From positions 186,001 to 250,000 of the forward strand of contig JBBDYQ010000015.1 of NCBI GenBank assembly GCA_040901445.1: a stretch of DNA of 64,000 bases, in the 5' to 3' direction. Position 1 is the stretch's first letter. Each line of letters starts with the position of its first letter. The position numbers were made by a program, and so were the translations under genes. This document shows positions 1 to 64,000 of this stretch, in pieces. The notes under the pieces were generated by a model. That model was not told the DNA's origin. It was given only the letters and a program-made list of their open reading frames with translations, and ran no database searches. Origin of the DNA: Thermoleophilaceae bacterium. Its GTDB lineage: Bacteria > Actinomycetota > Thermoleophilia > Solirubrobacterales > Thermoleophilaceae.

Positions 1-313
1 CCAGCGCGATGACCGGCTCGAGCTCCTCGCGGATGTATGCGTCCACCCGCGGGTCGGCGCCCTCGAGCCCTGATCGGGCGACCCGGTACTGCGCCAGCGA
101 GCGCTCTCGGCCGGTGATCACGAAGTCGCGCACCCCACGCTCGAGGTCGGCCACCGCCCGCTCGTGCTCGTGGCCGCCCCGCGCCGCAGCCGCGGCATCA
201 CGCGCCTCCTCGGCCGCATCGCGCTCGGAGTCCGCGATCAGCGCGACCGCTCCCAGAGCAGCCGCGCCCGCCAGGGCGGGAACCGCCATCGCCGCCGCGA
301 TCCGGCGTGACAT
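1..313 (-). CDS. CHASE3-like membrane sensor, N-terminus only (cut by window edge)
   Basis: The frame is open from an ATG at 313 to base 1, so about 104 N-terminal residues are visible and the rest lies to the left. The protein begins with a basic stretch, has one membrane segment (about residues 8-24), then a charged Ala/Glu-rich helix and a segment reading DFVITGRERSLAQYRVA. That segment resembles the 'RGYLLTGD..L..Y' core of CHASE3 extracellular sensor domains found in histidine kinases, cyclases and chemoreceptors. The output domain is not visible, so the class is open. Start 313 is preferred because a TAGGCT box lies 8 bases upstream; an in-frame ATG at 334 is the alternative. It is divergent from the mutase gene. 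Confidence 0.6.
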   Translation of the reverse strand, partial: MSRRIAAAMAVPALAGAAALGAVALIADSERDAAEEARDAAAAARGGHEHERAVADLERGVRDFVITGRERSLAQYRVARSGLEGADPRVDAYIREELEPVIAL

Positions 314-321
314 GCCGCTGG

Positions 322-339
322 AGCCTAAGCCCATATCCT
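322..339. promoter_or_regulatory. Back-to-back -10 boxes between the sensor and mutase genes
   Basis: A TAGGCT box on the minus strand (322-327) lies 8 bases before the ATG at 313. A TATCCT box on the plus strand (334-339) lies 9 bases before the ATG at 349. Both fit the TANNNT -10 pattern of leaderless actinobacterial transcripts. Assignment is by position and motif only. Confidence 0.45.
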
Positions 340-348
340 TCGTCCCCC

Positions 349-1968
349 ATGGCTACCCGCCCCGAGCCAAAGTCGAGCATCGCGCCGATCGTCGGCCCCG
401 ACGACGAGCGCCGCTTCACCGACTCCGGCATCGAGATCCAGCCCCTCTACACCGAGGACGACGTCGCCGCCCGGCTCGAGGAGCGGCTGGGCGAGCCCGG
501 CTCGTACCCGTTCACCCGCGGCATCCACCCCGGCATGCACCGGGAGCGGCTCTGGACCATGCGCCAGTACGCGGGCTACGCCACGGCGCAGGAGACCAAC
601 GCGCGCTTCCACTACCTGATCGAGCACGGCTCCACCGGCCTGTCGATGGCGTTCGACCTCCCCACCCAGCTCGGGCGCGACTCCGACGACCCGCTCTGCG
701 AGGGCGAGGTGGGCCGCACCGGCGTGGCCATCGACTCGATCGACGACATGCGGAACGTGTTCGACGGCATCCCGCTGGACCAGGTGTCCACGTCCATGAC
801 CATCAATGCGCCGGCGGCGGTCCTGCTCCTGCTTTACGAGCTCGTGGGCGAGGAGCATGGCGTGCCCGCCGACGTGCTGCGGGGCACCACCCAGAACGAC
901 ATCCTCAAGGAGTACATCGCCCGCGGGAACTTCATCTACCCGCCCGAGCCGGCCATGCGGCTGACCACCGACCTGTTCGCCTACTGTCGGGAGCGCATCC
1001 CCAAGTGGAACACGATCTCGATCTCGGGCTACCACATGCGCGAGAAGGGCTGCTCCGCCGTGCAGGAGGTGGGCTTCACGCTCGCCAACGGCATCGCCTA
1101 CGTGCAGGCGGCCATCGACGCCGGGCTCAAGGTGGACGAGTTCGGGCCCCGCCTGGCCTTCTTCTTCAACGGCCACAACAACGTCTTCCAGGAGGTGGCC
1201 AAGTTCCGCGCCGCCCGGCGGATGTGGGCGCGCATCATGCGCGAGCGCTTCGGCTCGGAGAACCCCAAGTCGCAGACCATCCGCTTCCACACGCAGACCG
1301 GTGGCGTCACGCTCGCGGCCCAGCAACCCGAGAACAACATCGCGCGCGTGGCGCTGCAGGGCTTCGCCGCCGTGTGCGGCGGCACCCAGTCCCTGCACAC
1401 CAACGGCTTCGACGAGGCGCTGGCCCTGCCCACCGAGCGCTCAGCGCGCATCGCCCTGCGCACACAGCAGATCATCGCCCACGAGTCCGGCGCCACCGAC
1501 ACCGTGGACCCGTTCGCGGGCTCCTACCTGGTGGAGGCGCTCACGGACGAGATCGAGGAGCGCGCCCAGGAGCTGATCGACAAGGTGGACGAGCTGGGCG
1601 GTTCGGTCGGGTCGATCCAGTTCATCCGGGCGGAGGTCGAGGAGTCCGCCTGGAGCTACGAGCAGCGCTACAAGCAGAAGCAGGACATCGTCGTGGGCGT
1701 CAACGACTTCGTCACCGAGCAGATCGAGGACGTCGAGATCCTGCGCGTGGACCCGGAGTCCGAGCGCCAGCAGCTCGACGGCCTGAGGCGCTTCAAGGCC
1801 GACCGCGACGCCGACGAGGTCGGCAAGCTGCTCGAGGAGCTGCGCCAGACGGCCCAGGGCAGCGGAAACCTGCTCGTGCCCATGCGCGAGGCGCTGCGCG
1901 CGCGCGCGACGATCGGCGAGGTCTCCGGGGTGCTGCGCGAGGAGTTCGGGGAGTACACCGAGGCCTGA
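349..1968 (+). CDS. Methylmalonyl-CoA mutase, stand-alone catalytic (large) subunit
   Basis: This 539-residue protein covers the TIM-barrel substrate domain of the B12-dependent acyl-CoA mutases and lacks the C-terminal cobalamin-binding domain, so it must pair with a separate small subunit. Visible motifs include GLSMAFDLPTQLGRDSDDP, SGYHMREKG and RFHTQTGGVTLAAQQPENN. By spacing, Y74, R192 and H229 match Tyr89, Arg207 and His244 of the Propionibacterium enzyme. Isobutyryl-CoA mutases have Phe and Gln at the first two positions, so these residues favour methylmalonyl-CoA as substrate (inference). The ATG at 349 is preferred over one at 307 because conserved sequence begins there and a TATCCT box lies 9 bases upstream. 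No B12 subunit or MeaB chaperone is adjacent. Confidence 0.9.
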   Translation: MATRPEPKSSIAPIVGPDDERRFTDSGIEIQPLYTEDDVAARLEERLGEPGSYPFTRGIHPGMHRERLWTMRQYAGYATAQETNARFHYLIEHGSTGLSMAFDLPTQLGRDSDDPLCEGEVGRTGVAIDSIDDMRNVFDGIPLDQVSTSMTINAPAAVLLLLYELVGEEHGVPADVLRGTTQNDILKEYIARGNFIYPPEPAMRLTTDLFAYCRERIPKWNTISISGYHMREKGCSAVQEVGFTLANGIAYVQAAIDAGLKVDEFGPRLAFFFNGHNNVFQEVAKFRAARRMWARIMRERFGSENPKSQTIRFHTQTGGVTLAAQQPENNIARVALQGFAAVCGGTQSLHTNGFDEALALPTERSARIALRTQQIIAHESGATDTVDPFAGSYLVEALTDEIEERAQELIDKVDELGGSVGSIQFIRAEVEESAWSYEQRYKQKQDIVVGVNDFVTEQIEDVEILRVDPESERQQLDGLRRFKADRDADEVGKLLEELRQTAQGSGNLLVPMREALRARATIGEVSGVLREEFGEYTEA

Positions 1969-2003
1969 GCGGCGATGTGGCCACCTGATGCTAAGGTGGT
2001 CAC

Positions 2004-2276
2004 ATGCGCCAGGTCGGTGTCCGTGAGCTCAAGAACGACCTCAGCGGCTGGCTGAGGCGGGTCGATCGCGGTGAGCAGATTCGCGTGACCGTGCGCGGCC
2101 GGCCGGTCGCCGACCTCGTGCCTGCCGGGCGGCCGCGCGATCGAATGCAGCAACTCATCGCCGAGGGCAAGGTGACGCCCGCTTCAAGGCCGATGACGAA
2201 GCCTGCCCTGCCCCCTGAGGCCGGCCGGGGCAGCGCCACGGAGCTGATCCTCGCTGAGCGTGAGGACGAGCGCTGA
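2004..2276 (+). CDS. Phd/YefM-type antitoxin
   Basis: This 90-residue protein begins MRQVGVRELKNDLSGWLRRV and continues with RVTVRGRPVADLVP, the N-terminal DNA-binding fold of Phd/YefM antitoxins. The C-terminal 40 residues are Pro/Glu-rich, as expected for the flexible toxin-neutralising tail. Its stop overlaps the start of a PIN-domain toxin, so it is the antitoxin of a VapBC-like pair and probably represses its own promoter (family knowledge). A TAAGGT box lies 6 bases before the ATG, suggesting a leaderless transcript. Confidence 0.85.
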   Translation: MRQVGVRELKNDLSGWLRRVDRGEQIRVTVRGRPVADLVPAGRPRDRMQQLIAEGKVTPASRPMTKPALPPEAGRGSATELILAEREDER

Positions 2277-2665
2277 GGCTCTACCTCGACTCGAGCGCCC
2301 TCGTCAAGCGGTACATCGAGGAGGACGGCAGCGATGCCGTCACGGCGACGATGGACCGGGCAGCTGGATGGGCCGCTTGTCGCATCGCCTACGTGGAGAG
2401 CTCGCGAGCGATCGGTCAGCGTACGACCGGGCCGGCCCTCGAGCGCTTTCGCGGCGAGTGGCATGAGATCGCCATCGTCGAGGTCGACGCAGCGCTCACC
2501 GAAGCCGCTGCCGAACTCGCGATCGAGTCGCGGCTGCGCAGTCTCGACGCGCTCCACCTTGCCGCCGCGCTTCGGATCCGGGGGGACGACCTGGTCTTTG
2601 TGAGTTGGGACACGCGCCTCGCCGCCGCGGCACGGGCGTCGGGACTCGAGGTGCTCGGAGCGTAG
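2273..2665 (+). CDS. vapC: PIN-domain ribonuclease toxin (VapC family), probable CTG start
   Basis: The frame reads (M)RLYLDSSALVKRYIEEDGS and ends LEVLGA, about 130 residues, the usual VapC size. The four acidic metal ligands of PIN domains are at D6, E42, D92 (RSLDALHLAAAL) and D113 (SWDTRL), so the nuclease looks intact. The first in-frame ATG (2351) would remove D6 and the first strand. No ATG, GTG or TTG lies between the upstream in-frame stop (2261-2263) and the first strand. The CTG at 2273 overlaps the antitoxin's TGA and has GAGG about 8 bases before it, so it is the best start. VapC toxins cleave RNA, often tRNA (family knowledge). Confidence 0.8.
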   Translation: MRLYLDSSALVKRYIEEDGSDAVTATMDRAAGWAACRIAYVESSRAIGQRTTGPALERFRGEWHEIAIVEVDAALTEAAAELAIESRLRSLDALHLAAALRIRGDDLVFVSWDTRLAAAARASGLEVLGA

Positions 2666-2701
2666 GAGGACTCGCGGGGCCCGGGGCGAAACCCCCGGCT
2701 G

Positions 2702-2929
2702 ATGACGACCGTCGAGGTCTCCCGAAAGCTGATCAAGTCGCCTTCCGAGCTGTGGGCGGACCTGGAGGGCGGCCGTCTCGAGGACTTCTTCGACGACGTG
2801 GTGATCGAGTCCACCGACGATCTCCGCGAGCTCGCCTGGGAGGCGAGGGGCGTGCGCGGGACGGTGCTGTTCGAGGATGCCGGCGGGTTCGGCACCAAGG
2901 TCACCCTGACCGCCGAGGTGGAGTCGTGA
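2702..2929 (+). CDS. Small protein resembling a partial SRPBCC/START-like domain
   Basis: This 75-residue protein (MTTVEVSRKLIKSPSELWADL... to ...FGTKVTLTAEVES) has the start and end strands seen in polyketide-cyclase/START-like proteins but is half their usual 140 residues. It may be a minimal or degraded family member; the function is unknown. A small GC-rich hairpin (CCGGGG 2681-2686, CCCCGG 2693-2698) sits between the VapC stop and this ATG and could end the toxin transcript. Its TGA overlaps the GTG of the next gene, so the two are probably translated together. Confidence 0.55.
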   Translation: MTTVEVSRKLIKSPSELWADLEGGRLEDFFDDVVIESTDDLRELAWEARGVRGTVLFEDAGGFGTKVTLTAEVES

Positions 2930-3318
2930 GCCGGCTGTGGGCGAAGCTGTTCGGCGCCCCGGGCGAGGGCGAGGCCCCCGCGGGCGAGACCGTCGAGGTC
3001 GCGGCGGTCGAACCCGAGCCCGTCGAGGCCGTCGAGCCCGAGCCTGTCGAGCCCGAGCCTGTCGAGCCCGAGCCCGTCGAACCGAGCCCGGAGCCGCTCG
3101 CGCCGCCCGAGGTGGCGCCACGGCCGCAGGCGGCCGAGCCGGAGCCCGAGCCGGAGCCGGACCCCGTGCCCGAACCGGAGCCCGTGGCGGAGCCGGAGCC
3201 GGTGGCAGAGCAGCGGCCCGACGGCCCGCTCACCACCGCCGACGTCGAGGAGCGCCTGACCGAGCTGCTCGACAGCCTCGGCTCGGCGCACCGCCGGCCG
3301 TTCGTTCGCAACGGCTGA
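2926..3318 (+). CDS. Pro/Glu/Val-repeat protein of unknown function
   Basis: This 130-residue protein starts at a GTG that overlaps the preceding stop (GTGA). A short basic/aromatic N-terminus (SRLWAKLFGAP) is followed by about 80 residues of EPEPVE-type repeats, an extended acidic low-complexity arm. It ends in a short helical segment with TTADVEERLTELLDSLG. Similar Pro/Glu arms act as spacers in envelope or partner-binding proteins, but there is no membrane segment or known domain. Repeat number may vary between strains because the DNA repeats are near-identical. Confidence 0.55.
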   Translation: MSRLWAKLFGAPGEGEAPAGETVEVAAVEPEPVEAVEPEPVEPEPVEPEPVEPSPEPLAPPEVAPRPQAAEPEPEPEPDPVPEPEPVAEPEPVAEQRPDGPLTTADVEERLTELLDSLGSAHRRPFVRNG

Positions 3319-3382
3319 CCCGTCGCGCACTGTGCGGCTACCCGTAATGGGCAGGCGCCACGATGCGGCGACAATCTCCGCA

Positions 3383-3736
3383 GTGACCGCAACCGTCGTG
3401 ATCGTCGACGACCACCCGAGCTTCCGGGCGAGCGCCCGGCTGCTGCTGGAGTCGGAGGGCTACGAGGTGGTCGGCGAGGCGGCCGACGGCGCCTCCGCCC
3501 TCGATGTCATCGGAGAGCTGCGCCCGGACTGGGTGCTGCTCGACGTGCAGCTCCCCGACATCGACGGCGTCGAGGTGGCCAACCGCCTCGACGCCGCCGG
3601 CCGCGCGCCCGCGATCGTCCTCACCTCCAGCCGCGACGCCTGTGACCTCGGCGCGTGCATAGCCGACAGCGGCGCCCGCGGCTTCATCCCGAAGGACGAG
3701 CTGTCCGGCGCTACCCTCGCGGAGATGCTGCCGTGA
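3383..3736 (+). CDS. Stand-alone receiver-domain response regulator
   Basis: This 117-residue protein is a single CheY-like receiver domain: TVVIVDDHPSFR at the N-terminus with the acidic pair, phospho-acceptor D54 in WVLLDVQLPD, the conserved Thr/Ser in VLTSS, and Lys in GFIPKDEL. There is no output domain, so it should act by protein contact or as a phosphate sink. The GTG at 3383 is chosen because the ATG at 3332 adds an unconserved leader. Its stop overlaps the GTG of the histidine kinase gene (GTGA), making it the first gene of a tight signalling operon. Confidence 0.8.
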   Translation: MTATVVIVDDHPSFRASARLLLESEGYEVVGEAADGASALDVIGELRPDWVLLDVQLPDIDGVEVANRLDAAGRAPAIVLTSSRDACDLGACIADSGARGFIPKDELSGATLAEMLP

Positions 3737-5487
3737 TCGGCTTCAAGCGCGCTCTCTGGGGCCTCGCCATCGCCGGCTTCGTCCTCGGCTTGGCCGTGGC
3801 GGCGGCGTTCGCGGCCAGCGACCACCTCGACACCAAGTCGTTCGACCTTCCGGTCGGCCTGCTCATCGGCTGGTCGTTCATCGGCACGGGGCTGTACGCC
3901 TGGTGGCGGCGCCCCGACAACCGCTTCGGGCCGCTCATGGCCGCGGCCGGCTTCGGCTGGTTCGGTGCCGGCTTCATCGCCTCCGACAACTCCGTCTTCT
4001 TCGCGATCGGCCTGCTGCTGGCCAACCTCTACGTCGCGATCACGGTCCACATGCTGCTGGCCTATCCCACCGGCCGGCTCGAGTCGCGTCCCGCCCGGGC
4101 CATCACCTACGCCGCGTACTTCCTGACCACCGTCTTCTGGGTCCCGTGGGTGCTGTTCCTCGACTTCGCGAACGAGTCCGGGTGCGAGAACTGCCCGGAC
4201 AATCCGCTGCAGGTGGCGGACGCCCCGGGGGTGTTCCGGGCGCTGGACGTGACCCTGAGCGTCGCGGGCATCGCGATCATCGCCACGCTCATCGCGCTGC
4301 TGTTCCTGCGCTGGCGCCGCGCCACCGGCCCGAACCGCGCGGCCCAGGCCCCCGTGCTGTGGGCGGGCATCGCCACCGTGGCCACGCTCGCGGTGCTGCT
4401 GGCCGCCGACGTCGCCAGCACGAGCTGGGAGGGCCTGCCGGAGGCCGTCCACCTGGCCTCGCTGCTCGCCTTCGCCTCCGTCCCCTGGGCGTTCCTCGGG
4501 GGGCTGCTGCGCAGCCGCATGTCGCGCGCCTCGGCGGTCAGCGACCTCGTCACGCGGCTCGGCGAGTCCCAGCCCAGGCGCGGTCTGGGCGAGGCCATCG
4601 CGGACGCGCTCGGGGACCCTTCCCTCCAGCTCGTCTACTGGTTGCCCGACAGCCAGCGCTACGTGGACCACGACGGCTGCCCCGTGGACATCCCCGACGA
4701 TCCCCGCAGAACGTGCACCGAGGTGGAGCTCGGCGGGGAGCGCATCGGCGCGATCGTCCACGACGCCTCCCTCGCCGACGAGCGGGAGCTCGTGCGCGCC
4801 ACGGGCGCCGCCGCCGCGCTGGCCATCGCGAACGAGCGCCTGGACGCCCAGCTCAAGGCCCGCCTCGAGGAGCTGCGCACGTCGCGCGCCAGGCTCGTGC
4901 AGGCGGGCGACGCCGAGCGCCGCCGGCTGGAGCGCAACCTCCACGACGGCGCCCAGCAGCGGCTCGTGGCCCTCGCCCTGAGCCTGCGCATGGCGCGCAA
5001 CAAGCTGCCCGAGAGCCCGGAGACCGCCGCCCCCCTGCTGGAGAGCGCGGCGCACGAGCTCGAGCTGGCGCTGAACGACCTGCGCGAGCTGGCCCGCGGC
5101 ATCCACCCCGCGATCCTGTCCGACCGCGGGCTGGAGGCCGCGCTCACCTCCCTCGCCGACCGCTCTCCCGTCCCGGTGGAGCTGCTGCGGCGCCCCGACG
5201 ATCGCCTCCCGCCCGCCGTGGAGGCGGCCGCCTACTTCGTGGTGTCGGAGTCGCTGGCGAACATGGCCAAGCACGCCGGGGCGGGGAAGGCGACCGTGAG
5301 CGTCGAGCGCCAGGACGGACGTGTGGTGATCGAGGTGGCCGACGACGGCGTCGGCGGCGCGGATCCCACCGGCGGATCCGGCCTGCGCGGGCTCACCGAC
5401 CGCGTGGCCGCGCTCGACGGCCGGCTCGTGCTCGAGAGCCCGCCCGGCGCGGGCACCCGCGTGCGCGCGGAGATCCCGTGCGCGTAG
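3733..5487 (+). CDS. Multi-pass membrane histidine kinase (NarL/HisKA_3 family)
   Basis: This 584-residue protein has about eight membrane segments in the first 270 residues. A GAF-like linker follows, then a HisKA_3 dimerisation helix with ERRRLERNLHDGAQQRL (phosphorylated His404). An HATPase_c domain follows with DDGVGG near 537 and a GLRGLTDRV G-box. The architecture matches sensors paired with NarL/LuxR regulators, and such a regulator starts 10 bases before this gene's end. The signal is unknown; an eight-helix sensor and the downstream efflux-type ABC system suggest membrane or small-molecule stress (inference). The start overlaps the receiver gene's stop. Confidence 0.88.
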   Translation: MIGFKRALWGLAIAGFVLGLAVAAAFAASDHLDTKSFDLPVGLLIGWSFIGTGLYAWWRRPDNRFGPLMAAAGFGWFGAGFIASDNSVFFAIGLLLANLYVAITVHMLLAYPTGRLESRPARAITYAAYFLTTVFWVPWVLFLDFANESGCENCPDNPLQVADAPGVFRALDVTLSVAGIAIIATLIALLFLRWRRATGPNRAAQAPVLWAGIATVATLAVLLAADVASTSWEGLPEAVHLASLLAFASVPWAFLGGLLRSRMSRASAVSDLVTRLGESQPRRGLGEAIADALGDPSLQLVYWLPDSQRYVDHDGCPVDIPDDPRRTCTEVELGGERIGAIVHDASLADERELVRATGAAAALAIANERLDAQLKARLEELRTSRARLVQAGDAERRRLERNLHDGAQQRLVALALSLRMARNKLPESPETAAPLLESAAHELELALNDLRELARGIHPAILSDRGLEAALTSLADRSPVPVELLRRPDDRLPPAVEAAAYFVVSESLANMAKHAGAGKATVSVERQDGRVVIEVADDGVGGADPTGGSGLRGLTDRVAALDGRLVLESPPGAGTRVRAEIPCA

Positions 5488-6122
5488 TGGTCGCCGACGA
5501 CTCGGTGCTGCTGCGCGAGGGCGTCGCGCGGCTGCTCGAGGACGCCGGATTCGAGGTGGTCGCCCAGGCCGGCGACGCCGACGACCTCCTGCGCAAGGTC
5601 GGGGCGCACAGGCCCGACGTCGCGGTCGTGGACGTGCGCATGCCGCCCACGAACACCGACGACGGCCTCCGCGCCGCGCTGCAGATCCGCTCCGAGCGCC
5701 CGGACACCGGCGTGCTCGTGCTCTCCCAGTACGTCGAGGAGGCGTACGCCCACGAGCTGCTGGCGGACCCCGCGGGCGGCGTCGGCTACCTGCTCAAGGA
5801 CCGGGTGGCCGACATCGAGCGCTTCGTGGACTCGGTGCGGCGCGTGGGCGACGGTGGGTCCGCGCTCGACCCCGAGGTCGTGGCGCGCCTGCTCGGCCGC
5901 CGCCGCGAGCAGGACCCGGTCTCCGACCTCACGCCCCGCGAGCGCGACGTGATGGGGCTGATGGCCGAGGGCCGCTCGAACGCGGCGATCGCCGAGGCGC
6001 TCGTCGTGACGGAGCGGGCCGTCGAGAAGCACGTCACCAGCATCTTCGCCAAGCTCAAGCTGCACCCCACACCCGAGGACCACCGCCGCGTGCTCGCGGT
6101 GCTCGCCTACCTCAAGGCGTAG
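5478..6122 (+). CDS. NarL/FixJ-type response regulator with LuxR HTH
   Basis: This 214-residue protein has a receiver domain (VRVVVADDSVLLREGV, phospho-acceptor D52 in VAVVDVRMPP, Lys in GYLLKDRV). It also has a C-terminal LuxR helix-turn-helix (LTPRERDVMGLMAEGRSNAAIAE through KHVTSIFAKL). The receiver has the PPTNTDDG loop common in actinobacterial NarL regulators. The GTG at 5478 lies within the last codons of the kinase gene, so the two are translationally coupled and almost surely cognate. The likely targets include the ABC genes starting 28 bases downstream. Confidence 0.9.
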   Translation: MRVVVADDSVLLREGVARLLEDAGFEVVAQAGDADDLLRKVGAHRPDVAVVDVRMPPTNTDDGLRAALQIRSERPDTGVLVLSQYVEEAYAHELLADPAGGVGYLLKDRVADIERFVDSVRRVGDGGSALDPEVVARLLGRRREQDPVSDLTPRERDVMGLMAEGRSNAAIAEALVVTERAVEKHVTSIFAKLKLHPTPEDHRRVLAVLAYLKA

Positions 6123-6150
6123 CCCCCATCCAAGACAGGAAGCTCAGCCC

Positions 6151-6876
6151 ATGACCAACGTGATCGTCTCAGCCGCCGACCTGTATCGCCGCTACGGGGA
6201 GGGCGAGGCGGCGATCTTCGCGCTCGACGGAGTGACCGTGGAGTTCGAGGCCCGCCGCTTCACGGCGATCATGGGCCCGTCCGGCTCCGGCAAGTCGACG
6301 CTGATGAACGTGCTCGCCGGGCTGGACCGGCCCACGCAGGGCTCGGTCGTCCTCGACGGGGTGGACCTCACCGCGCTCGACGAGGCGGAGCTCACCCAGG
6401 TGCGCCGCGACCAGATCGGCTTCATCTTCCAGTTCTTCAACCTCCTGCCGGTGCTCACGGCGGAGGAGAACATCCTGCTGCCGCTGTCCATCGCCGGCCG
6501 CGGGCCGGACCACGACTGGCTCGCGAGCCTGATCGAGGCGGTGGGCCTGGGTGACCGCCTCGACCACCGCCCGTCCGAGCTGTCGGGAGGCCAGCAGCAG
6601 CGCGTGGCCGTGGCGCGCGCGCTCGTGTCCAAGCCATCCGTGGTGTTCGCCGACGAGCCCACCGGCAACCTCGATTCCAAGACGAGCGACGAGGTGCTCG
6701 CCCTGCTGCGGCGCGCGGTTGACGACTTCGGCCAGACGGTCGTGATGGTCACCCACGACGCGCACGCCGCCTCCTTCGCAGACCGGCTCGTCGTGCTTCG
6801 CGACGGTCACATCGTCCACGACGGCGCCACCGGCACCGCGGACGACGTGCACGACGTGATGAAGGCCGTCGCCTAG
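6151..6876 (+). CDS. ABC transporter ATP-binding protein, LolD/MacB type
   Basis: This 241-residue ATPase has Walker A MGPSGSGKST (41-50), Q-loop FQFFNLLPVL, signature LSGGQQQRVAVARA, Walker B VVFADEPTGNLDS and the switch His in VTHDAHAA. The EPTGNLDSKT motif is typical of the MacB/LolD/FtsE branch that works with FtsX-like permeases rather than canonical importers. An AGGAAG ribosome site precedes the ATG. The permease gene follows after three bases, so the pair forms a mechanotransmission-type ABC complex in the cytoplasmic membrane, under the upstream two-component system. Confidence 0.92.
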   Translation: MTNVIVSAADLYRRYGEGEAAIFALDGVTVEFEARRFTAIMGPSGSGKSTLMNVLAGLDRPTQGSVVLDGVDLTALDEAELTQVRRDQIGFIFQFFNLLPVLTAEENILLPLSIAGRGPDHDWLASLIEAVGLGDRLDHRPSELSGGQQQRVAVARALVSKPSVVFADEPTGNLDSKTSDEVLALLRRAVDDFGQTVVMVTHDAHAASFADRLVVLRDGHIVHDGATGTADDVHDVMKAVA

Positions 6877-6879
6877 CCG

Positions 6880-9438
6880 ATGACCAAGCTCGCACTCAGA
6901 GGGCTCGCCGCGCGCAAGCTGCGGGCGGCGCTCACGGCGGTGGCCGTGGTCCTGGGGATCGGCCTGGTGGCCGGGACGTATGTGGTCACGGACACGATCA
7001 ACGCGTCGTTCGACGACATCTTCCGGACCGCCAACGAGGGCTCCGACGTGATCGTGAAGACCGAGGAGGCCGTGGAGAGCGACACCGAGACGGTGCCGCC
7101 GATGCCGGCGTCGGTGCTCGAGCAGGTCTCCGCCGTGGATGGCGTGGCGAGCGCGGCCGGCGCCATCTTCGACACCGTCAGCATCTTCGACGAGGACGGC
7201 GAGCGCATCGGCACCACCGGCGCTCCCAGCTTCGTGGCCTCCACGGCGCCCGAGCCGTTCTCGACCTTCGACTACACCGAGGGCGCCGCGCCCGCCTCCG
7301 ACGACGAGATGGCGGTGCTCGAGGCCACCGCGGACCGCGACGGCTTCGAGATCGGCGACAGCATCCAGGTTGCAGGGCGCACGGGAACCAGCGAGTACCG
7401 GGTGTCCGGCATCGCGCGCTTCGGCGAGGTCAGCTCCTTCGGCGGGGCGTCGCTCGTGGTGGCCACGCTCGCCGAGGCGCAGCGCCTCGTGGACAAGGAG
7501 GGCGAGTTCGACGCGGTGAGCGCCGCCGCCGAGGATGGCGTCACCCCCGAGGAGCTGGCGCAACGCATCGACGCGGAGCTGCCGCCGGGCATCGCCGTGC
7601 GCACCGGCGAGGAGGACGCCGCACAGCAGTCCACCGACATCGAGGACGACCTCGGGTTCCTCCAGACCGCGCTGCTGGTGTTCGCCGGCATCGCCCTGTT
7701 CGTGGGCGCCTTCACGATCTTCAACACGTTCTCGATCACGGTCGCGCAGCGCATGCGCGAGTTCGCGATGCTGCGAACCCTCGGCGCGTCGCGGCGCCAG
7801 CTGCTCGTGGCCGTCGTGGTGGAGGCGCTGCTGATCGGCGTCGCGGCCTCCGCAGTGGGCCTGCTCGCCGGCATCGGGCTCGCACCCGCGCTCAACGGCC
7901 TGCTCAGCGCCTTCGGCCTGGACCTGCCCAGCACGCAGACCGTGGTCGAGTCGCGCACCGTGATCGTGTCGCTGGTGGTGGGCACCGTGATCACGCTGCT
8001 CGCCGCGCTCGTCCCGGCGCTGCGCGCCACCCGCGTCTCGCCCATGGCGGCGCTCCGCGAGGGCGCCGCACCCAGCGGCGGTCACCGGCGGCGCGGCGTC
8101 ACGGCACTCGCCGTGGTCCTGCTGGGCGCGGGCGTCGTGCTCATCTGCGTCGGCCTGTTCGGCGGCGGCGGCGACGACGCCACGGTGCTCTCCCTGCTCG
8201 GCGGGGGCGCCGCGCTGATCTTCCTCGGCACCGCGCTCGCCAGCCCCCGGCTGGTGCGCCCGATCGCGTCGGGGGTGGGCCGCCCGATCGAGCGCCTGCG
8301 CGGCGTCACGGGCCGCATCGCGCGGGAGAACGCCGTTCGCAACCCGGGCCGCACCGCCGTCACGGCCGCCGCCCTGATGATCGGGCTCGCACTCGTCACC
8401 TTCGTCACGGTCTTCGCCGCGGGCGCCCGGAACTCGGTGGACGAGATCATCTCCCAGCAGTTCGCGGGCGACCTGCTGATCCAGAACACCGACGGCTTCT
8501 CCCCCATCCCCGGGCCCGTGGCCGAGACCGCCGCGCAGGTGCCGGGGGTGGAGCTCGTGGCGCCCACTCGCACGAGTGAGGGACGGCTCGTGGGCGGCGA
8601 GGACGAGACCATCCGCCCGACGGGCGTCGATCCCGGGCCCTTCGCGCAGCTCTTCCAGCTCGACTGGGTGGACGGATCGGACGACGACCTGCGCGGCCTC
8701 GGTGCGCGCGAGGCCGTCCTCGACTCCGAATGGGCGGATGACGAGGGGATCGAGGTCGGCGACGAGTTCACCGTGCTCACGCCGCGTGGGACGGAGGTCA
8801 CCTACACGGCCGCGGCCACCTTCGACAACCCCGACCTCACCGGCGAGTTCGTGATCCCCGAGGGCACGCTGCGAACCGACTACGGCGAGGATCGCGCCGC
8901 GATCATCCTCGTGGGCGTGACCCCGGGAGCCGATCGCGACGCAGTGCAGGACCGCCTCAACGAGGTGCTCGCGGCCCAGTTCCCGGTGGCCGAGGCGCTC
9001 GACCAGGAGGGCGTCAAGGACCGCATCTCCGAGAGCGTGAACCAGGTGCTCGGGCTGATCTACGTGCTGCTGGCCCTGGCCATCATCGTGTCCCTCTTCG
9101 GGATCGTGAACACGCTCGCGCTCTCCATCCACGAGCGCACGCGCGAGATCGGCATGCTGCGCGCCATCGGCATGTCTGTCCAGCAGATGCGCCGCGTGGT
9201 GCGCTACGAGGCCGTCATCACAGCGCTGATCGGAGCCGTGCTCGGCACGGTCATCGGCCTCTTCTTCGGCTGGATCGTGATGCAGCCGCTCGCCGACGAC
9301 GGCTTCTCGTTCACACTGCCCGTCGGCACGATCCTGATCATGCTCGCGATCGCCACGGTCGCCGGCGTGATCGCAGCCATCGGCCCCGCACGACGAGCCA
9401 CCCGGCTGGACGTGCTCGACGCGCTGGCCTACGAGTAG
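6880..9438 (+). CDS. ABC transporter permease with two FtsX-like modules
   Basis: This 852-residue protein has an N-terminal membrane helix, a large extracellular domain (about 45-255) and a first FtsX module of three helices (about 260-400). A central linker with two further helices, a second extracellular domain and a final FtsX module (about 720-850) follow. Both modules carry the ERTREIGMLRAIG-type coupling motif (REFAMLRTLGASRRQ in the first). This 3+1+3-like layout is that of actinobacterial MacB/BceB-like transporters exporting peptides, lipids or antibiotics; the substrate cannot be told from sequence. It is the last gene of the 3383-9438 operon. Confidence 0.9.
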   Translation: MTKLALRGLAARKLRAALTAVAVVLGIGLVAGTYVVTDTINASFDDIFRTANEGSDVIVKTEEAVESDTETVPPMPASVLEQVSAVDGVASAAGAIFDTVSIFDEDGERIGTTGAPSFVASTAPEPFSTFDYTEGAAPASDDEMAVLEATADRDGFEIGDSIQVAGRTGTSEYRVSGIARFGEVSSFGGASLVVATLAEAQRLVDKEGEFDAVSAAAEDGVTPEELAQRIDAELPPGIAVRTGEEDAAQQSTDIEDDLGFLQTALLVFAGIALFVGAFTIFNTFSITVAQRMREFAMLRTLGASRRQLLVAVVVEALLIGVAASAVGLLAGIGLAPALNGLLSAFGLDLPSTQTVVESRTVIVSLVVGTVITLLAALVPALRATRVSPMAALREGAAPSGGHRRRGVTALAVVLLGAGVVLICVGLFGGGGDDATVLSLLGGGAALIFLGTALASPRLVRPIASGVGRPIERLRGVTGRIARENAVRNPGRTAVTAAALMIGLALVTFVTVFAAGARNSVDEIISQQFAGDLLIQNTDGFSPIPGPVAETAAQVPGVELVAPTRTSEGRLVGGEDETIRPTGVDPGPFAQLFQLDWVDGSDDDLRGLGAREAVLDSEWADDEGIEVGDEFTVLTPRGTEVTYTAAATFDNPDLTGEFVIPEGTLRTDYGEDRAAIILVGVTPGADRDAVQDRLNEVLAAQFPVAEALDQEGVKDRISESVNQVLGLIYVLLALAIIVSLFGIVNTLALSIHERTREIGMLRAIGMSVQQMRRVVRYEAVITALIGAVLGTVIGLFFGWIVMQPLADDGFSFTLPVGTILIMLAIATVAGVIAAIGPARRATRLDVLDALAYE

Positions 9439-9446
9439 GCGGCGGA

Positions 9447-9692
9447 CTACCGGCGCAGCTCGAGGTGGTCGCGCCAGCCGGCGTCCCCCTCGTCCAGCAC
9501 CCGGGTGACCTCCGCCACCGCCTCGTCGTAGCCGGCGGCCGCCACGGGGATCGGCACGAAGCCGGCCGTCTGTGGCTGGGCCGGCACGCCCAGCTCACCT
9601 TCGATCTGGTGCAGCAGCCGCAGGGCTTCAGGGCCGGGAGTGCGCACTCGCAGGACGACGATCGAAGTCACCCTCTCGATGCTAGGAGGCAT
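9447..9692 (-). CDS. Short conserved-looking hypothetical protein
   Basis: This 81-residue protein has the central sequence TSIVVLRVRTPGPEALRLLHQIEGELGV and a second half rich in Ala/Glu. Its predicted beta-alpha-beta pattern looks like a small soluble domain, but I recognise no family. It is convergent with the ABC permease (8-base gap) and divergent from the K+ channel gene (23-base gap). A GTG eleven codons... in-frame at the TSIVV segment is an alternative start. Confidence 0.5.
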   Translation of the reverse strand: MPPSIERVTSIVVLRVRTPGPEALRLLHQIEGELGVPAQPQTAGFVPIPVAAAGYDEAVAEVTRVLDEGDAGWRDHLELRR

Positions 9693-9715
9693 GTCCGCGG
9701 GTAGCCTGCGCCTCG

Positions 9716-10744
9716 ATGGCCGCGACGGAGACCGGTCGGGACGTCCGGGTCCACCTTCCGCGCGGGCGGCCCAGCCCTTTCGGCAGCCTTGGCCGCCGCG
9801 TGGCTCTCGCGCTCGGCCTGGTGGCCTTCGTCACCCTCGTGGCGCTGCTCGACCGCCACGGCTACCGGGACGCAGCGGGCGGCACGGTGGGGCTGCTCGA
9901 CGCCGTGTACTACGCCACCGTCAGCATCACCACCACCGGCTACGGCGACATCATCCCGGTCACCGACCGGTCGCGGCTGCTCACGGCGCTGCTCGTCACC
10001 CCGGCGCGCGTACTCTTCCTCATCCTGCTCGTGGGCACGACGCTGGAGTTGCTGGCGGAACGGACCCGCGAGGCCTACCGGCTCCGGCAGTGGAGGGCAC
10101 GCTTGCGCGACCACGTGATCATCTGCGGCTTTGGCACGAAGGGGAAGAGCGCGGCCAGGTCCGTGCTCGCGGGCGACGGGCAGCGGACGGCCGAGATCGT
10201 GGTGATCGACGAGGACCCGCGCGCCATCGAGGACGCCCAGGCACGGGGTCTCGCGACCGTCGCCGGGAGCGCGACCCGCACCGAGGTGCTGGACGCCGCC
10301 GGCATCCGCGAAGCGCGCGCCGTGGTGGTGGCCCCCAACCGCGACGACACCGCCGTGCTCATGTCGCTCACCGCGCGCGAGCTCAACCCGAACGCCACGA
10401 TCGTCGCCGCGGCCCGCGAGGAGGAGAACGCCCACCTCCTGCGTCAGAGCGGGGCGGATTCGGTGATCACATCCTCGGGCGCCGCCGGGCGGCTGATGGG
10501 CCTCGCCGTGGACAACCACCGCCTCGTCGACGTGCTGGAGGACCTCATGGCCGTCGGCGAGGGGCTCGACATCATCGAGCGGCCGGTGGAGCAGGCCGAG
10601 GTCGGCGGGGCCCCGGAGGGCGGTACCCGCGAACTGGCGCTCGCCGTCGTCCGCGGCCCCGACGTGCTGCGCTTCGACGACGAGCGGGCGGCGCGCCTCG
10701 AGCAGGGCGACCGGCTGATCTGCCTCTGCAATCGCGATGACTAA
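9716..10744 (+). CDS. Two-helix K+ channel with cytoplasmic RCK (TrkA) domain
   Basis: This 342-residue protein has a first membrane helix (about 28-45), a pore loop with the K+ selectivity filter TTTGYGD (72-78) and a second helix (about 88-112). A TrkA-N/RCK Rossmann domain with GFGTKG (138-143) and acidic VVIDEDP follows, then a TrkA-C-like end (RELALAVVRGPDVLRF). This is the Kch/MthK-type plan: tetrameric pore gated by ligand binding to the RCK ring. A TAGCCT box lies 8 bases before the ATG, suggesting a leaderless transcript. Its stop overlaps the convergent GH2 gene's stop by a few bases. Confidence 0.92.
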   Translation: MAATETGRDVRVHLPRGRPSPFGSLGRRVALALGLVAFVTLVALLDRHGYRDAAGGTVGLLDAVYYATVSITTTGYGDIIPVTDRSRLLTALLVTPARVLFLILLVGTTLELLAERTREAYRLRQWRARLRDHVIICGFGTKGKSAARSVLAGDGQRTAEIVVIDEDPRAIEDAQARGLATVAGSATRTEVLDAAGIREARAVVVAPNRDDTAVLMSLTARELNPNATIVAAAREEENAHLLRQSGADSVITSSGAAGRLMGLAVDNHRLVDVLEDLMAVGEGLDIIERPVEQAEVGGAPEGGTRELALAVVRGPDVLRFDDERAARLEQGDRLICLCNRDD

Positions 10745-12549
10745 CGCAGCGGCGGCACCGCCGCGAAGCGCTGCCGCACCGTCTCGAACGCCGGCTTGGG
10801 ATTGCCGCGTTCGTCGAAGATGCCCTTGCGGTTGAAAGGCGAGTCCGGCTGTGGGTTTCCGCCGCTCCAGCGCGGGCGGACCCAGAAGTCACGCAGCGCC
10901 CAGACCAGCGCGCCCGACAGGGCGCTGGTGGCGTCGATGATGGCCAGGTGGTCGCCCAGGTAGCCGGTCTGGAACTCGAAGGTTCCCAGCTCCGTGGCCG
11001 GCCCCGAGCGGTTGGCCTCCGCGCCGAACTCCGTCACGAACAGCGCCTGGCGCGGGAAGCGGGCGCGCAGCACCTCGAGGTCGCCGCGCAGCTCGGGCGT
11101 GGCGCCTCCGTACCAGCCCACGTACTCGTTCACGCCGATGGCGTCGAGCATGTCGTAGTGCGCCGGGATGTGATCGAGAGGGCGCAGCGCGGGGTCGGCG
11201 GCCGCGAGGCGGGTGGGGTCGAGGCGGCGGATGAGCCGCACGGCGTCCGTGATGTAGGCGCGCTCGCGGCGGCCGCCGCGCAGGGTCTCGTTGGCCACGC
11301 TCCAGGTCATGATCGCGGCGTGGTTGCGGTCGCGCAGGATGGCCTCACGCAGCCGTGAGAGCGCCTCCTTGCGGAGGCGGGCGGAGAAGTTCGTGTCGCG
11401 CAGGCGCCACACCGGGATCTGCTCCCAGAACACGATCCCCGCCCGGTCGAAGGCCTCGAGCAGCGCCGGGTGCGGGGGGTAGTGCGCACGCGTGAAGTCG
11501 GCGCCCACGGCCTGGAGCTGCGCCACTATCTGCTCGTGCTCGCGCGGGCGCAGCGCGCCCCCGCGGTTGAGCGTCTCCTCGTGGAAGCTGGCCCCGCGCA
11601 GGGACAGCGGCCGGCCGTTGAGCGTGGCCTGTCCCTGCTCGTTCACGGCCCACTCACGTATGCCGAAGCGCACCGTGGTGAGCTGGCCGCCGGCCAGCCG
11701 GACGTCGAGCCGGTAGAGATTGGGCGCGTCCGGGCTCCACTCGCGTGGATCCGGGATCGAGAACGAGCCGCGGAGGCGCCCCAGCCGGCCGCGGCCCAGC
11801 CGGCGCCCGTCATCGAAGGCGCCCGTCACGTTGGTGCGCGTGCCGTCCGGCCCTGCGAGCACCGCCCGCTCCACCTCCAGGCGTCGCGTGGCGCCGGTGG
11901 CGTTGCGCACCATCCCCTCGACCTCCACCTGCGCCGGGGAGCCACGGCGCGCGATCACCTGCAGGTCGGCCAGGTCGAGCGCCGCCACGCGCCGCAGATA
12001 GACCTCGCGCAGGATGCCGCCGTGGTTCCACCAGCCGCGCGGGCGCGAGGACGGCGGCAGGTCGGTGCGCGTCTCGCGCCCGTCCACGCGCACGACCAGC
12101 TCGTTGCCGCGCTGCTTCAGTCCGCGGGCGCCCATCTCGAACGGCAGGTAGGCGCCCTCGTGGGTGCCCAGCCGGCGGCCGTTGAGCCAGACCGTGGCAT
12201 GGCGGTTGACCGACTCGAAGCGCAGCCGCCAGTCCTCGGCGTCGCGGTCGCGCGGACGGTCGAAGCGCACCCGGTACCACTGCACCCGCGAGCGGAAGCC
12301 GCGGGTGGAGTCGTCACGGGCGTTGAAGGAGTGCGGCACCGAGACACGCCGGAAGCCGCGGTCGTTGCCGGCGCGCTCCCAGTGGCGGCGGCGCCCGACG
12401 TCGCGGGTGTCGGCACGGGTGGTCCAGCCGCGGTCGAGGAGGTGGAGGCCGTCGGGGCCGTCGGCGTAGAGGGCCTCCTCATCGGGGGCTCGCGCGGCGG
12501 CCGGCACGGCGAGAACGAGCAGGACGAGGAAGGCCAGCAGGGCGGGCAT
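10741..12549 (-). CDS. Exported glycoside hydrolase family 2 enzyme (beta-glucuronidase/galactosidase-like)
   Basis: This 602-residue protein begins with a signal peptide (MPALLAFLVLLVLAVPAAARA) and then shows the GH2 plan. There is a sugar-binding jelly roll (RHATVWLNGRRLGTHEGAYLPF), an immunoglobulin-like domain and a TIM barrel. The acid/base is E421 in VANETLRGG and the nucleophile is E507 in VTEFGAEA. Active-site residues are intact, so it should be a retaining glycosidase outside the cell; the sugar specificity (glucuronide versus galactoside or mannoside) is not readable. The ATG at 12549 is chosen over 12591 because the signal peptide starts there. No sugar transporter is nearby. Confidence 0.85.
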   Translation of the reverse strand: MPALLAFLVLLVLAVPAAARAPDEEALYADGPDGLHLLDRGWTTRADTRDVGRRRHWERAGNDRGFRRVSVPHSFNARDDSTRGFRSRVQWYRVRFDRPRDRDAEDWRLRFESVNRHATVWLNGRRLGTHEGAYLPFEMGARGLKQRGNELVVRVDGRETRTDLPPSSRPRGWWNHGGILREVYLRRVAALDLADLQVIARRGSPAQVEVEGMVRNATGATRRLEVERAVLAGPDGTRTNVTGAFDDGRRLGRGRLGRLRGSFSIPDPREWSPDAPNLYRLDVRLAGGQLTTVRFGIREWAVNEQGQATLNGRPLSLRGASFHEETLNRGGALRPREHEQIVAQLQAVGADFTRAHYPPHPALLEAFDRAGIVFWEQIPVWRLRDTNFSARLRKEALSRLREAILRDRNHAAIMTWSVANETLRGGRRERAYITDAVRLIRRLDPTRLAAADPALRPLDHIPAHYDMLDAIGVNEYVGWYGGATPELRGDLEVLRARFPRQALFVTEFGAEANRSGPATELGTFEFQTGYLGDHLAIIDATSALSGALVWALRDFWVRPRWSGGNPQPDSPFNRKGIFDERGNPKPAFETVRQRFAAVPPLR

Positions 12550-12609
12550 CGGACCATTCCAACACGCCCGACGGCGCAACGCTCCGGTCACCGGTGGCTA
12601 GGCCTGGGC

Positions 12610-13122
12610 TCAGGCCCCCGAACCCTCGAGGACCTGCTCCACGAAGAAGCGGGCTGCCGGGTCGAGCCGGTCGCCGAAGACCTCTTCGGCCACGTCGAGC
12701 ACGGCGGGGGCATCCGCCAGCCCGAGCTCCGCGGCCAGCAGGCGCAGGTCGTCCTCGTCCTCGCCGGCCCGGTGGGCGAGCACCTTCAGGGCCAGCAGCA
12801 TCCTGGGAGACGCGACGAGGCAGCGAAGCCCCGGCTCGTCCAGCACGGGCGCGGCCTCGGGATCGTCCCCGGCGAGGAAGCCCTTCACCGCATCGTTGAG
12901 CCAGCCGACCGGCAGCCCGAGCTGCTCGGCCACCTCGCCCGCCGCCTCGTAGATGGCGAGCTTGGGCTCGAAGACCGCGTCGATGTCGCGGGTCGAACGG
13001 CGCACGTCATACGCGAGCGCGATCGCCGCCCCGCCGACGAGATACATCTCGCCGCGGATGCCCCGCTCGTCGAGCACCCGGGCCAGCGCCGTCAGAGCGG
13101 CGACGATCGCCTCACGGTCCAT
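12610..13122 (-). CDS. Nucleotidyltransferase-fold protein (DUF6036/AbiEii-like)
   Basis: This 170-residue protein carries LVGGAAIALAYDVRRSTRDIDAVF, the Gly-Gly plus Asp-X-Asp signature of minimal nucleotidyltransferases. Helical segments follow (MLLALKVLAHRAGEDEDDLRLLAAELG), as in DUF6036 and AbiEii toxins. Its ATG overlaps the TGA of the upstream gene by one base (TGATG), so the two are co-translated. Such pairs often behave as toxin-antitoxin or phage-defence modules, but substrate and toxicity are not shown here. The start at 13122 is preferred over the longer frame, whose extra residues belong to the partner gene's shadow. Confidence 0.72.
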   Translation of the reverse strand: MDREAIVAALTALARVLDERGIRGEMYLVGGAAIALAYDVRRSTRDIDAVFEPKLAIYEAAGEVAEQLGLPVGWLNDAVKGFLAGDDPEAAPVLDEPGLRCLVASPRMLLALKVLAHRAGEDEDDLRLLAAELGLADAPAVLDVAEEVFGDRLDPAARFFVEQVLEGSGA

Positions 13123-13556
13123 CAGCAGCGGTCGAGCGCGCCCGGCCCGAGGAAGATCCCGCGCCTGCGGAAGGCGGCGGGCGAGTGGACGATGGCCAGC
13201 GCGCGCAGGCCTGGAGTGGGGCTCACGAACCAGAAGCGGTCGAGAAAGCGATCGGTACCCACTGCCCAGCCCGGCCGGTCCAGCCCCCGAGCCGCAGCAA
13301 GGTGCTCGGCCAGCGCCCCCAGATAGGCGTCCCACCGCCGGTCACCCATCGAGACCGGGCGCTTCTCGATGGCGCGGGCCCGGAGCTCCCCCCGCGGAAG
13401 GAGTGCGAACTCGTCCATGAACTCGCGAACCGCAGGCAGGAACTCATCGCCGGCCCGCACACGCCGGGCCACCCCGGCCAGCGACTGCCGGAACGCCCGA
13501 TCCGGCGGCGGATGCTCGCGCAGCCAATCGTGCAGGGTCTCGACACGGGCAGCCAC
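13122..13556 (-). CDS. Hypothetical partner of the nucleotidyltransferase
   Basis: This protein of about 144 residues starts at a GTG that has a TACGAT box 6 bases upstream. It is mostly helical (VETLHDWLREH, VREFMDEFALLP) and ends with a conserved-looking FWFVSPTPGLRALAIVHSPAAFRRRGI. I recognise no domain; it lacks an obvious helix-turn-helix. Its one-base overlap with the nucleotidyltransferase gene points to a functional pair. It could be the cognate antitoxin or target-recognition protein; that is inference from gene order only. Confidence 0.6.
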   Translation of the reverse strand: MAARVETLHDWLREHPPPDRAFRQSLAGVARRVRAGDEFLPAVREFMDEFALLPRGELRARAIEKRPVSMGDRRWDAYLGALAEHLAAARGLDRPGWAVGTDRFLDRFWFVSPTPGLRALAIVHSPAAFRRRGIFLGPGALDRC

Positions 13557-13623
13557 ACGACCATCGTAGTTCCGGTACCGGAAGCCGCACCCCGGAGGAC
13601 GGCTCCCTAGAATCCGCCGCCCG

Positions 13624-15183
<1,560 letters not shown>

Positions 15184-15192
<9 letters not shown>

Positions 15193-15223
15193 GCTCTGAG
15201 GCCGCGGAGGCGACTCAGAGAGG
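15184..15223. terminator. Hairpin at the end of pccB
   Basis: Perfect 10-base arms, CCTCTCTGAG at 15184-15193 and CTCAGAGAGG at 15214-15223, overlap the pccB stop codon. The hairpin sits between convergent genes and could terminate from either side. No U-run follows, as is common in high-GC actinobacteria. Confidence 0.5.
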
Positions 15224-15240
15224 CTGCACCTCGGTGGAGG

Positions 15241-15987
15241 TCACTCGGCCTCCTCCTCCTCCTCCACGGTCGCGGACAGCTCCGCCACCTGGATCGCGAT
15301 CAGGCTCGAGGAGTCCACCTCGCCCTCACCGAAGTCGTCTGAGCATTCGAGCACCACGGTGCCCCCGGTCGGGATGGCCGCCTGCACGTGGTCGAGGCCA
15401 CTGCTGCCCTCCGAGTCGCCCCCCGCGCCGGGCAGCTCGTCGCCGTCGAGCTCGAGATAGCACGACACGGCGGAGAACTGGCCGTGCACGTTGCCCATCA
15501 CCACGTACATGCCGTCGGGCAGATCGAGCTCCAGGATCGTCTCGTCGCCCTCTCCGAGGAAGCGGTCGTTCTCGCTGGCGATCGAGAACGCGTTGGACGG
15601 GCCGCGTGGCCCGGTCGGCCCCGCCGGTCCGGCGGGCCCCTGCGCGCCCTGCGTCCCGGAGCCCGGCGTCGCCTCCTGGGGCGCGCTGAGCGTCGGCGCC
15701 AGGTCCTGCGGCCCGATGGAGCCGTCGACTATGTCGATGCTGGTGATCGAGTTCGGCGCGATCTGCTTCAACTGGACGGCATTCGGCCCGATGTCGGCGT
15801 GACGGACGTTGTCGTTCACGATGTCGCCGCTGCGAACGGAGTTGTCGGTGACGTTGGCCGCCCCTGCCCTGGTTTCGTCCGACGCCAGCTGGACGGTGGC
15901 GTAGGAGCCTCCCCCCAGCGCGAAGAACACGGCGACGGCCGCCATGGTGTTGGCGAACGTGAACCGCGAGCGAATCCCTGCGAGCAT
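15241..15987 (-). CDS. Exported protein with short collagen-like segment
   Basis: This 248-residue protein starts with MLAGIRSRFTFANTMAAVAVF, a signal/anchor segment very characteristic of Thermoleophilia exported proteins. There follow short repeats of the type VRSGDIVNDNVRHADIGPNAV, then Gly-X-Y triplets (GAQGPAGPAGPTGPRGP), then a beta-rich domain with two cysteines and an acidic tail. It is probably a surface protein with a short trimerising collagen-like stalk (inference). A GGGAGGGG ribosome site precedes the ATG. No enzymatic motif is seen. Confidence 0.7.
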   Translation of the reverse strand: MLAGIRSRFTFANTMAAVAVFFALGGGSYATVQLASDETRAGAANVTDNSVRSGDIVNDNVRHADIGPNAVQLKQIAPNSITSIDIVDGSIGPQDLAPTLSAPQEATPGSGTQGAQGPAGPAGPTGPRGPSNAFSIASENDRFLGEGDETILELDLPDGMYVVMGNVHGQFSAVSCYLELDGDELPGAGGDSEGSSGLDHVQAAIPTGGTVVLECSDDFGEGEVDSSSLIAIQVAELSATVEEEEEAE

Positions 15988-16090
15988 CAGTCCCCTCCCT
16001 TGCCGTAAACGCCAGCGTGACGAGAAGCGTACCCCGAATCGGGTACATCCGCCAGTGGCGGCGCTCGCGTCGGAGAAGAGTCCGCTCGCC

Positions 16091-17035
16091 CTAGATCCGC
16101 ACGTTCTGCGCCTTCACCACGCCCGCCGCGTGCGCCTCCATCACCCCGTGGCAGACGGCCAGGTCCTGGATTGCCAGGCCGGTGGAGTCGAACAGCGTGA
16201 CTTCGGCATCCGAGCCGCGACCCGCGGCCGTGCCCGTGAGCACCGCGCCGAGGTCGGTGACCTCGTCGCGCGTCACGCGCCCGGCGGCCACCGCGCCGGT
16301 CAGCTCGCCGCCGTGGGAGGCCTGCTCCCACTCGTCGCAGAACAGCCGGCACGCGGCGACGGCGTCCACGGATGCCTCGGCCTTGCCCGGGCCGTCGGCG
16401 CCGAGCATGTTGAGATGCAGCCCCGGGCGCAGATCGCCGGGGCCCACCACCGGCTCGTGCCCCGGCGTGACGCAGGTCACCAGGTCGCAGGCCAGGGCCT
16501 CCTCGCGCGAGCCGGCCTCCCAGCCCAGCTCGCCCGCCAGCGCTCCCGCCACGTCCGGGTCCGGGTCGAAGCACACGCCGGGCCCGTACTCGGCCGCCGC
16601 CAGGCAGCGCCCCGCCCACGCCCCATGCAGGCCGCAGCCCACGATGCCCGCGCTCGCGGAATCCTCGCGGGCGAGCTCCTGCGCGGCGATCGCCGCCACG
16701 GCGCCCGTGCGCAGGGCGGTGACCGCGCGGGTGTCCACCAGCGCCAGCGGCCGCCCGTCGTCCGCGCTGGACACGCAGATCACGCCCATCACCACCGGCA
16801 GCCCGCGGGCGGGGTTGCGCGGGAAAGAGGTCACCCACTTGAGGATGGCCAGGCCGCCGCCGCGGGCCGGCATCGCGCGGAAGTCCCCGTGCTCGACCGT
16901 CAGGTAGGTCTTGGCCGGCATCGCCCACTCCCCGCTCGCGTGACGCACGAAGCCGTCGCGCACGCGCTCGATCGCCTCCAGCGGCGGGACCGCGGCCAGC
17001 ACCGTGTCGTGGTCGAAGACGGGCAGCTCGGGCAT
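16091..17035 (-). CDS. Ornithine cyclodeaminase / mu-crystallin family protein
   Basis: This 314-residue protein matches the ornithine cyclodeaminase/alanine dehydrogenase-like family. It has an N-terminal substrate domain with RAMPARGGGLAILKWVTSFPRNP, then RTGAVAAIAAQELAR, then a Rossmann nucleotide fold with SAGIVGCGLHGAWAG and VTCVTPGHEPVV. Family members reduce ketimines or deaminate ornithine using NAD(P)H; the exact substrate is not clear. The ATG at 17035 is supported by the conserved N-terminus (MPELPVFDHDTV) and a TATCGT box 9 bases upstream. It is divergent from the small gene at 17062. Confidence 0.82.
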   Translation of the reverse strand: MPELPVFDHDTVLAAVPPLEAIERVRDGFVRHASGEWAMPAKTYLTVEHGDFRAMPARGGGLAILKWVTSFPRNPARGLPVVMGVICVSSADDGRPLALVDTRAVTALRTGAVAAIAAQELAREDSASAGIVGCGLHGAWAGRCLAAAEYGPGVCFDPDPDVAGALAGELGWEAGSREEALACDLVTCVTPGHEPVVGPGDLRPGLHLNMLGADGPGKAEASVDAVAACRLFCDEWEQASHGGELTGAVAAGRVTRDEVTDLGAVLTGTAAGRGSDAEVTLFDSTGLAIQDLAVCHGVMEAHAAGVVKAQNVRI

Positions 17036-17044
17036 GGCGCGGCG

Positions 17045-17054
17045 ACGATACCCT
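17045..17054. promoter_or_regulatory. Divergent -10 boxes sharing one TA (ACGATACCCT)
   Basis: Read on the minus strand, TATCGT (17045-17050) lies 9 bases before the ATG at 17035. Read on the plus strand, TACCCT (17049-17054) lies 7 bases before the GTG at 17062. The two boxes share the TA at 17049-17050, so RNA polymerase loading in the two directions should be mutually exclusive at this point. Confidence 0.5.
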
Positions 17055-17061
17055 GCCGCCC

Positions 17062-17307
17062 GTGACGCGCAACGGACAGCAGCGTCCGGCACGGCCGCGC
17101 CTCGAGATCGCGCACAGCTCGGCCACCCCGGGCGAGGCCGCCGCAATTGCGGCGGCCATCGAGCAGTTCCTGCACGACACGGCGCCGGCGCCCGCCGCGC
17201 CCGCCGCGCGCATCAACCCCTGGCTGCGCGCGGCCCTCTACGAGAACGCCGGCCTGGACCCCTCCAACTCAAACGCCTGGGGCGACGGCGAGCCCTGGGG
17301 CCGCTGA
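17062..17307 (+). CDS. Probable acyl-CoA carboxylase epsilon subunit
   Basis: This 81-residue protein (GTG start) contains LEIAHSSATPGEAAAIAAAIEQFL followed by a Pro/Ala hinge and NPWLRAALYENAG. The 'TPEE-AAI-AAIE' helix and the Trp-rich C-terminus resemble actinobacterial acyl-CoA carboxylase epsilon chains, small proteins that bridge alpha and beta chains. Here it is not next to either, but alpha (25370) and beta (13624) lie within 9 kb. The family is short and divergent, so this is tentative. A TACCCT box lies 7 bases before the start. Confidence 0.45.
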   Translation: MTRNGQQRPARPRLEIAHSSATPGEAAAIAAAIEQFLHDTAPAPAAPAARINPWLRAALYENAGLDPSNSNAWGDGEPWGR

Positions 17308-17334
17308 GCGCCACGCGCTACCCTTCCGCGCCGC

Positions 17335-17700
17335 ATGACCGACGAGGCCACCATCCACGAGCTTCCGCCCGCGCGCGTGAAGGAGCTGAGCGACGCAGGC
17401 CAGGCGCAGGTGGTGGACGTGCGCACGCAGGAGGAGCGCGAGGCCGGCCACCTCCCGGGCTCCGCCCACATCCCGCTCGAGCGCCTCGAGCAGTCCGCCG
17501 GCGAGATGGACCGCGAGTGGCCGGTCGTGTTCTACTGCCGCGGCGGCGACCGCTCCGCGATGGCCGCCGACGCCTTCCGCGCCTCGGGCTGGGACGCGAG
17601 CAGCATGGAGGGCGGCATCGTCGCCTGGGCGGAGGGCGGATTGCCCCTCGAGCCCGAGCGCGGCGAGATCGGCTCTCCGAGCGGCCTCCCGCCCAAATAG
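17335..17700 (+). CDS. Rhodanese-domain sulfurtransferase
   Basis: This 121-residue single rhodanese domain has VVDVRTQEEREAGHLPGSAHIPL and the active-site loop VVFYCRGGDRS with Cys68 as the sulfur-carrying residue. The C-terminal WAEGGLPLEP matches single-domain GlpE/PspE-like proteins. It lies 67 bases upstream of the sulfate-assimilation operon, on the same strand, which suggests a role in sulfur handling (context inference). A TACCCT box lies 10 bases before the ATG, so it likely has its own leaderless promoter. Confidence 0.85.
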   Translation: MTDEATIHELPPARVKELSDAGQAQVVDVRTQEEREAGHLPGSAHIPLERLEQSAGEMDREWPVVFYCRGGDRSAMAADAFRASGWDASSMEGGIVAWAEGGLPLEPERGEIGSPSGLPPK

Positions 17701-17703
17701 CCT

Positions 17704-17729
17704 TAAACCAGACCGGGTTTTGTTATATT
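17704..17729 (+). promoter_or_regulatory. Candidate promoter and operator of the sulfate-assimilation operon
   Basis: This AT-richer island stands out in GC-rich DNA. It holds a small inverted repeat, AAACC (17705-17709) and GGTTT (17716-17720), directly followed by a TATATT box (17724-17729). A GGAGGA-like ribosome site follows before the ATG at 17768. The repeat is placed where a repressor or activator of sulfur genes could bind. No regulator is identified. Confidence 0.4.
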
Positions 17730-17767
17730 CGCCGTCCCCCGGACGGAGAGCAGGAGGACGCGCACGC

Positions 17768-19579
17768 ATGGAGCCGGTCACGACGCCGAAGAAGGGCCGC
17801 AAGGGCTCGCTCGAGAACCCCGAGGTGATCGAGGACGTCCCGGGCCACGTCATCCCGATCCTCGAACGCGAGTTCGACGACTTCGACAGCGAAGCGGGCA
17901 GGTTCCTCGGCGGCGAGATCAACGAGCTGCAGTTCATCGGCTTCCGCCTGAAGCAGGGCGTCTACGGCCAGCGCCAGGCCGAACGCCAGATGATCCGTGT
18001 GAAGGTCCCGTTCGGCGGCATCACGCCCGACCAGATGGACGCCTTCGCCCATGTGGTGGAGAAGTACGTGCCGCTCGTCAAGGGCCACATCACCACACGG
18101 CAGAACTTCCAGCTGCACCACGTGCCGCTGCCCGATGCGGCCAAGCTGATCCGCGAGCTCTCCGACGTCGGCCTCTCCTCCCGCGAGGGCTGCGGCAACA
18201 CGGTCCGCAACGTCACCGGTGACCCCTGGGCCGGAGTGAGCGAGGGCGAGCTCTTCGACCCCACGCCGTACGCCGGTGCCTACGTGCGCTACTTCGTGCG
18301 CCACCCCACCACGCAGCTCATGCCGCGCAAGGTCAAGACGGCCTTCACCGCCACCGACGACGACGTGGCCATCACCGGCATCCACGACATCGGCTTCATC
18401 CCGCGGATCAAGGACGGCGTGAAGGGCTTCTCGATGGTCGTGGGCGGCGGCACCTCGATCATGCCCCGCGTCGCGCCCGAGCTCTACCCGTTCGTGGCCG
18501 CCGAGGACGGCGAGTACCTCAAGGTCACCGAGGCCGTGCTGCGCATCTTCGACCGCCAGGAGTGGCTGCGCGTGAATCGCGCGCGGGCGCGGATCAAGGT
18601 GTTCGTCGACAAGTTCGGCATCGACGAGCTGCGCAGCCAGGTGGAGGAGGAGCTCGAGGGCGACTGGGTGGCCGAGCGCGACTTCACGCCCAGGACGTTC
18701 GACCACGACGAGCAGGTCAACGCCCCGGCGCCGCCCGCCGCCCCCGGCAGCGCCAACGGCGACAACCGCGAGTTCCGCCGCTTCATGGAGGGCAACGTCA
18801 AGGCGCAGCGCCAGCAGGGCTTCTCCACGGTGCAGGTCAAGGTCACCCGCGGCGACCTCACGCCCGAGCAGTTCCGCGGCCTCGCGCAGATCATGCGCGA
18901 GTTCAGCGGCGGCTACGCCCGCACCACCGTGCACCAGAACCTGGTGCTGCGCTGGGTGCGAGACGAGTCCGTCTACGACGTCTGGCAGCGCCTGGGCGAG
19001 CTCGGACTCGACGGCGCGGGCGCGGACGAGATCTCGGACGTGGTCAGCTGCCCCGGCACCGACAGCTGCAAGCTCGGCATCACGAGCTCCATGGGCCTCA
19101 ACCGAGCGATCACGCAGCGGCTGGAGGAGATGCAGATCGACGATCCGCTCACGCGCAAGGTGCACATCAAGATGAGCGGCTGCCCCAACGGCTGCAGCCA
19201 GCACCACATCGCCAACATCGGCTTCTACGGCGCCTCGATCAAGGCGGGCGGCCGCACGATGCCGGCGTATGTCGCCCACCTCGGCGGCAACTACGAGGGC
19301 GGCCAGGTCGTGATGGGCACGCGCCTCAAGGTGCGCCTGCCCGCCAGGCGCGTCCCGGACGCCGTGGAGCGCTGGCTGCGCCACTACGAGCAGGCCCGCG
19401 AGGACGGCGAGGAGTTCAACGCGTTCCTCGAGCGCGTGGGCGCGGCCGAGATGGAGGCGATCGTCAAGGACCTCGCGCTCCCCGTGGATTTCAGCCTGGA
19501 GACGATGAACCACTTCATCGACTGGCAACGGCGCGAGCCGTACCAGGTCATCCGGGGCGAGGGCGAGTGCGCCGTCTAG
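17768..19579 (+). CDS. sir: Ferredoxin-dependent sulfite (nitrite/sulfite) reductase
   Basis: This 603-residue protein has the duplicated ferredoxin-like/siroheme plan of the assimilatory nitrite/sulfite reductase family. The [4Fe-4S]-siroheme cysteines are C428 and C434 (SCPGTDSCKLG) and C472 and C476 (SGCPNGCSQH), the hallmark C-X5-C-Xn-C-X3-C. It reduces sulfite to sulfide with six electrons from ferredoxin. The neighbouring CysH, CysD and CysN make sulfite rather than nitrite the likely substrate. A strong ribosome site (caggagga) supports the ATG at 17768; the next gene's start lies inside its last codons. Confidence 0.9.
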   Translation: MEPVTTPKKGRKGSLENPEVIEDVPGHVIPILEREFDDFDSEAGRFLGGEINELQFIGFRLKQGVYGQRQAERQMIRVKVPFGGITPDQMDAFAHVVEKYVPLVKGHITTRQNFQLHHVPLPDAAKLIRELSDVGLSSREGCGNTVRNVTGDPWAGVSEGELFDPTPYAGAYVRYFVRHPTTQLMPRKVKTAFTATDDDVAITGIHDIGFIPRIKDGVKGFSMVVGGGTSIMPRVAPELYPFVAAEDGEYLKVTEAVLRIFDRQEWLRVNRARARIKVFVDKFGIDELRSQVEEELEGDWVAERDFTPRTFDHDEQVNAPAPPAAPGSANGDNREFRRFMEGNVKAQRQQGFSTVQVKVTRGDLTPEQFRGLAQIMREFSGGYARTTVHQNLVLRWVRDESVYDVWQRLGELGLDGAGADEISDVVSCPGTDSCKLGITSSMGLNRAITQRLEEMQIDDPLTRKVHIKMSGCPNGCSQHHIANIGFYGASIKAGGRTMPAYVAHLGGNYEGGQVVMGTRLKVRLPARRVPDAVERWLRHYEQAREDGEEFNAFLERVGAAEMEAIVKDLALPVDFSLETMNHFIDWQRREPYQVIRGEGECAV

Positions 19580-20160
19580 AGGCGACCCTGGAGGAGGCCG
19601 TCGGCCGCCACGGCGACCGGCTGGTCACGCTGTGCTCGTTCCAGAAGGAGGAGTCGATCCTGCTCGACGCGCTGCTGGCCATCGACCCGTCCACGCGCGT
19701 GGTGACCATCGACACCGGCGTGCTCTTCCCGGAGACTCTCGAGACCTGGCGCGCCCTCGAGGAGCGCTACGGCGTGAAGATCGAGGTGGAGGACGCCACC
19801 GGCCCCTGGACCGGCCCCGAGCACTGCTGCAGCGACGCCAAGGTGGCAGCGCTCGAGCGAGCGCTCGGCGGTGCGGAGGGCTGGGTCACCGGCATCCGCC
19901 GCGAGCAGTCCCCAACCCGCGCGGACGCCCAGCACGTGGAGTACGACGAGGATCGCGGGCTCTGGAAGTACAACCCGCTCGTCGACTGGACCGAGAAGGA
20001 CCTCTGGCGCCGCATCCACGAGCGCGACCTGCCCTACAACCCGCTCCACGACCGCGGCTACGGCTCGATCGGCTGCGCCACGTGCACGCAACCGGGCAAC
20101 GGGCGCGACGGCCGCTGGGCGGGCCAGGAGAAGACCGAGTGCGGTCTGCACGTTAGGTAG
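19567..20160 (+). CDS. cysH: Adenylylsulfate (APS) reductase
   Basis: This 197-residue protein of the PAPS/APS reductase family contains LCSFQKEES, VTIDTGVLFPETLE and the C-terminal catalytic ECGLH (C192). It carries C87-C88 and C170-X2-C173, the four [4Fe-4S] ligands that mark APS reductases and are absent from PAPS-only enzymes. It reduces APS to sulfite and AMP. The operon has no APS kinase (CysC), which agrees with direct use of APS. The GTG at 19567 overlaps the sulfite reductase gene by 13 bases. Confidence 0.93.
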   Translation: MRRLEATLEEAVGRHGDRLVTLCSFQKEESILLDALLAIDPSTRVVTIDTGVLFPETLETWRALEERYGVKIEVEDATGPWTGPEHCCSDAKVAALERALGGAEGWVTGIRREQSPTRADAQHVEYDEDRGLWKYNPLVDWTEKDLWRRIHERDLPYNPLHDRGYGSIGCATCTQPGNGRDGRWAGQEKTECGLHVR

Positions 20161-20163
20161 TAG

Positions 20164-21084
20164 ATGGATCCGCTCGTAATCGCCTTCGGCCTCGGCGTGG
20201 GCGTCCTGATCGGCCTCACGGGGATCGGGGGCGGCTCGCTGATGACGCCCCTGCTCGTGATCTTCGCCGGCGTGGCGCCGGTCACGGCCATCGGCACCGA
20301 CCTGGCCTACGGCGCCGTCACCAAGACGGTGGGCGGCTGGCGCCACTGGCGCAAGGGCACCGTGGACTTCGGCGTGTCCGGCTGGCTGGCGGCCGGCAGC
20401 GTCCCGGGCTCGCTGGTCGGGGTCTGGCTGCTCGACCGCCTGCACGAGGCCCACGGGGCCGGCTTCGACGACACGCTGCTGCTGTGCGTGGCGGGCGCCC
20501 TGCTCGTGGTGGGCATCTCGATCCTCGGCCGCGCGCTGTTCCTGCCCAAGCTCGTCGCGCGCGAGCGCGACAAGGTGGAGCTCACGCGGCAGGTCAAGGT
20601 GGGCGCCGTGGGCATCGGCCTCGTCCTGGGGCTGATCCTCGGCCTGACCTCGGTGGGCAGCGGCGCGCTCATCGGCCTCGCGCTGATCCTCATCTTCAAG
20701 CTCACCCCGCGCCGCGTCGTGGGCACGGACGTCTTCCACGCCGCCGTCCTGCTGTGGGTGGCGGGCTTCGCCCACTTCGTCTCGGGCAACGTGGACCTCG
20801 CGCTCATGGGCACGATCCTCGTGGGCTCGATCCCCGGCGTCTGGATCGGCAGCGGCCTGATCACGCGGGTACCGTCGGACGGGCTGCGGCCGGCGCTCGG
20901 CTGCGTCCTCCTGGGCTCGGCGCTCGGGGTGGCCTCGAAGGCGGGCATCGACGTGCCGGTGGGCCTCATCGTGGGAGTGCCGCTCGGCGCCGGCGTGCTC
21001 GCGTGGCTCATCCATCGCGGGCGCCCGGAGCAGCCGGCGCCCGAGCCGGCCGTCACCCCCACCCCGGTCCCGGAGAACGCATGA
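20164..21084 (+). CDS. TauE/SafE-family membrane permease in the cys operon
   Basis: This 306-residue protein has about eight membrane helices and the family repeat motif, seen as GLTGIGGGSLMTPLLV in the first half and LGLTSVGSGALIGLALI in the second. The family includes exporters of sulfite and sulfoacetate and permeases proposed to import sulfate in actinobacterial cys operons. Position between CysH and CysD, with an ATGA overlap to CysD, indicates a role in sulfur-anion transport; the direction is not decidable from sequence. The C-terminus has a short Pro-rich cytoplasmic tail. Confidence 0.85.
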   Translation: MDPLVIAFGLGVGVLIGLTGIGGGSLMTPLLVIFAGVAPVTAIGTDLAYGAVTKTVGGWRHWRKGTVDFGVSGWLAAGSVPGSLVGVWLLDRLHEAHGAGFDDTLLLCVAGALLVVGISILGRALFLPKLVARERDKVELTRQVKVGAVGIGLVLGLILGLTSVGSGALIGLALILIFKLTPRRVVGTDVFHAAVLLWVAGFAHFVSGNVDLALMGTILVGSIPGVWIGSGLITRVPSDGLRPALGCVLLGSALGVASKAGIDVPVGLIVGVPLGAGVLAWLIHRGRPEQPAPEPAVTPTPVPENA

Positions 21085-21992
21085 CCCGCACGTATGAGCT
21101 GAGCCATCTGCGCGCTTTGGAGTCCGAGGCCATCCACATCATGCGTGAGGTGGCCGCGGAGCTGGAGCGGCCGGTGCTGCTGTTCTCGGGCGGCAAGGAC
21201 TCGATCGTGCTGCTGCGCCTGGCGGAGAAGGCCTTCCGCCCGGGCCGGTTTCCGTTTCCGCTGATGCACGTGGACACGGGGCACAACTTCCCTGAGGCCA
21301 TCGAGTTCCGCGACCGCCGCGTGGCCGAGCTGGGCGAGCGCCTGATCGTGGCATCCGTGCAGGAGTCGATCGACAAGGGCCGCGTGGTGGAGGAGACGGG
21401 CCCGCGCGCCTCGCGCAACCGTCTCCAGACCATCACGCTGCTCGACGCGCTCGAGGAGCACGGCTTCGACGCCGCCTTCGGCGGGGCGCGCCGTGACGAG
21501 GAGCGCGCCCGCGCCAAGGAGCGCGTGTTCAGCTTCCGCGACGACTTCGGCCAGTGGGACCCCAAGGCGCAGCGCCCGGAGCTGTGGAACCTCTACAACG
21601 GCAGGATCCGCAAGGGCGAGCACGTCAGGGTGTTCCCGCTTAGCAACTGGACCGAGCTCGACGTGTGGCAGTACATCGAGGAGGAAGCGCTCGAGGTCCC
21701 CTCGATCTACTTCGCCCACCGGCGCCGGGTGTTCCGCCGCGACGGCATGCTCTACGCGCTGGCCGGCTTCACCGAGCTGATCGACGGCGAGCAGCCGTTC
21801 GAGGCCACGGTGCGCTACCGCACGGTGGGCGACATGAGCTGCACCGGGGGCGTGGAGTCCAGCGCGGCCACGATCGAGGAGGTCGTGAGGGAGATCGCCG
21901 CCACGCGCATCACCGAGCGCGGCGAGACGCGCGCGGATGACCGCGTGACCGAAGCCGCCATGGAAGACCGCAAGCGCCAGGGCTACTTCTAG
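21081..21992 (+). CDS. cysD: Sulfate adenylyltransferase small subunit
   Basis: This 303-residue ATP-pyrophosphatase-type protein has the PP-loop FSGGKDS (35-41), HVDTGHNFPEAIEFRD, the FGGARRDEERARAKER segment and TVGDMSCTGGVES. With CysN it makes APS from ATP and sulfate, driven by GTP hydrolysis. Its ATG overlaps the permease stop (ATGA) and cysN begins three bases after its stop. Length and motifs are those of functional CysD proteins. Confidence 0.95.
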   Translation: MTRTYELSHLRALESEAIHIMREVAAELERPVLLFSGGKDSIVLLRLAEKAFRPGRFPFPLMHVDTGHNFPEAIEFRDRRVAELGERLIVASVQESIDKGRVVEETGPRASRNRLQTITLLDALEEHGFDAAFGGARRDEERARAKERVFSFRDDFGQWDPKAQRPELWNLYNGRIRKGEHVRVFPLSNWTELDVWQYIEEEALEVPSIYFAHRRRVFRRDGMLYALAGFTELIDGEQPFEATVRYRTVGDMSCTGGVESSAATIEEVVREIAATRITERGETRADDRVTEAAMEDRKRQGYF

Positions 21993-21994
21993 GC

Positions 21995-23308
21995 ATGACC
22001 GCGCCCGCCGCCCCCGCCACCAACGGCCACCCGCCGCTTGCCGCGCCGCCCACGAACCTCCTGCGCTTCGCCACCGCCGGCTCGGTGGACGACGGCAAGT
22101 CCACGCTCATCGGGCGGCTGCTGTATGACTCCAAGTCGGTCCTCCAGGACCAGCTCGAGCACGTCGAGGACGTCAGCCGTCGCCGCGGCCACGACGTCCC
22201 CGACCTGGCGCTCCTGACCGACGGGCTGCGCGCCGAGCGCGAGCAGGGCATCACGATCGACGTGGCCTACCGCTACTTCGCCACCCAGCGGCGGCGCTTC
22301 ATCATCGCCGACACCCCGGGACACGAGCAGTACACGCGCAACATGGTCACGGGCGCCTCCACGGCGGATGTCTCCGTGGTGCTCGTGGACGCGCGCAAGG
22401 GCGTGCTCGAGCAGTCGCGCCGGCACGCCTTCATCTCCTCCCTGCTCGGCGTCCCCCACCTCGTGGTGTGCGTGAACAAGATGGATCTCGTGGACTGGGA
22501 CGAGGTCGTGTTCGAGGCGGTCCGCGAGGACTTCGCCGACTTCGCCGCCAAGCTCGACGTGCACGACGTCACCTTCATCCCGGTGTCTGCGCTTCACGGC
22601 GACAACGTCGTCGAGCGCTCCCAGACGATGGGCTGGTACGAGGGCCCGCCGCTCCTCTACCACCTCGAGCACGTGCACATCGCCTCCGACCGCGACCTCT
22701 CCCAGGCGCGCTTCCCCGTGCAGTGGGTGGTGCGCCCGCGCTCGGACGAGCACCACGACTACCGCGGCTACGCGGGCCAGGTGGCGGGCGGCGTGCTCCA
22801 CCCCGGCGACGACGTGGTGGTGCTGCCGTCCGGGCGCACCACGCGGGTGGCCGCCATCGACACGTTCGACGGCGAGGTCGAGGCGGCCTTCCCGCCCATG
22901 AGCGTCACGCTGCGCCTGGAGGACGACGTGGACGTGTCGCGCGGCGACATGATCTGCTCGGCAGGAGCCGCCCCGCGGCAGGCCCGCCAGATCGAGGCCC
23001 GCGTCTGCTGGATGGCGGATGCCCCGCTGCGGCCCCGGGGCCGCTACCTGCTCAAGCACACGACCCGAGCCGTGAACGCCGTCGTGGACGAGGTGCGCTC
23101 GCGCGTCGACGTGCACACGCTCGAGGAGGGCGACCCCGGCGAGGGCCTCGGCCTCAACGACATCGGCACGGTGGTGCTGCGCACCAGCGCCCCGCTCGCC
23201 TGCGACGACTACCGCCGCAACCGCGTCACCGGCAGCTTCGTGCTCATCGACGAGGGCACCAGCGACACGGTGGGCGCCGGGATGATCGTCGAGGCGGCGG
23301 AGCTGTAG
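21995..23308 (+). CDS. cysN: Sulfate adenylyltransferase large subunit (GTPase)
   Basis: This 437-residue EF-Tu-like GTPase has P-loop GSVDDGKST (29-37), switch motif DTPGHEQYTRNM and base-specificity motif NKMD, followed by two beta-barrel domains. It is the regulatory GTPase of sulfate activation with CysD. It ends at the barrel domains with no fused APS kinase, unlike the bifunctional CysNC of mycobacteria, matching the APS-reductase type CysH upstream. It is the last gene of the operon; the convergent neighbour's stop lies three bases away. Confidence 0.95.
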   Translation: MTAPAAPATNGHPPLAAPPTNLLRFATAGSVDDGKSTLIGRLLYDSKSVLQDQLEHVEDVSRRRGHDVPDLALLTDGLRAEREQGITIDVAYRYFATQRRRFIIADTPGHEQYTRNMVTGASTADVSVVLVDARKGVLEQSRRHAFISSLLGVPHLVVCVNKMDLVDWDEVVFEAVREDFADFAAKLDVHDVTFIPVSALHGDNVVERSQTMGWYEGPPLLYHLEHVHIASDRDLSQARFPVQWVVRPRSDEHHDYRGYAGQVAGGVLHPGDDVVVLPSGRTTRVAAIDTFDGEVEAAFPPMSVTLRLEDDVDVSRGDMICSAGAAPRQARQIEARVCWMADAPLRPRGRYLLKHTTRAVNAVVDEVRSRVDVHTLEEGDPGEGLGLNDIGTVVLRTSAPLACDDYRRNRVTGSFVLIDEGTSDTVGAGMIVEAAEL

Positions 23309-23311
23309 CCC

Positions 23312-25171
23312 CTACCCGGCCGGCTCAGGCGGGGCCGGCAGCGTGACCTTGTAGACGTCGATGGCGCTGCGCCCCGCGAAACCGAGGTTGAAGTCACCGG
23401 TGGCGCCCCAGTAGGTGAAGCTGCCGTCGGGGTTCTCCTCGTGCTTGAACACGTGCGACACCCAGGTGTTCGCGTTCTCGGGGATGAACCAGCCGGCCTC
23501 CGAGAACTCGATCGTGCCGTCGTCGTGCTCGACGAAGTCCACGACCTGCGTCCCCTGCGAGTACCAGCCCATGAAGATCCGGTTCTGGCCCGGGATCTGC
23601 TGGAACACGTGGGCCGTGCACAGCGACGCCTGCGGCCCTGTGCGGACCGGGGCGCGGTAGATCGCCTTGTCGCCCTCGGGCGTCCGCGCGTAGGCCTCGA
23701 ACGCCTCCTCGGGCGTTCCCGGCCCGTCGGTGTCGAGCGCGTCCACCCGGTAGGCGTGGATGCCGCCGTTGCCCGTGGGGTTGTCCACGCCGGGGAGGCA
23801 GGTGGCGCCCGGCGGCAGCACGCCGCCGCCACGCTCGTCCGTGGCGAGCACGAAGTCGCCCGACCCGGTGAGCTCGGCCTCGTGGTCGAAGTCGATGTCC
23901 TCCGTGGACGGATACGCGGGCGTGAACGCGCCCGTGGCGCTCTCACGGCCCATGTGGTGTGCGCTGCCCACGTGCCGCACGCCCGTCAGCGACGGAGACC
24001 CCATCTCGATCCAGCCGGGCACACTGAGGTCGGCGCCGTTCTCACCCATCACGCAGTCCGTGACCTGGGCGCCGGTGCCGAACGGGCCCACCGACGAGGT
24101 CTCGCGCACGCGGCAGGGAAGCGGCTCGCCGAGCGGCCTGTCGTCCGAGAAGTCGTCCGGGGTGCCGTTGTCGTCGAACGCCCCGCTCATGTCGAGAACG
24201 ATCATGGCCGCACCGCCCGCGCAGGTGAGCCTGTCGTCGGGGTAGACCTCGAGCTCGTGGCAGCCGTAGATCGAGCCCTGGTTGGTGTGGCCGAGGGCGA
24301 TCGAGGCGCTGGGGTAGCGGTAGCGGTACACCTCGGGCCGGCAGGCCTCGCGCTTCTGCTCGGTGGTGGCGCCCGCGGGGAAGTCCATGCACGAGGACAT
24401 GTCCACCACCTCGAAGCCGTCGAGCGAGCGGCCCGCGCCGCTCTCGGGATCCTCGTTCGCCCGGTTGCCGTCCTCGTCCACGCCCACCGAGTCCGAGGTC
24501 ACGGCATAGGCGATGTGCGGGCGCTTGGGATCCACGTTCACCGTGTGCGCCTCGCCGATGTGGCTCGTGAGGCCGATCTCCACCGGATTGGTCACGTCGC
24601 TGACGTCCACCAGCTCGAGTCCGCCCTGAGGCGCGTCCACGAGGCCGAAGCCGCCCTGGTCGTGGCAGCGGCCCGGCGCGTCCGTGGCGTCCACCAGGAG
24701 CTGGGTGTCACGACGGTCGGCGAACGGGTTGGGGGTGTTGAGGATCGTCTCCCCCTTCGGCGTGGCCTCCACGTCGTGCTGCAGCCCGAGCGCGGCCGAC
24801 GGGTCGCTCACGCACGACGCCGACGGCTGGCTCGACACGTACGCCGGCGCCACCGCGCCGTCGTCGGTGAGCTGCACGATCGTCTGGCCGCCGCCGTTGG
24901 GGCCGATCCCGAGCGTGCCCGCCGAGGCGAAGATGTCGCCTCCCTGGGAGAAGAAGTCGATGTCGGTGTGCGGGTTGCCCGTCGGGAAGGTCGTCACGAG
25001 CTCCCAGGTGGCGCCATCGCCGCCGGAGTTGAAGTTGCTGGAGAGCGGGACGCCCTCCGAGAAGCTCGGGACCGGATGGTCGAGCAGGGTCAGGCCGTGG
25101 CCGGCGAGGGCCTGGCCCGGAAGGGCGAGGGTCGCGGCCAGGCCGGCTGCGACCGCAAGGACACGTCTCAT
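23312..25171 (-). CDS. Exported LVIVD-repeat (beta-propeller-like) protein
   Basis: This 619-residue protein has a Sec signal peptide (MRRVLAVAAGLAATLALPGQALA). A long beta-rich body follows with repeats such as GGLELVDVSDVTNPVEIG, FEVVDMSS and IVLDMSGAF, the LVIVD pattern of extracellular propeller-like proteins. Many paired cysteines fit an exported location. No catalytic motif is clear; ligand or surface function is unknown. The ATG at 25171 is chosen because GGAGGA lies 9 bases before it and the signal peptide begins there. It is related in style to the protein at 27242-28963. Confidence 0.75.
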   Translation of the reverse strand: MRRVLAVAAGLAATLALPGQALAGHGLTLLDHPVPSFSEGVPLSSNFNSGGDGATWELVTTFPTGNPHTDIDFFSQGGDIFASAGTLGIGPNGGGQTIVQLTDDGAVAPAYVSSQPSASCVSDPSAALGLQHDVEATPKGETILNTPNPFADRRDTQLLVDATDAPGRCHDQGGFGLVDAPQGGLELVDVSDVTNPVEIGLTSHIGEAHTVNVDPKRPHIAYAVTSDSVGVDEDGNRANEDPESGAGRSLDGFEVVDMSSCMDFPAGATTEQKREACRPEVYRYRYPSASIALGHTNQGSIYGCHELEVYPDDRLTCAGGAAMIVLDMSGAFDDNGTPDDFSDDRPLGEPLPCRVRETSSVGPFGTGAQVTDCVMGENGADLSVPGWIEMGSPSLTGVRHVGSAHHMGRESATGAFTPAYPSTEDIDFDHEAELTGSGDFVLATDERGGGVLPPGATCLPGVDNPTGNGGIHAYRVDALDTDGPGTPEEAFEAYARTPEGDKAIYRAPVRTGPQASLCTAHVFQQIPGQNRIFMGWYSQGTQVVDFVEHDDGTIEFSEAGWFIPENANTWVSHVFKHEENPDGSFTYWGATGDFNLGFAGRSAIDVYKVTLPAPPEPAG

Positions 25172-25369
25172 CTTTGGGGTTCCTCCCGACATGAGTGACA
25201 CGAACCCCTTCCCCCGAGGTCTGTCTACCTCAATGGTCAGGAGCCCAAACCTCGCAACCTCGGACGCGACGCCCGCCGCCCCCTACCGCCGCACCGATCC
25301 AGGTGACCGCTGCCCCGGCGCCTGGCGGACATCCCCGTCTACCAGCGCGTCGGCTAACCTTCCGCGGCC

Positions 25370-27139
<1,770 letters not shown>

Positions 27140-27160
27140 CTGGCCTGCACGGCCGTGGGC

Positions 27161-27226
27161 GGGGTCAGGTCATGCCCTGCAACGGAACTCGAGCGAAGCT
27201 CCCGGTGCAGGGCATGACCTGACCCC
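27161..27226. repeat. Perfect 21-base inverted repeat (hairpin) between convergent genes
   Basis: The left arm (27161-27181) begins GGGGTCAGGTCATGCC and the right arm (27206-27226) is its exact reverse complement, around a 24-base loop. An 8-base direct repeat, TGCACGGC, lies outside both arms (27146-27153 and 27230-27237). A bidirectional terminator is possible, but the arm length and flanks look more like a REP- or MITE-type mobile hairpin. A related palindrome with the GGGGTCAG core occurs at 31957-31971. Confidence 0.7.
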
Positions 27227-27241
27227 TCTTGCACGGCGCCT

Positions 27242-28963
27242 CTAACGGGGCCGCAGCACGAACAGCCCCTGCTCGATCCCGCTCACCACCACCACGCCCG
27301 ACTCGTAGTACGGGAAGTTGCTCCAGGCGCCGTTGAACTCCGGCTCGTCGTCGGCCGGGTAGACGTCGAAGAATCCGGTCTCCGTCAGCTCGCCCGCCGC
27401 CGCGCTGGAGGCGTCCAGCACTCGCAGGCCCGAGCGGTAGTTGGCCTGGAAGACGGTGTCGCCCTTCGTGTAGAGGTTGTGGTCGATCGAGGTGGACTCG
27501 CCCGGATGGGCGGCCACCAGCCGCGGCGCGTCGAGGAACTCGACGTTCCAGATGTAGGTGGTCGTCTGCTCCACCTGCTCGTCCACCTCGTCCAGCTCGT
27601 CGTCCACCAGGAAGTGGCTGCCGTCCTCGGTGAGCCAGCCCTGGTGCGTGTACGACGCGCCGGGGTAGGTCTCGCGCGCGAGCTGCACCGGGTTCGACTT
27701 GTCGGTGACGTCCGCGATCGTGAGCGTGTCCTCGTTCGAGCTGAGGCAGATCTCGCGCCCGTGGAAGCGCTCGTCGGGGCCGTCGTAGTTCACGCACTGG
27801 GTGTCGTGGGTGTAGCCGTCCTCGGAGACGCAGCCCGCGAACTTCGGGTCCTTCGGATCGCGGATGTCGATCATGTGCGGGCCCCCGCCGCCGCAGGTGG
27901 AGGTGCCGATCGCGTACGCGAAGCCGGAGTCCTCGTTGATCGCGATGTTGTGCGCGTTGTCCAGCGTGCGCAGTCGGGTCGGATCCGGCCCGAGCTCGAC
28001 CACGCTGGTGGGCCCGTCCAGCGTGTACGAGTAGTGCGCGTCCTCCGTCCACGTGCGCGGCTCGCTCACGCCGCGCAGGCGGGTGAGGTCGAACACCTGC
28101 ATCCCGTGGAGCGGCTCCTCGCTCACCACGAAGGCGTGGTTCTCGTACACCTTCACGTCGCGCCAGACGTTGAAGATCGTCTCGACGGGCTGGTGCGAGG
28201 GCAGGTCGCCCAGGTACACCGGGGCCTCGGCGTCGGTGATGTCGACGAAGGCGGTGCCACTGGTCTTGCCCATCAGCGCGTACTCGCGGCCGGTCTCCGG
28301 GTCGGTCCAGCCCCAGATGTCGTTGCCCTGGCCGCCACCGATCGAGTCGAGCGGCAGGAAGCTCGCCAGGTCCACGTTCTCGCACGGGAAGGGGCCCGCC
28401 AGGCCGTCCACGCAGTCGAGGCCCGAGACCGGCTCGGTGGGCACGTCCCCGCCCTCGGGTCCCACGATCGCGCGGCTCTCCACGAACGCACCGCCCTGGT
28501 AGGCGGAGTCGGTCACCTGGTACGGGTTGATCTCCACGAAGTAGGTGCCGCTCGCGTCGTTGATGAAGACGCGCTCGCTGGTAGTGCCCGGATTCAGCGA
28601 GCTGCCGACCTCGTTGAAGTCCTCGTCATAGACGGTGAGGTCGAAGTCGTCCGCCTCGCTCTCCCAGGCGATCCTCACCTCGACGCCGCCCTTGTTCGTC
28701 TCCCAATGGGCGGGATCGATGTCCACGTTCAGCTCGAAGTGGTCGCAGACCGTGTCGGTGGGGAGCGCGCACGCGTCGCGGGCCACGGTGGATCCCACGG
28801 GATAGGACTCCCCGTCCCAGCCGCTCGAGCGCTCGTCGAGCGAGACGGTGCCCTTCGACGGATCGGCGGCTCCGGCGCCGCCCACCGCGGCGATCAGCCC
28901 GCCGATGGTGAGGACGACGGCGGCCAGCAGCGCAAGGCGTGGGACGACCCGATTCTCCGGCAT
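27242..28963 (-). CDS. Exported choice-of-anchor-B / LVIVD-repeat protein
   Basis: This 573-residue protein has an N-terminal signal segment (LALLAAVVLTIGGLIAAVGG) and a beta-sandwich domain resembling pre-peptidase C-terminal domains (DDFDLTVYDEDFNEVG, GTYFVEINPY). The repeat body has the family signature WGWTDPETGREYALMGKTSGTAFVDITDAEAPVYLG, quoted here in pieces: WGWTDPETGREYALMG and GTAFVDITDAEAPVYLG. These are typical of choice-of-anchor B proteins, which are extracellular and of unknown function. A GGGAG ribosome site precedes the ATG. It is convergent with pccA across the hairpin repeat. Confidence 0.78.
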   Translation of the reverse strand: MPENRVVPRLALLAAVVLTIGGLIAAVGGAGAADPSKGTVSLDERSSGWDGESYPVGSTVARDACALPTDTVCDHFELNVDIDPAHWETNKGGVEVRIAWESEADDFDLTVYDEDFNEVGSSLNPGTTSERVFINDASGTYFVEINPYQVTDSAYQGGAFVESRAIVGPEGGDVPTEPVSGLDCVDGLAGPFPCENVDLASFLPLDSIGGGQGNDIWGWTDPETGREYALMGKTSGTAFVDITDAEAPVYLGDLPSHQPVETIFNVWRDVKVYENHAFVVSEEPLHGMQVFDLTRLRGVSEPRTWTEDAHYSYTLDGPTSVVELGPDPTRLRTLDNAHNIAINEDSGFAYAIGTSTCGGGGPHMIDIRDPKDPKFAGCVSEDGYTHDTQCVNYDGPDERFHGREICLSSNEDTLTIADVTDKSNPVQLARETYPGASYTHQGWLTEDGSHFLVDDELDEVDEQVEQTTTYIWNVEFLDAPRLVAAHPGESTSIDHNLYTKGDTVFQANYRSGLRVLDASSAAAGELTETGFFDVYPADDEPEFNGAWSNFPYYESGVVVVSGIEQGLFVLRPR

Positions 28964-29107
28964 GCAGTTGCTCCCTGTCTGGGGCGGCCCGCCCCGGATC
29001 CCGCATCCGGCGGCGGCGACCGCGATCTTCTGGATCGCTCCCTACCCACTTCGGTAAAGAACAATGCCCATTCTGGAAGAGGCGGCGGAGATGTAGCCTC
29101 ACGCCGC

Positions 29108-30295
29108 GTGAGCCACCGGACGGCCGGCCGCCGCCGGCGCCTCATCCCGCTCGTTCTCGCCACCACGGCCACCCAGGCCAGCATCGTCGTGCTCGTGCCG
29201 ATCCTCGCCGAGATAGGGCGCGACCTCGGCGCGTCCGTCAGCGCCACCGGGCAGGCGCGCACGATCCTGGCGGCCACCGCGGTGATGGCGTCGCTGGCCA
29301 TCGGGCCGCTGATCGACCGTCTCGGCGTGCGGCCGCTGATCATCTGGGGCGGCGCGCTGGCGCTCGCCGGAGCCGCCGCCACGGCCGCCGCGCCGTCGCT
29401 CGCCTTCTTCTACGCGGCGCATGTGCTCACCGGCCTGGGCGTGGCCTGCCTGCTGTCGGCCGGCTTCGCCGGGGTGGCGGCGTGGTTCGACGACCGCGAC
29501 GGGCCCTGGGCCGTGGGCTACGTGGTGGCCGCGCAGTCCGTCGCATGGCTCGTGGGCAACCCGATCGTCGGGCTGCTGTCCGAGCTGGGCTCCTGGCGCC
29601 TGGGCTACCTCGTGCCGGGCGCGTTCGCGCTGCTCGCGCTGGCCGCCGGCCTCGCCGCGCCGCGCACCCGCCCGGTTCGCGCGCCGGACGCGCGCTCGGG
29701 GCTTGCCGCCGTGCTGCGCGACCCCAGCGCCCGCGCCTGGACGCTGGCCGAGCTCGTGGCCTACTCGGCGTGGACGGCCGAGCTCACCTACGCGGGCGCC
29801 TTCTACGTGCAGAGCTACGGCGTGAGCGAGGCGGGCGTGGGGCTGCTGCTGGCGGTGGGCTCGCTGGCGTTCATGTTCGCCACGCTGCGCACGGCCCGGC
29901 TGGCGGAGCGCTTCGACCGCCGCCGCCTGATCGTGGTGTCCGCCCTGGTCATGGGGCTGATGCTCGTGCCGATACTCAACCTCACCCCGTCGGTGTGGTT
30001 CACGCTCGGCCTGTTCTTCGTCATGGCGATGTTCGCCGGGGTGCGCTCCACCGGGGCCAGCGCCCTCGGCCTGTCCCAGCTCCCCGACCAGGCGGGCAGC
30101 ATGATGGCGGCCCGCACCGCCAGCGCCCAGCTCGGCTACATGGCGGGCGCGGGCGCGGGCGGCCTGGTGCTCGCCCTCGGCGGCTTCGGCGCGCTGGGCT
30201 TCGCGCTCTGCGCCGGCATGGTTGCCTCCGCCGCCCTCATCGCCCGCGTCAGCGACCCGCGCGCGGCGCAAGTTCTCGCCCCCCGATCCCGTTGA
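29108..30295 (+). CDS. Major facilitator superfamily transporter
   Basis: This 395-residue protein has about twelve membrane helices and the MFS loop signature GPLIDRLGVRPLI between helices 2 and 3, with a weaker copy (RLAERFDRRRLIV) between 8 and 9. It resembles drug/metabolite exporters of the CynX/YnfM-like group; substrate unknown. The GTG at 29108 is supported by a TAGCCT box 8 bases upstream, giving a leaderless transcript, and by a basic N-terminus before helix 1. The next gene starts five bases after its stop. Confidence 0.85.
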   Translation: MSHRTAGRRRRLIPLVLATTATQASIVVLVPILAEIGRDLGASVSATGQARTILAATAVMASLAIGPLIDRLGVRPLIIWGGALALAGAAATAAAPSLAFFYAAHVLTGLGVACLLSAGFAGVAAWFDDRDGPWAVGYVVAAQSVAWLVGNPIVGLLSELGSWRLGYLVPGAFALLALAAGLAAPRTRPVRAPDARSGLAAVLRDPSARAWTLAELVAYSAWTAELTYAGAFYVQSYGVSEAGVGLLLAVGSLAFMFATLRTARLAERFDRRRLIVVSALVMGLMLVPILNLTPSVWFTLGLFFVMAMFAGVRSTGASALGLSQLPDQAGSMMAARTASAQLGYMAGAGAGGLVLALGGFGALGFALCAGMVASAALIARVSDPRAAQVLAPRSR

Positions 30296-30299
30296 AGAG

Positions 30300-32288
30300 G
30301 TGGAGGAGAGTGACGCGATCCCGGGTCTGATCATCCGTTCCGTTGCCGCGAGCGCGCTGGCCGTGCTCGCCTTCGCCTGCCCGGCGCTCGCCGCGCCGGC
30401 GCGCGAGACCGAGCCGATCGTGCTGCACGGGCACGACCTCGCCGACTGGTCCGCGCGCTCGAACCACACGCTGCGGCTGCCCCTGCTCGACCTCGCCGAC
30501 TGCCAGAGCTTCGACGAGGACTGCGAGCACAACCAATACGCCGAGCCGCAGCTCGACACCCAGGAGCCGGCCCCGCAGGAGGGCACGCCCGTCGACAGGC
30601 TGCTCGGCTACCGCTGGAACGGCGGCTGGCAGCAGATCCCGTTCCAGGTGGACGAGCGCTTCGAGCGCTACCTCGCCAACCCGGCCTCCGGATTCTCCGT
30701 CTACTCGGGCGAGGACCGCCACACCACCTACGCCTTCCAGCGCGAGGGCTTCCGCTGGACCGAGAGCGATCCGGCCGACCCGTGCCAGGCGCGCCCGGCC
30801 TCGCCGCCGGCGGCGGATCCCGTGCAGGGCCTCGACGATGACGACGAGCTGACCTTCATGGCCCGCGACGCCAGCCGTGCGGCGCCTGAGGGTGCCGCCC
30901 TGCCCGACGGCATCGAGGCCGCGCGGCGCGTGGCGGTCGCCGACCCGCTGCAGCCCACCGACGAGCTGCGCTACGTCTACGTGATGCTCGCCGCCGCGGA
31001 TGGGCCCGCCCCGGCGTTCGGCGCCTCGAACGGCTACGTGCAGTACGAGCGCGACGCCAACGCCGACACCTTCGAGAAGTCGGAGTCCAGCTACGACGGC
31101 TACGGCAACGCCGCCCGCGGCACCGTGTGCGACGACGAGGGCAACGTGGTGGGCACCGACGAGCGCCGCCGCCCCCGCGACACGGCCTGGATCACCACCG
31201 ACCGCTACCGCTTCCGCTACGACGGCCGCTGGCTCATGACCCAGATCCGCATCTCCGGCGATGGCGGCGCCAGCTACGGCCCCGACCTGGTCGACCGCTG
31301 GAAGGCGCGCGCCTTCGCCCAGGACCCCGGTTCGGAGACGCCCTGCTGCGGCTTCGAGGAGGAGGACACCAACTGGGGCGGGTCGAGCACGCTGCTCGGC
31401 GAGCTGTCGGGCCCGGTGCGCACGATCCGCGAGACCTGGGGCGCGGACTCCGGCACCAACGTCATCCGTCGCGAGACCTTCTACCGCGACGAGCTGCGGC
31501 AGGCCAACTACCTGCGCGTGCATCCCATCCCGCCGCTGGACGGCATCTACGCGCAGTGGGACTTCAACGCCGGGCAGGTCACACGCTTCTACAACTCGAA
31601 GCTCCCCGACGGCGTGCCCGTGGACGGGCGCAACGACGAGCTCATCGGCAACCTCGACGACCCCTGCAACGAGCGCTACGACGGCAACTCCACGAGCGTG
31701 TTCGACCAGGGCTTCCGCAGCATCTACCGCGATCTGCAGCTGTGCGAGCTGCTGCCCTACCACCAGAGCGTCGACATCCCGGACCTCACCTTCTCCGAGC
31801 CCAACGCCGGGCTGGGCTGGAACCAGACGTCGGGCCCCGCGGGAACGATCGTCGACCGCTACAGCGCCCGCCTGGAGGACGCAACGCCCGGTGGCGTGCT
31901 GCAGTCCCTGCTCGCCGTGCCCTACTACCGCGACGACGCCTGCTTCGACGACGGCACGGGGTCAGACCCCGGGCCGAAGGTGCGGCTGCGCTCGGGCGAC
32001 GAGCCCGACACCTACGGCGACCCACCGCAGCCGCGGGAGTGCTGGGAGCCCGAGGACGGGATCCCGGACGGCTCCGAGCGCTTCTTCCAGGGCAGCATCG
32101 GCACGCACGGCCTGCACCTGCTGCTGATCGCCGAGTCCGACAACCTGCGCCTCACCATCCCGACCACCGAGATCGTGGGCGAGCAGCGGATGGTGATGCT
32201 GCCCGGCGACCTCGGCAACGTGGGCGCCCGCTACGGCCAGGGCTTCGAGCGCCCGCTCGTACCCGTGATCACGCCTGTCGCCGGGTAG
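30300..32288 (+). CDS. Large exported protein of unknown function
   Basis: This protein of about 660 residues has a hydrophobic export segment (LIIRSVAASALAVLAFACPALA) and then a long Asp/Tyr/Arg-rich body with several Cys (LADCQSFDEDCEH, CCGFEEEDTN, DPCNERYDG). I recognise no family. The start is uncertain: the GTG at 30300 gives an acidic leader unusual before a signal peptide, and the GGAGGAGAG at 30302-30310 would better serve a non-standard ATC (30318) or CTG (30327). Its end abuts the convergent metallo-protein gene with no gap. A GGGGTCAG palindrome lies inside the gene. Confidence 0.6.
   Translation: MEESDAIPGLIIRSVAASALAVLAFACPALAAPARETEPIVLHGHDLADWSARSNHTLRLPLLDLADCQSFDEDCEHNQYAEPQLDTQEPAPQEGTPVDRLLGYRWNGGWQQIPFQVDERFERYLANPASGFSVYSGEDRHTTYAFQREGFRWTESDPADPCQARPASPPAADPVQGLDDDDELTFMARDASRAAPEGAALPDGIEAARRVAVADPLQPTDELRYVYVMLAAADGPAPAFGASNGYVQYERDANADTFEKSESSYDGYGNAARGTVCDDEGNVVGTDERRRPRDTAWITTDRYRFRYDGRWLMTQIRISGDGGASYGPDLVDRWKARAFAQDPGSETPCCGFEEEDTNWGGSSTLLGELSGPVRTIRETWGADSGTNVIRRETFYRDELRQANYLRVHPIPPLDGIYAQWDFNAGQVTRFYNSKLPDGVPVDGRNDELIGNLDDPCNERYDGNSTSVFDQGFRSIYRDLQLCELLPYHQSVDIPDLTFSEPNAGLGWNQTSGPAGTIVDRYSARLEDATPGGVLQSLLAVPYYRDDACFDDGTGSDPGPKVRLRSGDEPDTYGDPPQPRECWEPEDGIPDGSERFFQGSIGTHGLHLLLIAESDNLRLTIPTTEIVGEQRMVMLPGDLGNVGARYGQGFERPLVPVITPVAG
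31957..31971. repeat. 15-base palindrome CGGGGTCAGACCCCG inside a coding region
   Basis: Seven-base arms flank a single central A. It encodes the Gly-Ser-Asp-Pro part of the exported protein without breaking the frame. It shares the GGGGTCAG core with the hairpin at 27161-27226, hinting at one repeat family. Confidence 0.5.
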
Positions 32289-34067
32289 TCAGCCGAGCGG
32301 CTCCACGTAGATCGGGCTCGACACGGCCTCGATCGTGGTGGTGCGCTGCAGCTGGAGCCCCCAGCGCCCCGGCACGGGCAGGGTGAAGGGGAACGTGAAG
32401 TCGTCGCCGAGCACCGGCACCACGAAGACCGGCAGGCCGTTCCAGGTGACCAGAAGCTCGTAGGGATCGGGCTTCTTCGGGTCGCGCCCCGACAGCGGCG
32501 CCGCCCCGAGCACCCGGGCGGTGAACTCCACCGGGCCCGACGTGCGCAGCGTGTCGCCCATGATCGCGGGCGGCCCGCCAGACCCCGCCCTGCGCGCCTC
32601 GAAGCGCAGGTCCGGCCCGTCGTTGCCATACAGCTTCACGTATGTGTGCCCCGCCTCGACCCCGCGCTGGATGCCGTCCTCCGACAGCTCGTCCGCGTAC
32701 ACGACCGTGGTGGCCTGACCCAGCGGCGCCTGTGTGATCGGGTCGTCGGCCCGGCCGGCGCGGTGGGAGTCGCTCACGCCCACGGCGGCGATCTTCGCCC
32801 CCGTGGACAGCGCGTGCTCGTAGAACGCGAGCGCGGTGACGGTGAACGGGTTGGGGCCGATCTTCAGAGGGTCCTTGAGCCCCGCCGGCCCGGTGGCGAT
32901 CTCGATGGCGTCCACGTTCCGGTAGTCCGTCTCGCGGTCGGAGTAGTCCCACGGGCAGCCGCGGCAGAGGAACGGGAACAGCGGCACCGCCGACGGGAAG
33001 ATCGTCGGGTGGTTGATCTGGGTCCAGCCGCCCGACTCGTGCACGTCGCGGAAGATCCGTGACGCCGGCTGATTCCCCCGCAGCCCCTGCAGCCGCCCGT
33101 CGGGCAACCGCTCGTACACCGGGCCCGTGCGGTAGTCCACGTAGGCCGCGCTGCCGTGATTGTTGGTGTGGCCGCGGTAGGTGATGATCTCCGAGCTGCG
33201 CTCGATGAGCTTGCCCGGGTAGTCCGCCTGGAAGCGCCCGATCTCGCCCCATGCGCTGTCGGTCACGTAGTCGGAGAGCGTGATGAAGTCCAGCCCGGCC
33301 TCGCCGAACGCGTAGTCGAAGGTTTCGCGCATCGTGGCGTCGCCGATCGCGGAGTGCTCGGCGTGCACGTGGAGGTCGCCCGCGTACCAGCCGGGCTCGG
33401 AGCGCGCGGGCGTGGTGTCGTAGGGCGCCGGCTGGTACGGCTCGTCGGCGTGGGCGGGCGCGTCGCTGAGCTCGATCTCCACGCGCCAGTTCACGCGCCC
33501 GTCCGCGTCGCCCTGCTCGCGCGGCACCACGGCCGCCACGCCCAGCTCCACCGCCCACTCGCCGCCCTGGATCGGGCCCGGGCGGAAGCCGCGCGTGGTC
33601 TTGCCGGCCACATGCCCCTTGGGGCTGGCCAGGTACTGCGCCTCGCTCTTGAAGCCCTCGGCCGAGATCGTGACGTCCGGGTGGCTGGAGCCGCCCCAGC
33701 CGCGGAACTCGTCCTCGCCCCAGAGCGCGCCGGCGGCCGGGCGGGCGTCGTAGATCCCCAGGTCCAGCGTGTGCTTGGCGAGCGACGAGAGCGGCCCGTC
33801 ATTGGCGTCGTAGCAGTACTTCACGCGCACGGAGGTCGTGCCCGCGGGCACGTCGAAGGGCACGAGCACGTAGCTGCCCTGCCGGTCGCTCGAGAAGCTG
33901 CCGCTGATCACGCGATCCGGAGCGATGGCGGCGCCGTCGCACTCGCCCTCGGGCGTGATGGCGGCCGCGCGCACCGCGGCGGTGCCGTGCGCGCCCGCCC
34001 CATGCCCCAGCGCGCCGGCCGGCAACGCCAGCAGCGCGAGGAGCGCGATCCCTGCCAATCGGCCCAC
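32289..34067 (-). CDS. Exported CehA/McbA-type metallohydrolase (PHP-like)
   Basis: This 592-residue protein has a signal peptide (LAGIALLALLALPAGALG), an N-terminal beta domain (about 30-210) and a PHP-like metal domain. Its metal motifs are WYAGDLHVHAEHS, ITYRGHTNNHG, WTQINHP and GVSDSHRAG, the His/Asp ligand sets of CehA/McbA-family hydrolases, followed by a beta-sandwich tail. Known relatives cleave carbaryl or phosphoesters; the natural substrate is unknown. The GTG at 34067 is chosen over the ATG at 34091 because a TACACT box lies 6 bases upstream and it gives a more regular signal peptide. Confidence 0.82.
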   Translation of the reverse strand: MGRLAGIALLALLALPAGALGHGAGAHGTAAVRAAAITPEGECDGAAIAPDRVISGSFSSDRQGSYVLVPFDVPAGTTSVRVKYCYDANDGPLSSLAKHTLDLGIYDARPAAGALWGEDEFRGWGGSSHPDVTISAEGFKSEAQYLASPKGHVAGKTTRGFRPGPIQGGEWAVELGVAAVVPREQGDADGRVNWRVEIELSDAPAHADEPYQPAPYDTTPARSEPGWYAGDLHVHAEHSAIGDATMRETFDYAFGEAGLDFITLSDYVTDSAWGEIGRFQADYPGKLIERSSEIITYRGHTNNHGSAAYVDYRTGPVYERLPDGRLQGLRGNQPASRIFRDVHESGGWTQINHPTIFPSAVPLFPFLCRGCPWDYSDRETDYRNVDAIEIATGPAGLKDPLKIGPNPFTVTALAFYEHALSTGAKIAAVGVSDSHRAGRADDPITQAPLGQATTVVYADELSEDGIQRGVEAGHTYVKLYGNDGPDLRFEARRAGSGGPPAIMGDTLRTSGPVEFTARVLGAAPLSGRDPKKPDPYELLVTWNGLPVFVVPVLGDDFTFPFTLPVPGRWGLQLQRTTTIEAVSSPIYVEPLG

Positions 34068-34073
34068 ACGCCA

Positions 34074-34083
34074 AGTGTAGGGT
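34074..34083. promoter_or_regulatory. Divergent -10 boxes sharing one TA (AGTGTAGGGT)
   Basis: The minus-strand box TACACT (34074-34079) lies 6 bases before the GTG at 34067. The plus-strand box TAGGGT (34078-34083) lies 6 bases before the ATG at 34090. They share the TA at 34078-34079, the same geometry as at 17045-17054 and 44056-44065. The plus-strand gene is truncated but its promoter is intact. Confidence 0.5.
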
Positions 34084-34089
34084 GCGGCC

Positions 34090-34212
34090 ATGGACTACGA
34101 AGCGGTTCGCGCGGGCCTCGAAGCGGCCATCCCGTTCAACAACCACGTGGGGCTCGAGGTCGTCGAGGTGGCCGAGGTCACGGTGGACTGGCACGTCCGC
34201 CGCAACGCCTGA
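34090..34212 (+). pseudogene. N-terminal remnant of a hotdog-fold thioesterase
   Basis: Only 40 residues remain: MDYEAVRAGLEAAIPFNNHV continuing GLEVVEVAEVTVDWHVRRNA, then a stop. The first 28 match the opening helix and strand of PaaI/DUF4442-type acyl-CoA thioesterases; the catalytic region is absent. The frame runs into the 3' end of the MBL hydrolase gene on the other strand, whose last residues are also atypical, so a deletion seems to have joined the two genes tail to tail around 34180-34210. The upstream TAGGGT box is intact. Confidence 0.6.
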
Positions 34213-34963
34213 CGTTCTCGGCGTGCAGGGCGCGCTGGCGGCCGGTGTCGCGTCCGTCCGGCAGCGCCGGCCGCTCCTCTCCGCGCTCGAGCGCGTCGAG
34301 GTAGGCGCGGTCCTCGTCGAGCACGCGCAGCGCCTGGTCGCGCTCCAGCGGCGAGCCGTGGCCGGGCACGACCGTGGCGGCCCGCTCGACGAGCGGGGCC
34401 AGGCGGTCGAGGGTGGCGCGGTAGTCGCCCAGCCGGTGGACCCCGGGGATCTCCACGTCCGACAGGTAGTCGCCCGGGCACAGCACGCCGCAGAAGGGTG
34501 CGAGGACGGCGGTGCCGTCGGCGGTGTGGCCGTCGGCGGGATGCAGCTCCAGCTCCTCCTCGCCCAGCTCGAGCTTCCCGGGCACCGGGAGCGACTGCCA
34601 GGTGCCAAGCGACAGCGGGCGGGGGCGCGCCACGTAGAGCTCGTCGTCGGAGTCGCGCAGCTCGCGCTGGGCGGCGCCCGGCTCAGCGCGCAGGCGCTCC
34701 GCGGTGGGCTGGCCCACGCCCAGCGCCAGGCCGGGAAAGGCGGCCCGGCCGAGCAGGTGGTCGAAGTCCGCGTGGGTGACCAGCAGCCCCACCGGCTCGA
34801 AGCCCGACTGCGCGAGCAACCGGGGCAGCAGCTCCAGCTCGTCCGGGAAGTAGGGCGAGTCGATGAGCATCGCCTCGCCGCCGGCCCGCAGGGCGATGGC
34901 GTTGGTCTGCCAGAGCCGGCTCGTCACGACCACCGCGTCGCGGTGGACGGCGACGACCCTCAT
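34178..34963 (-). CDS. Metallo-beta-lactamase-fold hydrolase
   Basis: This 261-residue protein has the MBL fold with VTHADFDHLLG (H64, D66, D68, H69), DGHTADGTAV and VPGHGSPLERD. The first metal motif has Asp where the usual HxHxDH has its second His, a variant that may change metal binding. The substrate is unknown; glyoxalase II-like or quorum-lactone-type hydrolysis is possible. The C-terminal eight residues after ENVRR run into the thioesterase remnant and are probably not original. It starts four bases after the HAD gene, forming a two-gene minus-strand operon. Confidence 0.8.
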   Translation of the reverse strand: MRVVAVHRDAVVVTSRLWQTNAIALRAGGEAMLIDSPYFPDELELLPRLLAQSGFEPVGLLVTHADFDHLLGRAAFPGLALGVGQPTAERLRAEPGAAQRELRDSDDELYVARPRPLSLGTWQSLPVPGKLELGEEELELHPADGHTADGTAVLAPFCGVLCPGDYLSDVEIPGVHRLGDYRATLDRLAPLVERAATVVPGHGSPLERDQALRVLDEDRAYLDALERGEERPALPDGRDTGRQRALHAENVRRCGGRASPP

Positions 34964-34967
34964 GCCT

Positions 34968-35651
34968 CTACGCCACGCCGAGCAGCTTGGCGGCCTCGCG
35001 GAGGGTCTTGACTTCCTCCGTGGGCTTCTTCTGGCCGGCCTCGAGCTCCTGCCCGCTGCGGTTGACCCAGATGACCGGCACCTTCTGCTTCAGGCAGGGC
35101 TCGACGTCGGTCTCGTAGCCGCTCGCGACGTGGACCCACTTCTTCTTGCGGTCCTCCAGCCGGCGTGCGCACTCCTTGAAGTGCGCGGGGTCCGGCTTGT
35201 AGCTGCGCACCTGCTGTGCGGTGACCACGAGGTCGAAGTCCACGCGGAAATGCCGCCGGGTGGCGCCGAGCAGCTTGTCGTCGATGTTGGAGATGATCCC
35301 GATCTCGTACTTCTTGGCAAAACGCTCGAGCTGGGCGTTGGTCTCGCGAAAGGCGGACCAGTACGGGACGCTGTTGGGCAGGAACCCGGAGCGCGAGGAC
35401 TCCAGGTCCCACTCGATCTCCTTGGCCGATCGCACCGCAGTGCGGCGCAGCACCTCGGCATAGAGCTCGTACGACCCGCTCTGGATCTCGTGCTGGATGC
35501 TGATGAAGAGCGGGATGACCGTGTCGCGATCCACGGTGAAGCCGTCCCGGTCCGCCTCCGTCTGGTAGGCGTCGTACGCGCCGCCCTCCCAATCGATCAG
35601 GGTGCCGTAGCAGTCGAAGGTGACGAACTGGATGTCCTTGGGAAGGGGCAT
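34968..35651 (-). CDS. HAD hydrolase, haloacid dehalogenase type II-like
   Basis: This 227-residue protein has HAD motif I FDCYGTLIDW (nucleophile D13), motif II GIISNIDD, the Lys in VRSYKPDPAHF and motif IV VHVASGYETDVEP. The CYGTL(I/L)DW form and the helical cap (about 20-110) are typical of L-2-haloacid dehalogenase-like proteins. Whether it dehalogenates or removes phosphate is open; many relatives are phosphatases. The ATG at 35651 begins MPLPKDIQFVTFDC. It is divergent from sucC, with 54 bases between them. Confidence 0.85.
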   Translation of the reverse strand: MPLPKDIQFVTFDCYGTLIDWEGGAYDAYQTEADRDGFTVDRDTVIPLFISIQHEIQSGSYELYAEVLRRTAVRSAKEIEWDLESSRSGFLPNSVPYWSAFRETNAQLERFAKKYEIGIISNIDDKLLGATRRHFRVDFDLVVTAQQVRSYKPDPAHFKECARRLEDRKKKWVHVASGYETDVEPCLKQKVPVIWVNRSGQELEAGQKKPTEEVKTLREAAKLLGVA

Positions 35652-35705
35652 TCGATAGGGTGCGCCGCCCGCCGAGCGGTGCGCGGCGCGGCATTCTACG
35701 GATTC

Positions 35706-36848
35706 ATGGACCTCCTCGAATATCAGGGCAAGCAGCTCTTCGCCAAGCACGGCGTTCCGGTGCCCGAGGGACGCCCCGCCACGAGCGTCGGAGAGGCCGT
35801 GGAGGCGGCCGAGTCGCTGGGCTATCCGGTGGTCATCAAGGCGCAGGTCCTGATCGGCGGCCGCGGCAAGGCGGGCGGCATCAAGCTGGCCGCCGACCGC
35901 TCCGAGGCGGAGCAGCACGCCCAGGCCATCCTCGGCATGGACATCCGCGGCTTCACCGTGCACGAGCTGTACGTGGAGAAGGCCTCCGAGATCGACGAGG
36001 AGTACTACGCGGCGGTGGTCTTCGACCGCGGGGCCAAGCAGCCCATGGTCATGTTCTCGCGCATGGGCGGCATGGACGTGGAGGCCATCGCCGACGAGGA
36101 CCCCGAGGCCATGCGCATGGTCCATGTGGACCCGCTGCTCGGCTTCTCCGACTTCCACGGCCGCCGGCTGGCGTTCGAGGCGGGCATCGCCGAGGACGTC
36201 ATCCGCCCGGTGGGCGCCATGCTCGGCAAGCTCTACGAGACGTTCGTGGCGGAGGACGCCATGCTCGTCGAGGTCAACCCGCTGCTCGTCACCAAGGGCC
36301 GCGAGGTGGTGGCGCTCGACTCCAAGGTCACCGTGGACGGCAACGCGCTCTACCGCCACCCCGACACGGCCGCCTTCCGCAACCCGGGCGCCGAGGACCC
36401 GCAGGAGCAGATGGCCAAGGAGCGCGGCCTCACCTACGTGAAGCTCGACGGCAACGTCGGCATCCTCGGCAACGGCGCCGGCCTGGTCATGTCCACGCTC
36501 GACGTGGTCAAGCAGGCGGGAGGAGAGCCGGCCAACTTCCTCGACGCGGGAGGCGGCTCCAAGGCCGACGCCATCGTCAGCGCCGTGGAGGTCATTCTCT
36601 CCGACCCCAAGGTCACGGCCGTCCTGTTCAACATCTTCGGCGGGATCACGCGCTGCGACGAGGTGGCCAACGGCCTCGTCACCGCCTTCTCGCAGATCGA
36701 CGTCAAGGTGCCGTTCGTGGTACGCCTCGACGGCACCAACGACGAGGAGGGCCGCAAGATCCTCGCGGACGCCGACCTCCCGAACGTGCACGTCGAGAAG
36801 ACCATGCTGGGGGCGGCATCCAGGGTCGTGGAGCTGGCGGCGGCGTGA
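35706..36848 (+). CDS. sucC: Succinyl-CoA synthetase beta chain
   Basis: This 380-residue ATP-grasp protein begins MDLLEYQGKQLFAKHGVPVP and contains KAQVLIGGRGKAGGIK, VEVNPLLVTKGREVVALD and NIFGGITRCDEVANGL, the usual SucC landmarks. With SucD it interconverts succinyl-CoA and succinate with formation of a nucleoside triphosphate, in the citric acid cycle and at the end of the methylmalonyl-CoA route. Its stop overlaps the GTG of sucD. Confidence 0.96.
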   Translation: MDLLEYQGKQLFAKHGVPVPEGRPATSVGEAVEAAESLGYPVVIKAQVLIGGRGKAGGIKLAADRSEAEQHAQAILGMDIRGFTVHELYVEKASEIDEEYYAAVVFDRGAKQPMVMFSRMGGMDVEAIADEDPEAMRMVHVDPLLGFSDFHGRRLAFEAGIAEDVIRPVGAMLGKLYETFVAEDAMLVEVNPLLVTKGREVVALDSKVTVDGNALYRHPDTAAFRNPGAEDPQEQMAKERGLTYVKLDGNVGILGNGAGLVMSTLDVVKQAGGEPANFLDAGGGSKADAIVSAVEVILSDPKVTAVLFNIFGGITRCDEVANGLVTAFSQIDVKVPFVVRLDGTNDEEGRKILADADLPNVHVEKTMLGAASRVVELAAA

Positions 36849-37723
36849 GCATCCTGATCGACAAGGACACGAAGCTCGTGGTCTCCGGCCTCACCGGCCG
36901 CGAGGGCACGTTCCACGGCCTCAACAACAAGCGCTACGGCACCGACCTCGTGGCCGGGGTCACGCCAGGCAAGGGCGGTCAGGACGTCGAGGGCGTGCCG
37001 GTGTTCGACACCGTGCACGCCGCCGTGGCCGAGGCCGGCGCCGACACCTCCATGATCTTCGTGCCGCCGCGCTTCGCGGCCGACGCCATCCTCGAGGCCG
37101 CCGACGCCGGCGTCGACCTCGTCATCTGCATCACCGAGGGCATCCCCGCGCACGACATGCTGCGCGTGTACACGCACCTGCGGCGCGGCGCCACGCGCCT
37201 CGTCGGCCCCAACTGCCCCGGCGTGCTCTCCCCCGGCAAGGCCAACGTGGGCATCATCCCCGCCCATTTCTTCTCCGAGGGCAACGTGGGCCTGGTGTCG
37301 CGGTCGGGCACGCTCACCTACCAGATCGGCAACGAGCTGGCGCAGCGCGGCTTCGGCAACTCCACCATCGTCGGCATCGGCGGCGACCCGATCGTCGGCT
37401 CCTCGTTCATCGACGTCATCGCGCTCTTCGAGCAGGACCCGGAGACGGAGCTGATCGTGATGTGCGGCGAGATCGGCGGCGACGAGGAGGAGCGCACGGC
37501 GGAGTACATCGCCGAGCACGTCACCAAGCCGGTCATCGGCTACATCGCCGGCTTCACCGCCCCGCCGGGCAAGACCATGGGCCACGCCGGCGCCATCGTC
37601 TCCGGCTCGGTGGGCACCGCCCAGGCCAAGGCCGAGGCACTCGAAGCGAAGGGCGTGCGCGTGGGGCGCAACCCCACGGAGGTCGCCGAAGCGGCCGTCG
37701 AGGCCCTCGGCGCCAAGGTCTGA
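36845..37723 (+). CDS. sucD: Succinyl-CoA synthetase alpha chain
   Basis: This 292-residue protein has a CoA-binding Rossmann domain ([13 protein letters not shown]), [11 protein letters not shown] and the phosphohistidine loop [12 protein letters not shown] with His247. Length and motifs are those of active SucD. The GTG start overlaps the sucC stop (GTGA), so the subunits are co-translated. A long inverted repeat begins at its stop codon. Confidence 0.96.
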
Positions 37724-37821
37724 CGAGCGAGACGCAAGCAGCGCAAGGACGCAGGGAGCGACGCGTGCTCCGCACGCGAGCGACCGAGGACGCCGCGATG
37801 CGACGCGGACTCGCTCGTCAG
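37720..37821. repeat. Structured element after sucD, 12-base inverted repeat with 78-base interior
   Basis: CTGACGAGCGAG (37720-37731, overlapping the sucD stop) pairs with CTCGCTCGTCAG (37810-37821). The interior is rich in GACG/GCGAC repeats and holds a small hairpin, GCGTGC-TCC-GCACGC. The element fills the whole gap to the convergent oxygenase gene. It may act as a bidirectional terminator or a repeated intergenic element; no copy elsewhere in this window was noticed. Confidence 0.5.
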
Positions 37822-37825
37822 ATGC

Positions 37826-38803
37826 CTACGCCGCCGCCGGCTGCCGAGCGCGCAGCTCGGCGGGGGCCGGGACGGCGTGGCGCTCGAACGCCTCGGCCGG
37901 TGCCAGCGTCTCCTCGCGCTGCGGTGCGATGCCGCGGAACACCGGCTCGAGGATGGGCACGGTGCCGGGCGAGATCATCCTCAGCACGCGCAGCTGCGGC
38001 CACGTGCCGGCGGCGCCGACCCGGAAGGCGATCCGCATCACCGGCACGATCATCGCGTCCACCAGCCGGCCCTGGTGGAGGTCGGCCAGCCGGCGCTGCC
38101 AGCGCGGCATGGTGGCGATCGTCGCCGCCCGCAGGAACCTGCCGACGAGCCACGCCGCCGGCCTCAGGACCGCGGGCTGCGGCGGGAGGACGACCTCGGC
38201 GTTGAGCAGATGGTGCATCATCGCCTGGGTGGCCTCGGAGGCGGCAAGCCGGGGGCGCACGCTCTCGAAGTACTCGCGGACGCCTTCGCGGGTGCGCGGC
38301 ACCTTGGCGGGGTCGCAGGTCTGCAGCTCGGCGGCGGTCGCGCAGTCCTCCCAGTAGCGGCGCTCGTCCTCGGGGCTGAGCTTGCCGGGCCCGTACCTCT
38401 CGTACGCGTAGAGGACGGAGTGCCAGCCGGTGAGCAGGATCCAGAGCTGCGAGTCCGGGTCGTTGGCGTCGTAGGTGAGGCCCGAGACCGGCTCGCGCCC
38501 CACGTTGCGGGCGTGGACCTTCATCAGAACCTCCGATGCCTTGACCGCCGTGCGCGAGTCGGCGAACGCGACGGTGGCGAAGTACCGGATCGTGCGGTCA
38601 TAGCGAGTCCGCGCCTGGGTGCGGACCTTGTTCGTGGCCTCGACCGAGGCGAGGAGGAACGGATCGAGCTCCTCCACGACCACCGCGCGCTGGAAGCCGA
38701 CCGTCAGCGAAGTCGGGTATCCCCAGACCCGCCAGGCCACGGAGCCGGGACCGAAGAACCCATAGTCGTCCATCGGCTCGGCCCGGCGATCCTTCGCTGC
38801 CAT
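37826..38803 (-). CDS. MpaB-type oxygenase (DUF2236, latex-clearing-protein family)
   Basis: This 325-residue protein begins near DYGFFGPGSVAWRVWGYP and carries VHARNVGREPVSG, DPDSQLWILLTGWHSVLYAYERYG and YFESVRPRL, the conserved blocks of the DUF2236/MpaB oxygenase family that binds heme through His in the DSQLW.HA-like region. The canonical heme-ligand block here reads LLTGWHSV. Relatives cleave polyisoprene or modify macrolactones; the substrate is unknown. A GGGGAG ribosome site precedes the ATG. The divergent TetR gene is the likely regulator. Confidence 0.8.
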   Translation of the reverse strand: MAAKDRRAEPMDDYGFFGPGSVAWRVWGYPTSLTVGFQRAVVVEELDPFLLASVEATNKVRTQARTRYDRTIRYFATVAFADSRTAVKASEVLMKVHARNVGREPVSGLTYDANDPDSQLWILLTGWHSVLYAYERYGPGKLSPEDERRYWEDCATAAELQTCDPAKVPRTREGVREYFESVRPRLAASEATQAMMHHLLNAEVVLPPQPAVLRPAAWLVGRFLRAATIATMPRWQRRLADLHQGRLVDAMIVPVMRIAFRVGAAGTWPQLRVLRMISPGTVPILEPVFRGIAPQREETLAPAEAFERHAVPAPAELRARQPAAA

Positions 38804-38828
38804 GTGATCACTCCCCGGTCGCTGAGAA

Positions 38829-38864
38829 GTAGCTACGATAGCGTATATACGGTACCGTAGCTAC
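38829..38864. promoter_or_regulatory. Probable TetR operator with three palindromes at 14-base spacing
   Basis: Self-complementary octamers GTAGCTAC (38829-38836), GTATATAC (38843-38850) and GTAGCTAC (38857-38864) start exactly 14 bases apart. A GGTACC (38851-38856) lies between the last two. The array fills the gap between divergent oxygenase and TetR genes. It overlaps the TetR gene's TACCGT box (38853-38858) and minus-strand TATCGT/TACGCT candidates, so binding would silence both genes. Repressor assignment is by position. Confidence 0.65.
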
Positions 38865-38868
38865 CACG

Positions 38869-39507
38869 ATGCCAGCCCCGGCCGCCAGCCGCACCCGCCA
38901 GCCGCGAATGCCGATCGAGGCCCGTCGCGAGCAGGTGCTCGACGCCGCGCTGCGGCTGATCAGCCGGCACGGCTACGGCGCGGCGACGATGGAGGCGATC
39001 GCCCGCGAGGCGGATCTCTCCAAGCCGGTCGTCTACAACGCCTACCGCGACCGGGCCGCCCTGCTTCAGGCGCTGCTCGAGCGTGAGGAGGCTCGGGCGT
39101 TCAAAGCGCTCGCGGAGGCCCTGCCGCCACAGCCGGCGGACGCCGATGCCACCATGTCGATGCTGTCCTGGCTGCGCACGCTCGCACACGCGATCGCCGA
39201 GGACCCGGTGCCGTGGAGGCTCATGCTGGTCCCCGGCCCCGAGACGCCGGAGAGCGTTCTCGATCACGTGGAGGCCGGGCGCGCGTTCGCGCTCGAGCAG
39301 GTGGGCTCGCTGATCCGGGCGCTGCTCGACGAGCGGCCCGCGCTGGAGCGGGTGGACCGCGAGCTCGCCTCCCAGGCCGTGCTCGCGATGGCCGAGCACT
39401 CCGCCAGGCTCCTGATCGCCGACCCCGAGACCTACACGCCCGAGCGGCTTGCCGAGTTCGGCGAGGCGCTGCTCACATCGGTCCTCCCCCGGCCCTCCAA
39501 CGGCTGA
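38869..39507 (+). CDS. TetR-family transcriptional repressor
   Basis: This 212-residue protein has a basic N-terminus and the TetR helix-turn-helix: REQVLDAALRLISRHGYGAATMEAIAREADLSKPVVYNAYRD, given here in part as RLISRHGYGAATMEAIA and LSKPVVYNAYRD. An all-helical ligand domain follows. It is divergent from the MpaB-type oxygenase gene with a palindromic array between them, the usual layout for a self-regulating repressor that also controls its neighbour. The ligand is unknown. A TACCGT box lies 10 bases before the ATG. Confidence 0.9.
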   Translation: MPAPAASRTRQPRMPIEARREQVLDAALRLISRHGYGAATMEAIAREADLSKPVVYNAYRDRAALLQALLEREEARAFKALAEALPPQPADADATMSMLSWLRTLAHAIAEDPVPWRLMLVPGPETPESVLDHVEAGRAFALEQVGSLIRALLDERPALERVDRELASQAVLAMAEHSARLLIADPETYTPERLAEFGEALLTSVLPRPSNG

Positions 39508-39545
39508 GCGCGGCGCCGCGGAGGGCGCCCGCTACTCTCGTCCGC

Positions 39546-40679
39546 GTGCGCCTGCGCCCGTCCGTCCTGGCGATGCTCGTCGTCCCGGCCGCCCTCGCCC
39601 CCGCTTCCGCCCACGGCGCCTACACCCACATCGTCCGCGGCGCCGGCTTCGGCCACGGCATCGGCATGAGCCAGTACGGCGCCTTCGGGTTCGCACGCCA
39701 AGGCAGCGGCTACCGCGAGATCCTCGCCCACTACTACCGCGGCACCGAGCTCTCCACCGCGGGCGACAGCAAGGTCCGCGTGCTGCTCCAGTCGGGCCGC
39801 GAGACGGTCTCGTTCAAGGGGGCCACGCGCGCGCCCGGCAAGCGCCTCAACCCCCGCCGCACCTACCGCGCCACCCGCCGCGGCTTCACGCAGGTGGAGC
39901 TGCGCACCACGCGCGGCACCCGGGTCGGCCGCTTCGACGCCCCCCTGGTCGTGACCAGCGCCGACGACGCCATCAGGCTCGGCGGCACGGCCATCGGCGG
40001 CGTGCGCAACGGACGCTACCGCGGCTCGCTCGAGATCCGGCCCTCCACCTTCCGCGGCCTCGTGGCCGTCAACGCCGTTCCGCTCGACGGCTACGTCCAG
40101 GGCGTCATCCCGGACGAGGTGCCGCCGTCATGGCCGGCGGAGGCGCTGAAGGCGCAGGCCGTGGCCGCGCGCACCTATGCCCTCGCCACCGACGCCGGCG
40201 GCGCGGTCTTCGACCAGTACCCCGACACCCGCTCGCAGGTGTACGGGGGCCTGAACGCCGAGACGCCCACCACCAACGCCGCGGCCCGCGACACCGCCGG
40301 CGAGGTGCTGCGCCACGGCGGGCGCATCGCCACCACCTTCTTCTTCTCCACCTCGGGAGGGCGCACGGAGAACGTCGAGAACGTCTTCCACGGCTCCGAG
40401 CCGGTGCCGTACCTGGTGAGCGTCGAGGATCCTTTTGACGACGCCTCGCCGCGCCACCGCTGGCGCCTCACCTTCAGCCAGCGCGAGATGCAGGCCAAGC
40501 TGCGGGGCCTCGTCAAGGGGCGCTTCCGCCGCATCAAGGTGCTGCGCCGCGGGGCATCGCCGCGGATCATCACCGCCGAGATCCACGGCTCGCGCGGGCG
40601 CACGCGCGTGCGCGGGACCACCCTGCGCGCGCGGCTCGGGCTCTACGACACGTGGGCCTCGTTCTCGCGCCGGCGCTGA
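39546..40679 (+). CDS. Exported SpoIID/LytB-domain protein
   Basis: This 377-residue protein has a signal peptide (LRPSVLAMLVVPAALAPASAHG). The SpoIID landmarks follow: GFGHGIGMSQYGAFGFARQG, VNAVPLDGYVQGVIPDEVPPSWPAEALKAQAVAARTYAL (seen in that order) and ARDTAGEVLRHGG with TFFFSTSGGRTEN. Relatives are lytic transglycosylases acting on denuded glycan strands during sporulation or cell-wall turnover. This organism need not sporulate; the domain is widespread in exported actinobacterial proteins. The GTG at 39546 has a TACTCT box 7 bases upstream. Confidence 0.85.
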   Translation: MRLRPSVLAMLVVPAALAPASAHGAYTHIVRGAGFGHGIGMSQYGAFGFARQGSGYREILAHYYRGTELSTAGDSKVRVLLQSGRETVSFKGATRAPGKRLNPRRTYRATRRGFTQVELRTTRGTRVGRFDAPLVVTSADDAIRLGGTAIGGVRNGRYRGSLEIRPSTFRGLVAVNAVPLDGYVQGVIPDEVPPSWPAEALKAQAVAARTYALATDAGGAVFDQYPDTRSQVYGGLNAETPTTNAAARDTAGEVLRHGGRIATTFFFSTSGGRTENVENVFHGSEPVPYLVSVEDPFDDASPRHRWRLTFSQREMQAKLRGLVKGRFRRIKVLRRGASPRIITAEIHGSRGRTRVRGTTLRARLGLYDTWASFSRRR

Positions 40680-40720
40680 ACCGGGCACCCACCCAGCGCG
40701 CCCGTTATCGTGGCCCGTCG

Positions 40721-41827
40721 ATGACGGCCGCGGCCCCCACGATCTCGTTCGCGCGCGGCGCCCCCTCGCTCGACATCATCGCCGTCGGCGAGCTGCGCGG
40801 CGCCGCCGACCGGGCGCTCTCCAACGACCCGCTGGGCGCCCTCTCCTACGGCACCTCCACGGGCTATCCCGCGCTGTGTGACTGGATCGCGGAGCAGCAC
40901 GGCGTGGGCATCGATCAGGTCATCGCCACCAACGGCTCGATGCAGGCGGACGCGTTCCTGTTCCAGCATCTCGTGGAGCCCGGCGACGTCGTTGTCGTGG
41001 AGGCGCCCACCTATGACCGCACGCTGCTCGCCCTGCGGGCGCTCGGCGCCGAGATCCTGGCCATCCCGCTCGAGGCCGACGGCATCGACGTCGAGGCCCT
41101 GGCCCGCGCGCTCGAGGCGGGGGCGCGGCCCAAGCTCGCCCACATCATCCCCAACTTCCAGAACCCGGCCGGCCACACGCTGTCGGAGGCCAAGCGCCGG
41201 CGGCTGCTCGAGCTGGCAGCAGCACACGACTTCGTGATCTTCGAGGACGACCCGTACGTGGAGCTGCGCTTCGAGGGCGAGCACCTGCCCACGATGCTCT
41301 CGATGGACACGGCCGACCGCGTGGTCTACGCCTCGTCCTTCTCCAAGACGGTCTGCCCCGGCATCCGGGTGGGCTATCTCGCCGGCCCGGCGCCCACGAT
41401 CGCCGCCATCCGCAAGCTCGCCACGAGCACCTACATCTCGCCGAGCATGGTCGCCCAGGCCATCGTGGCGGAGTTCTGCCGCTCGGGGGCCATCCGCACC
41501 TCCATCGAGACGGTCAAGTCGGCGCTCCACGCCCGCCGCGACGCGCTCGCCTCGGCGCTGGAGCGCGACCTGCCCGACGCCCGCTTCGTGGCTCCCCAGG
41601 GCGGCTACTTCCTCTGGGTCGAGCTGCCCGAGGGCGCCGACGTGGACGCTCTCGCCTCCGCGGCCCAGGAGCGCGGCGTGATCTTCGTGAAGGGCACCGA
41701 CTTCCTGCTCGAGGGCGGGCAGAACACGCTGCGGCTCGCCTACTCCGGCGTCACGCCGGAGGAGATCGACGAGGGGATCACCCGCCTCGCCGGCGCCTAC
41801 GGGAGCCTGGCGGGCGCCCCGGCGTGA
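40721..41827 (+). CDS. PLP-dependent aminotransferase, class I/II (2-aminoadipate/MocR-like fold)
   Basis: This 368-residue fold-type I aminotransferase has GALSYGTSTGYPALCDWIA, IIPNFQNPAGHTLS, IFEDDPYVELRF and the PLP lysine K209 in YASSFSKTVCPGIRVGY. It is closest in style to LysN/aromatic or 2-aminoadipate aminotransferases; the amino donor cannot be fixed. The ATG at 40721 has a TATCGT box 9 bases upstream, so the longer frame from 40652 is rejected. Its stop overlaps the GTG of the following membrane protein. Confidence 0.9.
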   Translation: MTAAAPTISFARGAPSLDIIAVGELRGAADRALSNDPLGALSYGTSTGYPALCDWIAEQHGVGIDQVIATNGSMQADAFLFQHLVEPGDVVVVEAPTYDRTLLALRALGAEILAIPLEADGIDVEALARALEAGARPKLAHIIPNFQNPAGHTLSEAKRRRLLELAAAHDFVIFEDDPYVELRFEGEHLPTMLSMDTADRVVYASSFSKTVCPGIRVGYLAGPAPTIAAIRKLATSTYISPSMVAQAIVAEFCRSGAIRTSIETVKSALHARRDALASALERDLPDARFVAPQGGYFLWVELPEGADVDALASAAQERGVIFVKGTDFLLEGGQNTLRLAYSGVTPEEIDEGITRLAGAYGSLAGAPA

Positions 41828-42675
41828 GCAGCTCCGCCCCGCGGGTGGACCTGAGCCGCCCGCGCGACCTGGGCCGGCTCATCTCGGACGGCTTCGGCCT
41901 GTACGTGCGGCACTTCGGCGTCTTCGTGACGATCGCCGCCGCCGTGGTCATCCCGGTCGAGGTCATCGTCAGCGGGATCGGCCTCGAGCAGATCAGCTCC
42001 GGCTTCGGCGACGACCCCACGGCCGCCGAGACCGCGATCCCGCTCGTGGTGAGCTACCTCGTCACGGTCCCGCTCATCACCGGCATGACGATCTACGCGC
42101 TGCTGCGGGCCGCCGGCGGCGAGGACCCCAGCAGCCGGGCATCGATCGCGGCCGGCCTCGACGTGTTCGCGCCGGTCTTCGGCGCCGTGATCCTGGCCGC
42201 GGTGGGGATCGCCGCCGGACTGTTCCTCTTCATCGTGCCGGGCGTCTATCTCGCGGTGCGCTGGTACTTCGTGGCGCAGGCGGTGGTGATCGACGGACGT
42301 CGCGGCAGCGCCGCCCTGCGCCGCAGCGGGGAGCTCGTGACCGGCGAGTGGTGGCGCGTGCTGGGCGTCGCGATCGTGGTGAACCTCATCGTGATCATCC
42401 CCGCCGCAGTCGTCGGGCTGCCCCTATCCCTCGCCGCCGAACAGGCCGACCGCGCGGTGCTCGGCCTGGCCGGGTCGATTCTCGCGCAGCTCGTCACGGT
42501 GCCCTACATCGCCATCGTCGGCACGCTGCTGTTCTTCGACCTCAGCGCCCGCAAGGCCGGGCGCGTGCCGTCGCCGGTGGCCCCGCCTCCGCCTCCGGGT
42601 GCCCCACCGCCGGATCAGGGGGCGCCTCCGCCGGCCCGCCCGCCCGACCCGCCGGGCCTGCCGCCGCGCGGCTAG
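41824..42675 (+). CDS. Multi-pass membrane protein with Pro-rich tail
   Basis: This 283-residue protein has about six membrane helices (for example FGVFVTIAAAVVIPVEVIV, FGAVILAAVGIAAGLFLFIVP). A loop with VRWYFVAQAVVIDGRRGSAALRRSGELV, read in sections, resembles the membrane domain of glycerophosphodiester phosphodiesterase-like and YciC-type proteins. The last 45 residues are Pro/Gly-rich and cytoplasmic. The function is unknown. The GTG start overlaps the aminotransferase stop (GTGA). Confidence 0.75.
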   Translation: MSSSAPRVDLSRPRDLGRLISDGFGLYVRHFGVFVTIAAAVVIPVEVIVSGIGLEQISSGFGDDPTAAETAIPLVVSYLVTVPLITGMTIYALLRAAGGEDPSSRASIAAGLDVFAPVFGAVILAAVGIAAGLFLFIVPGVYLAVRWYFVAQAVVIDGRRGSAALRRSGELVTGEWWRVLGVAIVVNLIVIIPAAVVGLPLSLAAEQADRAVLGLAGSILAQLVTVPYIAIVGTLLFFDLSARKAGRVPSPVAPPPPPGAPPPDQGAPPPARPPDPPGLPPRG

Positions 42676-42695
42676 GGAGGATGTTGCCCTCCGCC

Positions 42696-42734
42696 GTCCT
42701 GCCCTGGGCTGCGTATGACGGCCCAGGGCAGGAC
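42696..42734. terminator. Strong hairpin between convergent genes
   Basis: Perfect 14-base arms GTCCTGCCCTGGGC (42696-42709) and GCCCAGGGCAGGAC (42721-42734) flank an 11-base loop. It lies 20 bases after the membrane protein stop and before the convergent SRPBCC gene's end. This fits a bidirectional terminator. The rest of the 147-base gap shows nothing else. Confidence 0.65.
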
Positions 42735-42822
42735 AGCACAGCACTCCCACCCTCCCTCACTGCCAACCCGGACGCCCTTCGCCCAGAGCCCACGCGGCGA
42801 AAGGACACCGACCGTGGAACAG

Positions 42823-43302
42823 CTAGGTCCGCGCGGCCGCGCCGTGCTCGCGCGTGGCGATCTCGGCCAATGCGCCGGCCGAGCGGCGGAAGCCCGCCTC
42901 CACCTGGCGGTGGAGCACGGCGGCGGAAAGCAGCCTCCCGAACGGCCCGAAGGCCGGCTCGTAGCGGAACGTGAACGTGACCTCGGTGGACTCCCCGCCG
43001 AGCGACTGCAGCGTCATCTCGAGGCTCACGTCCTTGGCGATCGCGATGCCCTCGCCGCGATGCACGCTGCGCCGCGGCGGATCGTGCTCGGCCACCGTCC
43101 AGCGCGAGCCGCTCTTGATCGGTCCGAGCACCGTGTTGCGCTCCTCATAGGTCGAGCCCAGCGCCGCGGGCCCGTCGGTGCGCACCACCTCGTCGGTGGC
43201 GTCCACCCACTCGGCGTAGCGGGCGGTGTCGCAGATGAGGTCCCAGACATGCTCCTGCGGAGCCGCGACGGTGACCGAGACGACGGCGGAGCGCTCAGCC
43301 AT
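42823..43302 (-). CDS. SRPBCC-family (polyketide cyclase-like) protein
   Basis: This 159-residue protein has the SRPBCC/START-like helix-grip pattern: VSVTVAAPQEHVWDLICDTARYAEW at the start, a beta-sheet core (STEVTFTFRYEP) and a long C-terminal helix (VEAGFRRSAGALAEIATRE). Such proteins bind hydrophobic ligands or act as co-chaperone-like or cyclase proteins. It starts two bases after the DtxR gene's stop, so it shares that transcript. No catalytic residues can be assigned. Confidence 0.82.
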   Translation of the reverse strand: MAERSAVVSVTVAAPQEHVWDLICDTARYAEWVDATDEVVRTDGPAALGSTYEERNTVLGPIKSGSRWTVAEHDPPRRSVHRGEGIAIAKDVSLEMTLQSLGGESTEVTFTFRYEPAFGPFGRLLSAAVLHRQVEAGFRRSAGALAEIATREHGAAART

Positions 43303-43304
43303 GG

Positions 43305-44018
43305 CTAGCGCCCGTACCTGTCCTTGCCGAGCACGAGCTGATCGGGCAGCGCCACGCGCGGCGGCGGCGACGGGTCCGCCACAACCGAGACGGTCTCGGC
43401 CACGCTGCGGGTGACCGTGTGGCGGCCGTTGCCGGCCTCCACCGCCACCTCGTCGTCGCCCGAGTTGGCGAGGGTGCCCTCGAGTCCCGGGTGCAGCCCC
43501 GACTCCTTGAGGTAGTGGAGCAGGTCCTCGGCCTCGTTCTCGAAGCGCAGCACGCGCACCGCGGCGCCCTCGGCCACATCGGCGAGGGGGACGCCCTGCT
43601 CGCGGGAGCCCTCGAAGATCGGGTGGCCGTGGGGGCACGTGGTGGCGTCGCCTATGGCCTTGAGCATGCGCTCCTCGACGATCGGGGACATCCAGTGCTC
43701 GAGGCGCTCGGCCTCCTCGTGCACCTGGTCCCAGGGGATGTCGAAGACATCGGTGAGGAAGCGCTCGATCAGGCGGTGGCGGCGCACCACGTGGGCGGCC
43801 TCCTCGTGGCCGCGCTCGGTGAACTGGAGCTCCTTGCCCTTCTCGCGGCTGATGTAGCCGTCGGACTCCAGCCGCCCGAGCATCTCGTGCACCGTGGGCG
43901 CCGAGAGCTGCATGGCGCGGGCGATGTTGGCCCCGGTGATGGGCAGCCCGGCCTCCCGCAGCCAGTAGATCGTCTGCAGGTACTCCTCTTCGGCGACGGT
44001 CGCGGCATCGTGGGACAA
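43305..44018 (-). CDS. DtxR/IdeR-family metal-dependent repressor
   Basis: This protein of about 237 residues has the DtxR winged helix (EEEYLQTIYWLREAGLPITGANIARAM, with LSAPTVHEMLGRLESDGYI), the metal-binding dimerisation domain (HWMSPIVEERMLKAIGDATTCPHGHPI) and a C-terminal SH3-like FeoA domain. It should sense Fe(II) or Mn(II) and repress metal uptake genes. A TTG at 44018 with GGAGGA upstream gives the usual family N-terminus (SHDAATVAEEEYL); an in-frame ATG at 44057 is the alternative. It is divergent from the SDR gene. Confidence 0.88.
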   Translation of the reverse strand: MSHDAATVAEEEYLQTIYWLREAGLPITGANIARAMQLSAPTVHEMLGRLESDGYISREKGKELQFTERGHEEAAHVVRRHRLIERFLTDVFDIPWDQVHEEAERLEHWMSPIVEERMLKAIGDATTCPHGHPIFEGSREQGVPLADVAEGAAVRVLRFENEAEDLLHYLKESGLHPGLEGTLANSGDDEVAVEAGNGRHTVTRSVAETVSVVADPSPPPRVALPDQLVLGKDRYGR

Positions 44019-44055
44019 GGGTCGGTTCCTCCGGCGGTCAGTGGTTCGCTCCGGC

Positions 44056-44065
44056 ATCGTAGTAT
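44056..44065. promoter_or_regulatory. Divergent -10 boxes sharing one TA (ATCGTAGTAT)
   Basis: The plus-strand box TAGTAT (44060-44065) lies 8 bases before the ATG at 44074. The minus-strand box TACGAT (44056-44061) points toward the DtxR gene, leaving a short leader with a GGAGGA site before its TTG. The boxes share the TA at 44060-44061. Confidence 0.45.
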
Positions 44066-44073
44066 CCCGCCCG

Positions 44074-44844
44074 ATGGAGCTCGCCCCCGGGACCCGCGTG
44101 CTCGTGACCGGCGCCTCGAAGGGCATCGGCGCGATCGTGGCCCGGGCGTTCGCGGAGCACGGCTGCACGCTCGGGCTCGTGGCCCGGGTGGCGCCCGACG
44201 CCGCCGCATTGCCGGGCCAGGGGCACGAGGCGTTCGCCGCCGACGTTGCCGACCGCGCCGCCATCGCCGCCGTCGTCGAGTCGTTCGGCCCGGACGTGGT
44301 GGTGGCCAACGCGGGCGTGGCCCACTACAGCTCCTTCCCCGAGCTCGACCTCGACAAGGCCGAGCGCATGACGCACATCAACTGGCTCGGCACGCTCTAC
44401 ACGGTGGCGCCCGCGCTGGCGCGCATGACCGCCCAGCGACGCGGCCACGTCGTGGTGGTGTCCTCGGGCGCCGGCATCCGCGCGTTCCCCGGGGCCTCTG
44501 TCTACGGGGCCACGAAGGCGGCGCAGCGCGGCTTCGCCGAGGCGCTGCGCCACGAGCTGGACGGGACCGGCGTGTCGGTGACCGTTGTGTACCCGGGCCA
44601 GCTCGCCACCGCCCTGCACGACCACGAGAAGGGCTCCCTCCCGGCGTGGTACACCGGCGCCAAGTCCGCACCACCCGAGCCGATCGGCGGGCTCGTGGTG
44701 CGCGCGGTGGAGCGCGACCGCCCCGAGGTCTTCTACCCGTCCAACGTGCGCAGCCTGCGCGTCTTCCACGGTCTCTCGCCACGGATCGCCGACGCGCTCC
44801 TGCGCCGGATCCGGGGCCGCTCGGCGGCGCCGCGCCGCGGATGA
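44074..44844 (+). CDS. Short-chain dehydrogenase/reductase
   Basis: This 256-residue SDR has the nucleotide motif VTGASKGIG, VVANAGVAHY, and the catalytic Ser-Tyr-Lys set in VSSGAGIRAFPGASVYGATKAA. The C-terminus carries a hydrophobic, basic tail (PSNVRSLRVFHGLSPRIADALLRRI), as in ketosphinganine reductase-like or membrane-associated SDRs. The substrate is unknown. A TAGTAT box lies 8 bases before the ATG. Its stop overlaps the ligase gene's ATG (ATGA). Confidence 0.87.
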   Translation: MELAPGTRVLVTGASKGIGAIVARAFAEHGCTLGLVARVAPDAAALPGQGHEAFAADVADRAAIAAVVESFGPDVVVANAGVAHYSSFPELDLDKAERMTHINWLGTLYTVAPALARMTAQRRGHVVVVSSGAGIRAFPGASVYGATKAAQRGFAEALRHELDGTGVSVTVVYPGQLATALHDHEKGSLPAWYTGAKSAPPEPIGGLVVRAVERDRPEVFYPSNVRSLRVFHGLSPRIADALLRRIRGRSAAPRRG

Positions 44845-45800
44845 CCCTCCCGCTCGACCCGCCGCTCAAGCCCCAGCTGGCGCGCTCGGCGAAGGCGCTG
44901 CCCGAGGGGGAAGAGTGGCGCTACGAGCCCAAGTGGGACGGCTTCCGCATGATCGTCTTCCGCGACGGCGACGACGTGCAGCTCCAGAGCCGCAACGGCC
45001 GGCCGATGAACCGCTACTTCCCCGAGGTCGTGGAGCAGGTGCACGGCTTCGACGGCGAGCGCCTGGTGCTCGACGGCGAGATCGTCCTGATCGTGGACGG
45101 CATCCAGGAGTTCGACCTCCTCTCCCAGCGCATCCATCCCGCCGCCTCGCGCGTGGAGAAGCTGTCGAAGGAGACGCCGGCCGGGTTCGTGGCGTTCGAC
45201 CTCCTGGCCGAGGGCGACGAGTCGCTGCTCGACCTCCCCTACGACGAACGCCGCAAGCGGCTCGAGGCCGCCGGTGTGGGAATGCAGGACCTGACCCCGG
45301 TGGCGGCGGACCGTGACGACGCCGGCCAGTGGCTCACCGGCCACTCGGAGGGCGTGATCGCCAAGCGGGGCGACGCGCCCTACAGCCCCGGGGAGCGCAC
45401 CGCCATGATGAAGATCAAGCGCGTGCGCACGCTCGACGCCGTGGTGGCGGCGTTCCGCTTCGGCAAGGCGGAGGGCACGGTGGGCTCGCTCATCCTCGGC
45501 CTCCACGACGACGCGGGCGAGCTGCGCGTGGTGGGCCACACCTCCGGCTTCAGCGCCAAGCAGAAGCGCGAGCTGCTTGCGCTGCTGGAGCCCCATCGCA
45601 CCCACGAGCGCGGCTCGGGCGAGGCCAGCCGCTGGAAGTCGGAGGAGGAGCTCGTGTGGGAGGGGCTGCGCCCCGAGCTGGTATGCGAGGTGGCTTTCGA
45701 CCACATCACGGGTAACCGCATCCGGCATGGGGCGAAGTTCCAGCGCTGGCGCGAGGACAAGGACCCGCAGGACTGCCGCCTGGACCAGTTGCGCGCTTAG
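44841..45800 (+). CDS. ATP-dependent DNA ligase (LigC-like)
   Basis: This 319-residue protein has the nucleotidyltransferase motif I EPKWDGFR with adenylation Lys31, motif III VLDGEIV, motif IV HSEGVIAKR and motif V MMKIKRVRTLDAVV, followed by an OB-fold domain. Size and order match actinobacterial LigC, a repair ligase used with Ku or primase partners. No Ku, LigD polymerase or primase gene lies nearby. It is translationally coupled to the SDR gene. Confidence 0.9.
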   Translation: MTLPLDPPLKPQLARSAKALPEGEEWRYEPKWDGFRMIVFRDGDDVQLQSRNGRPMNRYFPEVVEQVHGFDGERLVLDGEIVLIVDGIQEFDLLSQRIHPAASRVEKLSKETPAGFVAFDLLAEGDESLLDLPYDERRKRLEAAGVGMQDLTPVAADRDDAGQWLTGHSEGVIAKRGDAPYSPGERTAMMKIKRVRTLDAVVAAFRFGKAEGTVGSLILGLHDDAGELRVVGHTSGFSAKQKRELLALLEPHRTHERGSGEASRWKSEEELVWEGLRPELVCEVAFDHITGNRIRHGAKFQRWREDKDPQDCRLDQLRA

Positions 45801-45866
45801 CCTCGCGCTCGAGGTGCGCGGCGCTCGAACGCGATGCGCGTCCCCGAATCCTGTAGACATGGCCTC

Positions 45867-45995
45867 GTGGCGGAACTGACCGTCCAGCAGGCCGACGTCA
45901 CCCAGCTCGACGTGGACGCGATCGCCAACGCGGCCAACACGCAGCTCCAGCACGGCGACCCCGCCGAGCGTGCATTCCAGGACGCGCTCGGGTGA
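45867..45995 (+). pseudogene. Macro-domain (ADP-ribose hydrolase) remnant
   Basis: The 42-residue frame reads VAELTVQQADVTQLDVDAIA then NAANTQLQHGD, the exact opening of macro-domain proteins including the NAAN motif. It then passes into PAERAFQDALG and stops, where about 120 residues should be. The last part could be the protein's natural C-terminus, implying a large internal deletion. The glycerate kinase GTG overlaps its stop. A TAGACA box lies upstream. Confidence 0.6.
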
Positions 45996-46948
45996 GCGGC
46001 CCGGTACTCGTCGCCCCGGACAAGTTCAAGGGCACGTTCAGCGCGGCGGAGGTGGCGGCGGCCATCGCCGGAGGGCTGCGCGCCGGCGGGCGCGAGGCGG
46101 TGGAGCTGCCGGTGGCCGATGGCGGCGAGGGCACGATGGAGGTGCTCGGCGGCGAGAGCCGCACAGCGCAGGCGAGCGATCCGCTGGGCAGGCCGATCAG
46201 GGGCCGCTTCGCGCTGCTGCCCGACGGCCGCGCGGTGGTCGAGGTGGCCGAGGCCAGCGGCCTGGCCCGCCTGCACGAGGACGAGCGCGACCCCTGGGCG
46301 GCGTCCACCCGCGGCACCGGAGAGCTGATCGTGGCCGCCGCGGAGGCGGGAGCGCGCGAGGTGGTCGTCGCCGCCGGGGGCAGCGCCACCACCGATGGGG
46401 GCGCCGGAGCGCTGGCCGTCCTCGATGAGGCCGGTGTCCGCCCGCGGCTCGTGGTGGCGTCGGACGTGCGCACCGCCTGGGAGGACGCTCCGCGCATGTT
46501 CGCTCCGCAGAAGGGCGCCGATCCCGCCACCGTCAAGCGCCTCGAGCAGCGTCTGGACGAGCTCGCCGCCGCCGCGCCCAAGGACCCGCGCGGCGTGCCC
46601 ATGACGGGCTGCGCCGGCGGATTGGGCGGCGGCCTGTGGGCGCACCGCGGCGCGCAGCTGGTGTCCGGCGCGGCGCTCGTGCTCGACGCGATCGGCTTCG
46701 ACGCCGCCATGCGCGCCGCGCGCTTCGTGGTGACCGGGGAGGGGCGCATCGACGGCGGCACGCTTGCGGGCAAGGCGGCCGGCGAGGTTGCCACCCGCTG
46801 CCGCCAGGGCGGAGTGGGCTGCCACGCCGTGGTGGGCGTCAACGCGCTCGACCCGTTCCGCGCGCGCGTGCTCGACCTGCAGACGGTCACCGTGGCCGGG
46901 ACGCTCGCCGAGCTCGAGGCGGCGGGCCGGGCCTTGGCGGAGAGGTAG
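45992..46948 (+). CDS. Glycerate 2-kinase (GarK/GlxK family)
   Basis: This 318-residue protein begins VSGPVLVAPDKFKGTFSAAEVA and contains VADGGEGTMEVL, AAGGSATTDGGAGAL, GCAGGLGGGLWA and VTGEGRIDGGTLAGK, the conserved blocks of family-1 glycerate kinases. It phosphorylates D-glycerate to 2-phosphoglycerate, feeding glycolysis. Glycerate could come from photorespiratory-type salvage or from glucosylglycerate breakdown; the GpgS gene lies 3 kb away (context only). The GTG overlaps the macro-domain remnant's stop. Confidence 0.9.
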   Translation: MSGPVLVAPDKFKGTFSAAEVAAAIAGGLRAGGREAVELPVADGGEGTMEVLGGESRTAQASDPLGRPIRGRFALLPDGRAVVEVAEASGLARLHEDERDPWAASTRGTGELIVAAAEAGAREVVVAAGGSATTDGGAGALAVLDEAGVRPRLVVASDVRTAWEDAPRMFAPQKGADPATVKRLEQRLDELAAAAPKDPRGVPMTGCAGGLGGGLWAHRGAQLVSGAALVLDAIGFDAAMRAARFVVTGEGRIDGGTLAGKAAGEVATRCRQGGVGCHAVVGVNALDPFRARVLDLQTVTVAGTLAELEAAGRALAER

Positions 46949-46958
46949 GGTCCCGGCC

Positions 46959-47768
46959 ATGCCGACCGCAGAGATCAACGGACAGAGCATCAACTACGAC
47001 GTGCAGGGCGAGGGCGACCCGCTCCTCTGCGTCATGGGCCTCGGCGCCGACTCGCTCGCCTGGGCGCTTCAGCTGCCGGCGTTTGCACAGCATTTCCGCA
47101 CGGTCGTCTTCGACAACCGCGACGTGGGCCAGTCGTCCTACTCCGACGGGCCGTACGAGATCCGCGACATGGCGCAGGACGCGCTCGCGTTGGCGGACCA
47201 CCTCGAGCTCGAGTCCTTCCATCTGCTCGGCGTCTCGATGGGCGGCGCCATCGCTCAGGAGATCGCGCTCGCCGCGCCGGGACGGGTCCGCACGCTCACG
47301 CTTGCGGTCACGTTCGCCGGCGGCGGCGCTTGGGCGCGGGAGCGCTCGCGGCTTTGGGGCGCCCAGGCTCTGACCAGCTCGCGCGAGGACCACCTCGACC
47401 TGCTCATGCTCCAGTGCTTCAGCGAGGCCTTCTACGAGAACCCCGAGGGCGTCGCGTTCATGCGCAACATGTTCCTGGCCAACCCCCACCCGCAGGCGCC
47501 CGAGGCCTTCGTGCGCCAGCTCGAGGCCAGCGGCCGCCACGAGACCCGCGACCGCATCGGCTCGCTCGAGATGCCCGTGCACGTGATCGGCGCCGGGCAC
47601 GACACGCTGGTCCCGCCGTGGAAGTCGCAGGAGCTGGCGGAGCTGATCCCGGACGCCAGGCTCACCGTGGTCGCGGACGCGCCGCACGGCGTGAACTGGG
47701 AGCGCGCCGAGGAGTTCAACGCGACCGTGCTCGGCTTCATCCGCGAGCACGCCGGCGCCCCCGCCTGA
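46959..47768 (+). CDS. Alpha/beta-hydrolase
   Basis: This 269-residue protein shows the alpha/beta-hydrolase fold with VMGLGADSLAW (oxyanion region), nucleophile elbow GVSMGG (S93), Asp in GAGHDTLVPP and His in APHGVNWERA. It resembles aclacinomycin methylesterase/RdmC-like and 3-oxoadipate enol-lactonase-like proteins; the substrate is not known. A TAGGGT box lies 7 bases before the ATG, suggesting independent leaderless transcription. A strong terminator follows. Confidence 0.87.
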   Translation: MPTAEINGQSINYDVQGEGDPLLCVMGLGADSLAWALQLPAFAQHFRTVVFDNRDVGQSSYSDGPYEIRDMAQDALALADHLELESFHLLGVSMGGAIAQEIALAAPGRVRTLTLAVTFAGGGAWARERSRLWGAQALTSSREDHLDLLMLQCFSEAFYENPEGVAFMRNMFLANPHPQAPEAFVRQLEASGRHETRDRIGSLEMPVHVIGAGHDTLVPPWKSQELAELIPDARLTVVADAPHGVNWERAEEFNATVLGFIREHAGAPA

Positions 47769-47781
47769 CAACGGGGAAAGG

Positions 47782-47809
47782 GAGCGGGCGCTCCGTGGAG
47801 CGCCCGCTC
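47782..47809. terminator. Strong terminator hairpin between convergent genes
   Basis: Arms GAGCGGGCGCTCC (47782-47794) and GGAGCGCCCGCTC (47797-47809) are perfectly complementary. GGGGAAAGG before and GGCCCCTTT after extend the symmetry and provide a short U-run for the rightward transcript. It sits 13 bases after the hydrolase stop and 14 before the convergent gene's end. Confidence 0.78.
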
Positions 47810-47823
47810 GAACTCGGCCCCTT

Positions 47824-48528
47824 TCAGCGCAGCCCCGGAAGGGCGCGGAAATCGCCCCGCTCGGGCGTGTGCATCCAGTCCTCGTCGGACTCGGCGGCCA
47901 CCATGCGGCCGATCGACCCGAGGCCCACGAACAGGAACGCCCCGCCCACGACCGCGAGCACGTCGCTCGCCGCCGGGCCGGCGATGGCCAGGCACACCGC
48001 GCCGAACGCGGCGAACGCGGCCATCCACGACTGCACCGCCCGCGCCCGGTACAGGCCCATGGCCAGCACGACCATGCCCATGGCAAACGCGAGCGAGAGC
48101 ACGAACACCGGGATGAAGATCCCGGCGGTGTCGGTGAACGACTGGTACAGCGCCGTCATCACCGGCGACTCGCCGGCGATGGCCATCTGCCACACCACGA
48201 GGCCGTCGATGGCCACGAGCGCGGTGAGCGCCATGAGGCCGAGCATCGCGAGCCCGCCCCCCATGTGCCCCAACGCCACCTCGCGCTCACGCAGCATGTG
48301 CATGAGCCCGAGGACCGCCGGCACCGCGACCACCAGGGCCGCGAGCACGAACATGTGCGAAGCGAACCAGGCGTCGAGGTTGCCGGCCACGACGGCGAGC
48401 TGGGCTGCCTCGTCCGTCTTGCGGTCGGGATGGACCACCATGCCCACCAGCAGCAGGAGCGGGGCGGCCACCATGCAGAACCCCGCCACGACCTTCCTGA
48501 AGTGATGGGGATCGGAGAACCTGAGCAT
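47824..48528 (-). CDS. Six-helix membrane protein of unknown function
   Basis: This 234-residue protein has about six or seven membrane helices (VVAGFCMVAAPLLLLVGMVV, FVLAALVVAVPAVLGLMHML and further pairs) with short loops. It has no catalytic motif. The pattern resembles DUF4386-like proteins. An AGGAGG ribosome site lies 5 bases before the ATG. The 83 bases upstream are AT-richer than the surroundings (GTAACAAGTAACGAACG on the minus strand) and may hold its promoter. Confidence 0.75.
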   Translation of the reverse strand: MLRFSDPHHFRKVVAGFCMVAAPLLLLVGMVVHPDRKTDEAAQLAVVAGNLDAWFASHMFVLAALVVAVPAVLGLMHMLREREVALGHMGGGLAMLGLMALTALVAIDGLVVWQMAIAGESPVMTALYQSFTDTAGIFIPVFVLSLAFAMGMVVLAMGLYRARAVQSWMAAFAAFGAVCLAIAGPAASDVLAVVGGAFLFVGLGSIGRMVAAESDEDWMHTPERGDFRALPGLR

Positions 48529-48611
48529 CGAACCCTCCTTTGGATCCGGACACCCTGAACTACCCGAGCTTGTAGCGTTCGTTACTTGTTACCGCCAGCC
48601 CGCTGGAGCGG

Positions 48612-49430
48612 TCAGCGCGACTCGGCCAGTGAGCGCACGACCGCCTCGTAGAACCCCTCGCCGTTGCGCCCCTCGGTGACCTCGACGTTCGCGCGGCCCA
48701 TGACCGTGTCCCGGATCGACGGGTCCTTCTCCACCGCGTTGGCCACGAGGAAGAAGCGGCCCACGACGTCGGCAACCGCGACATCCTCCTTGGAGTCCCC
48801 CACCGCGATGCACTCCTCCGGCTCATAGCCCCGGGCCCGCATGTGGGCCGCCACCGCGGCGTGCTTGGACACCCCGGCAGGGATCAGGTGGTAGCTGTGG
48901 GGCGGGCCGCCGAGATCGGGCAGCGAGCCCTTGGGAGCGATCGCGCCGTTGTCCACCAGCCGCAGGGCGCCGTGCCCCTCCGAGCCGAGAAGCGCGTTGG
49001 CCTCGTCGGCGTCCACGAGCCCGCGCATCAGGTGCGACACCTCGCGATCGACGTGGAACGGCACGTGGTACTCGAGCCGCCCGGCGTAGCGCTCCAGCAG
49101 CAACGCGGGCGCGCCCGAGGCCTCCACCTGTGCGTGGATGGACCGCCCCTCGCGGGGCTGCCAGTCGCCGGTGAGGAAGGTCTCCTCGCCGTCGATCACC
49201 ATGCCCGAGCCCACCTCGAAGATGTAGGAGGTCTGGCCCAGCAGGCGCGCGTCCTCGTACACCTGGGCGCGGCGACGGCCGGACTTGATGACCACCTCCA
49301 CGTCCGCGCGGAAGCAGGCCTCGAACGCCCGCACGCCGAGCATCGTGAAGTTGCCGTCGGCGTCGCGCAGCAGCGACGCGCCGCGCCCGAGCAGCGTGCC
49401 GTCGAGGTCCGTGTAGACGCAGCGGATCAA
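48612..49430 (-). CDS. HAD phosphatase, probable glucosyl/mannosyl-3-phosphoglycerate phosphatase
   Basis: This 272-residue HAD protein has CVYTDLDGTLLGRG (nucleophile Asp), VVIKSGRRRAQV, a capping domain and the C-terminal AVGDSKEDVAVADVVG. The features match MpgP-like sugar-phosphoglycerate phosphatases. It follows GpgS directly, with a TTG start (49430) overlapping the GpgS stop (TTGA). It should remove phosphate from glucosyl-3-phosphoglycerate to give glucosylglycerate, a compatible solute or precursor of methylglucose lipopolysaccharides. Function is strengthened by the pairing. Confidence 0.8.
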   Translation of the reverse strand: MIRCVYTDLDGTLLGRGASLLRDADGNFTMLGVRAFEACFRADVEVVIKSGRRRAQVYEDARLLGQTSYIFEVGSGMVIDGEETFLTGDWQPREGRSIHAQVEASGAPALLLERYAGRLEYHVPFHVDREVSHLMRGLVDADEANALLGSEGHGALRLVDNGAIAPKGSLPDLGGPPHSYHLIPAGVSKHAAVAAHMRARGYEPEECIAVGDSKEDVAVADVVGRFFLVANAVEKDPSIRDTVMGRANVEVTEGRNGEGFYEAVVRSLAESR

Positions 49431-50311
49431 GCGGCGGACCGTACCGACGCAAACGGTGGCCGCTCGAGCTGCGCCACCTCGAGCACGCGCCCGTCGGGCC
49501 CGAGGAGGGGCGGGAGCTCCTCCTCGGCCAGGCGGCCGGAGTCGCGCAGCCGCCGCAGCACGGCGGCCTGCACCGTGTAGGCCATGCGCCCAAGGTCGAA
49601 CAGCGACTGGTGCTGGTTGCGCCGCTCGCCCAGGTCCACCTGCGCCATGACGTCCAGGCCGAAGCGCTCGTAGACGTCGATGAGCATGCCTATCTCCACC
49701 CCGAAATCGGTGGCGAAGGGGACCTCTTGCAACAGGTCGCGGCGGGCGGCCACCTCGCCGGCCAGCGGCTGCCCGAAGCCCGCCAGCGGCGGGTAGAACG
49801 CGGCCAGCAGCGGGCGCGCGCAGAGCTCGGTCACGCGGCCGCCCTCGTTGGGGCGCTCGCCGTCGGGCGTCACGAAGGGGCGGCTGAAGGCTCCCTTGAC
49901 GAAGCTCACGCCATCGCCGGCGATCAGCGGGGCGATCAGGCCGAGCGCGAAGTGGGGCGAGAAGTCGAGCGTGTCGGAGTCGAGGAAGACCACGTAGTCG
50001 CCGCGGGCCACCGACAGCGAGCGCCACAGCGCGTCGCCCTTGCCGCGCGCCGGGCCGAACTCGGGCATCAGCTCGCTCTCGTCGTACACCTCGGCGCCCG
50101 CCTCTCGGGCGCGGTCGGCCGTGCCGTCCTCGGAGCTGCCGTCGATCACGAGCACCTGATCCACGAGCCCGTCCAGCTCCCGCAGCGCGGCGACGATGCC
50201 GCCCACCGTGATGGCCTCGTTGAGGGCGGGAAGCACCACGGTCACCTCCCCCTGCTTTCTCTCCCGGAGCAAGCGGGGTGTGTGGTCGCTGTTGCCGAAG
50301 GTGCGGATCAA
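49427..50311 (-). CDS. gpgS: Glucosyl-3-phosphoglycerate synthase
   Basis: This 294-residue GT-A fold glycosyltransferase (family GT81 type) contains TVVLPALNEAITVGGIV, VLVIDGSSEDGTADRARE, PARGKGDALWRSL, FLDSDTLDFSPHF, and FATDFGVEIGMLIDVYERFG with LGERRNQHQSL. It transfers glucose from a nucleotide sugar to 3-phosphoglycerate. The downstream HAD gene completes glucosylglycerate synthesis. The start is a TTG at 50311; internal GTGs near residue 23 are possible but would remove little conserved sequence. It is divergent from the helicase gene. Confidence 0.85.
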   Translation of the reverse strand: MIRTFGNSDHTPRLLRERKQGEVTVVLPALNEAITVGGIVAALRELDGLVDQVLVIDGSSEDGTADRAREAGAEVYDESELMPEFGPARGKGDALWRSLSVARGDYVVFLDSDTLDFSPHFALGLIAPLIAGDGVSFVKGAFSRPFVTPDGERPNEGGRVTELCARPLLAAFYPPLAGFGQPLAGEVAARRDLLQEVPFATDFGVEIGMLIDVYERFGLDVMAQVDLGERRNQHQSLFDLGRMAYTVQAAVLRRLRDSGRLAEEELPPLLGPDGRVLEVAQLERPPFASVRSAA

Positions 50312-50334
50312 CGCGGCCCTACTATGCCAAGGCC

Positions 50335-52605
50335 GTGGCCGTCACTCGCCAAAAGCTCCCCTGGGAGCAGATCCTCGAGACCGGCCGCGGCGAGCGGCTG
50401 GTGGCCGAGAGCCGCTTCGGCTCGCGCGCCGCCCGCCCCGCCCCGCTGCCGCCCGAGCTCCATCCGCGCGTGGCCCAGGGGCTGCGCGAGTCGGGTGTCG
50501 AGGAGCTCTACGCCCACCAGGCCGAGGCCTTCGAGGCGGTGCGCGAGGGCCATGTGATCGTCACCACCGGCACGGCCAGCGGAAAGTCGCTGGCGTTCAA
50601 CCTCCCTGTGCTCGACACCCTCGCCCGCGATCCGCGCGCCCGCGCCCTCTACCTCTACCCCACCAAGGCGCTGGCCCAGGACCAGGCGCGCAAGCTGCAC
50701 GAGCTGCGCATGCCGTTCCTGCGCCCGGCGATCTACGACGGGGACACCCCGCGTGAGGAGCGCCGCGCCATCCGCTCGCGCTCCAACCTCATCCTCACCA
50801 ACCCCGACATGCTCCACGTGGGCGTGCTGCCCAACCACAGCGGCTGGGGCGACGTGCTCGCCAACCTCGCCGCCGTGGTTGTGGACGAGGCGCACGTGTA
50901 CCGGGGGGTGTTCGGCTCGCATGTCGGCAACGTGCTACGCCGCCTGCGCCGGCTGGCCAACGCCTACGGAAGCGAGCCGCGCTTCCTGCTGGCCAGCGCC
51001 ACGATCGCCAACCCCGGCGAGCTGGCCGAGCGGCTCACGGGCCACGACGTCCAGCTGGTGGACACCGACGGCGCGCCGCGAGCCGAGCGCCGGGTGGCGC
51101 TCTGGAACCCGCCGCTGACCGACGTGGAGCTGGGCACGCGCGCGTCGCCGCTGGCCGAGGCCGCCTGGCTTCTGGCCGAGCTGGTGCAGCAGGACGTGCG
51201 CACGATCTGCTTCCTCAAGTCCCGGCGTGGCGTGGAGCTGATCCAGCGCTTCGCCCGCGAGCGCCTGGAGGCGGACGGGCGGCCGGAGCTGGCCGAGCGC
51301 ATCGCCCCCTACCGCGCGGGCTACACGCCGGCGCAGCGGCGGGACGTCGAGCGCCGCCTGGCCGGCGGCGAGCTGCTCGCGGTGGTGGCCACGAACGCGC
51401 TCGAGCTCGGCATCGACGTGGGCGACCTGGACGCCGCGATCTGCGTGACCTTCCCCGGCACGGTGGCCAGCCTGCGGCAGATGTGGGGGCGGGCCGGCCG
51501 GCGCAGCACCGGCCTCGCGCTGTACGTGGCCGGCGAGGACGCGCTCGACCAGTTCTTCTGCCGCCACCCCGACGACTTCCTCGACCGCCCGGTGGAGTCC
51601 GCCATCCTCGACCCGGAGTCCGAGCAGATCCACCTCGCCCACCTGCTGGCCGCCGCCTACGAGGCGCCGCTGTCCGACGGCGACGCGGAGACGCTCGGTC
51701 CGCGCTGGCGCGGCTACGCCGAGCGGCTCGTGCGCCTCGGCGAGCTGCGCGAGCGCGCCGGGCGCTTCTTCCCGCGGCGCGGAGAGGACTACCCGGCCGG
51801 GCGCGTGTCGCTGCGCTCGGCGTCGGTCGACTCGTACGCGGTCATGGACGCCTCGTCGGGGGAGATCATCGGCAGCGTCGAGTCGGCCCGTGCCAACTCC
51901 ACCGTCCACCCCGGCGCCGTCTACCTCCACATGGGCCTGGCCTACGAGGTGGAGGAGCTCGACGAGCGCTCGCGCCGTGCCACCGTGCGGCCGTTCGAGG
52001 GCGACTGGTACACCCAGCCCAAGAAGGAGACCGAGATGTTCATCGAGGAGGTGCACCTGGCGCGCACCGAGCTCGGTGTGGACCTCTCCTTCGGCACCGT
52101 CTCGGTGAGTGAGCAGGTGGTGGCCTACCAGCGCAAGCGGATCGCCGACCACGAGGCCATCGATCTCCTCACCCTCGACCTCCCCGAGCAGGAGTTCGCC
52201 ACCCAGGCGCTCTGGTACTCGCTCCCCGATGAGCTGCTGCGCGAGGAGTTCCCGCTCGACGTCCTGCTCGGCTCCCTCCACGCCGCCGAGCACGGCCAGA
52301 TCGCGGTGCTGCCGCTCATCGCCATGTGCGACCGCTGGGACATCGGCGGCCTGTCCACCAACTTCCACCATCAGACCGGGCGGCCCACGATCTTCATCTA
52401 CGACGGCCACCCCGGCGGCGTGGGCATCGCGCGCACGGGCTTCGAGGCGTTCGAGACGCTGGTTGGCGACGCCTTCCGCCTGATCTCGGAGTGCCCGTGC
52501 CGCTCCGGCTGCCCCTCCTGCGTGCAGTCGCCCAAGTGCGGCAACCTCAACGAGCCGCTCAACAAGAACGGCGCGCTCGAGCTGATGGACCGCATGCAGC
52601 GCTGA
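50335..52605 (+). CDS. DEAD/DEAH-box helicase with DUF1998 (MrfA-like)
   Basis: This 756-residue superfamily-2 helicase has motif I TTGTASGKS (77-85), DEAH box VVVDEAHVYRG, LASATI, and motifs V-VI VVATNALELGIDVGDLD and WGRAGRRS. The C-terminal DUF1998 region carries CPCRSGCPSCVQSPKCGN, the four-cysteine metal site of MrfA-type repair helicases. Relatives excise mitomycin crosslinks together with the exonuclease MrfB; no mrfB is adjacent. The GTG at 50335 has a TACTAT box 9 bases upstream, whereas the ATG-less upstream frame from 50278 shows no conserved sequence. Confidence 0.9.
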   Translation: MAVTRQKLPWEQILETGRGERLVAESRFGSRAARPAPLPPELHPRVAQGLRESGVEELYAHQAEAFEAVREGHVIVTTGTASGKSLAFNLPVLDTLARDPRARALYLYPTKALAQDQARKLHELRMPFLRPAIYDGDTPREERRAIRSRSNLILTNPDMLHVGVLPNHSGWGDVLANLAAVVVDEAHVYRGVFGSHVGNVLRRLRRLANAYGSEPRFLLASATIANPGELAERLTGHDVQLVDTDGAPRAERRVALWNPPLTDVELGTRASPLAEAAWLLAELVQQDVRTICFLKSRRGVELIQRFARERLEADGRPELAERIAPYRAGYTPAQRRDVERRLAGGELLAVVATNALELGIDVGDLDAAICVTFPGTVASLRQMWGRAGRRSTGLALYVAGEDALDQFFCRHPDDFLDRPVESAILDPESEQIHLAHLLAAAYEAPLSDGDAETLGPRWRGYAERLVRLGELRERAGRFFPRRGEDYPAGRVSLRSASVDSYAVMDASSGEIIGSVESARANSTVHPGAVYLHMGLAYEVEELDERSRRATVRPFEGDWYTQPKKETEMFIEEVHLARTELGVDLSFGTVSVSEQVVAYQRKRIADHEAIDLLTLDLPEQEFATQALWYSLPDELLREEFPLDVLLGSLHAAEHGQIAVLPLIAMCDRWDIGGLSTNFHHQTGRPTIFIYDGHPGGVGIARTGFEAFETLVGDAFRLISECPCRSGCPSCVQSPKCGNLNEPLNKNGALELMDRMQR

Positions 52606-52639
52606 AGTTCCCCGCCGGGCTGCCGATAGGTGGCGAGGA

Positions 52640-53626
52640 ATGCGCAGGACCCTCGCCCCCCTCCTGGCGGCCCTCGCCCTTCCCGCCTCCGCCGCGGCGG
52701 CCATGCCCGTCGGCAGCGGCGGCGTGCCCGCCGGCGACCCGCCTGCGTCATCCGGCGAGGCATCGGTGCCGGCCGGCACCGGCGGCACGGCCGTCGGCGA
52801 GACCCCGCCGCCATCCCGCGGCGAGCGCCCGCGACGGCGCACCCCGCGCCGCCCGCGCTCGTCGGGGCGCCCCGTCCTGCGCAGCTTCGCCCTGAGCACC
52901 CGCCGCTTCTACGTCTACGGCGCCCGTGCGCGTGTGACGTTCGAGATCGCGGACCGCTCGCGCGAGGTGCGCGTCAAGCTGGTGGTGCGCCGGGCGGGCT
53001 CGCGCAAGGCCGCGGCGGCGATCGACCTCGGTGACCGCCGCACCGGGGTGGCACATCGGGTGAGCCTCGACGGCTTCGTGGACGGCAGGGCTCTGCCCCA
53101 GGGCCCGCTCGACCTGCGGCTCTCGGCGCGCGACCCGGGCGGGAAGACGCTGCGGGCGAGCGCTCGCGCGAGTGTCTCGCAGCAGCTCGAGCTCTACTGG
53201 CACCGCTTCCCGCTGCCCGGCAGCTTCAGCTACGGCGGCGACGGCTCGCGCTTCGGGGCGGGCCGCGAGGGCCACTCCCACCAGGGCCAGGATCTCAGCG
53301 CGCCCGAGGGCACGCCGGTGGTGGCGCCGCGCGGCGGAGTCGTGCAGACCGTGGCCTACCAGGCGGCCGGCGCCGGCCACTACGTGATCCTCGACGGCGC
53401 CGGTGAGGACCGCGACTACGCCTTCATGCACCTGCAGACCGGCTCGATCCGCGTGCGCGAGGGCCAGCGCGTGCGCACGGGGCAGCTGCTGGGCGCGGTG
53501 GGCAGCACGGGCGCGTCGTCGGGCCCGCACCTGCATTTCGAGGTGTGGGAGGACGGCGGCTGGTACGAGGGCGGCAGCCCGGTGGACCCGCTGCCCTATC
53601 TGCGCCGTTGGGACGCCTGGAGCTGA
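52640..53626 (+). CDS. Exported M23 (LytM-type) metallopeptidase-domain protein
   Basis: This 328-residue protein has a signal peptide (MRRTLAPLLAALALPASAAA), a Pro/Gly/Arg-rich spacer and a beta-domain. A C-terminal LytM/M23 domain has the zinc motifs HSHQGQDLSAPEG and GPHLHFEVW, and the partner YAFMHLQ. Intact ligands suggest cell-wall peptide cleavage, although the first motif reads HxxxD as in active enzymes. A GAGGA ribosome site lies just before the ATG. It is convergent with the lipoprotein gene (6-base gap). Confidence 0.88.
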   Translation: MRRTLAPLLAALALPASAAAAMPVGSGGVPAGDPPASSGEASVPAGTGGTAVGETPPPSRGERPRRRTPRRPRSSGRPVLRSFALSTRRFYVYGARARVTFEIADRSREVRVKLVVRRAGSRKAAAAIDLGDRRTGVAHRVSLDGFVDGRALPQGPLDLRLSARDPGGKTLRASARASVSQQLELYWHRFPLPGSFSYGGDGSRFGAGREGHSHQGQDLSAPEGTPVVAPRGGVVQTVAYQAAGAGHYVILDGAGEDRDYAFMHLQTGSIRVREGQRVRTGQLLGAVGSTGASSGPHLHFEVWEDGGWYEGGSPVDPLPYLRRWDAWS

Positions 53627-53632
53627 CCCGCC

Positions 53633-55108
53633 CTAAAGCTGGAGGTCGAGGGTGAAGCGGCCGCGCAGGCCGCCGTCGCCGCCCGCGATCGAACCGGTGA
53701 GCAGCGCCGGCGGCAGGTCGATGTCCAGCGCCCCGGCAATGCCGCCGAGCTCGGAGAGGAGCATCTCGGCGAGCCGGCCGGCGTCGAGGCGCACGACCAC
53801 GGCCCCCTCGGCGCCCTCCACCTGCTGCGGCTGCTCCGAGGCGAGGTCCGCGGCGCGGCGCGAGTCGTTGGCGAGCACGAAGACATCGTCCACGACGCCG
53901 TACACGATGCCCTCACCACCCTCGCCGGCCACGGCGTAGAAGTCCTCTCCCGAACGCGGCCGGGCGACCCCCACCTCGCCCAGCCCGGCCCCCTCCGCGA
54001 AACTCGGGATCACCCGCACCAGCCGCTCCAGGGTGCGCTCGAATGCCTGCGGGTTGGCCAGCTCGGAGCGGACCGCGAAGTTGCCCTCGAGGTCGATGGC
54101 GACCGACGTGTCGCCCGTGAACTGGCCGACCAGATCTCGGTCCAGGTCCACGTCCAGCCCCTGGGCGATCTGCCGCTTGGCCGTCTCGAACTGGGCGAAG
54201 CCCTCGGGCGACACGGCCTGCGCGACGGCCTCGGCGAAGGACACGATCTGGGCGGGGTCGCGGATGCCGGCCCCGATCTCGCCCTCCTGCCCGATCACCG
54301 GCGGCGCCTCGTCGCCCGAGGCGATCGGCAGCTGCTCCTCGCCGAGCTCGCCGTCGCCCGTGTTGAGGGCGAAGTCGATGGCCACGCTGCCGTCCTCGAT
54401 GGTCGCGGTGGCGGCGAACGTCTCCAGCGCGTCCACGAACGGGACGCGGCGAGCCGTGGCGGTGGCGGGATCGGATTCGAGCAGAGCGCCGACGTTGCCG
54501 TAGATGCGCGCGGCCGCGTCGTCGGGCAGGTCATCGAAGGCGTCCTCGACGTCATCCTCGCGCAGGCGGTCGTCCTCGCCGCGCTGCTCCAGGGCGGCCC
54601 GGAGCTGCTCCTCGCTGTCTGAGAGCACGAGCACGTCGTCGTTCACGGCGATGAACGTGCCATCGTCGCGGTAGAGGGTGGCGCCCTCTGCCTCGCCGGC
54701 CTCCTCGGTGCCTTTTTGGGCGAGGTCCTCGAGCTTGTCGGCGTCGTCGGTCTGGAGCGCGGCCACGAAGCCCTCGACGTCGTCCGCCAGCAGGCTGCGC
54801 GGATCCGCGATGCCCACCACGGCCTCGTTGCCCAGCAGCGGCTCGATGTCCTCCTCGAAGTCCACGTCGCCACCCTCGAAGCGCTGCTGGAGCTGCTGCA
54901 GCAGGATCGGGCCGAAGGGCAGGTCGCGCGCGGTCTCCTCCGCCGCCTGGGCCTGGTCGCCCTCGAGGTCGGTGGAGACGATCAGCGCGAGCGGGGCGTC
55001 CTCGGGCAGATAGCCGAGCGCCTCGTCGAGCGGGCTGTCGGCGTCGGAGCCGCCGCAGCCGACGATGGCCAGGCAGGCGGCGGCGAGAGTGGCGGCGAAT
55101 CGGCTCAC
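53633..55108 (-). CDS. Lipoprotein of the DUF3352 type
   Basis: This 491-residue protein starts at a GTG and has a lipobox ending at C18 (LAIVGCGGSD). The body alternates 'ALIVSTDLEGDQ', 'EDIEPLLGNEAVVGI' and 'DGTFIAVNDDVLVLS' segments typical of DUF3352 proteins, which are acidic beta-rich and of unknown function. It should be anchored on the outer face of the cytoplasmic membrane. A TACCCT box lies 12 bases before the start. Confidence 0.8.
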   Translation of the reverse strand: MSRFAATLAAACLAIVGCGGSDADSPLDEALGYLPEDAPLALIVSTDLEGDQAQAAEETARDLPFGPILLQQLQQRFEGGDVDFEEDIEPLLGNEAVVGIADPRSLLADDVEGFVAALQTDDADKLEDLAQKGTEEAGEAEGATLYRDDGTFIAVNDDVLVLSDSEEQLRAALEQRGEDDRLREDDVEDAFDDLPDDAAARIYGNVGALLESDPATATARRVPFVDALETFAATATIEDGSVAIDFALNTGDGELGEEQLPIASGDEAPPVIGQEGEIGAGIRDPAQIVSFAEAVAQAVSPEGFAQFETAKRQIAQGLDVDLDRDLVGQFTGDTSVAIDLEGNFAVRSELANPQAFERTLERLVRVIPSFAEGAGLGEVGVARPRSGEDFYAVAGEGGEGIVYGVVDDVFVLANDSRRAADLASEQPQQVEGAEGAVVVRLDAGRLAEMLLSELGGIAGALDIDLPPALLTGSIAGGDGGLRGRFTLDLQL

Positions 55109-55148
55109 GAGCGGCGAGGAAGGGTAGCGGCCGGCAACCCGAACGGAG

Positions 55149-55532
55149 TCAATCGCCCGGCGGGCGCTCGATCAGCTCGATGCGGTAGCCGTCGGGGTCG
55201 CGCACGAAGCAGAGGCGCGACCCGCCCTCGCGGACCGTGTACGGCGGCTTCTCCGGCTCGATGCCCTGCTCGGCGAGCCGCTCGAGCGCGCCGTCGATGT
55301 CCTCGACCGTGACGGCGATGTGGTTGTAGCCCGTGCCGAGCTCGTAGGAGTCGACGCCGTGGTTGTAGGTCAGCTCCAGGCGCGCGCCGTCGCCGGGCAG
55401 GCCCATGAAGACGTTGACGGCCTCGTCGCGGATGGGCATCCGCGCGAGCTCCTCGAACCCGAGCCGGGTGTAGAAGTCCACCGAGCGATCGATGTCGCCG
55501 ATGCGGTAGCAGGTGTGGATCAGCTGGCTCAT
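55149..55532 (-). CDS. gloA: Lactoylglutathione lyase-like (VOC) protein, glyoxalase I type
   Basis: This 127-residue VOC protein has two beta-alpha-beta-beta-beta units with metal-ligand-like residues His6 (LIHTCYRIGD), Glu in LELTYNHG, His in GYNHIAVTVEDID and Glu in YRIELIERP. The ELTYN-GVD-YELGTGY-HIA block is specific for glyoxalase I rather than methylmalonyl-CoA epimerase. Actinobacteria usually lack glutathione, so the physiological thiol is uncertain. A TAAGGT box lies 8 bases before the ATG. Confidence 0.85.
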   Translation of the reverse strand: MSQLIHTCYRIGDIDRSVDFYTRLGFEELARMPIRDEAVNVFMGLPGDGARLELTYNHGVDSYELGTGYNHIAVTVEDIDGALERLAEQGIEPEKPPYTVREGGSRLCFVRDPDGYRIELIERPPGD

Positions 55533-55540
55533 CGGAGGCG

Positions 55541-55557
55541 ACCTTAGCGGCTACCAT
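55541..55557. promoter_or_regulatory. Divergent -10 boxes for the glyoxalase and tRNA-Phe genes
   Basis: Minus-strand TAAGGT (55541-55546) lies 8 bases before the glyoxalase ATG. Plus-strand TACCAT (55552-55557) lies 29 bases before the tRNA, a reasonable distance for a short 5' leader removed by RNase P. Confidence 0.4.
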
Positions 55558-55586
55558 CCGCGTCCGCGGCCGGGGCGGCCGCCTCT

Positions 55587-55659
55587 GGCGAGGTAGCTCA
55601 GTTGGTAGAGCACACGACTGAAAATCGTGGTGTCGCCGGTTCGATTCCGGCCCTCGCCA
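55587..55659 (+). tRNA. trnF: tRNA-Phe (GAA)
   Basis: A 73-base cloverleaf: acceptor GGCGAGG pairs with CCTCGCC, D-arm GCTC/GAGC, anticodon stem CACGA/TCGTG with loop CTGAAAA (anticodon GAA), T-arm GCCGG-TTCGATT-CCGGC, discriminator A. The terminal CC of CCA is the acceptor's end but full CCA is not encoded. tRNA genes of this type are frequent integration targets, and an integrase remnant follows. Confidence 0.97.
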
Positions 55660-55808
55660 TTTTCGCGAAGGGCGTCCGTTTGCAGGCCTTTGTCTGCATC
55701 GGAGGCCACTGGCAGAGGCCGTAGGAGGGGCGGGTGTAAACACGGGGTAAACGCCCGGCTCGCCGCTCCGGCGCCGGATCGAGCAGTTCACCGCGCCTTC
55801 CGGGGACG

Positions 55809-56099
55809 ATGGACACCGATCCGCCGCCTGCTGTGACGCTGAACGTCCCGTTCCCGCCTACGGTGATCGACACGATCGTCGCCCGCCTGGCAGAGCGTGC
55901 GGAGCGCTCGCAGCCGGCCGCGGTGGAGCGGTGGGTGGGCGTCGCGGACGTCGCGGCACACCTGGGCTGCAAGCGCCAGCGGATCTACGACCTCTACCGA
56001 CGCAAGTGCAACGGCATCCCACACCGCAAAGAGGGCGGGCGGCTCCTGTTCAGGCTGTCGGAGATCGATCGCTGGATCGAGAGCGGCCATGCCGCGTGA
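55809..56099 (+). CDS. Excisionase/MerR-like DNA-binding protein
   Basis: This 96-residue protein ends with WVGVADVAAHLGCKRQRIYDL, then a basic linker and LLFRLSEIDRWIESG, the winged-helix pattern of HTH_17 excisionase-type proteins. The N-terminal 45 residues are not conserved and may belong to an earlier mis-set start. Placement between tRNA and integrase supports a recombination-directionality role. The frame is intact although the integrase is broken. Confidence 0.72.
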   Translation: MDTDPPPAVTLNVPFPPTVIDTIVARLAERAERSQPAAVERWVGVADVAAHLGCKRQRIYDLYRRKCNGIPHRKEGGRLLFRLSEIDRWIESGHAA

Positions 56100-56160
56100 A
56101 CGCGCGGACGCCGGACTCAGCCCTCTTCGGCTCGTCTCGGACCTTCAGAAGGAGGCCGAG

Positions 56161-57342
56161 GTGGCAAGCACTGCCAAGACGAAGAAGACGAACACGCCGG
56201 GCGTGTACCGCCGCGGCGACAGGTACCTCTACACGTACCGGTTGGAGGGCCGCCAACGCTGGGGGACGGCCGATCCGCTGGACGAAGCCCGCCGATCCAA
56301 GCGGCACGCCGAAGCGGACGCCGACCGCGGCGAGCTGCGCGACCTCTCGCGCGTGCGGTTCGGCGAGTTCGCACTCGACTGGATAATCACGTACCAGGGC
56401 CGCACCTCTGCGGGGTTCCGCGAGTCCACTCGCCGCAGCTACCGCCAGATGCTCACCGACCGGGTGATCCCCTACTTCGACGGGGAGCGACGGTTGCATC
56501 TCGCCGAGATCCAGCCGCGCGACGTCAAGACCTTCGTCCGCTGGCTGATCGAGCAGGAGGATCCGCGACGCCCCGGGCGGCTGCTGTCGAAGTCCACGAT
56601 CCGGCAGCACGTCGCCGTGCTGCGAGCGCTGCTCGGCGACGCGATGGAGGAGGGGGCGATCCGCACCAATCCTGCGGCTGGCGTTCGCGTCTCAGTACCG
56701 GAGGGGGACGGCACCGGCCGGGAGCCCGCCACGAGCGGCGCGCGCTGTCCATCGGCGAGCTGCAGAGGCTGCTGACTGAGGTGCCCGCGGACTGGCGACT
56801 GTTCTTCGAACTGCTCACCCACACGGGCCTCCGCATCGGCGAGGCGGTCGAGCTGCGCTGGTGACGCGACCTCATCCTCACGAACGTGCCGTACGTCAAG
56901 GTGCGCTGGCAGTTCGCGGACGGGCGGGTTTGCGAGCCGAAGACCCGTTACGGCAAGCGCGACATCCCACTCGCGACCGGGCTCGTTCGCAGGCTCGCAG
57001 CCGTTCAGCCACCCGCGGGCTGAAGGCAAGCTCGCGTTCACGACCACGACCGGAACCAGGCTGAACCGCCACAACCTCTACCGCGACGTGTTGGGGCCCG
57101 CGGCTCAGCGCGCCGGCCTCGAGTGGGTGACACTCCACGCTTTCCGCCACACGTGCGCCTCGCTTCTGTTTGCGCCGGTGGAGCACGGCGGCGGTGGGAA
57201 GAACGTCAAGCAGGTGCAGGAGTGGCTCGGCCACCACTCGCCCGCCTACACGCTCAAGGAGTACGTCCACCTCATCGACTCCGGCGTCGGTGACGCCAGC
57301 TTCCTTGACACCGCTACGGCTGAGGGACCTTCGGTTCCGTAG
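56161..57342 (+). pseudogene. Tyrosine recombinase (integrase), frameshifted
   Basis: The gene starts at a GTG with AGAAGGAGG upstream and reads the arm- and core-binding domains in one frame to about 56710. It continues in another frame from about 56720 (SIGELQRLLTEVPADW) with an in-frame TGA at 56862-56864. It returns to the first frame after about 57022 to its end at 57342. The catalytic residues are all recognisable across frames: Arg in THTGLRIGEAVELRW, His-Arg in HAFRHTCAS, His in LGHHS, Tyr in YTLKEYVHL. Two compensating frameshifts and one stop show it is inactive. Confidence 0.85.
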
Positions 57343-57502
57343 TCTGGAGAGCGGTGGAGGCCTACGCCTCCGTCTGGTTGGACCGGGTTGCTTTGGCCGG
57401 GTGTGGGACGAAGCTCGGGACGAACTTGCTGCCCGATGCCGGCTCCGGGGCAAGCGCCGCTTCGAGAGGGCCGGGCGAGGAACGCAAAGCAGCGCCTTGC
57501 CC

Positions 57503-57772
57503 TCATGGGCCCTCGCTCCCCGCGACCCGCTCCGGTCGACTCGGCCGCTCGTAGGCCGCCTTCCATACCTGCTTGGTGCGGTGGAGGAGGGAGCGCCACT
57601 CCTCGATCCCGGGCATCGCCTGGGGCAGCGAGCGAAGCGTGCGCGACCAGGCGTCCTCGAAGGGGTGGCCTCGGTCGCGGTAGAGCCGGAGCATCGCCCG
57701 CACGTCGCTGGCGGGCGACGGCGTGTCGACGAGCTCGAGCAGCGAGGGGCCGCCGAACCCTCCACGGTCCAC
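57503..57772 (-). CDS. Possible small hypothetical protein
   Basis: This 89-residue frame (GTG start) contains DVRAMLRLYRDRGHPFEDAW and EEWRSLLHRTKQVWKAAYERP, a helical pattern resembling small uncharacterised actinobacterial proteins. Overlapping frames on both strands are also open, so it could be spurious. No ribosome site or -10 box is obvious. The 160 bases between the integrase remnant and this frame show nothing else. Confidence 0.35.
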   Translation of the reverse strand: MDRGGFGGPSLLELVDTPSPASDVRAMLRLYRDRGHPFEDAWSRTLRSLPQAMPGIEEWRSLLHRTKQVWKAAYERPSRPERVAGSEGP

Positions 57773-57856
57773 GGCCGGCGGCGCGTGCCCCTCTGACGGC
57801 GCTCATCGCAGCGGTCGCTCGTTCGCTCCGCGGGCCGTGGCAGGCTTCGGCGGCGT

Positions 57857-58354
57857 ATGAGCCGGCCGGTGGACTTGATCGCGGAGGCGCGTCGTCAATG
57901 GGAGCGGCGCTGGGGGAGCGGCTCGGCGGTGCCGATGGCGGCGGTGACGTCGATCATGCGCGTCGAGCAGGTCCTGATGGCCGAGCTCAACGAGCTGTTG
58001 AAGCCGTTCGATCTCACGTTCCCGCGCTACGAGGCGCTGATGCTGCTGTCGTTCTCCCAGCGAGGAGAGTTGCCACTGGGCAAGGTCGGCGAGCGCCTGC
58101 AGGTCCACCGCACCAGCGTCACGAACACCGTCGACCGCCTGGAGGCGTCCGGTTATGTGCGCCGCAAGCCCCATCCCGAGGACCGCAGGACCACGCTGGC
58201 CGAGGTCACTCCGGCGGGGCGCCGGACGGCGAAGCGGGCCACCGCCGTGCTCAACGAGGGGGCGTTCGCGCTTCGCGGGCTGTCGCGAGCGGAGACGCAG
58301 GAGCCCACGAGCCTGCTGCGGAAGGCCCGGGCGGCCGCCGGCGACTTCGAATGA
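57857..58354 (+). CDS. MarR-family transcriptional regulator
   Basis: This 165-residue protein has the MarR winged helix: LTFPRYEALMLLSFSQRGE, LPLGKVGERLQVHRTSVTNTVDRLEASGYV (read in parts), and the wing with RKPHPEDRRTTLAEVT. Helices at both ends form the dimer interface. Such regulators often control acyl-CoA or aromatic degradation genes and sense the substrate or its CoA ester. The convergent cluster from 58464 to the window edge is the natural candidate target, although it is not directly divergent. Confidence 0.88.
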   Translation: MSRPVDLIAEARRQWERRWGSGSAVPMAAVTSIMRVEQVLMAELNELLKPFDLTFPRYEALMLLSFSQRGELPLGKVGERLQVHRTSVTNTVDRLEASGYVRRKPHPEDRRTTLAEVTPAGRRTAKRATAVLNEGAFALRGLSRAETQEPTSLLRKARAAAGDFE

Positions 58355-58366
58355 CCCATAATGGAC

Positions 58367-58401
58367 GCCGGCGGGGCATCGATCTTCAGATGCCCGCCGG
58401 C
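58367..58401. terminator. Hairpin after the MarR gene
   Basis: GCCGGCGGGGCATC (58367-58380) pairs with GATGCCCGCCGGC (58389-58401) apart from one bulged G, around an 8-base loop. It is 13 bases after the MarR stop, between convergent genes. A smaller GCCTGC/GCAGGC hairpin follows before the B12 gene's end. Confidence 0.6.
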
Positions 58402-58463
58402 GCAGGAGGGATGTACTGCTATCCCCCGCCTGCCACCGAAGCAGCAGGCAGGCTTGACTGGGT

Positions 58464-58871
58464 TCAAGGCGCCGCCGCCATGCGGCTCGCCTCGCAGCGC
58501 AGGAAGACGCCGACGTCTTCGATCGAGCTGCCGCTTCTGAGCACGGCGGTTACGCCCAGGCGCTCGAGCTCGGCTGCGTCATCCGCGCGGATGGTTCCGC
58601 CGACCATCACGCGTACATCGCCGGCGCCCTTGGCGCGCAGCAGCTCGAGAATCCGGGGGACGAGCGCCATGTGGTCGCCCGAGAGGACGGAGATCGCAAG
58701 CCCGTCCGCGTTCTCCTGGATGACGGTCTCGACGATTCCGTCGGGGCGATCCTGAAGGTTGGCGTAGATCACCTCGACTCCGGCGTTGCGCAACAGGCGC
58801 GCGATGAGCTTCGCGCCGCGGTCGTCCCCGTCGGGCGGGAGGTTCGAGACCACGATGCGTGGTCTCTTCAC
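58464..58871 (-). CDS. Stand-alone B12-binding domain protein (mutase small-subunit-like), ligand His replaced
   Basis: This protein of about 135 residues has the B12-binding Rossmann-like fold of acyl-CoA mutase small subunits: RIVVSNLPPDGDDRGAKLIAR, AGVEVIYANLQDRPD, GLAISVLSGDHMALVP, VRVMVGGTIRADDAAELERLGV. The family's D-x-H-x-x-G motif reads D14-G-D16-D-R-G19, so Asp occupies the place of the cobalt-ligating His. The late Gly-Pro-Gly-Thr motif is also altered (RSGSSI). It may bind B12 differently, be inactive, or contain a one-base error (CAC to GAC). The GTG at 58871 fits family length; the frame is open to 59024. Confidence 0.8.
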   Translation of the reverse strand: MKRPRIVVSNLPPDGDDRGAKLIARLLRNAGVEVIYANLQDRPDGIVETVIQENADGLAISVLSGDHMALVPRILELLRAKGAGDVRVMVGGTIRADDAAELERLGVTAVLRSGSSIEDVGVFLRCEASRMAAAP

Positions 58872-59049
58872 GGATACGGCCTTGGCACGCGGTACTCCGA
58901 TAGTAGGAATGTCGCATAATGACGAGTTCCCGTTCACGCTCGTGGAGTCCGGCGCGGCGGCGGGCCCGGCCACCGAGGCCAGCGGGAGCTTCATGGCCTG
59001 ATGGCGTGAATGCCGGCGCAGCATCGAGGGAAGGCCGGCGCGACTCCGG

Positions 59050-60458
59050 TTAGATCACGCGCTCACACTTCTGCGCCACGTCGAGCAGTTCGCCGAACGT
59101 GCAGAGCTTCACGCGCGGGCGACCGGCCGACACACCCTCGGCACGCTCATGCTCATCGATCGCAAGCCACGCCTGGTAGTCCACGACCTCGATCATCCGC
59201 TCGGCGAGCAGGGGCTCGAGTGACTCGCGCGAGGGACCCACGGGCTCGGGGAGCACGCCCGCCTCGAGGTCCTCGAGGATCCGGTCAACGGTCTCCTGGG
59301 CGTCCCCCTTGTTCGTCCCGATGACTCCGGTGGGGCCACGCTTGATCCAGCCCACGACGAACTCGCCGGGACGGGGGCGGTTGCCGTCGAGCACCCGGCG
59401 GCCCTCGTTGGGGATCACGGAGCGGCGGTCGTCGAACTGCACGTTCGGCAGCGCGACGCCGCGGTACCCGATCGAACGGAACACGAGGCCGCACTCGAGC
59501 TGCTCGATCCGGTCAGTCGCGCGGGCACGCAACTCGCCGGAGCCGTCTCGGTAGAGCTCGTTGCGGACCAGGCGAATGCCCTCGACGCGCTCCGAGCCGA
59601 GGATCTCGGCAGGCGCGACGAGGAAGCGCAGGACTATCCGACGGCTCGTCCCGCGAACCTCACCCCTTGCGTACTCGTGCAGGATCTCGACGTTGCGCCG
59701 CGCGGTCGCATGGCCCTCGCCCTCGATCCACTCGGTGCTGAGCGGATCGGGCTCGCAGTCGAGCGGGTCGACGACGACGTCCGCGCCGGTCATCTCACCG
59801 AGCTCGAGCAGTTCGGGACTCGTGAATGCGGCCTGGGCGGGCGCCCGAGCAACACGACCTCGCGCACCGCGCTCTTTCGGAACGACTCGAGCGCGTGGTC
59901 GGCGACGTCGGTCTTGGCTAGCTGGTCGGGATGGGTCACGAGCATCCGCGCGACGTCCATCGCCACGTTCCCGTTGCCGATGACCACGGCGCGGTCGGCT
60001 GAGAGGTCGAAAGCCAGGCTGCGATAGTCGGGATCGCCGTTGTACCAAGCGACGAAGTCGGTGGCCGCCCAGCTTCCCGGCAGCTCTTCCCCTGGAATCC
60101 CGAGGCGCCGATCGGCCTGGGCACCGACCGCATAGACGACGGCGTGGTATCGGTCGCGCAACTCGTCGGCGGTCACATCGCGCCCGACCTCCACGTTGCC
60201 GTAGAACCGGAACTCGGGATGAGCCGCCGTCTTCTCGAACACACGACTTACGGACTTGATCTTCGGGTGGTCCGGCGCGACACCGCCGCGCACGAGTCCC
60301 CATGGCGTAGGCAGCCGGTCGTACATGTCTATCTGCACGGCGCGCGCGTCGTCGCGCAGGAGGTGCCCGGCCGTGTAGAAGCCCGATGGACCCGAACCGA
60401 CGATCGCGACGCGGAGGGGGTACTCGACGGATCCCGGACGTGCTTGGCCGGTCTTCAC
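59050..60458 (-). pseudogene. fprA: Ferredoxin/adrenodoxin-NADP+ reductase (FprA type), frameshifted
   Basis: The N-terminal part (60458 to about 59845) has the FAD motif [17 protein letters not shown] and the NADP motif [16 protein letters not shown]. The C-terminal part, in another frame from about 59840 to 59050, resumes at [16 protein letters not shown] and has GYRGVALP and GWIKRGPTGVIGTNK. The family reads 'VLLGRRGPAQAAFT' here, so about seven bases seem missing near 59833-59847 in a GGGCGGGCGCCC stretch. All domains are otherwise complete, so either the gene died recently or this is an assembly/sequencing error. It would pass electrons from NADPH to ferredoxin. Confidence 0.78.
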
Positions 60459-60506
60459 GGCAAGGCCCCTTGGGTCTCGGGCCGCCCACGCATAGCCATG
60501 GGCCTA

Positions 60507-61427
60507 CTAGCCCCCAAGCGTGACCTGGACCGCGTTCGGGGGTGGGCCGGGCGCGGAGCCGCGTGAGTCGTCGAGGAAGGCCGCGACGTCGTCAGCTGAC
60601 GGCGGTCCCTCCGTGAACTTCGACTCATGGTCGATCGTGTAAGGCGTGATGGTCTGGAGCACACCACCTCCCACGACCAGGATCTGACCGCTATAGCGTC
60701 CGCCCTCCGCGGAGGCGAGAAAGGTGATGACGGGAGCCACGAACGCCGGATCCCAAGTGTCGTAGCCGTCGGCCTTCGGGAACGCGTCGCCGAACGTGCC
60801 GACAGTCATGCGCGTACGAGCGCGGGGAGCGATCACATTCGAAGTCACGCCATACCGGCCCAACTCTCCCGCCGCGGTGATCCCAAACGACGCGATGCCG
60901 CCCTTCGCCGCGGCATAGTTCGTCTGGCCTGGATTCCCGTAAAGGCCGGCCTCTGACGTGAAGCAGAACAGCCGACCGTACACCGGCTCGCCGGCCTCCT
61001 TGGACTTCGCGCGCCAGTAGGCGGCAGCCCCGCGGCTCACGGCGAAGTGCCCACGCATGTGCACGCCGATGATCGCGTCCCAGTCGTCCTCGCTCATCGA
61101 CACGAGCATCGAGTCACGCAGGATGCCCGCCGCGTTCACCACGATGTCGAGATCGCCGTACATGTCCACGGCGAGCGTTACCATCCGGGCGGCGGCGTCC
61201 GAGTCCACCACGTCCCCGTGATCGGCAATGGCCGAGCCTCCTGACGACTCGATCTCCTCCACAACCCGGCTCGCCGCGCGCGGGTCGCTGCCCTCGCCGT
61301 GCCAGTCGCCGCCGAGGTCGTTCACCACCACGCTCGCCCCCTCTGCGGCGAAGTCGATTGCGATCGCCCGTCCCAGGCCGTTCCCACCGCCGGTCACCAG
61401 CGCGACCCTCCCGTCGAGCATTCCCAT
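60507..61427 (-). CDS. Short-chain dehydrogenase/reductase (acyl-CoA dehydrogenase-type SDR)
   Basis: This 306-residue SDR has VALVTGGGNGLGRAIAID, VVNDLGGDWHGEG, VNAAGILRDSML and the Ser-Tyr-Lys set in FTSEAGLYGNPGQTNYAAAKGG. The NDLGG insertion and length are typical of the HSD17B4-like branch that oxidises 3-hydroxyacyl-CoA in steroid or fatty-acid pathways. GGAG lies 8 bases before the ATG at 61427. It sits 30 bases after the thiolase gene in a minus-strand operon, fitting consecutive beta-oxidation-type steps. Confidence 0.88.
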   Translation of the reverse strand: MGMLDGRVALVTGGGNGLGRAIAIDFAAEGASVVVNDLGGDWHGEGSDPRAASRVVEEIESSGGSAIADHGDVVDSDAAARMVTLAVDMYGDLDIVVNAAGILRDSMLVSMSEDDWDAIIGVHMRGHFAVSRGAAAYWRAKSKEAGEPVYGRLFCFTSEAGLYGNPGQTNYAAAKGGIASFGITAAGELGRYGVTSNVIAPRARTRMTVGTFGDAFPKADGYDTWDPAFVAPVITFLASAEGGRYSGQILVVGGGVLQTITPYTIDHESKFTEGPPSADDVAAFLDDSRGSAPGPPPNAVQVTLGG

Positions 61428-61456
61428 TCCGGTCTCCTTCCTGCCGTGTGAGCTGA

Positions 61457-62644
61457 CTAGGCGCTGGGCTCCGCGCCGACGATCGAGACGAACGAGACAC
61501 ACTCCCCGGGTGAGCCGCCGAGGTTGTGCGTGAGACCGAGGCCTGGGCTATCCAGCTGGCGTTCGCCCGCCTCTCCTCGCATCTGGAGCCAGTTCTCGTA
61601 CAGCATGCGCAGACCGGTCGCGCCGACCGGATGGCCGAAGGACTTGAGGCCCCCGTCGGGGTTCACGGGGAGCTCACCGTCGAGGTCGAAGGCCCCGGCG
61701 AGCACGTCCTGCCAGGCCCTCCCGCGCTCCGAGAAGCCAAGGTCCTCCATGAGCACGAGCTCCGTCGGGGTGAAGCAGTCGTGCACCTCGGCGAGCGATA
61801 TCGCCGAGCGCGGCTCCAAAATCCCTGCCTGGCCGTAGGCATCCTCAGCAGAGCGCACGACCTCGGGGAACGTCGTGTAGTCGAAGCTCAGGTCGAACTT
61901 CCCGTTCGCGGAGCCGGCCACCATCGACAGCGCCTTCACGTAGAGCGGCCTGTCGGTGTAGCGATGAGCGTCCTCCGACCGGACGATGAGCGCCGCGGCC
62001 GCACCGTCCGCCACACCCGAGCAATCGAAGATCCCGAGCCCGCCCGCGACCGTCGGGGCACAGGTGATCTGCTCCTTCGTAACCTGGGCGCGGAACTGCG
62101 CCAGCTCGTTCTTTGCGCCGTTCGCGTGGTTCTTCCAGGCAATGCGTGTGAGCACCTCCCGCATCACGTCCTCGTCCAGTCCGTAGCGCTTGCAGTAGGC
62201 GGGGGCCAGCAACGAGAACATCGCCGGCGGGGTGAGCTCGGCGTCTGTACCGTCGCCCGAGGGCGGCACGGAGAGGCCTGAGTAGCCAGAGTCCTTGAGC
62301 TTCTCCACCCCGGTCGCCATCACACAATCGAAGGCGCCGGATGCCACCGCGTAGCAGGCTCCGCGGAAGGACTCTGAGCCGGTCGCGCACGCATTCTCCA
62401 CCCGCGTGACCGGCTTGTTCTCAAGCTTGAGCGGACGGGCCAGGGTCATTCCTGTGATGCCGGAGCCGTACGTGCCGAGCCAGAAAGCGTCCACGTCGTC
62501 CTTCTCGGTCTCTTGCGCGGACGCGAGACACTGCACCACCGCGTCGACGAGCAGGTCGTCGACGGAGCGGCCCCAGTGCTCGCGGAATGGGGTGCAGCCC
62601 ATGCCGACGATCGCCACTCTGTCGCGGATGCCGTGACTCGCCAT
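61457..62644 (-). CDS. Thiolase-family protein (SCP2/lipid-transfer type)
   Basis: This 395-residue thiolase-fold protein has the nucleophile Cys86 in VENACATGS, HDCFTPTELV, SFGHPVGATGLR and the C-terminal HNLGG. It has no C-terminal CxG cysteine, which is the SCP2-thiolase pattern rather than the acetyl-CoA acetyltransferase one. Its ATG overlaps the stop of the upstream DUF35 fusion gene (TGATG). Thiolases paired with DUF35 proteins form complexes that cleave or condense acyl-CoAs, for example steroid side-chain enzymes (family knowledge). Confidence 0.88.
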   Translation of the reverse strand: MASHGIRDRVAIVGMGCTPFREHWGRSVDDLLVDAVVQCLASAQETEKDDVDAFWLGTYGSGITGMTLARPLKLENKPVTRVENACATGSESFRGACYAVASGAFDCVMATGVEKLKDSGYSGLSVPPSGDGTDAELTPPAMFSLLAPAYCKRYGLDEDVMREVLTRIAWKNHANGAKNELAQFRAQVTKEQITCAPTVAGGLGIFDCSGVADGAAAALIVRSEDAHRYTDRPLYVKALSMVAGSANGKFDLSFDYTTFPEVVRSAEDAYGQAGILEPRSAISLAEVHDCFTPTELVLMEDLGFSERGRAWQDVLAGAFDLDGELPVNPDGGLKSFGHPVGATGLRMLYENWLQMRGEAGERQLDSPGLGLTHNLGGSPGECVSFVSIVGAEPSA

Positions 62645-64000
62645 CAGGCCTCGCTCCGGGCGGGCTTCCCCTTCCAGAAGTAGTTGTGGATCCCCTGCGC
62701 CGTGTGGGTCCGGCGGAACGTCATCTCCACCCTGTTGCCGATGGCAACCTCCTCGGAGTCGGCATCCGTGAGCTGGCACTGGTAGCGCCCGCCCTCGTCG
62801 AAGTCGAGCACGACGTCGATCACCGGGGGTGCGAGCGAGTAGGCGAGGTGGTCCACGGTGAAGGTCGCGATCGTGGCCCTCCGGTCGGCAAGCGGCTCCG
62901 GTCGCATCGCATCCACCGCACCGCAGCTTGTGCAGACGCGCTGGGGCGGCAGGTGCACAGTGGCGCAGCGCTCGCAGCGGGAGCCGTGGAAGGCGAACTT
63001 CCAGCGTTCCGACCGCGCCGAGGGCGGCGCTTCGGGCGGAACCGGATCTGGCCGACGCGGGGGCTCGCGCTCCAGCAGCCCCCGCCACGTCAGATAGTCG
63101 GCGTAGCTCGTTGGCCTTCTTGCGGCGATCTGGTCGCGCACGGTGGGACCCCTGCGCGCCTCGAGGACCGCCTCCCTCACAAGCAGCACCAGTGCGTCGC
63201 AGCCGTCCGCCGCGTGCAGGACCACGATCGTCTCGCCAGGCTGGGCGCGCTCCAGCGTCTCCGCGAGCTTGACGCCGGCGTCCGCCGCGCCGAGGTACCC
63301 GATCTCGTCCGCCAGGCTCGCGCCGGCCGCCGACTGCTCGGGGCCGCTTCGGTGCAGGTAGCGCGCGACCCGCGAGTGGGGGCTGGACACCACGAGATGA
63401 TCGGGCTTCTCTATCCCTGCCGTGGCCAGCGCTCGCTTTAGGACCGCCGCCCCCAGCGGCCGATAGCACTCCAGGCCGAAGCGCTCTTCCCAGACGCGGC
63501 TCGCGAAGTCCCCTGGGATGCGCCAGCGGTCGAGGAACTCCGCGCTCTCGGACTCCTGCGCGAGCGGTTCCGCGATCACGTGCTCGCCCTCGCCGAAGGC
63601 GAAAGCTGCCGCGCCGTCGCCGCCCTCGCGCTCGTCGGCCGAACCTGGCCGCCCGATCCGGATGTCGGACAGCACAGCGAGCCCATCCCCCGCCTCGGCC
63701 GCCAGCCGCAGCGCCCCCATCGCGCCGCGCACCGAAGCGCCCAGGTCCACCGCCATGATCGACGAGTCCAGCGCCAGCGCGGAGTGGATTGCCGAGGCGT
63801 TGGTCTTGTCGACATAGGCGGGCGAGGTCGTCGCGAAGGCCACCAACCCCGGCGGGGCGCTGCCCGCTCTCGCCCGGCGTGCGGCTTCCACGCCCATCGA
63901 GGTTGTGTCCTCGTCGTAGCTGGCGACGGCGCGTTCGCCTCTGCCTCCGTTGCCGCCCAGCGCCTCACCGATCCGGTCGCGCGAAAGCCGGTGGCAGGGA
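62644..64000 (-). CDS. HMG-CoA-synthase-like protein fused to DUF35 (Zn ribbon/OB), cut by window edge
   Basis: The frame is open from 62644 to the right edge. The visible part starts HRLSRDRIGEALGGNGGRGE and continues ASYDEDTTSMGVEAARRA, the opening of HMG-CoA synthase-like ketosynthases. The C-terminal third is a DUF35 domain with zinc cysteines in SRCERCATVHLPPQRVCTSC and an OB-fold. Where archaeal HMG-CoA synthases have the nucleophile Cys (ACKAGTAAL), this protein reads SVRGAMGAL, with Val there. The synthase half may therefore not condense acyl groups. It is translationally coupled to the thiolase. Confidence 0.8.
   Translation of the reverse strand, partial: PCHRLSRDRIGEALGGNGGRGERAVASYDEDTTSMGVEAARRARAGSAPPGLVAFATTSPAYVDKTNASAIHSALALDSSIMAVDLGASVRGAMGALRLAAEAGDGLAVLSDIRIGRPGSADEREGGDGAAAFAFGEGEHVIAEPLAQESESAEFLDRWRIPGDFASRVWEERFGLECYRPLGAAVLKRALATAGIEKPDHLVVSSPHSRVARYLHRSGPEQSAAGASLADEIGYLGAADAGVKLAETLERAQPGETIVVLHAADGCDALVLLVREAVLEARRGPTVRDQIAARRPTSYADYLTWRGLLEREPPRRPDPVPPEAPPSARSERWKFAFHGSRCERCATVHLPPQRVCTSCGAVDAMRPEPLADRRATIATFTVDHLAYSLAPPVIDVVLDFDEGGRYQCQLTDADSEEVAIGNRVEMTFRRTHTAQGIHNYFWKGKPARSEA

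Follow-up and report, generated by a model that had tools for sequence, protein, structure and literature searches.

A B12-binding-fold protein encoded in the window (the whole stretch of 64,000 nucleotides that was analysed) was found to carry Asp at the position of the cobalt-ligand His, and a paralog elsewhere in the same genome, 74% identical to it, carries Asp at the equivalent of Asp16. From their sequences both copies seem to have been kept by selection. The loss of the His is genuine, is not isolated and is present in both paralogs, so the natural reading is that the protein would not hold cobalamin in the usual base-off/His-on manner. We tentatively favour the reading that the two genes encode a duplicated His-less pseudo-subunit of a MarR-controlled mutase, which would dock on the large subunit as a cofactor-poor companion.

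The frame at 58464-58871 on the minus strand encodes VKRPRIVVSNLPPDGDDRGAKLIARLL. When aligned with HcmB (4r3u_C), 2yxb and methylmalonyl-CoA mutases, Asp16 falls on the His of their DGHDRG motif; the window protein reads DGDDRG instead of the canonical DGHDRG (VVSNLPPDGDDRGAK vs canonical VVVAKPGLDGHDRGAK). In the distal loop VFTPG(T/A) was replaced by VLRSGSS, corresponding to F111L, T112R and P113S relative to canonical sequences. The sequence-only reading was thus right in placing Asp at the cobalt-ligand His, in describing the distal motif as altered to RSGSS and in regarding the change of the His as not isolated, as the TPG motif is lost and Asp is present in both paralogs. The protein passes the profile of the methylmalonyl-CoA mutase C-terminal domain, TIGR00640 (109.8 bits, curated cut-off 57.45), as well as PF02310 (73.9 bits, cut-off 32.1). 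The profile search of the window protein returned PF02310/TIGR00640-type domains only, and no fused DNA-binding or photosensory domain was detected. Its best match in the PDB was HcmB (4r3u_C). A structure predicted without an alignment had a mean pLDDT of 65, which suffices for the fold and not for the geometry of the pocket, and the top Foldseek matches of this low-confidence model agreed with the best matches by sequence. Translation likely starts at the GTG at 58871, since 28 bp separate it from the predicted operator upstream and the ATG at 59024 is on the far side of that operator.

The paralog (VVSKLALEGDDRGAK) is located at C2:437409-437813 (L038:11410-11814) in the genome of 3.54 Mb and 25 contigs. 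The axial His of DxHxxG is absent in both copies (DGDDRG in the window, EGDDRG in the paralog) and the strand-5 TPG loop is without FTPG (LRSG and LNRG, respectively). Of the motifs that line the nucleotide pocket, SxL and GG, the window copy has SVL and GG and the paralog SIL and SG; the Lys-Asp-His set has become N-D-D in the former and K-E-D in the latter. Measured against the canonical consensus, the two Asp proteins are 58% and 61% identical, and 45 canonical subunits at least 81% with a median of 91%. Positions altered in both copies were enriched in two pocket loops (8/17 vs 11/71, Fisher p 0.008); the loops are taken to line the cobalt and the nucleotide tail, and their limits were set after the data had been seen. 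In the tree the two Asp proteins grouped as sisters (100/99), with a branch length of 1.94 changes per column against 0.08 for the median tip. Given this sisterhood, the long branch and the distance from the canonical consensus, the simplest history would be a single ancestral change in one lineage with the duplication afterwards.

Homologues were searched for in 200 relatives, 399 genomes of the class and 396 genomes of the phylum. Among the 200 relatives, matches dropped after the paralog to at most 58% identity and all that were fetched carry His. Altogether about 60 B12-domain homologues outside the Asp pair were retrieved from the order, class and phylum, and all have His, those of the MarR-linked loci and the best phylum matches included. 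A scan of 84,980 species with the exact pattern GDDRGAK[LIVM][IV]A, which is blind to departing variants and whose set possibly does not contain the window's own genome, gave three matches, none of them in a B12 domain; these (L041-L043) were chance matches of 10-28 residues. With a looser pattern the 399 class genomes gave many unrelated matches, and among the matches listed, compared by eye with the homologue list, only the two genes of the own genome were listed homologues. No relative was found among the IMG/VR contigs, and the homologues contained in 373 plasmid records were below 60% identity. A widespread Asp subfamily was rejected on the relative, class and phylum searches together with the scan of 84,980 species. 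The sequence-only reading had named conservation of Asp across related genomes as support for a new B12-independent or base-on subfamily, and His in homologues of close relatives as its refutation. The latter was observed, since every homologue fetched from close relatives has His; among the genomes searched Asp was not found in orthologues of other genomes and occurs in the two paralogs of one genome only. On present evidence the Asp protein would be a locally restricted variant of a known subunit and not a new subfamily.

In the reading that we prefer, the parent enzyme would be of the 2-hydroxyisobutyryl/isobutyryl-CoA mutase type and the window protein a strongly diverged small subunit. 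The Asp protein would be produced together with the mutase under MarR control and would be without the normal base-off/His-on hold on adenosylcobalamin. Docked on the large subunit, it may tune or hold it, and it would compete with the single canonical stand-alone His subunit encoded on contig C9. The duplication probably moved with an integrative element using a tRNA-Arg site.

Table 1. Features at and around the Asp gene, in positions of the window.
Feature	Position	Strand	Detail
Broken tyrosine integrase	55897..57342	+	Pfam; N-part 55897-56775, C-part 57088-57342
17-bp GACCTTCGGTTCCGTAG at left edge of duplicated block	57326..57342	+	identical 17 bp in tRNA-Arg
Block duplicated between window and C2 locus	57342..58881		blastn, 77-87% DNA identity
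MarR-family regulator, convergent with B12-like gene	57857..58354	+	PF01047
Intergenic region with three strong hairpins	58355..58463		fold z about -4.5
B12-binding-fold protein, Asp at cobalt-ligand His position	58464..58871	-	135 aa, GTG start
Altered TPG motif, VFTPG to VLRSG, residues 111-113	58533..58541	-	
Asp16 codon GAC replacing canonical His	58824..58826	-	
Predicted MarR-type operator TATGCGACATTCCTACTATC	58899..58918	-	28 bp upstream of GTG start
Ferredoxin/NAD(P) reductase-like gene upstream of B12-like gene	59050..60489	-	split between two frames

A complete acyl-CoA mutase large-subunit gene (L038:11944-13602) is oriented divergently from the paralog, and the best PDB match of its product was HcmA (4r3u_A) of 2-hydroxyisobutyryl-CoA mutase. 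Genes for 3-hydroxyacyl-CoA dehydrogenase and acyl-CoA dehydrogenase-like proteins follow it. No mutase gene adjoins the window copy; a methylmalonyl-CoA-type mutase large subunit is found at 307-1968 of the window, 57 kb off and too far for linkage. The earlier statement that there is no mutase large subunit is misleading, since the paralog stands beside one with the same predicted operator. The Asp gene had also been described as heading an acyl-CoA cluster, but it comes last in the cluster on its strand; the ferredoxin reductase-like frame lies 178 bp upstream of it, and it has an operator-like site of its own. The same-strand genes upstream encode the split reductase-like protein, an SDR, a thiolase and an HMG-CoA-synthase-like/OB-fold protein, and more genes of lipid or acyl-CoA type follow past the window edge. 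Near 59.8 kb the reductase-like gene passes from one frame into another, owing either to an assembly error or to a real disruption. In the genome a single stand-alone canonical His small subunit (contig C9) was found for several large subunits. Some large-subunit genes are cut at contig ends (C9, C13, C20 and C6), probably as a result of near-identical repeats in their middle parts, and the subunit counts may be incomplete.

The position of the paralog would also suit a working small subunit that holds AdoCbl without the axial His, with Asp, water or nothing below the cobalt, and supports radical chemistry with the C2 large subunit. The B12-domain gene adjoining the intact large subunit is the paralog, and the two have a predicted operator in common; in relatives the MarR-mutase neighbourhood is filled by a canonical small subunit, and SxL and most of the fold are retained. 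We nevertheless regard a working subunit as rather unlikely: the Lys-Asp-His set is disrupted in a different way in each copy, neither copy retains the TPG motif, GG has become SG in the paralog, and loss of the His in related mutases has been reported to lower activity by orders of magnitude. The change of the His alone does not exclude cobalamin, since His-less base-off binding exists in other enzyme families (PMC13331322), and Asp or water might still permit cobalamin binding. That mutase radical chemistry proceeds with the Asp small subunit, so that the axial His is dispensable and both forms exist in one cell, appears distinctly unlikely.

The left edge of the homologous block at 57342 is the stop of the broken integrase, which is preceded by a small HTH protein. 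A tRNA-Phe, the small HTH protein and the two-part integrase all lie within 55586-57342 of the window. The sequence GACCTTCGGTTCCGTAG at this edge has seven exact copies in the genome and none further within 2 mismatches: one lies in an intact tRNA-Arg, one in the window, and the other five belong to 3' fragments of tRNA-Arg on C2. Outside the window the copies are located at C2:372237, 390587, 416858, 436331 and 473891 and at C23:8494, and one of the C2 copies lies just left of the paralog's block. All seven have the same orientation and five are found within 102 kb on C2, an apparent array of integration sites. GACCTTCGGTTCCGTAG is likely the attachment core, and site-specific integration at tRNA-Arg was likely the vehicle of the duplication.

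Both B12-like frames are intact despite a synonymous divergence of about 0.5. For this gene pair dN was 0.17 and dS 0.54, giving a dN/dS of about 0.32 as an average over the gene and over time, which does not imply present-day constraint of both copies; pN was smaller than pS (z 4.6 against neutrality). For the partner MarR gene pair dN/dS was about 0.14. From the dN/dS values of the two pairs we concluded that purifying selection has on balance acted on both since they were duplicated, and less strictly on the B12-like pair. A duplicate that is slowly decaying, without present function, after transfer of the cluster by a mobile element would account for the very long branch, for the secondary losses that differ between the copies and for the broken integrase and frame-split reductase close by. 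Set against the intact frames, a dN/dS well below 1 and operators that are conserved exactly, such decay is improbable.

Both Asp genes are convergent with a MarR gene, and the two MarR copies are 85% identical. The 20-bp motif TATGCGNNNTTCCNACTATC was found with zero mismatches at exactly three sites in the 3.54 Mb genome, one upstream of each Asp gene and one upstream of the mutase large-subunit gene next to the paralog; two of the three sites share the stretch that separates the divergent paralog and mutase genes. About 0.002 occurrences would be expected (16 fixed bases, 3.54 Mb), with the sites before the two Asp genes being paralogous and hence not independent. MarR orthologues of 53-67% identity gave at least about 80 matches among the relatives. 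From these genomes 40 loci were fetched, 18 picked for a nearby B12 domain, and thus biased, and 22 by MarR rank alone. A mutase was found beside MarR in 14 of the latter 22 loci: in seven it belongs to the HcmA type, in the other seven to an IcmF-like type that is more distant. The motif occurred at up to 2 mismatches in 15 of the 40 loci, against about 0.3 expected for the bases scanned, and as a rule a short distance upstream of the mutase or the IcmF-like B12 domain. Several of the sites come close to a palindrome, the form expected of a target of MarR dimers. Based on the MarR-mutase adjacency and the recurrence of the motif in relatives, we regard the prediction of a MarR-type regulator for acyl-CoA mutase clusters as well supported. 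In a partial literature search no published description of such a regulator was found. Across the order the conserved MarR and the operator-like TATGCGnnnTTCCnACTATC were observed beside acyl-CoA mutase genes (L059-L098, relatives), and TATGCGnnnTTCCnACTATC also before IcmF-like B12 domains (L079-L081, L084, L086, L087 and L095).

The duplication took in both the MarR and the B12-like gene, the two are still together, and a predicted MarR operator precedes the Asp gene. This could point to a ligand-binding co-regulator that acts with the partner MarR, senses corrinoid, nucleotide or acyl-CoA and does not serve the mutase; B12-fold sensors exist (CarH, photocobilins), and photocobilin structures were among the fold matches. 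However, a DNA-binding or signalling domain is absent, and the two genes are convergent and form no operon. In relatives the MarR accompanies ordinary mutases without such a protein, which argues that MarR does not need the Asp protein. We consider such a co-regulator quite improbable.

The middle one of the hairpins between the convergent genes is near-identical at the window and C2 loci, and the hairpins probably form a bidirectional terminator. At the gathering score Rfam returned tRNA alone, the matches of the hairpins being weak and sub-threshold. The intergenic element common to both loci gave only chance-level partial matches in relatives, and the scan for consensus promoters and terminators found none. 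A short frame, MYC(Y/C)PPPAT(E/A)AAGRL, was observed inside the hairpin regions (window 58411-58455 and L038:11354-11398, both on the plus strand); the differences between these two sequences, the only ones available, are mostly at third positions.

A sequencing or assembly error at the Asp codon, for which a single base (GAC vs CAC) would be enough, was rejected as exceedingly improbable, because the same Asp is found at a second locus on another contig in a protein that is 26% different.

The axial His is regarded as a defining residue of B12-dependent acyl-CoA mutases. A natural His-less pair, retained alongside a normal His subunit and predicted to share a regulator with the mutase, offers a ready test of whether the His is dispensable, and also of whether mutase small subunits can turn into cofactor-free regulators. 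Should radical chemistry with the Asp subunit prove true, a lower ligand thought essential in the mutase family would be dispensable. A by-product is a predicted regulator of MarR type, with its operator, that would serve acyl-CoA mutase clusters throughout a bacterial order.

Among known systems, HcmB (the small subunit of 2-hydroxyisobutyryl-CoA mutase, 4r3u chain C) and 2yxb are the best matches of the window protein in sequence and fold, and like it they are stand-alone B12-binding domains. They differ in having DGHDRG with the His and a canonical loop, whereas the window protein has DGDDRG and an altered distal loop. A second likeness is to MutA, the beta subunit of heterodimeric methylmalonyl-CoA mutase (1req_B, 6oxc_B), also a mutase-family paralog; MutA carries no cofactor and yet stays in the enzyme. 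The structures 2req_B and 7req_B were among the fold matches of the window protein. MutA differs in being a full-length mutase homologue, ancient and widespread, whereas the window protein is a stand-alone domain. CarH-type sensors link a B12-binding fold to transcription control, as may the Asp gene with its predicted MarR operator, but they carry a fused DNA-binding domain and retain the His. Radical SAM enzymes, CFeSP and QueG hold base-off cobalamin without an axial His (PMC13331322). Their likeness to the Asp protein is the missing axial His, cobalamin binding being only putative here, and they differ from it in belonging to other enzyme families and in having a neutral or blocking residue below the cobalt.
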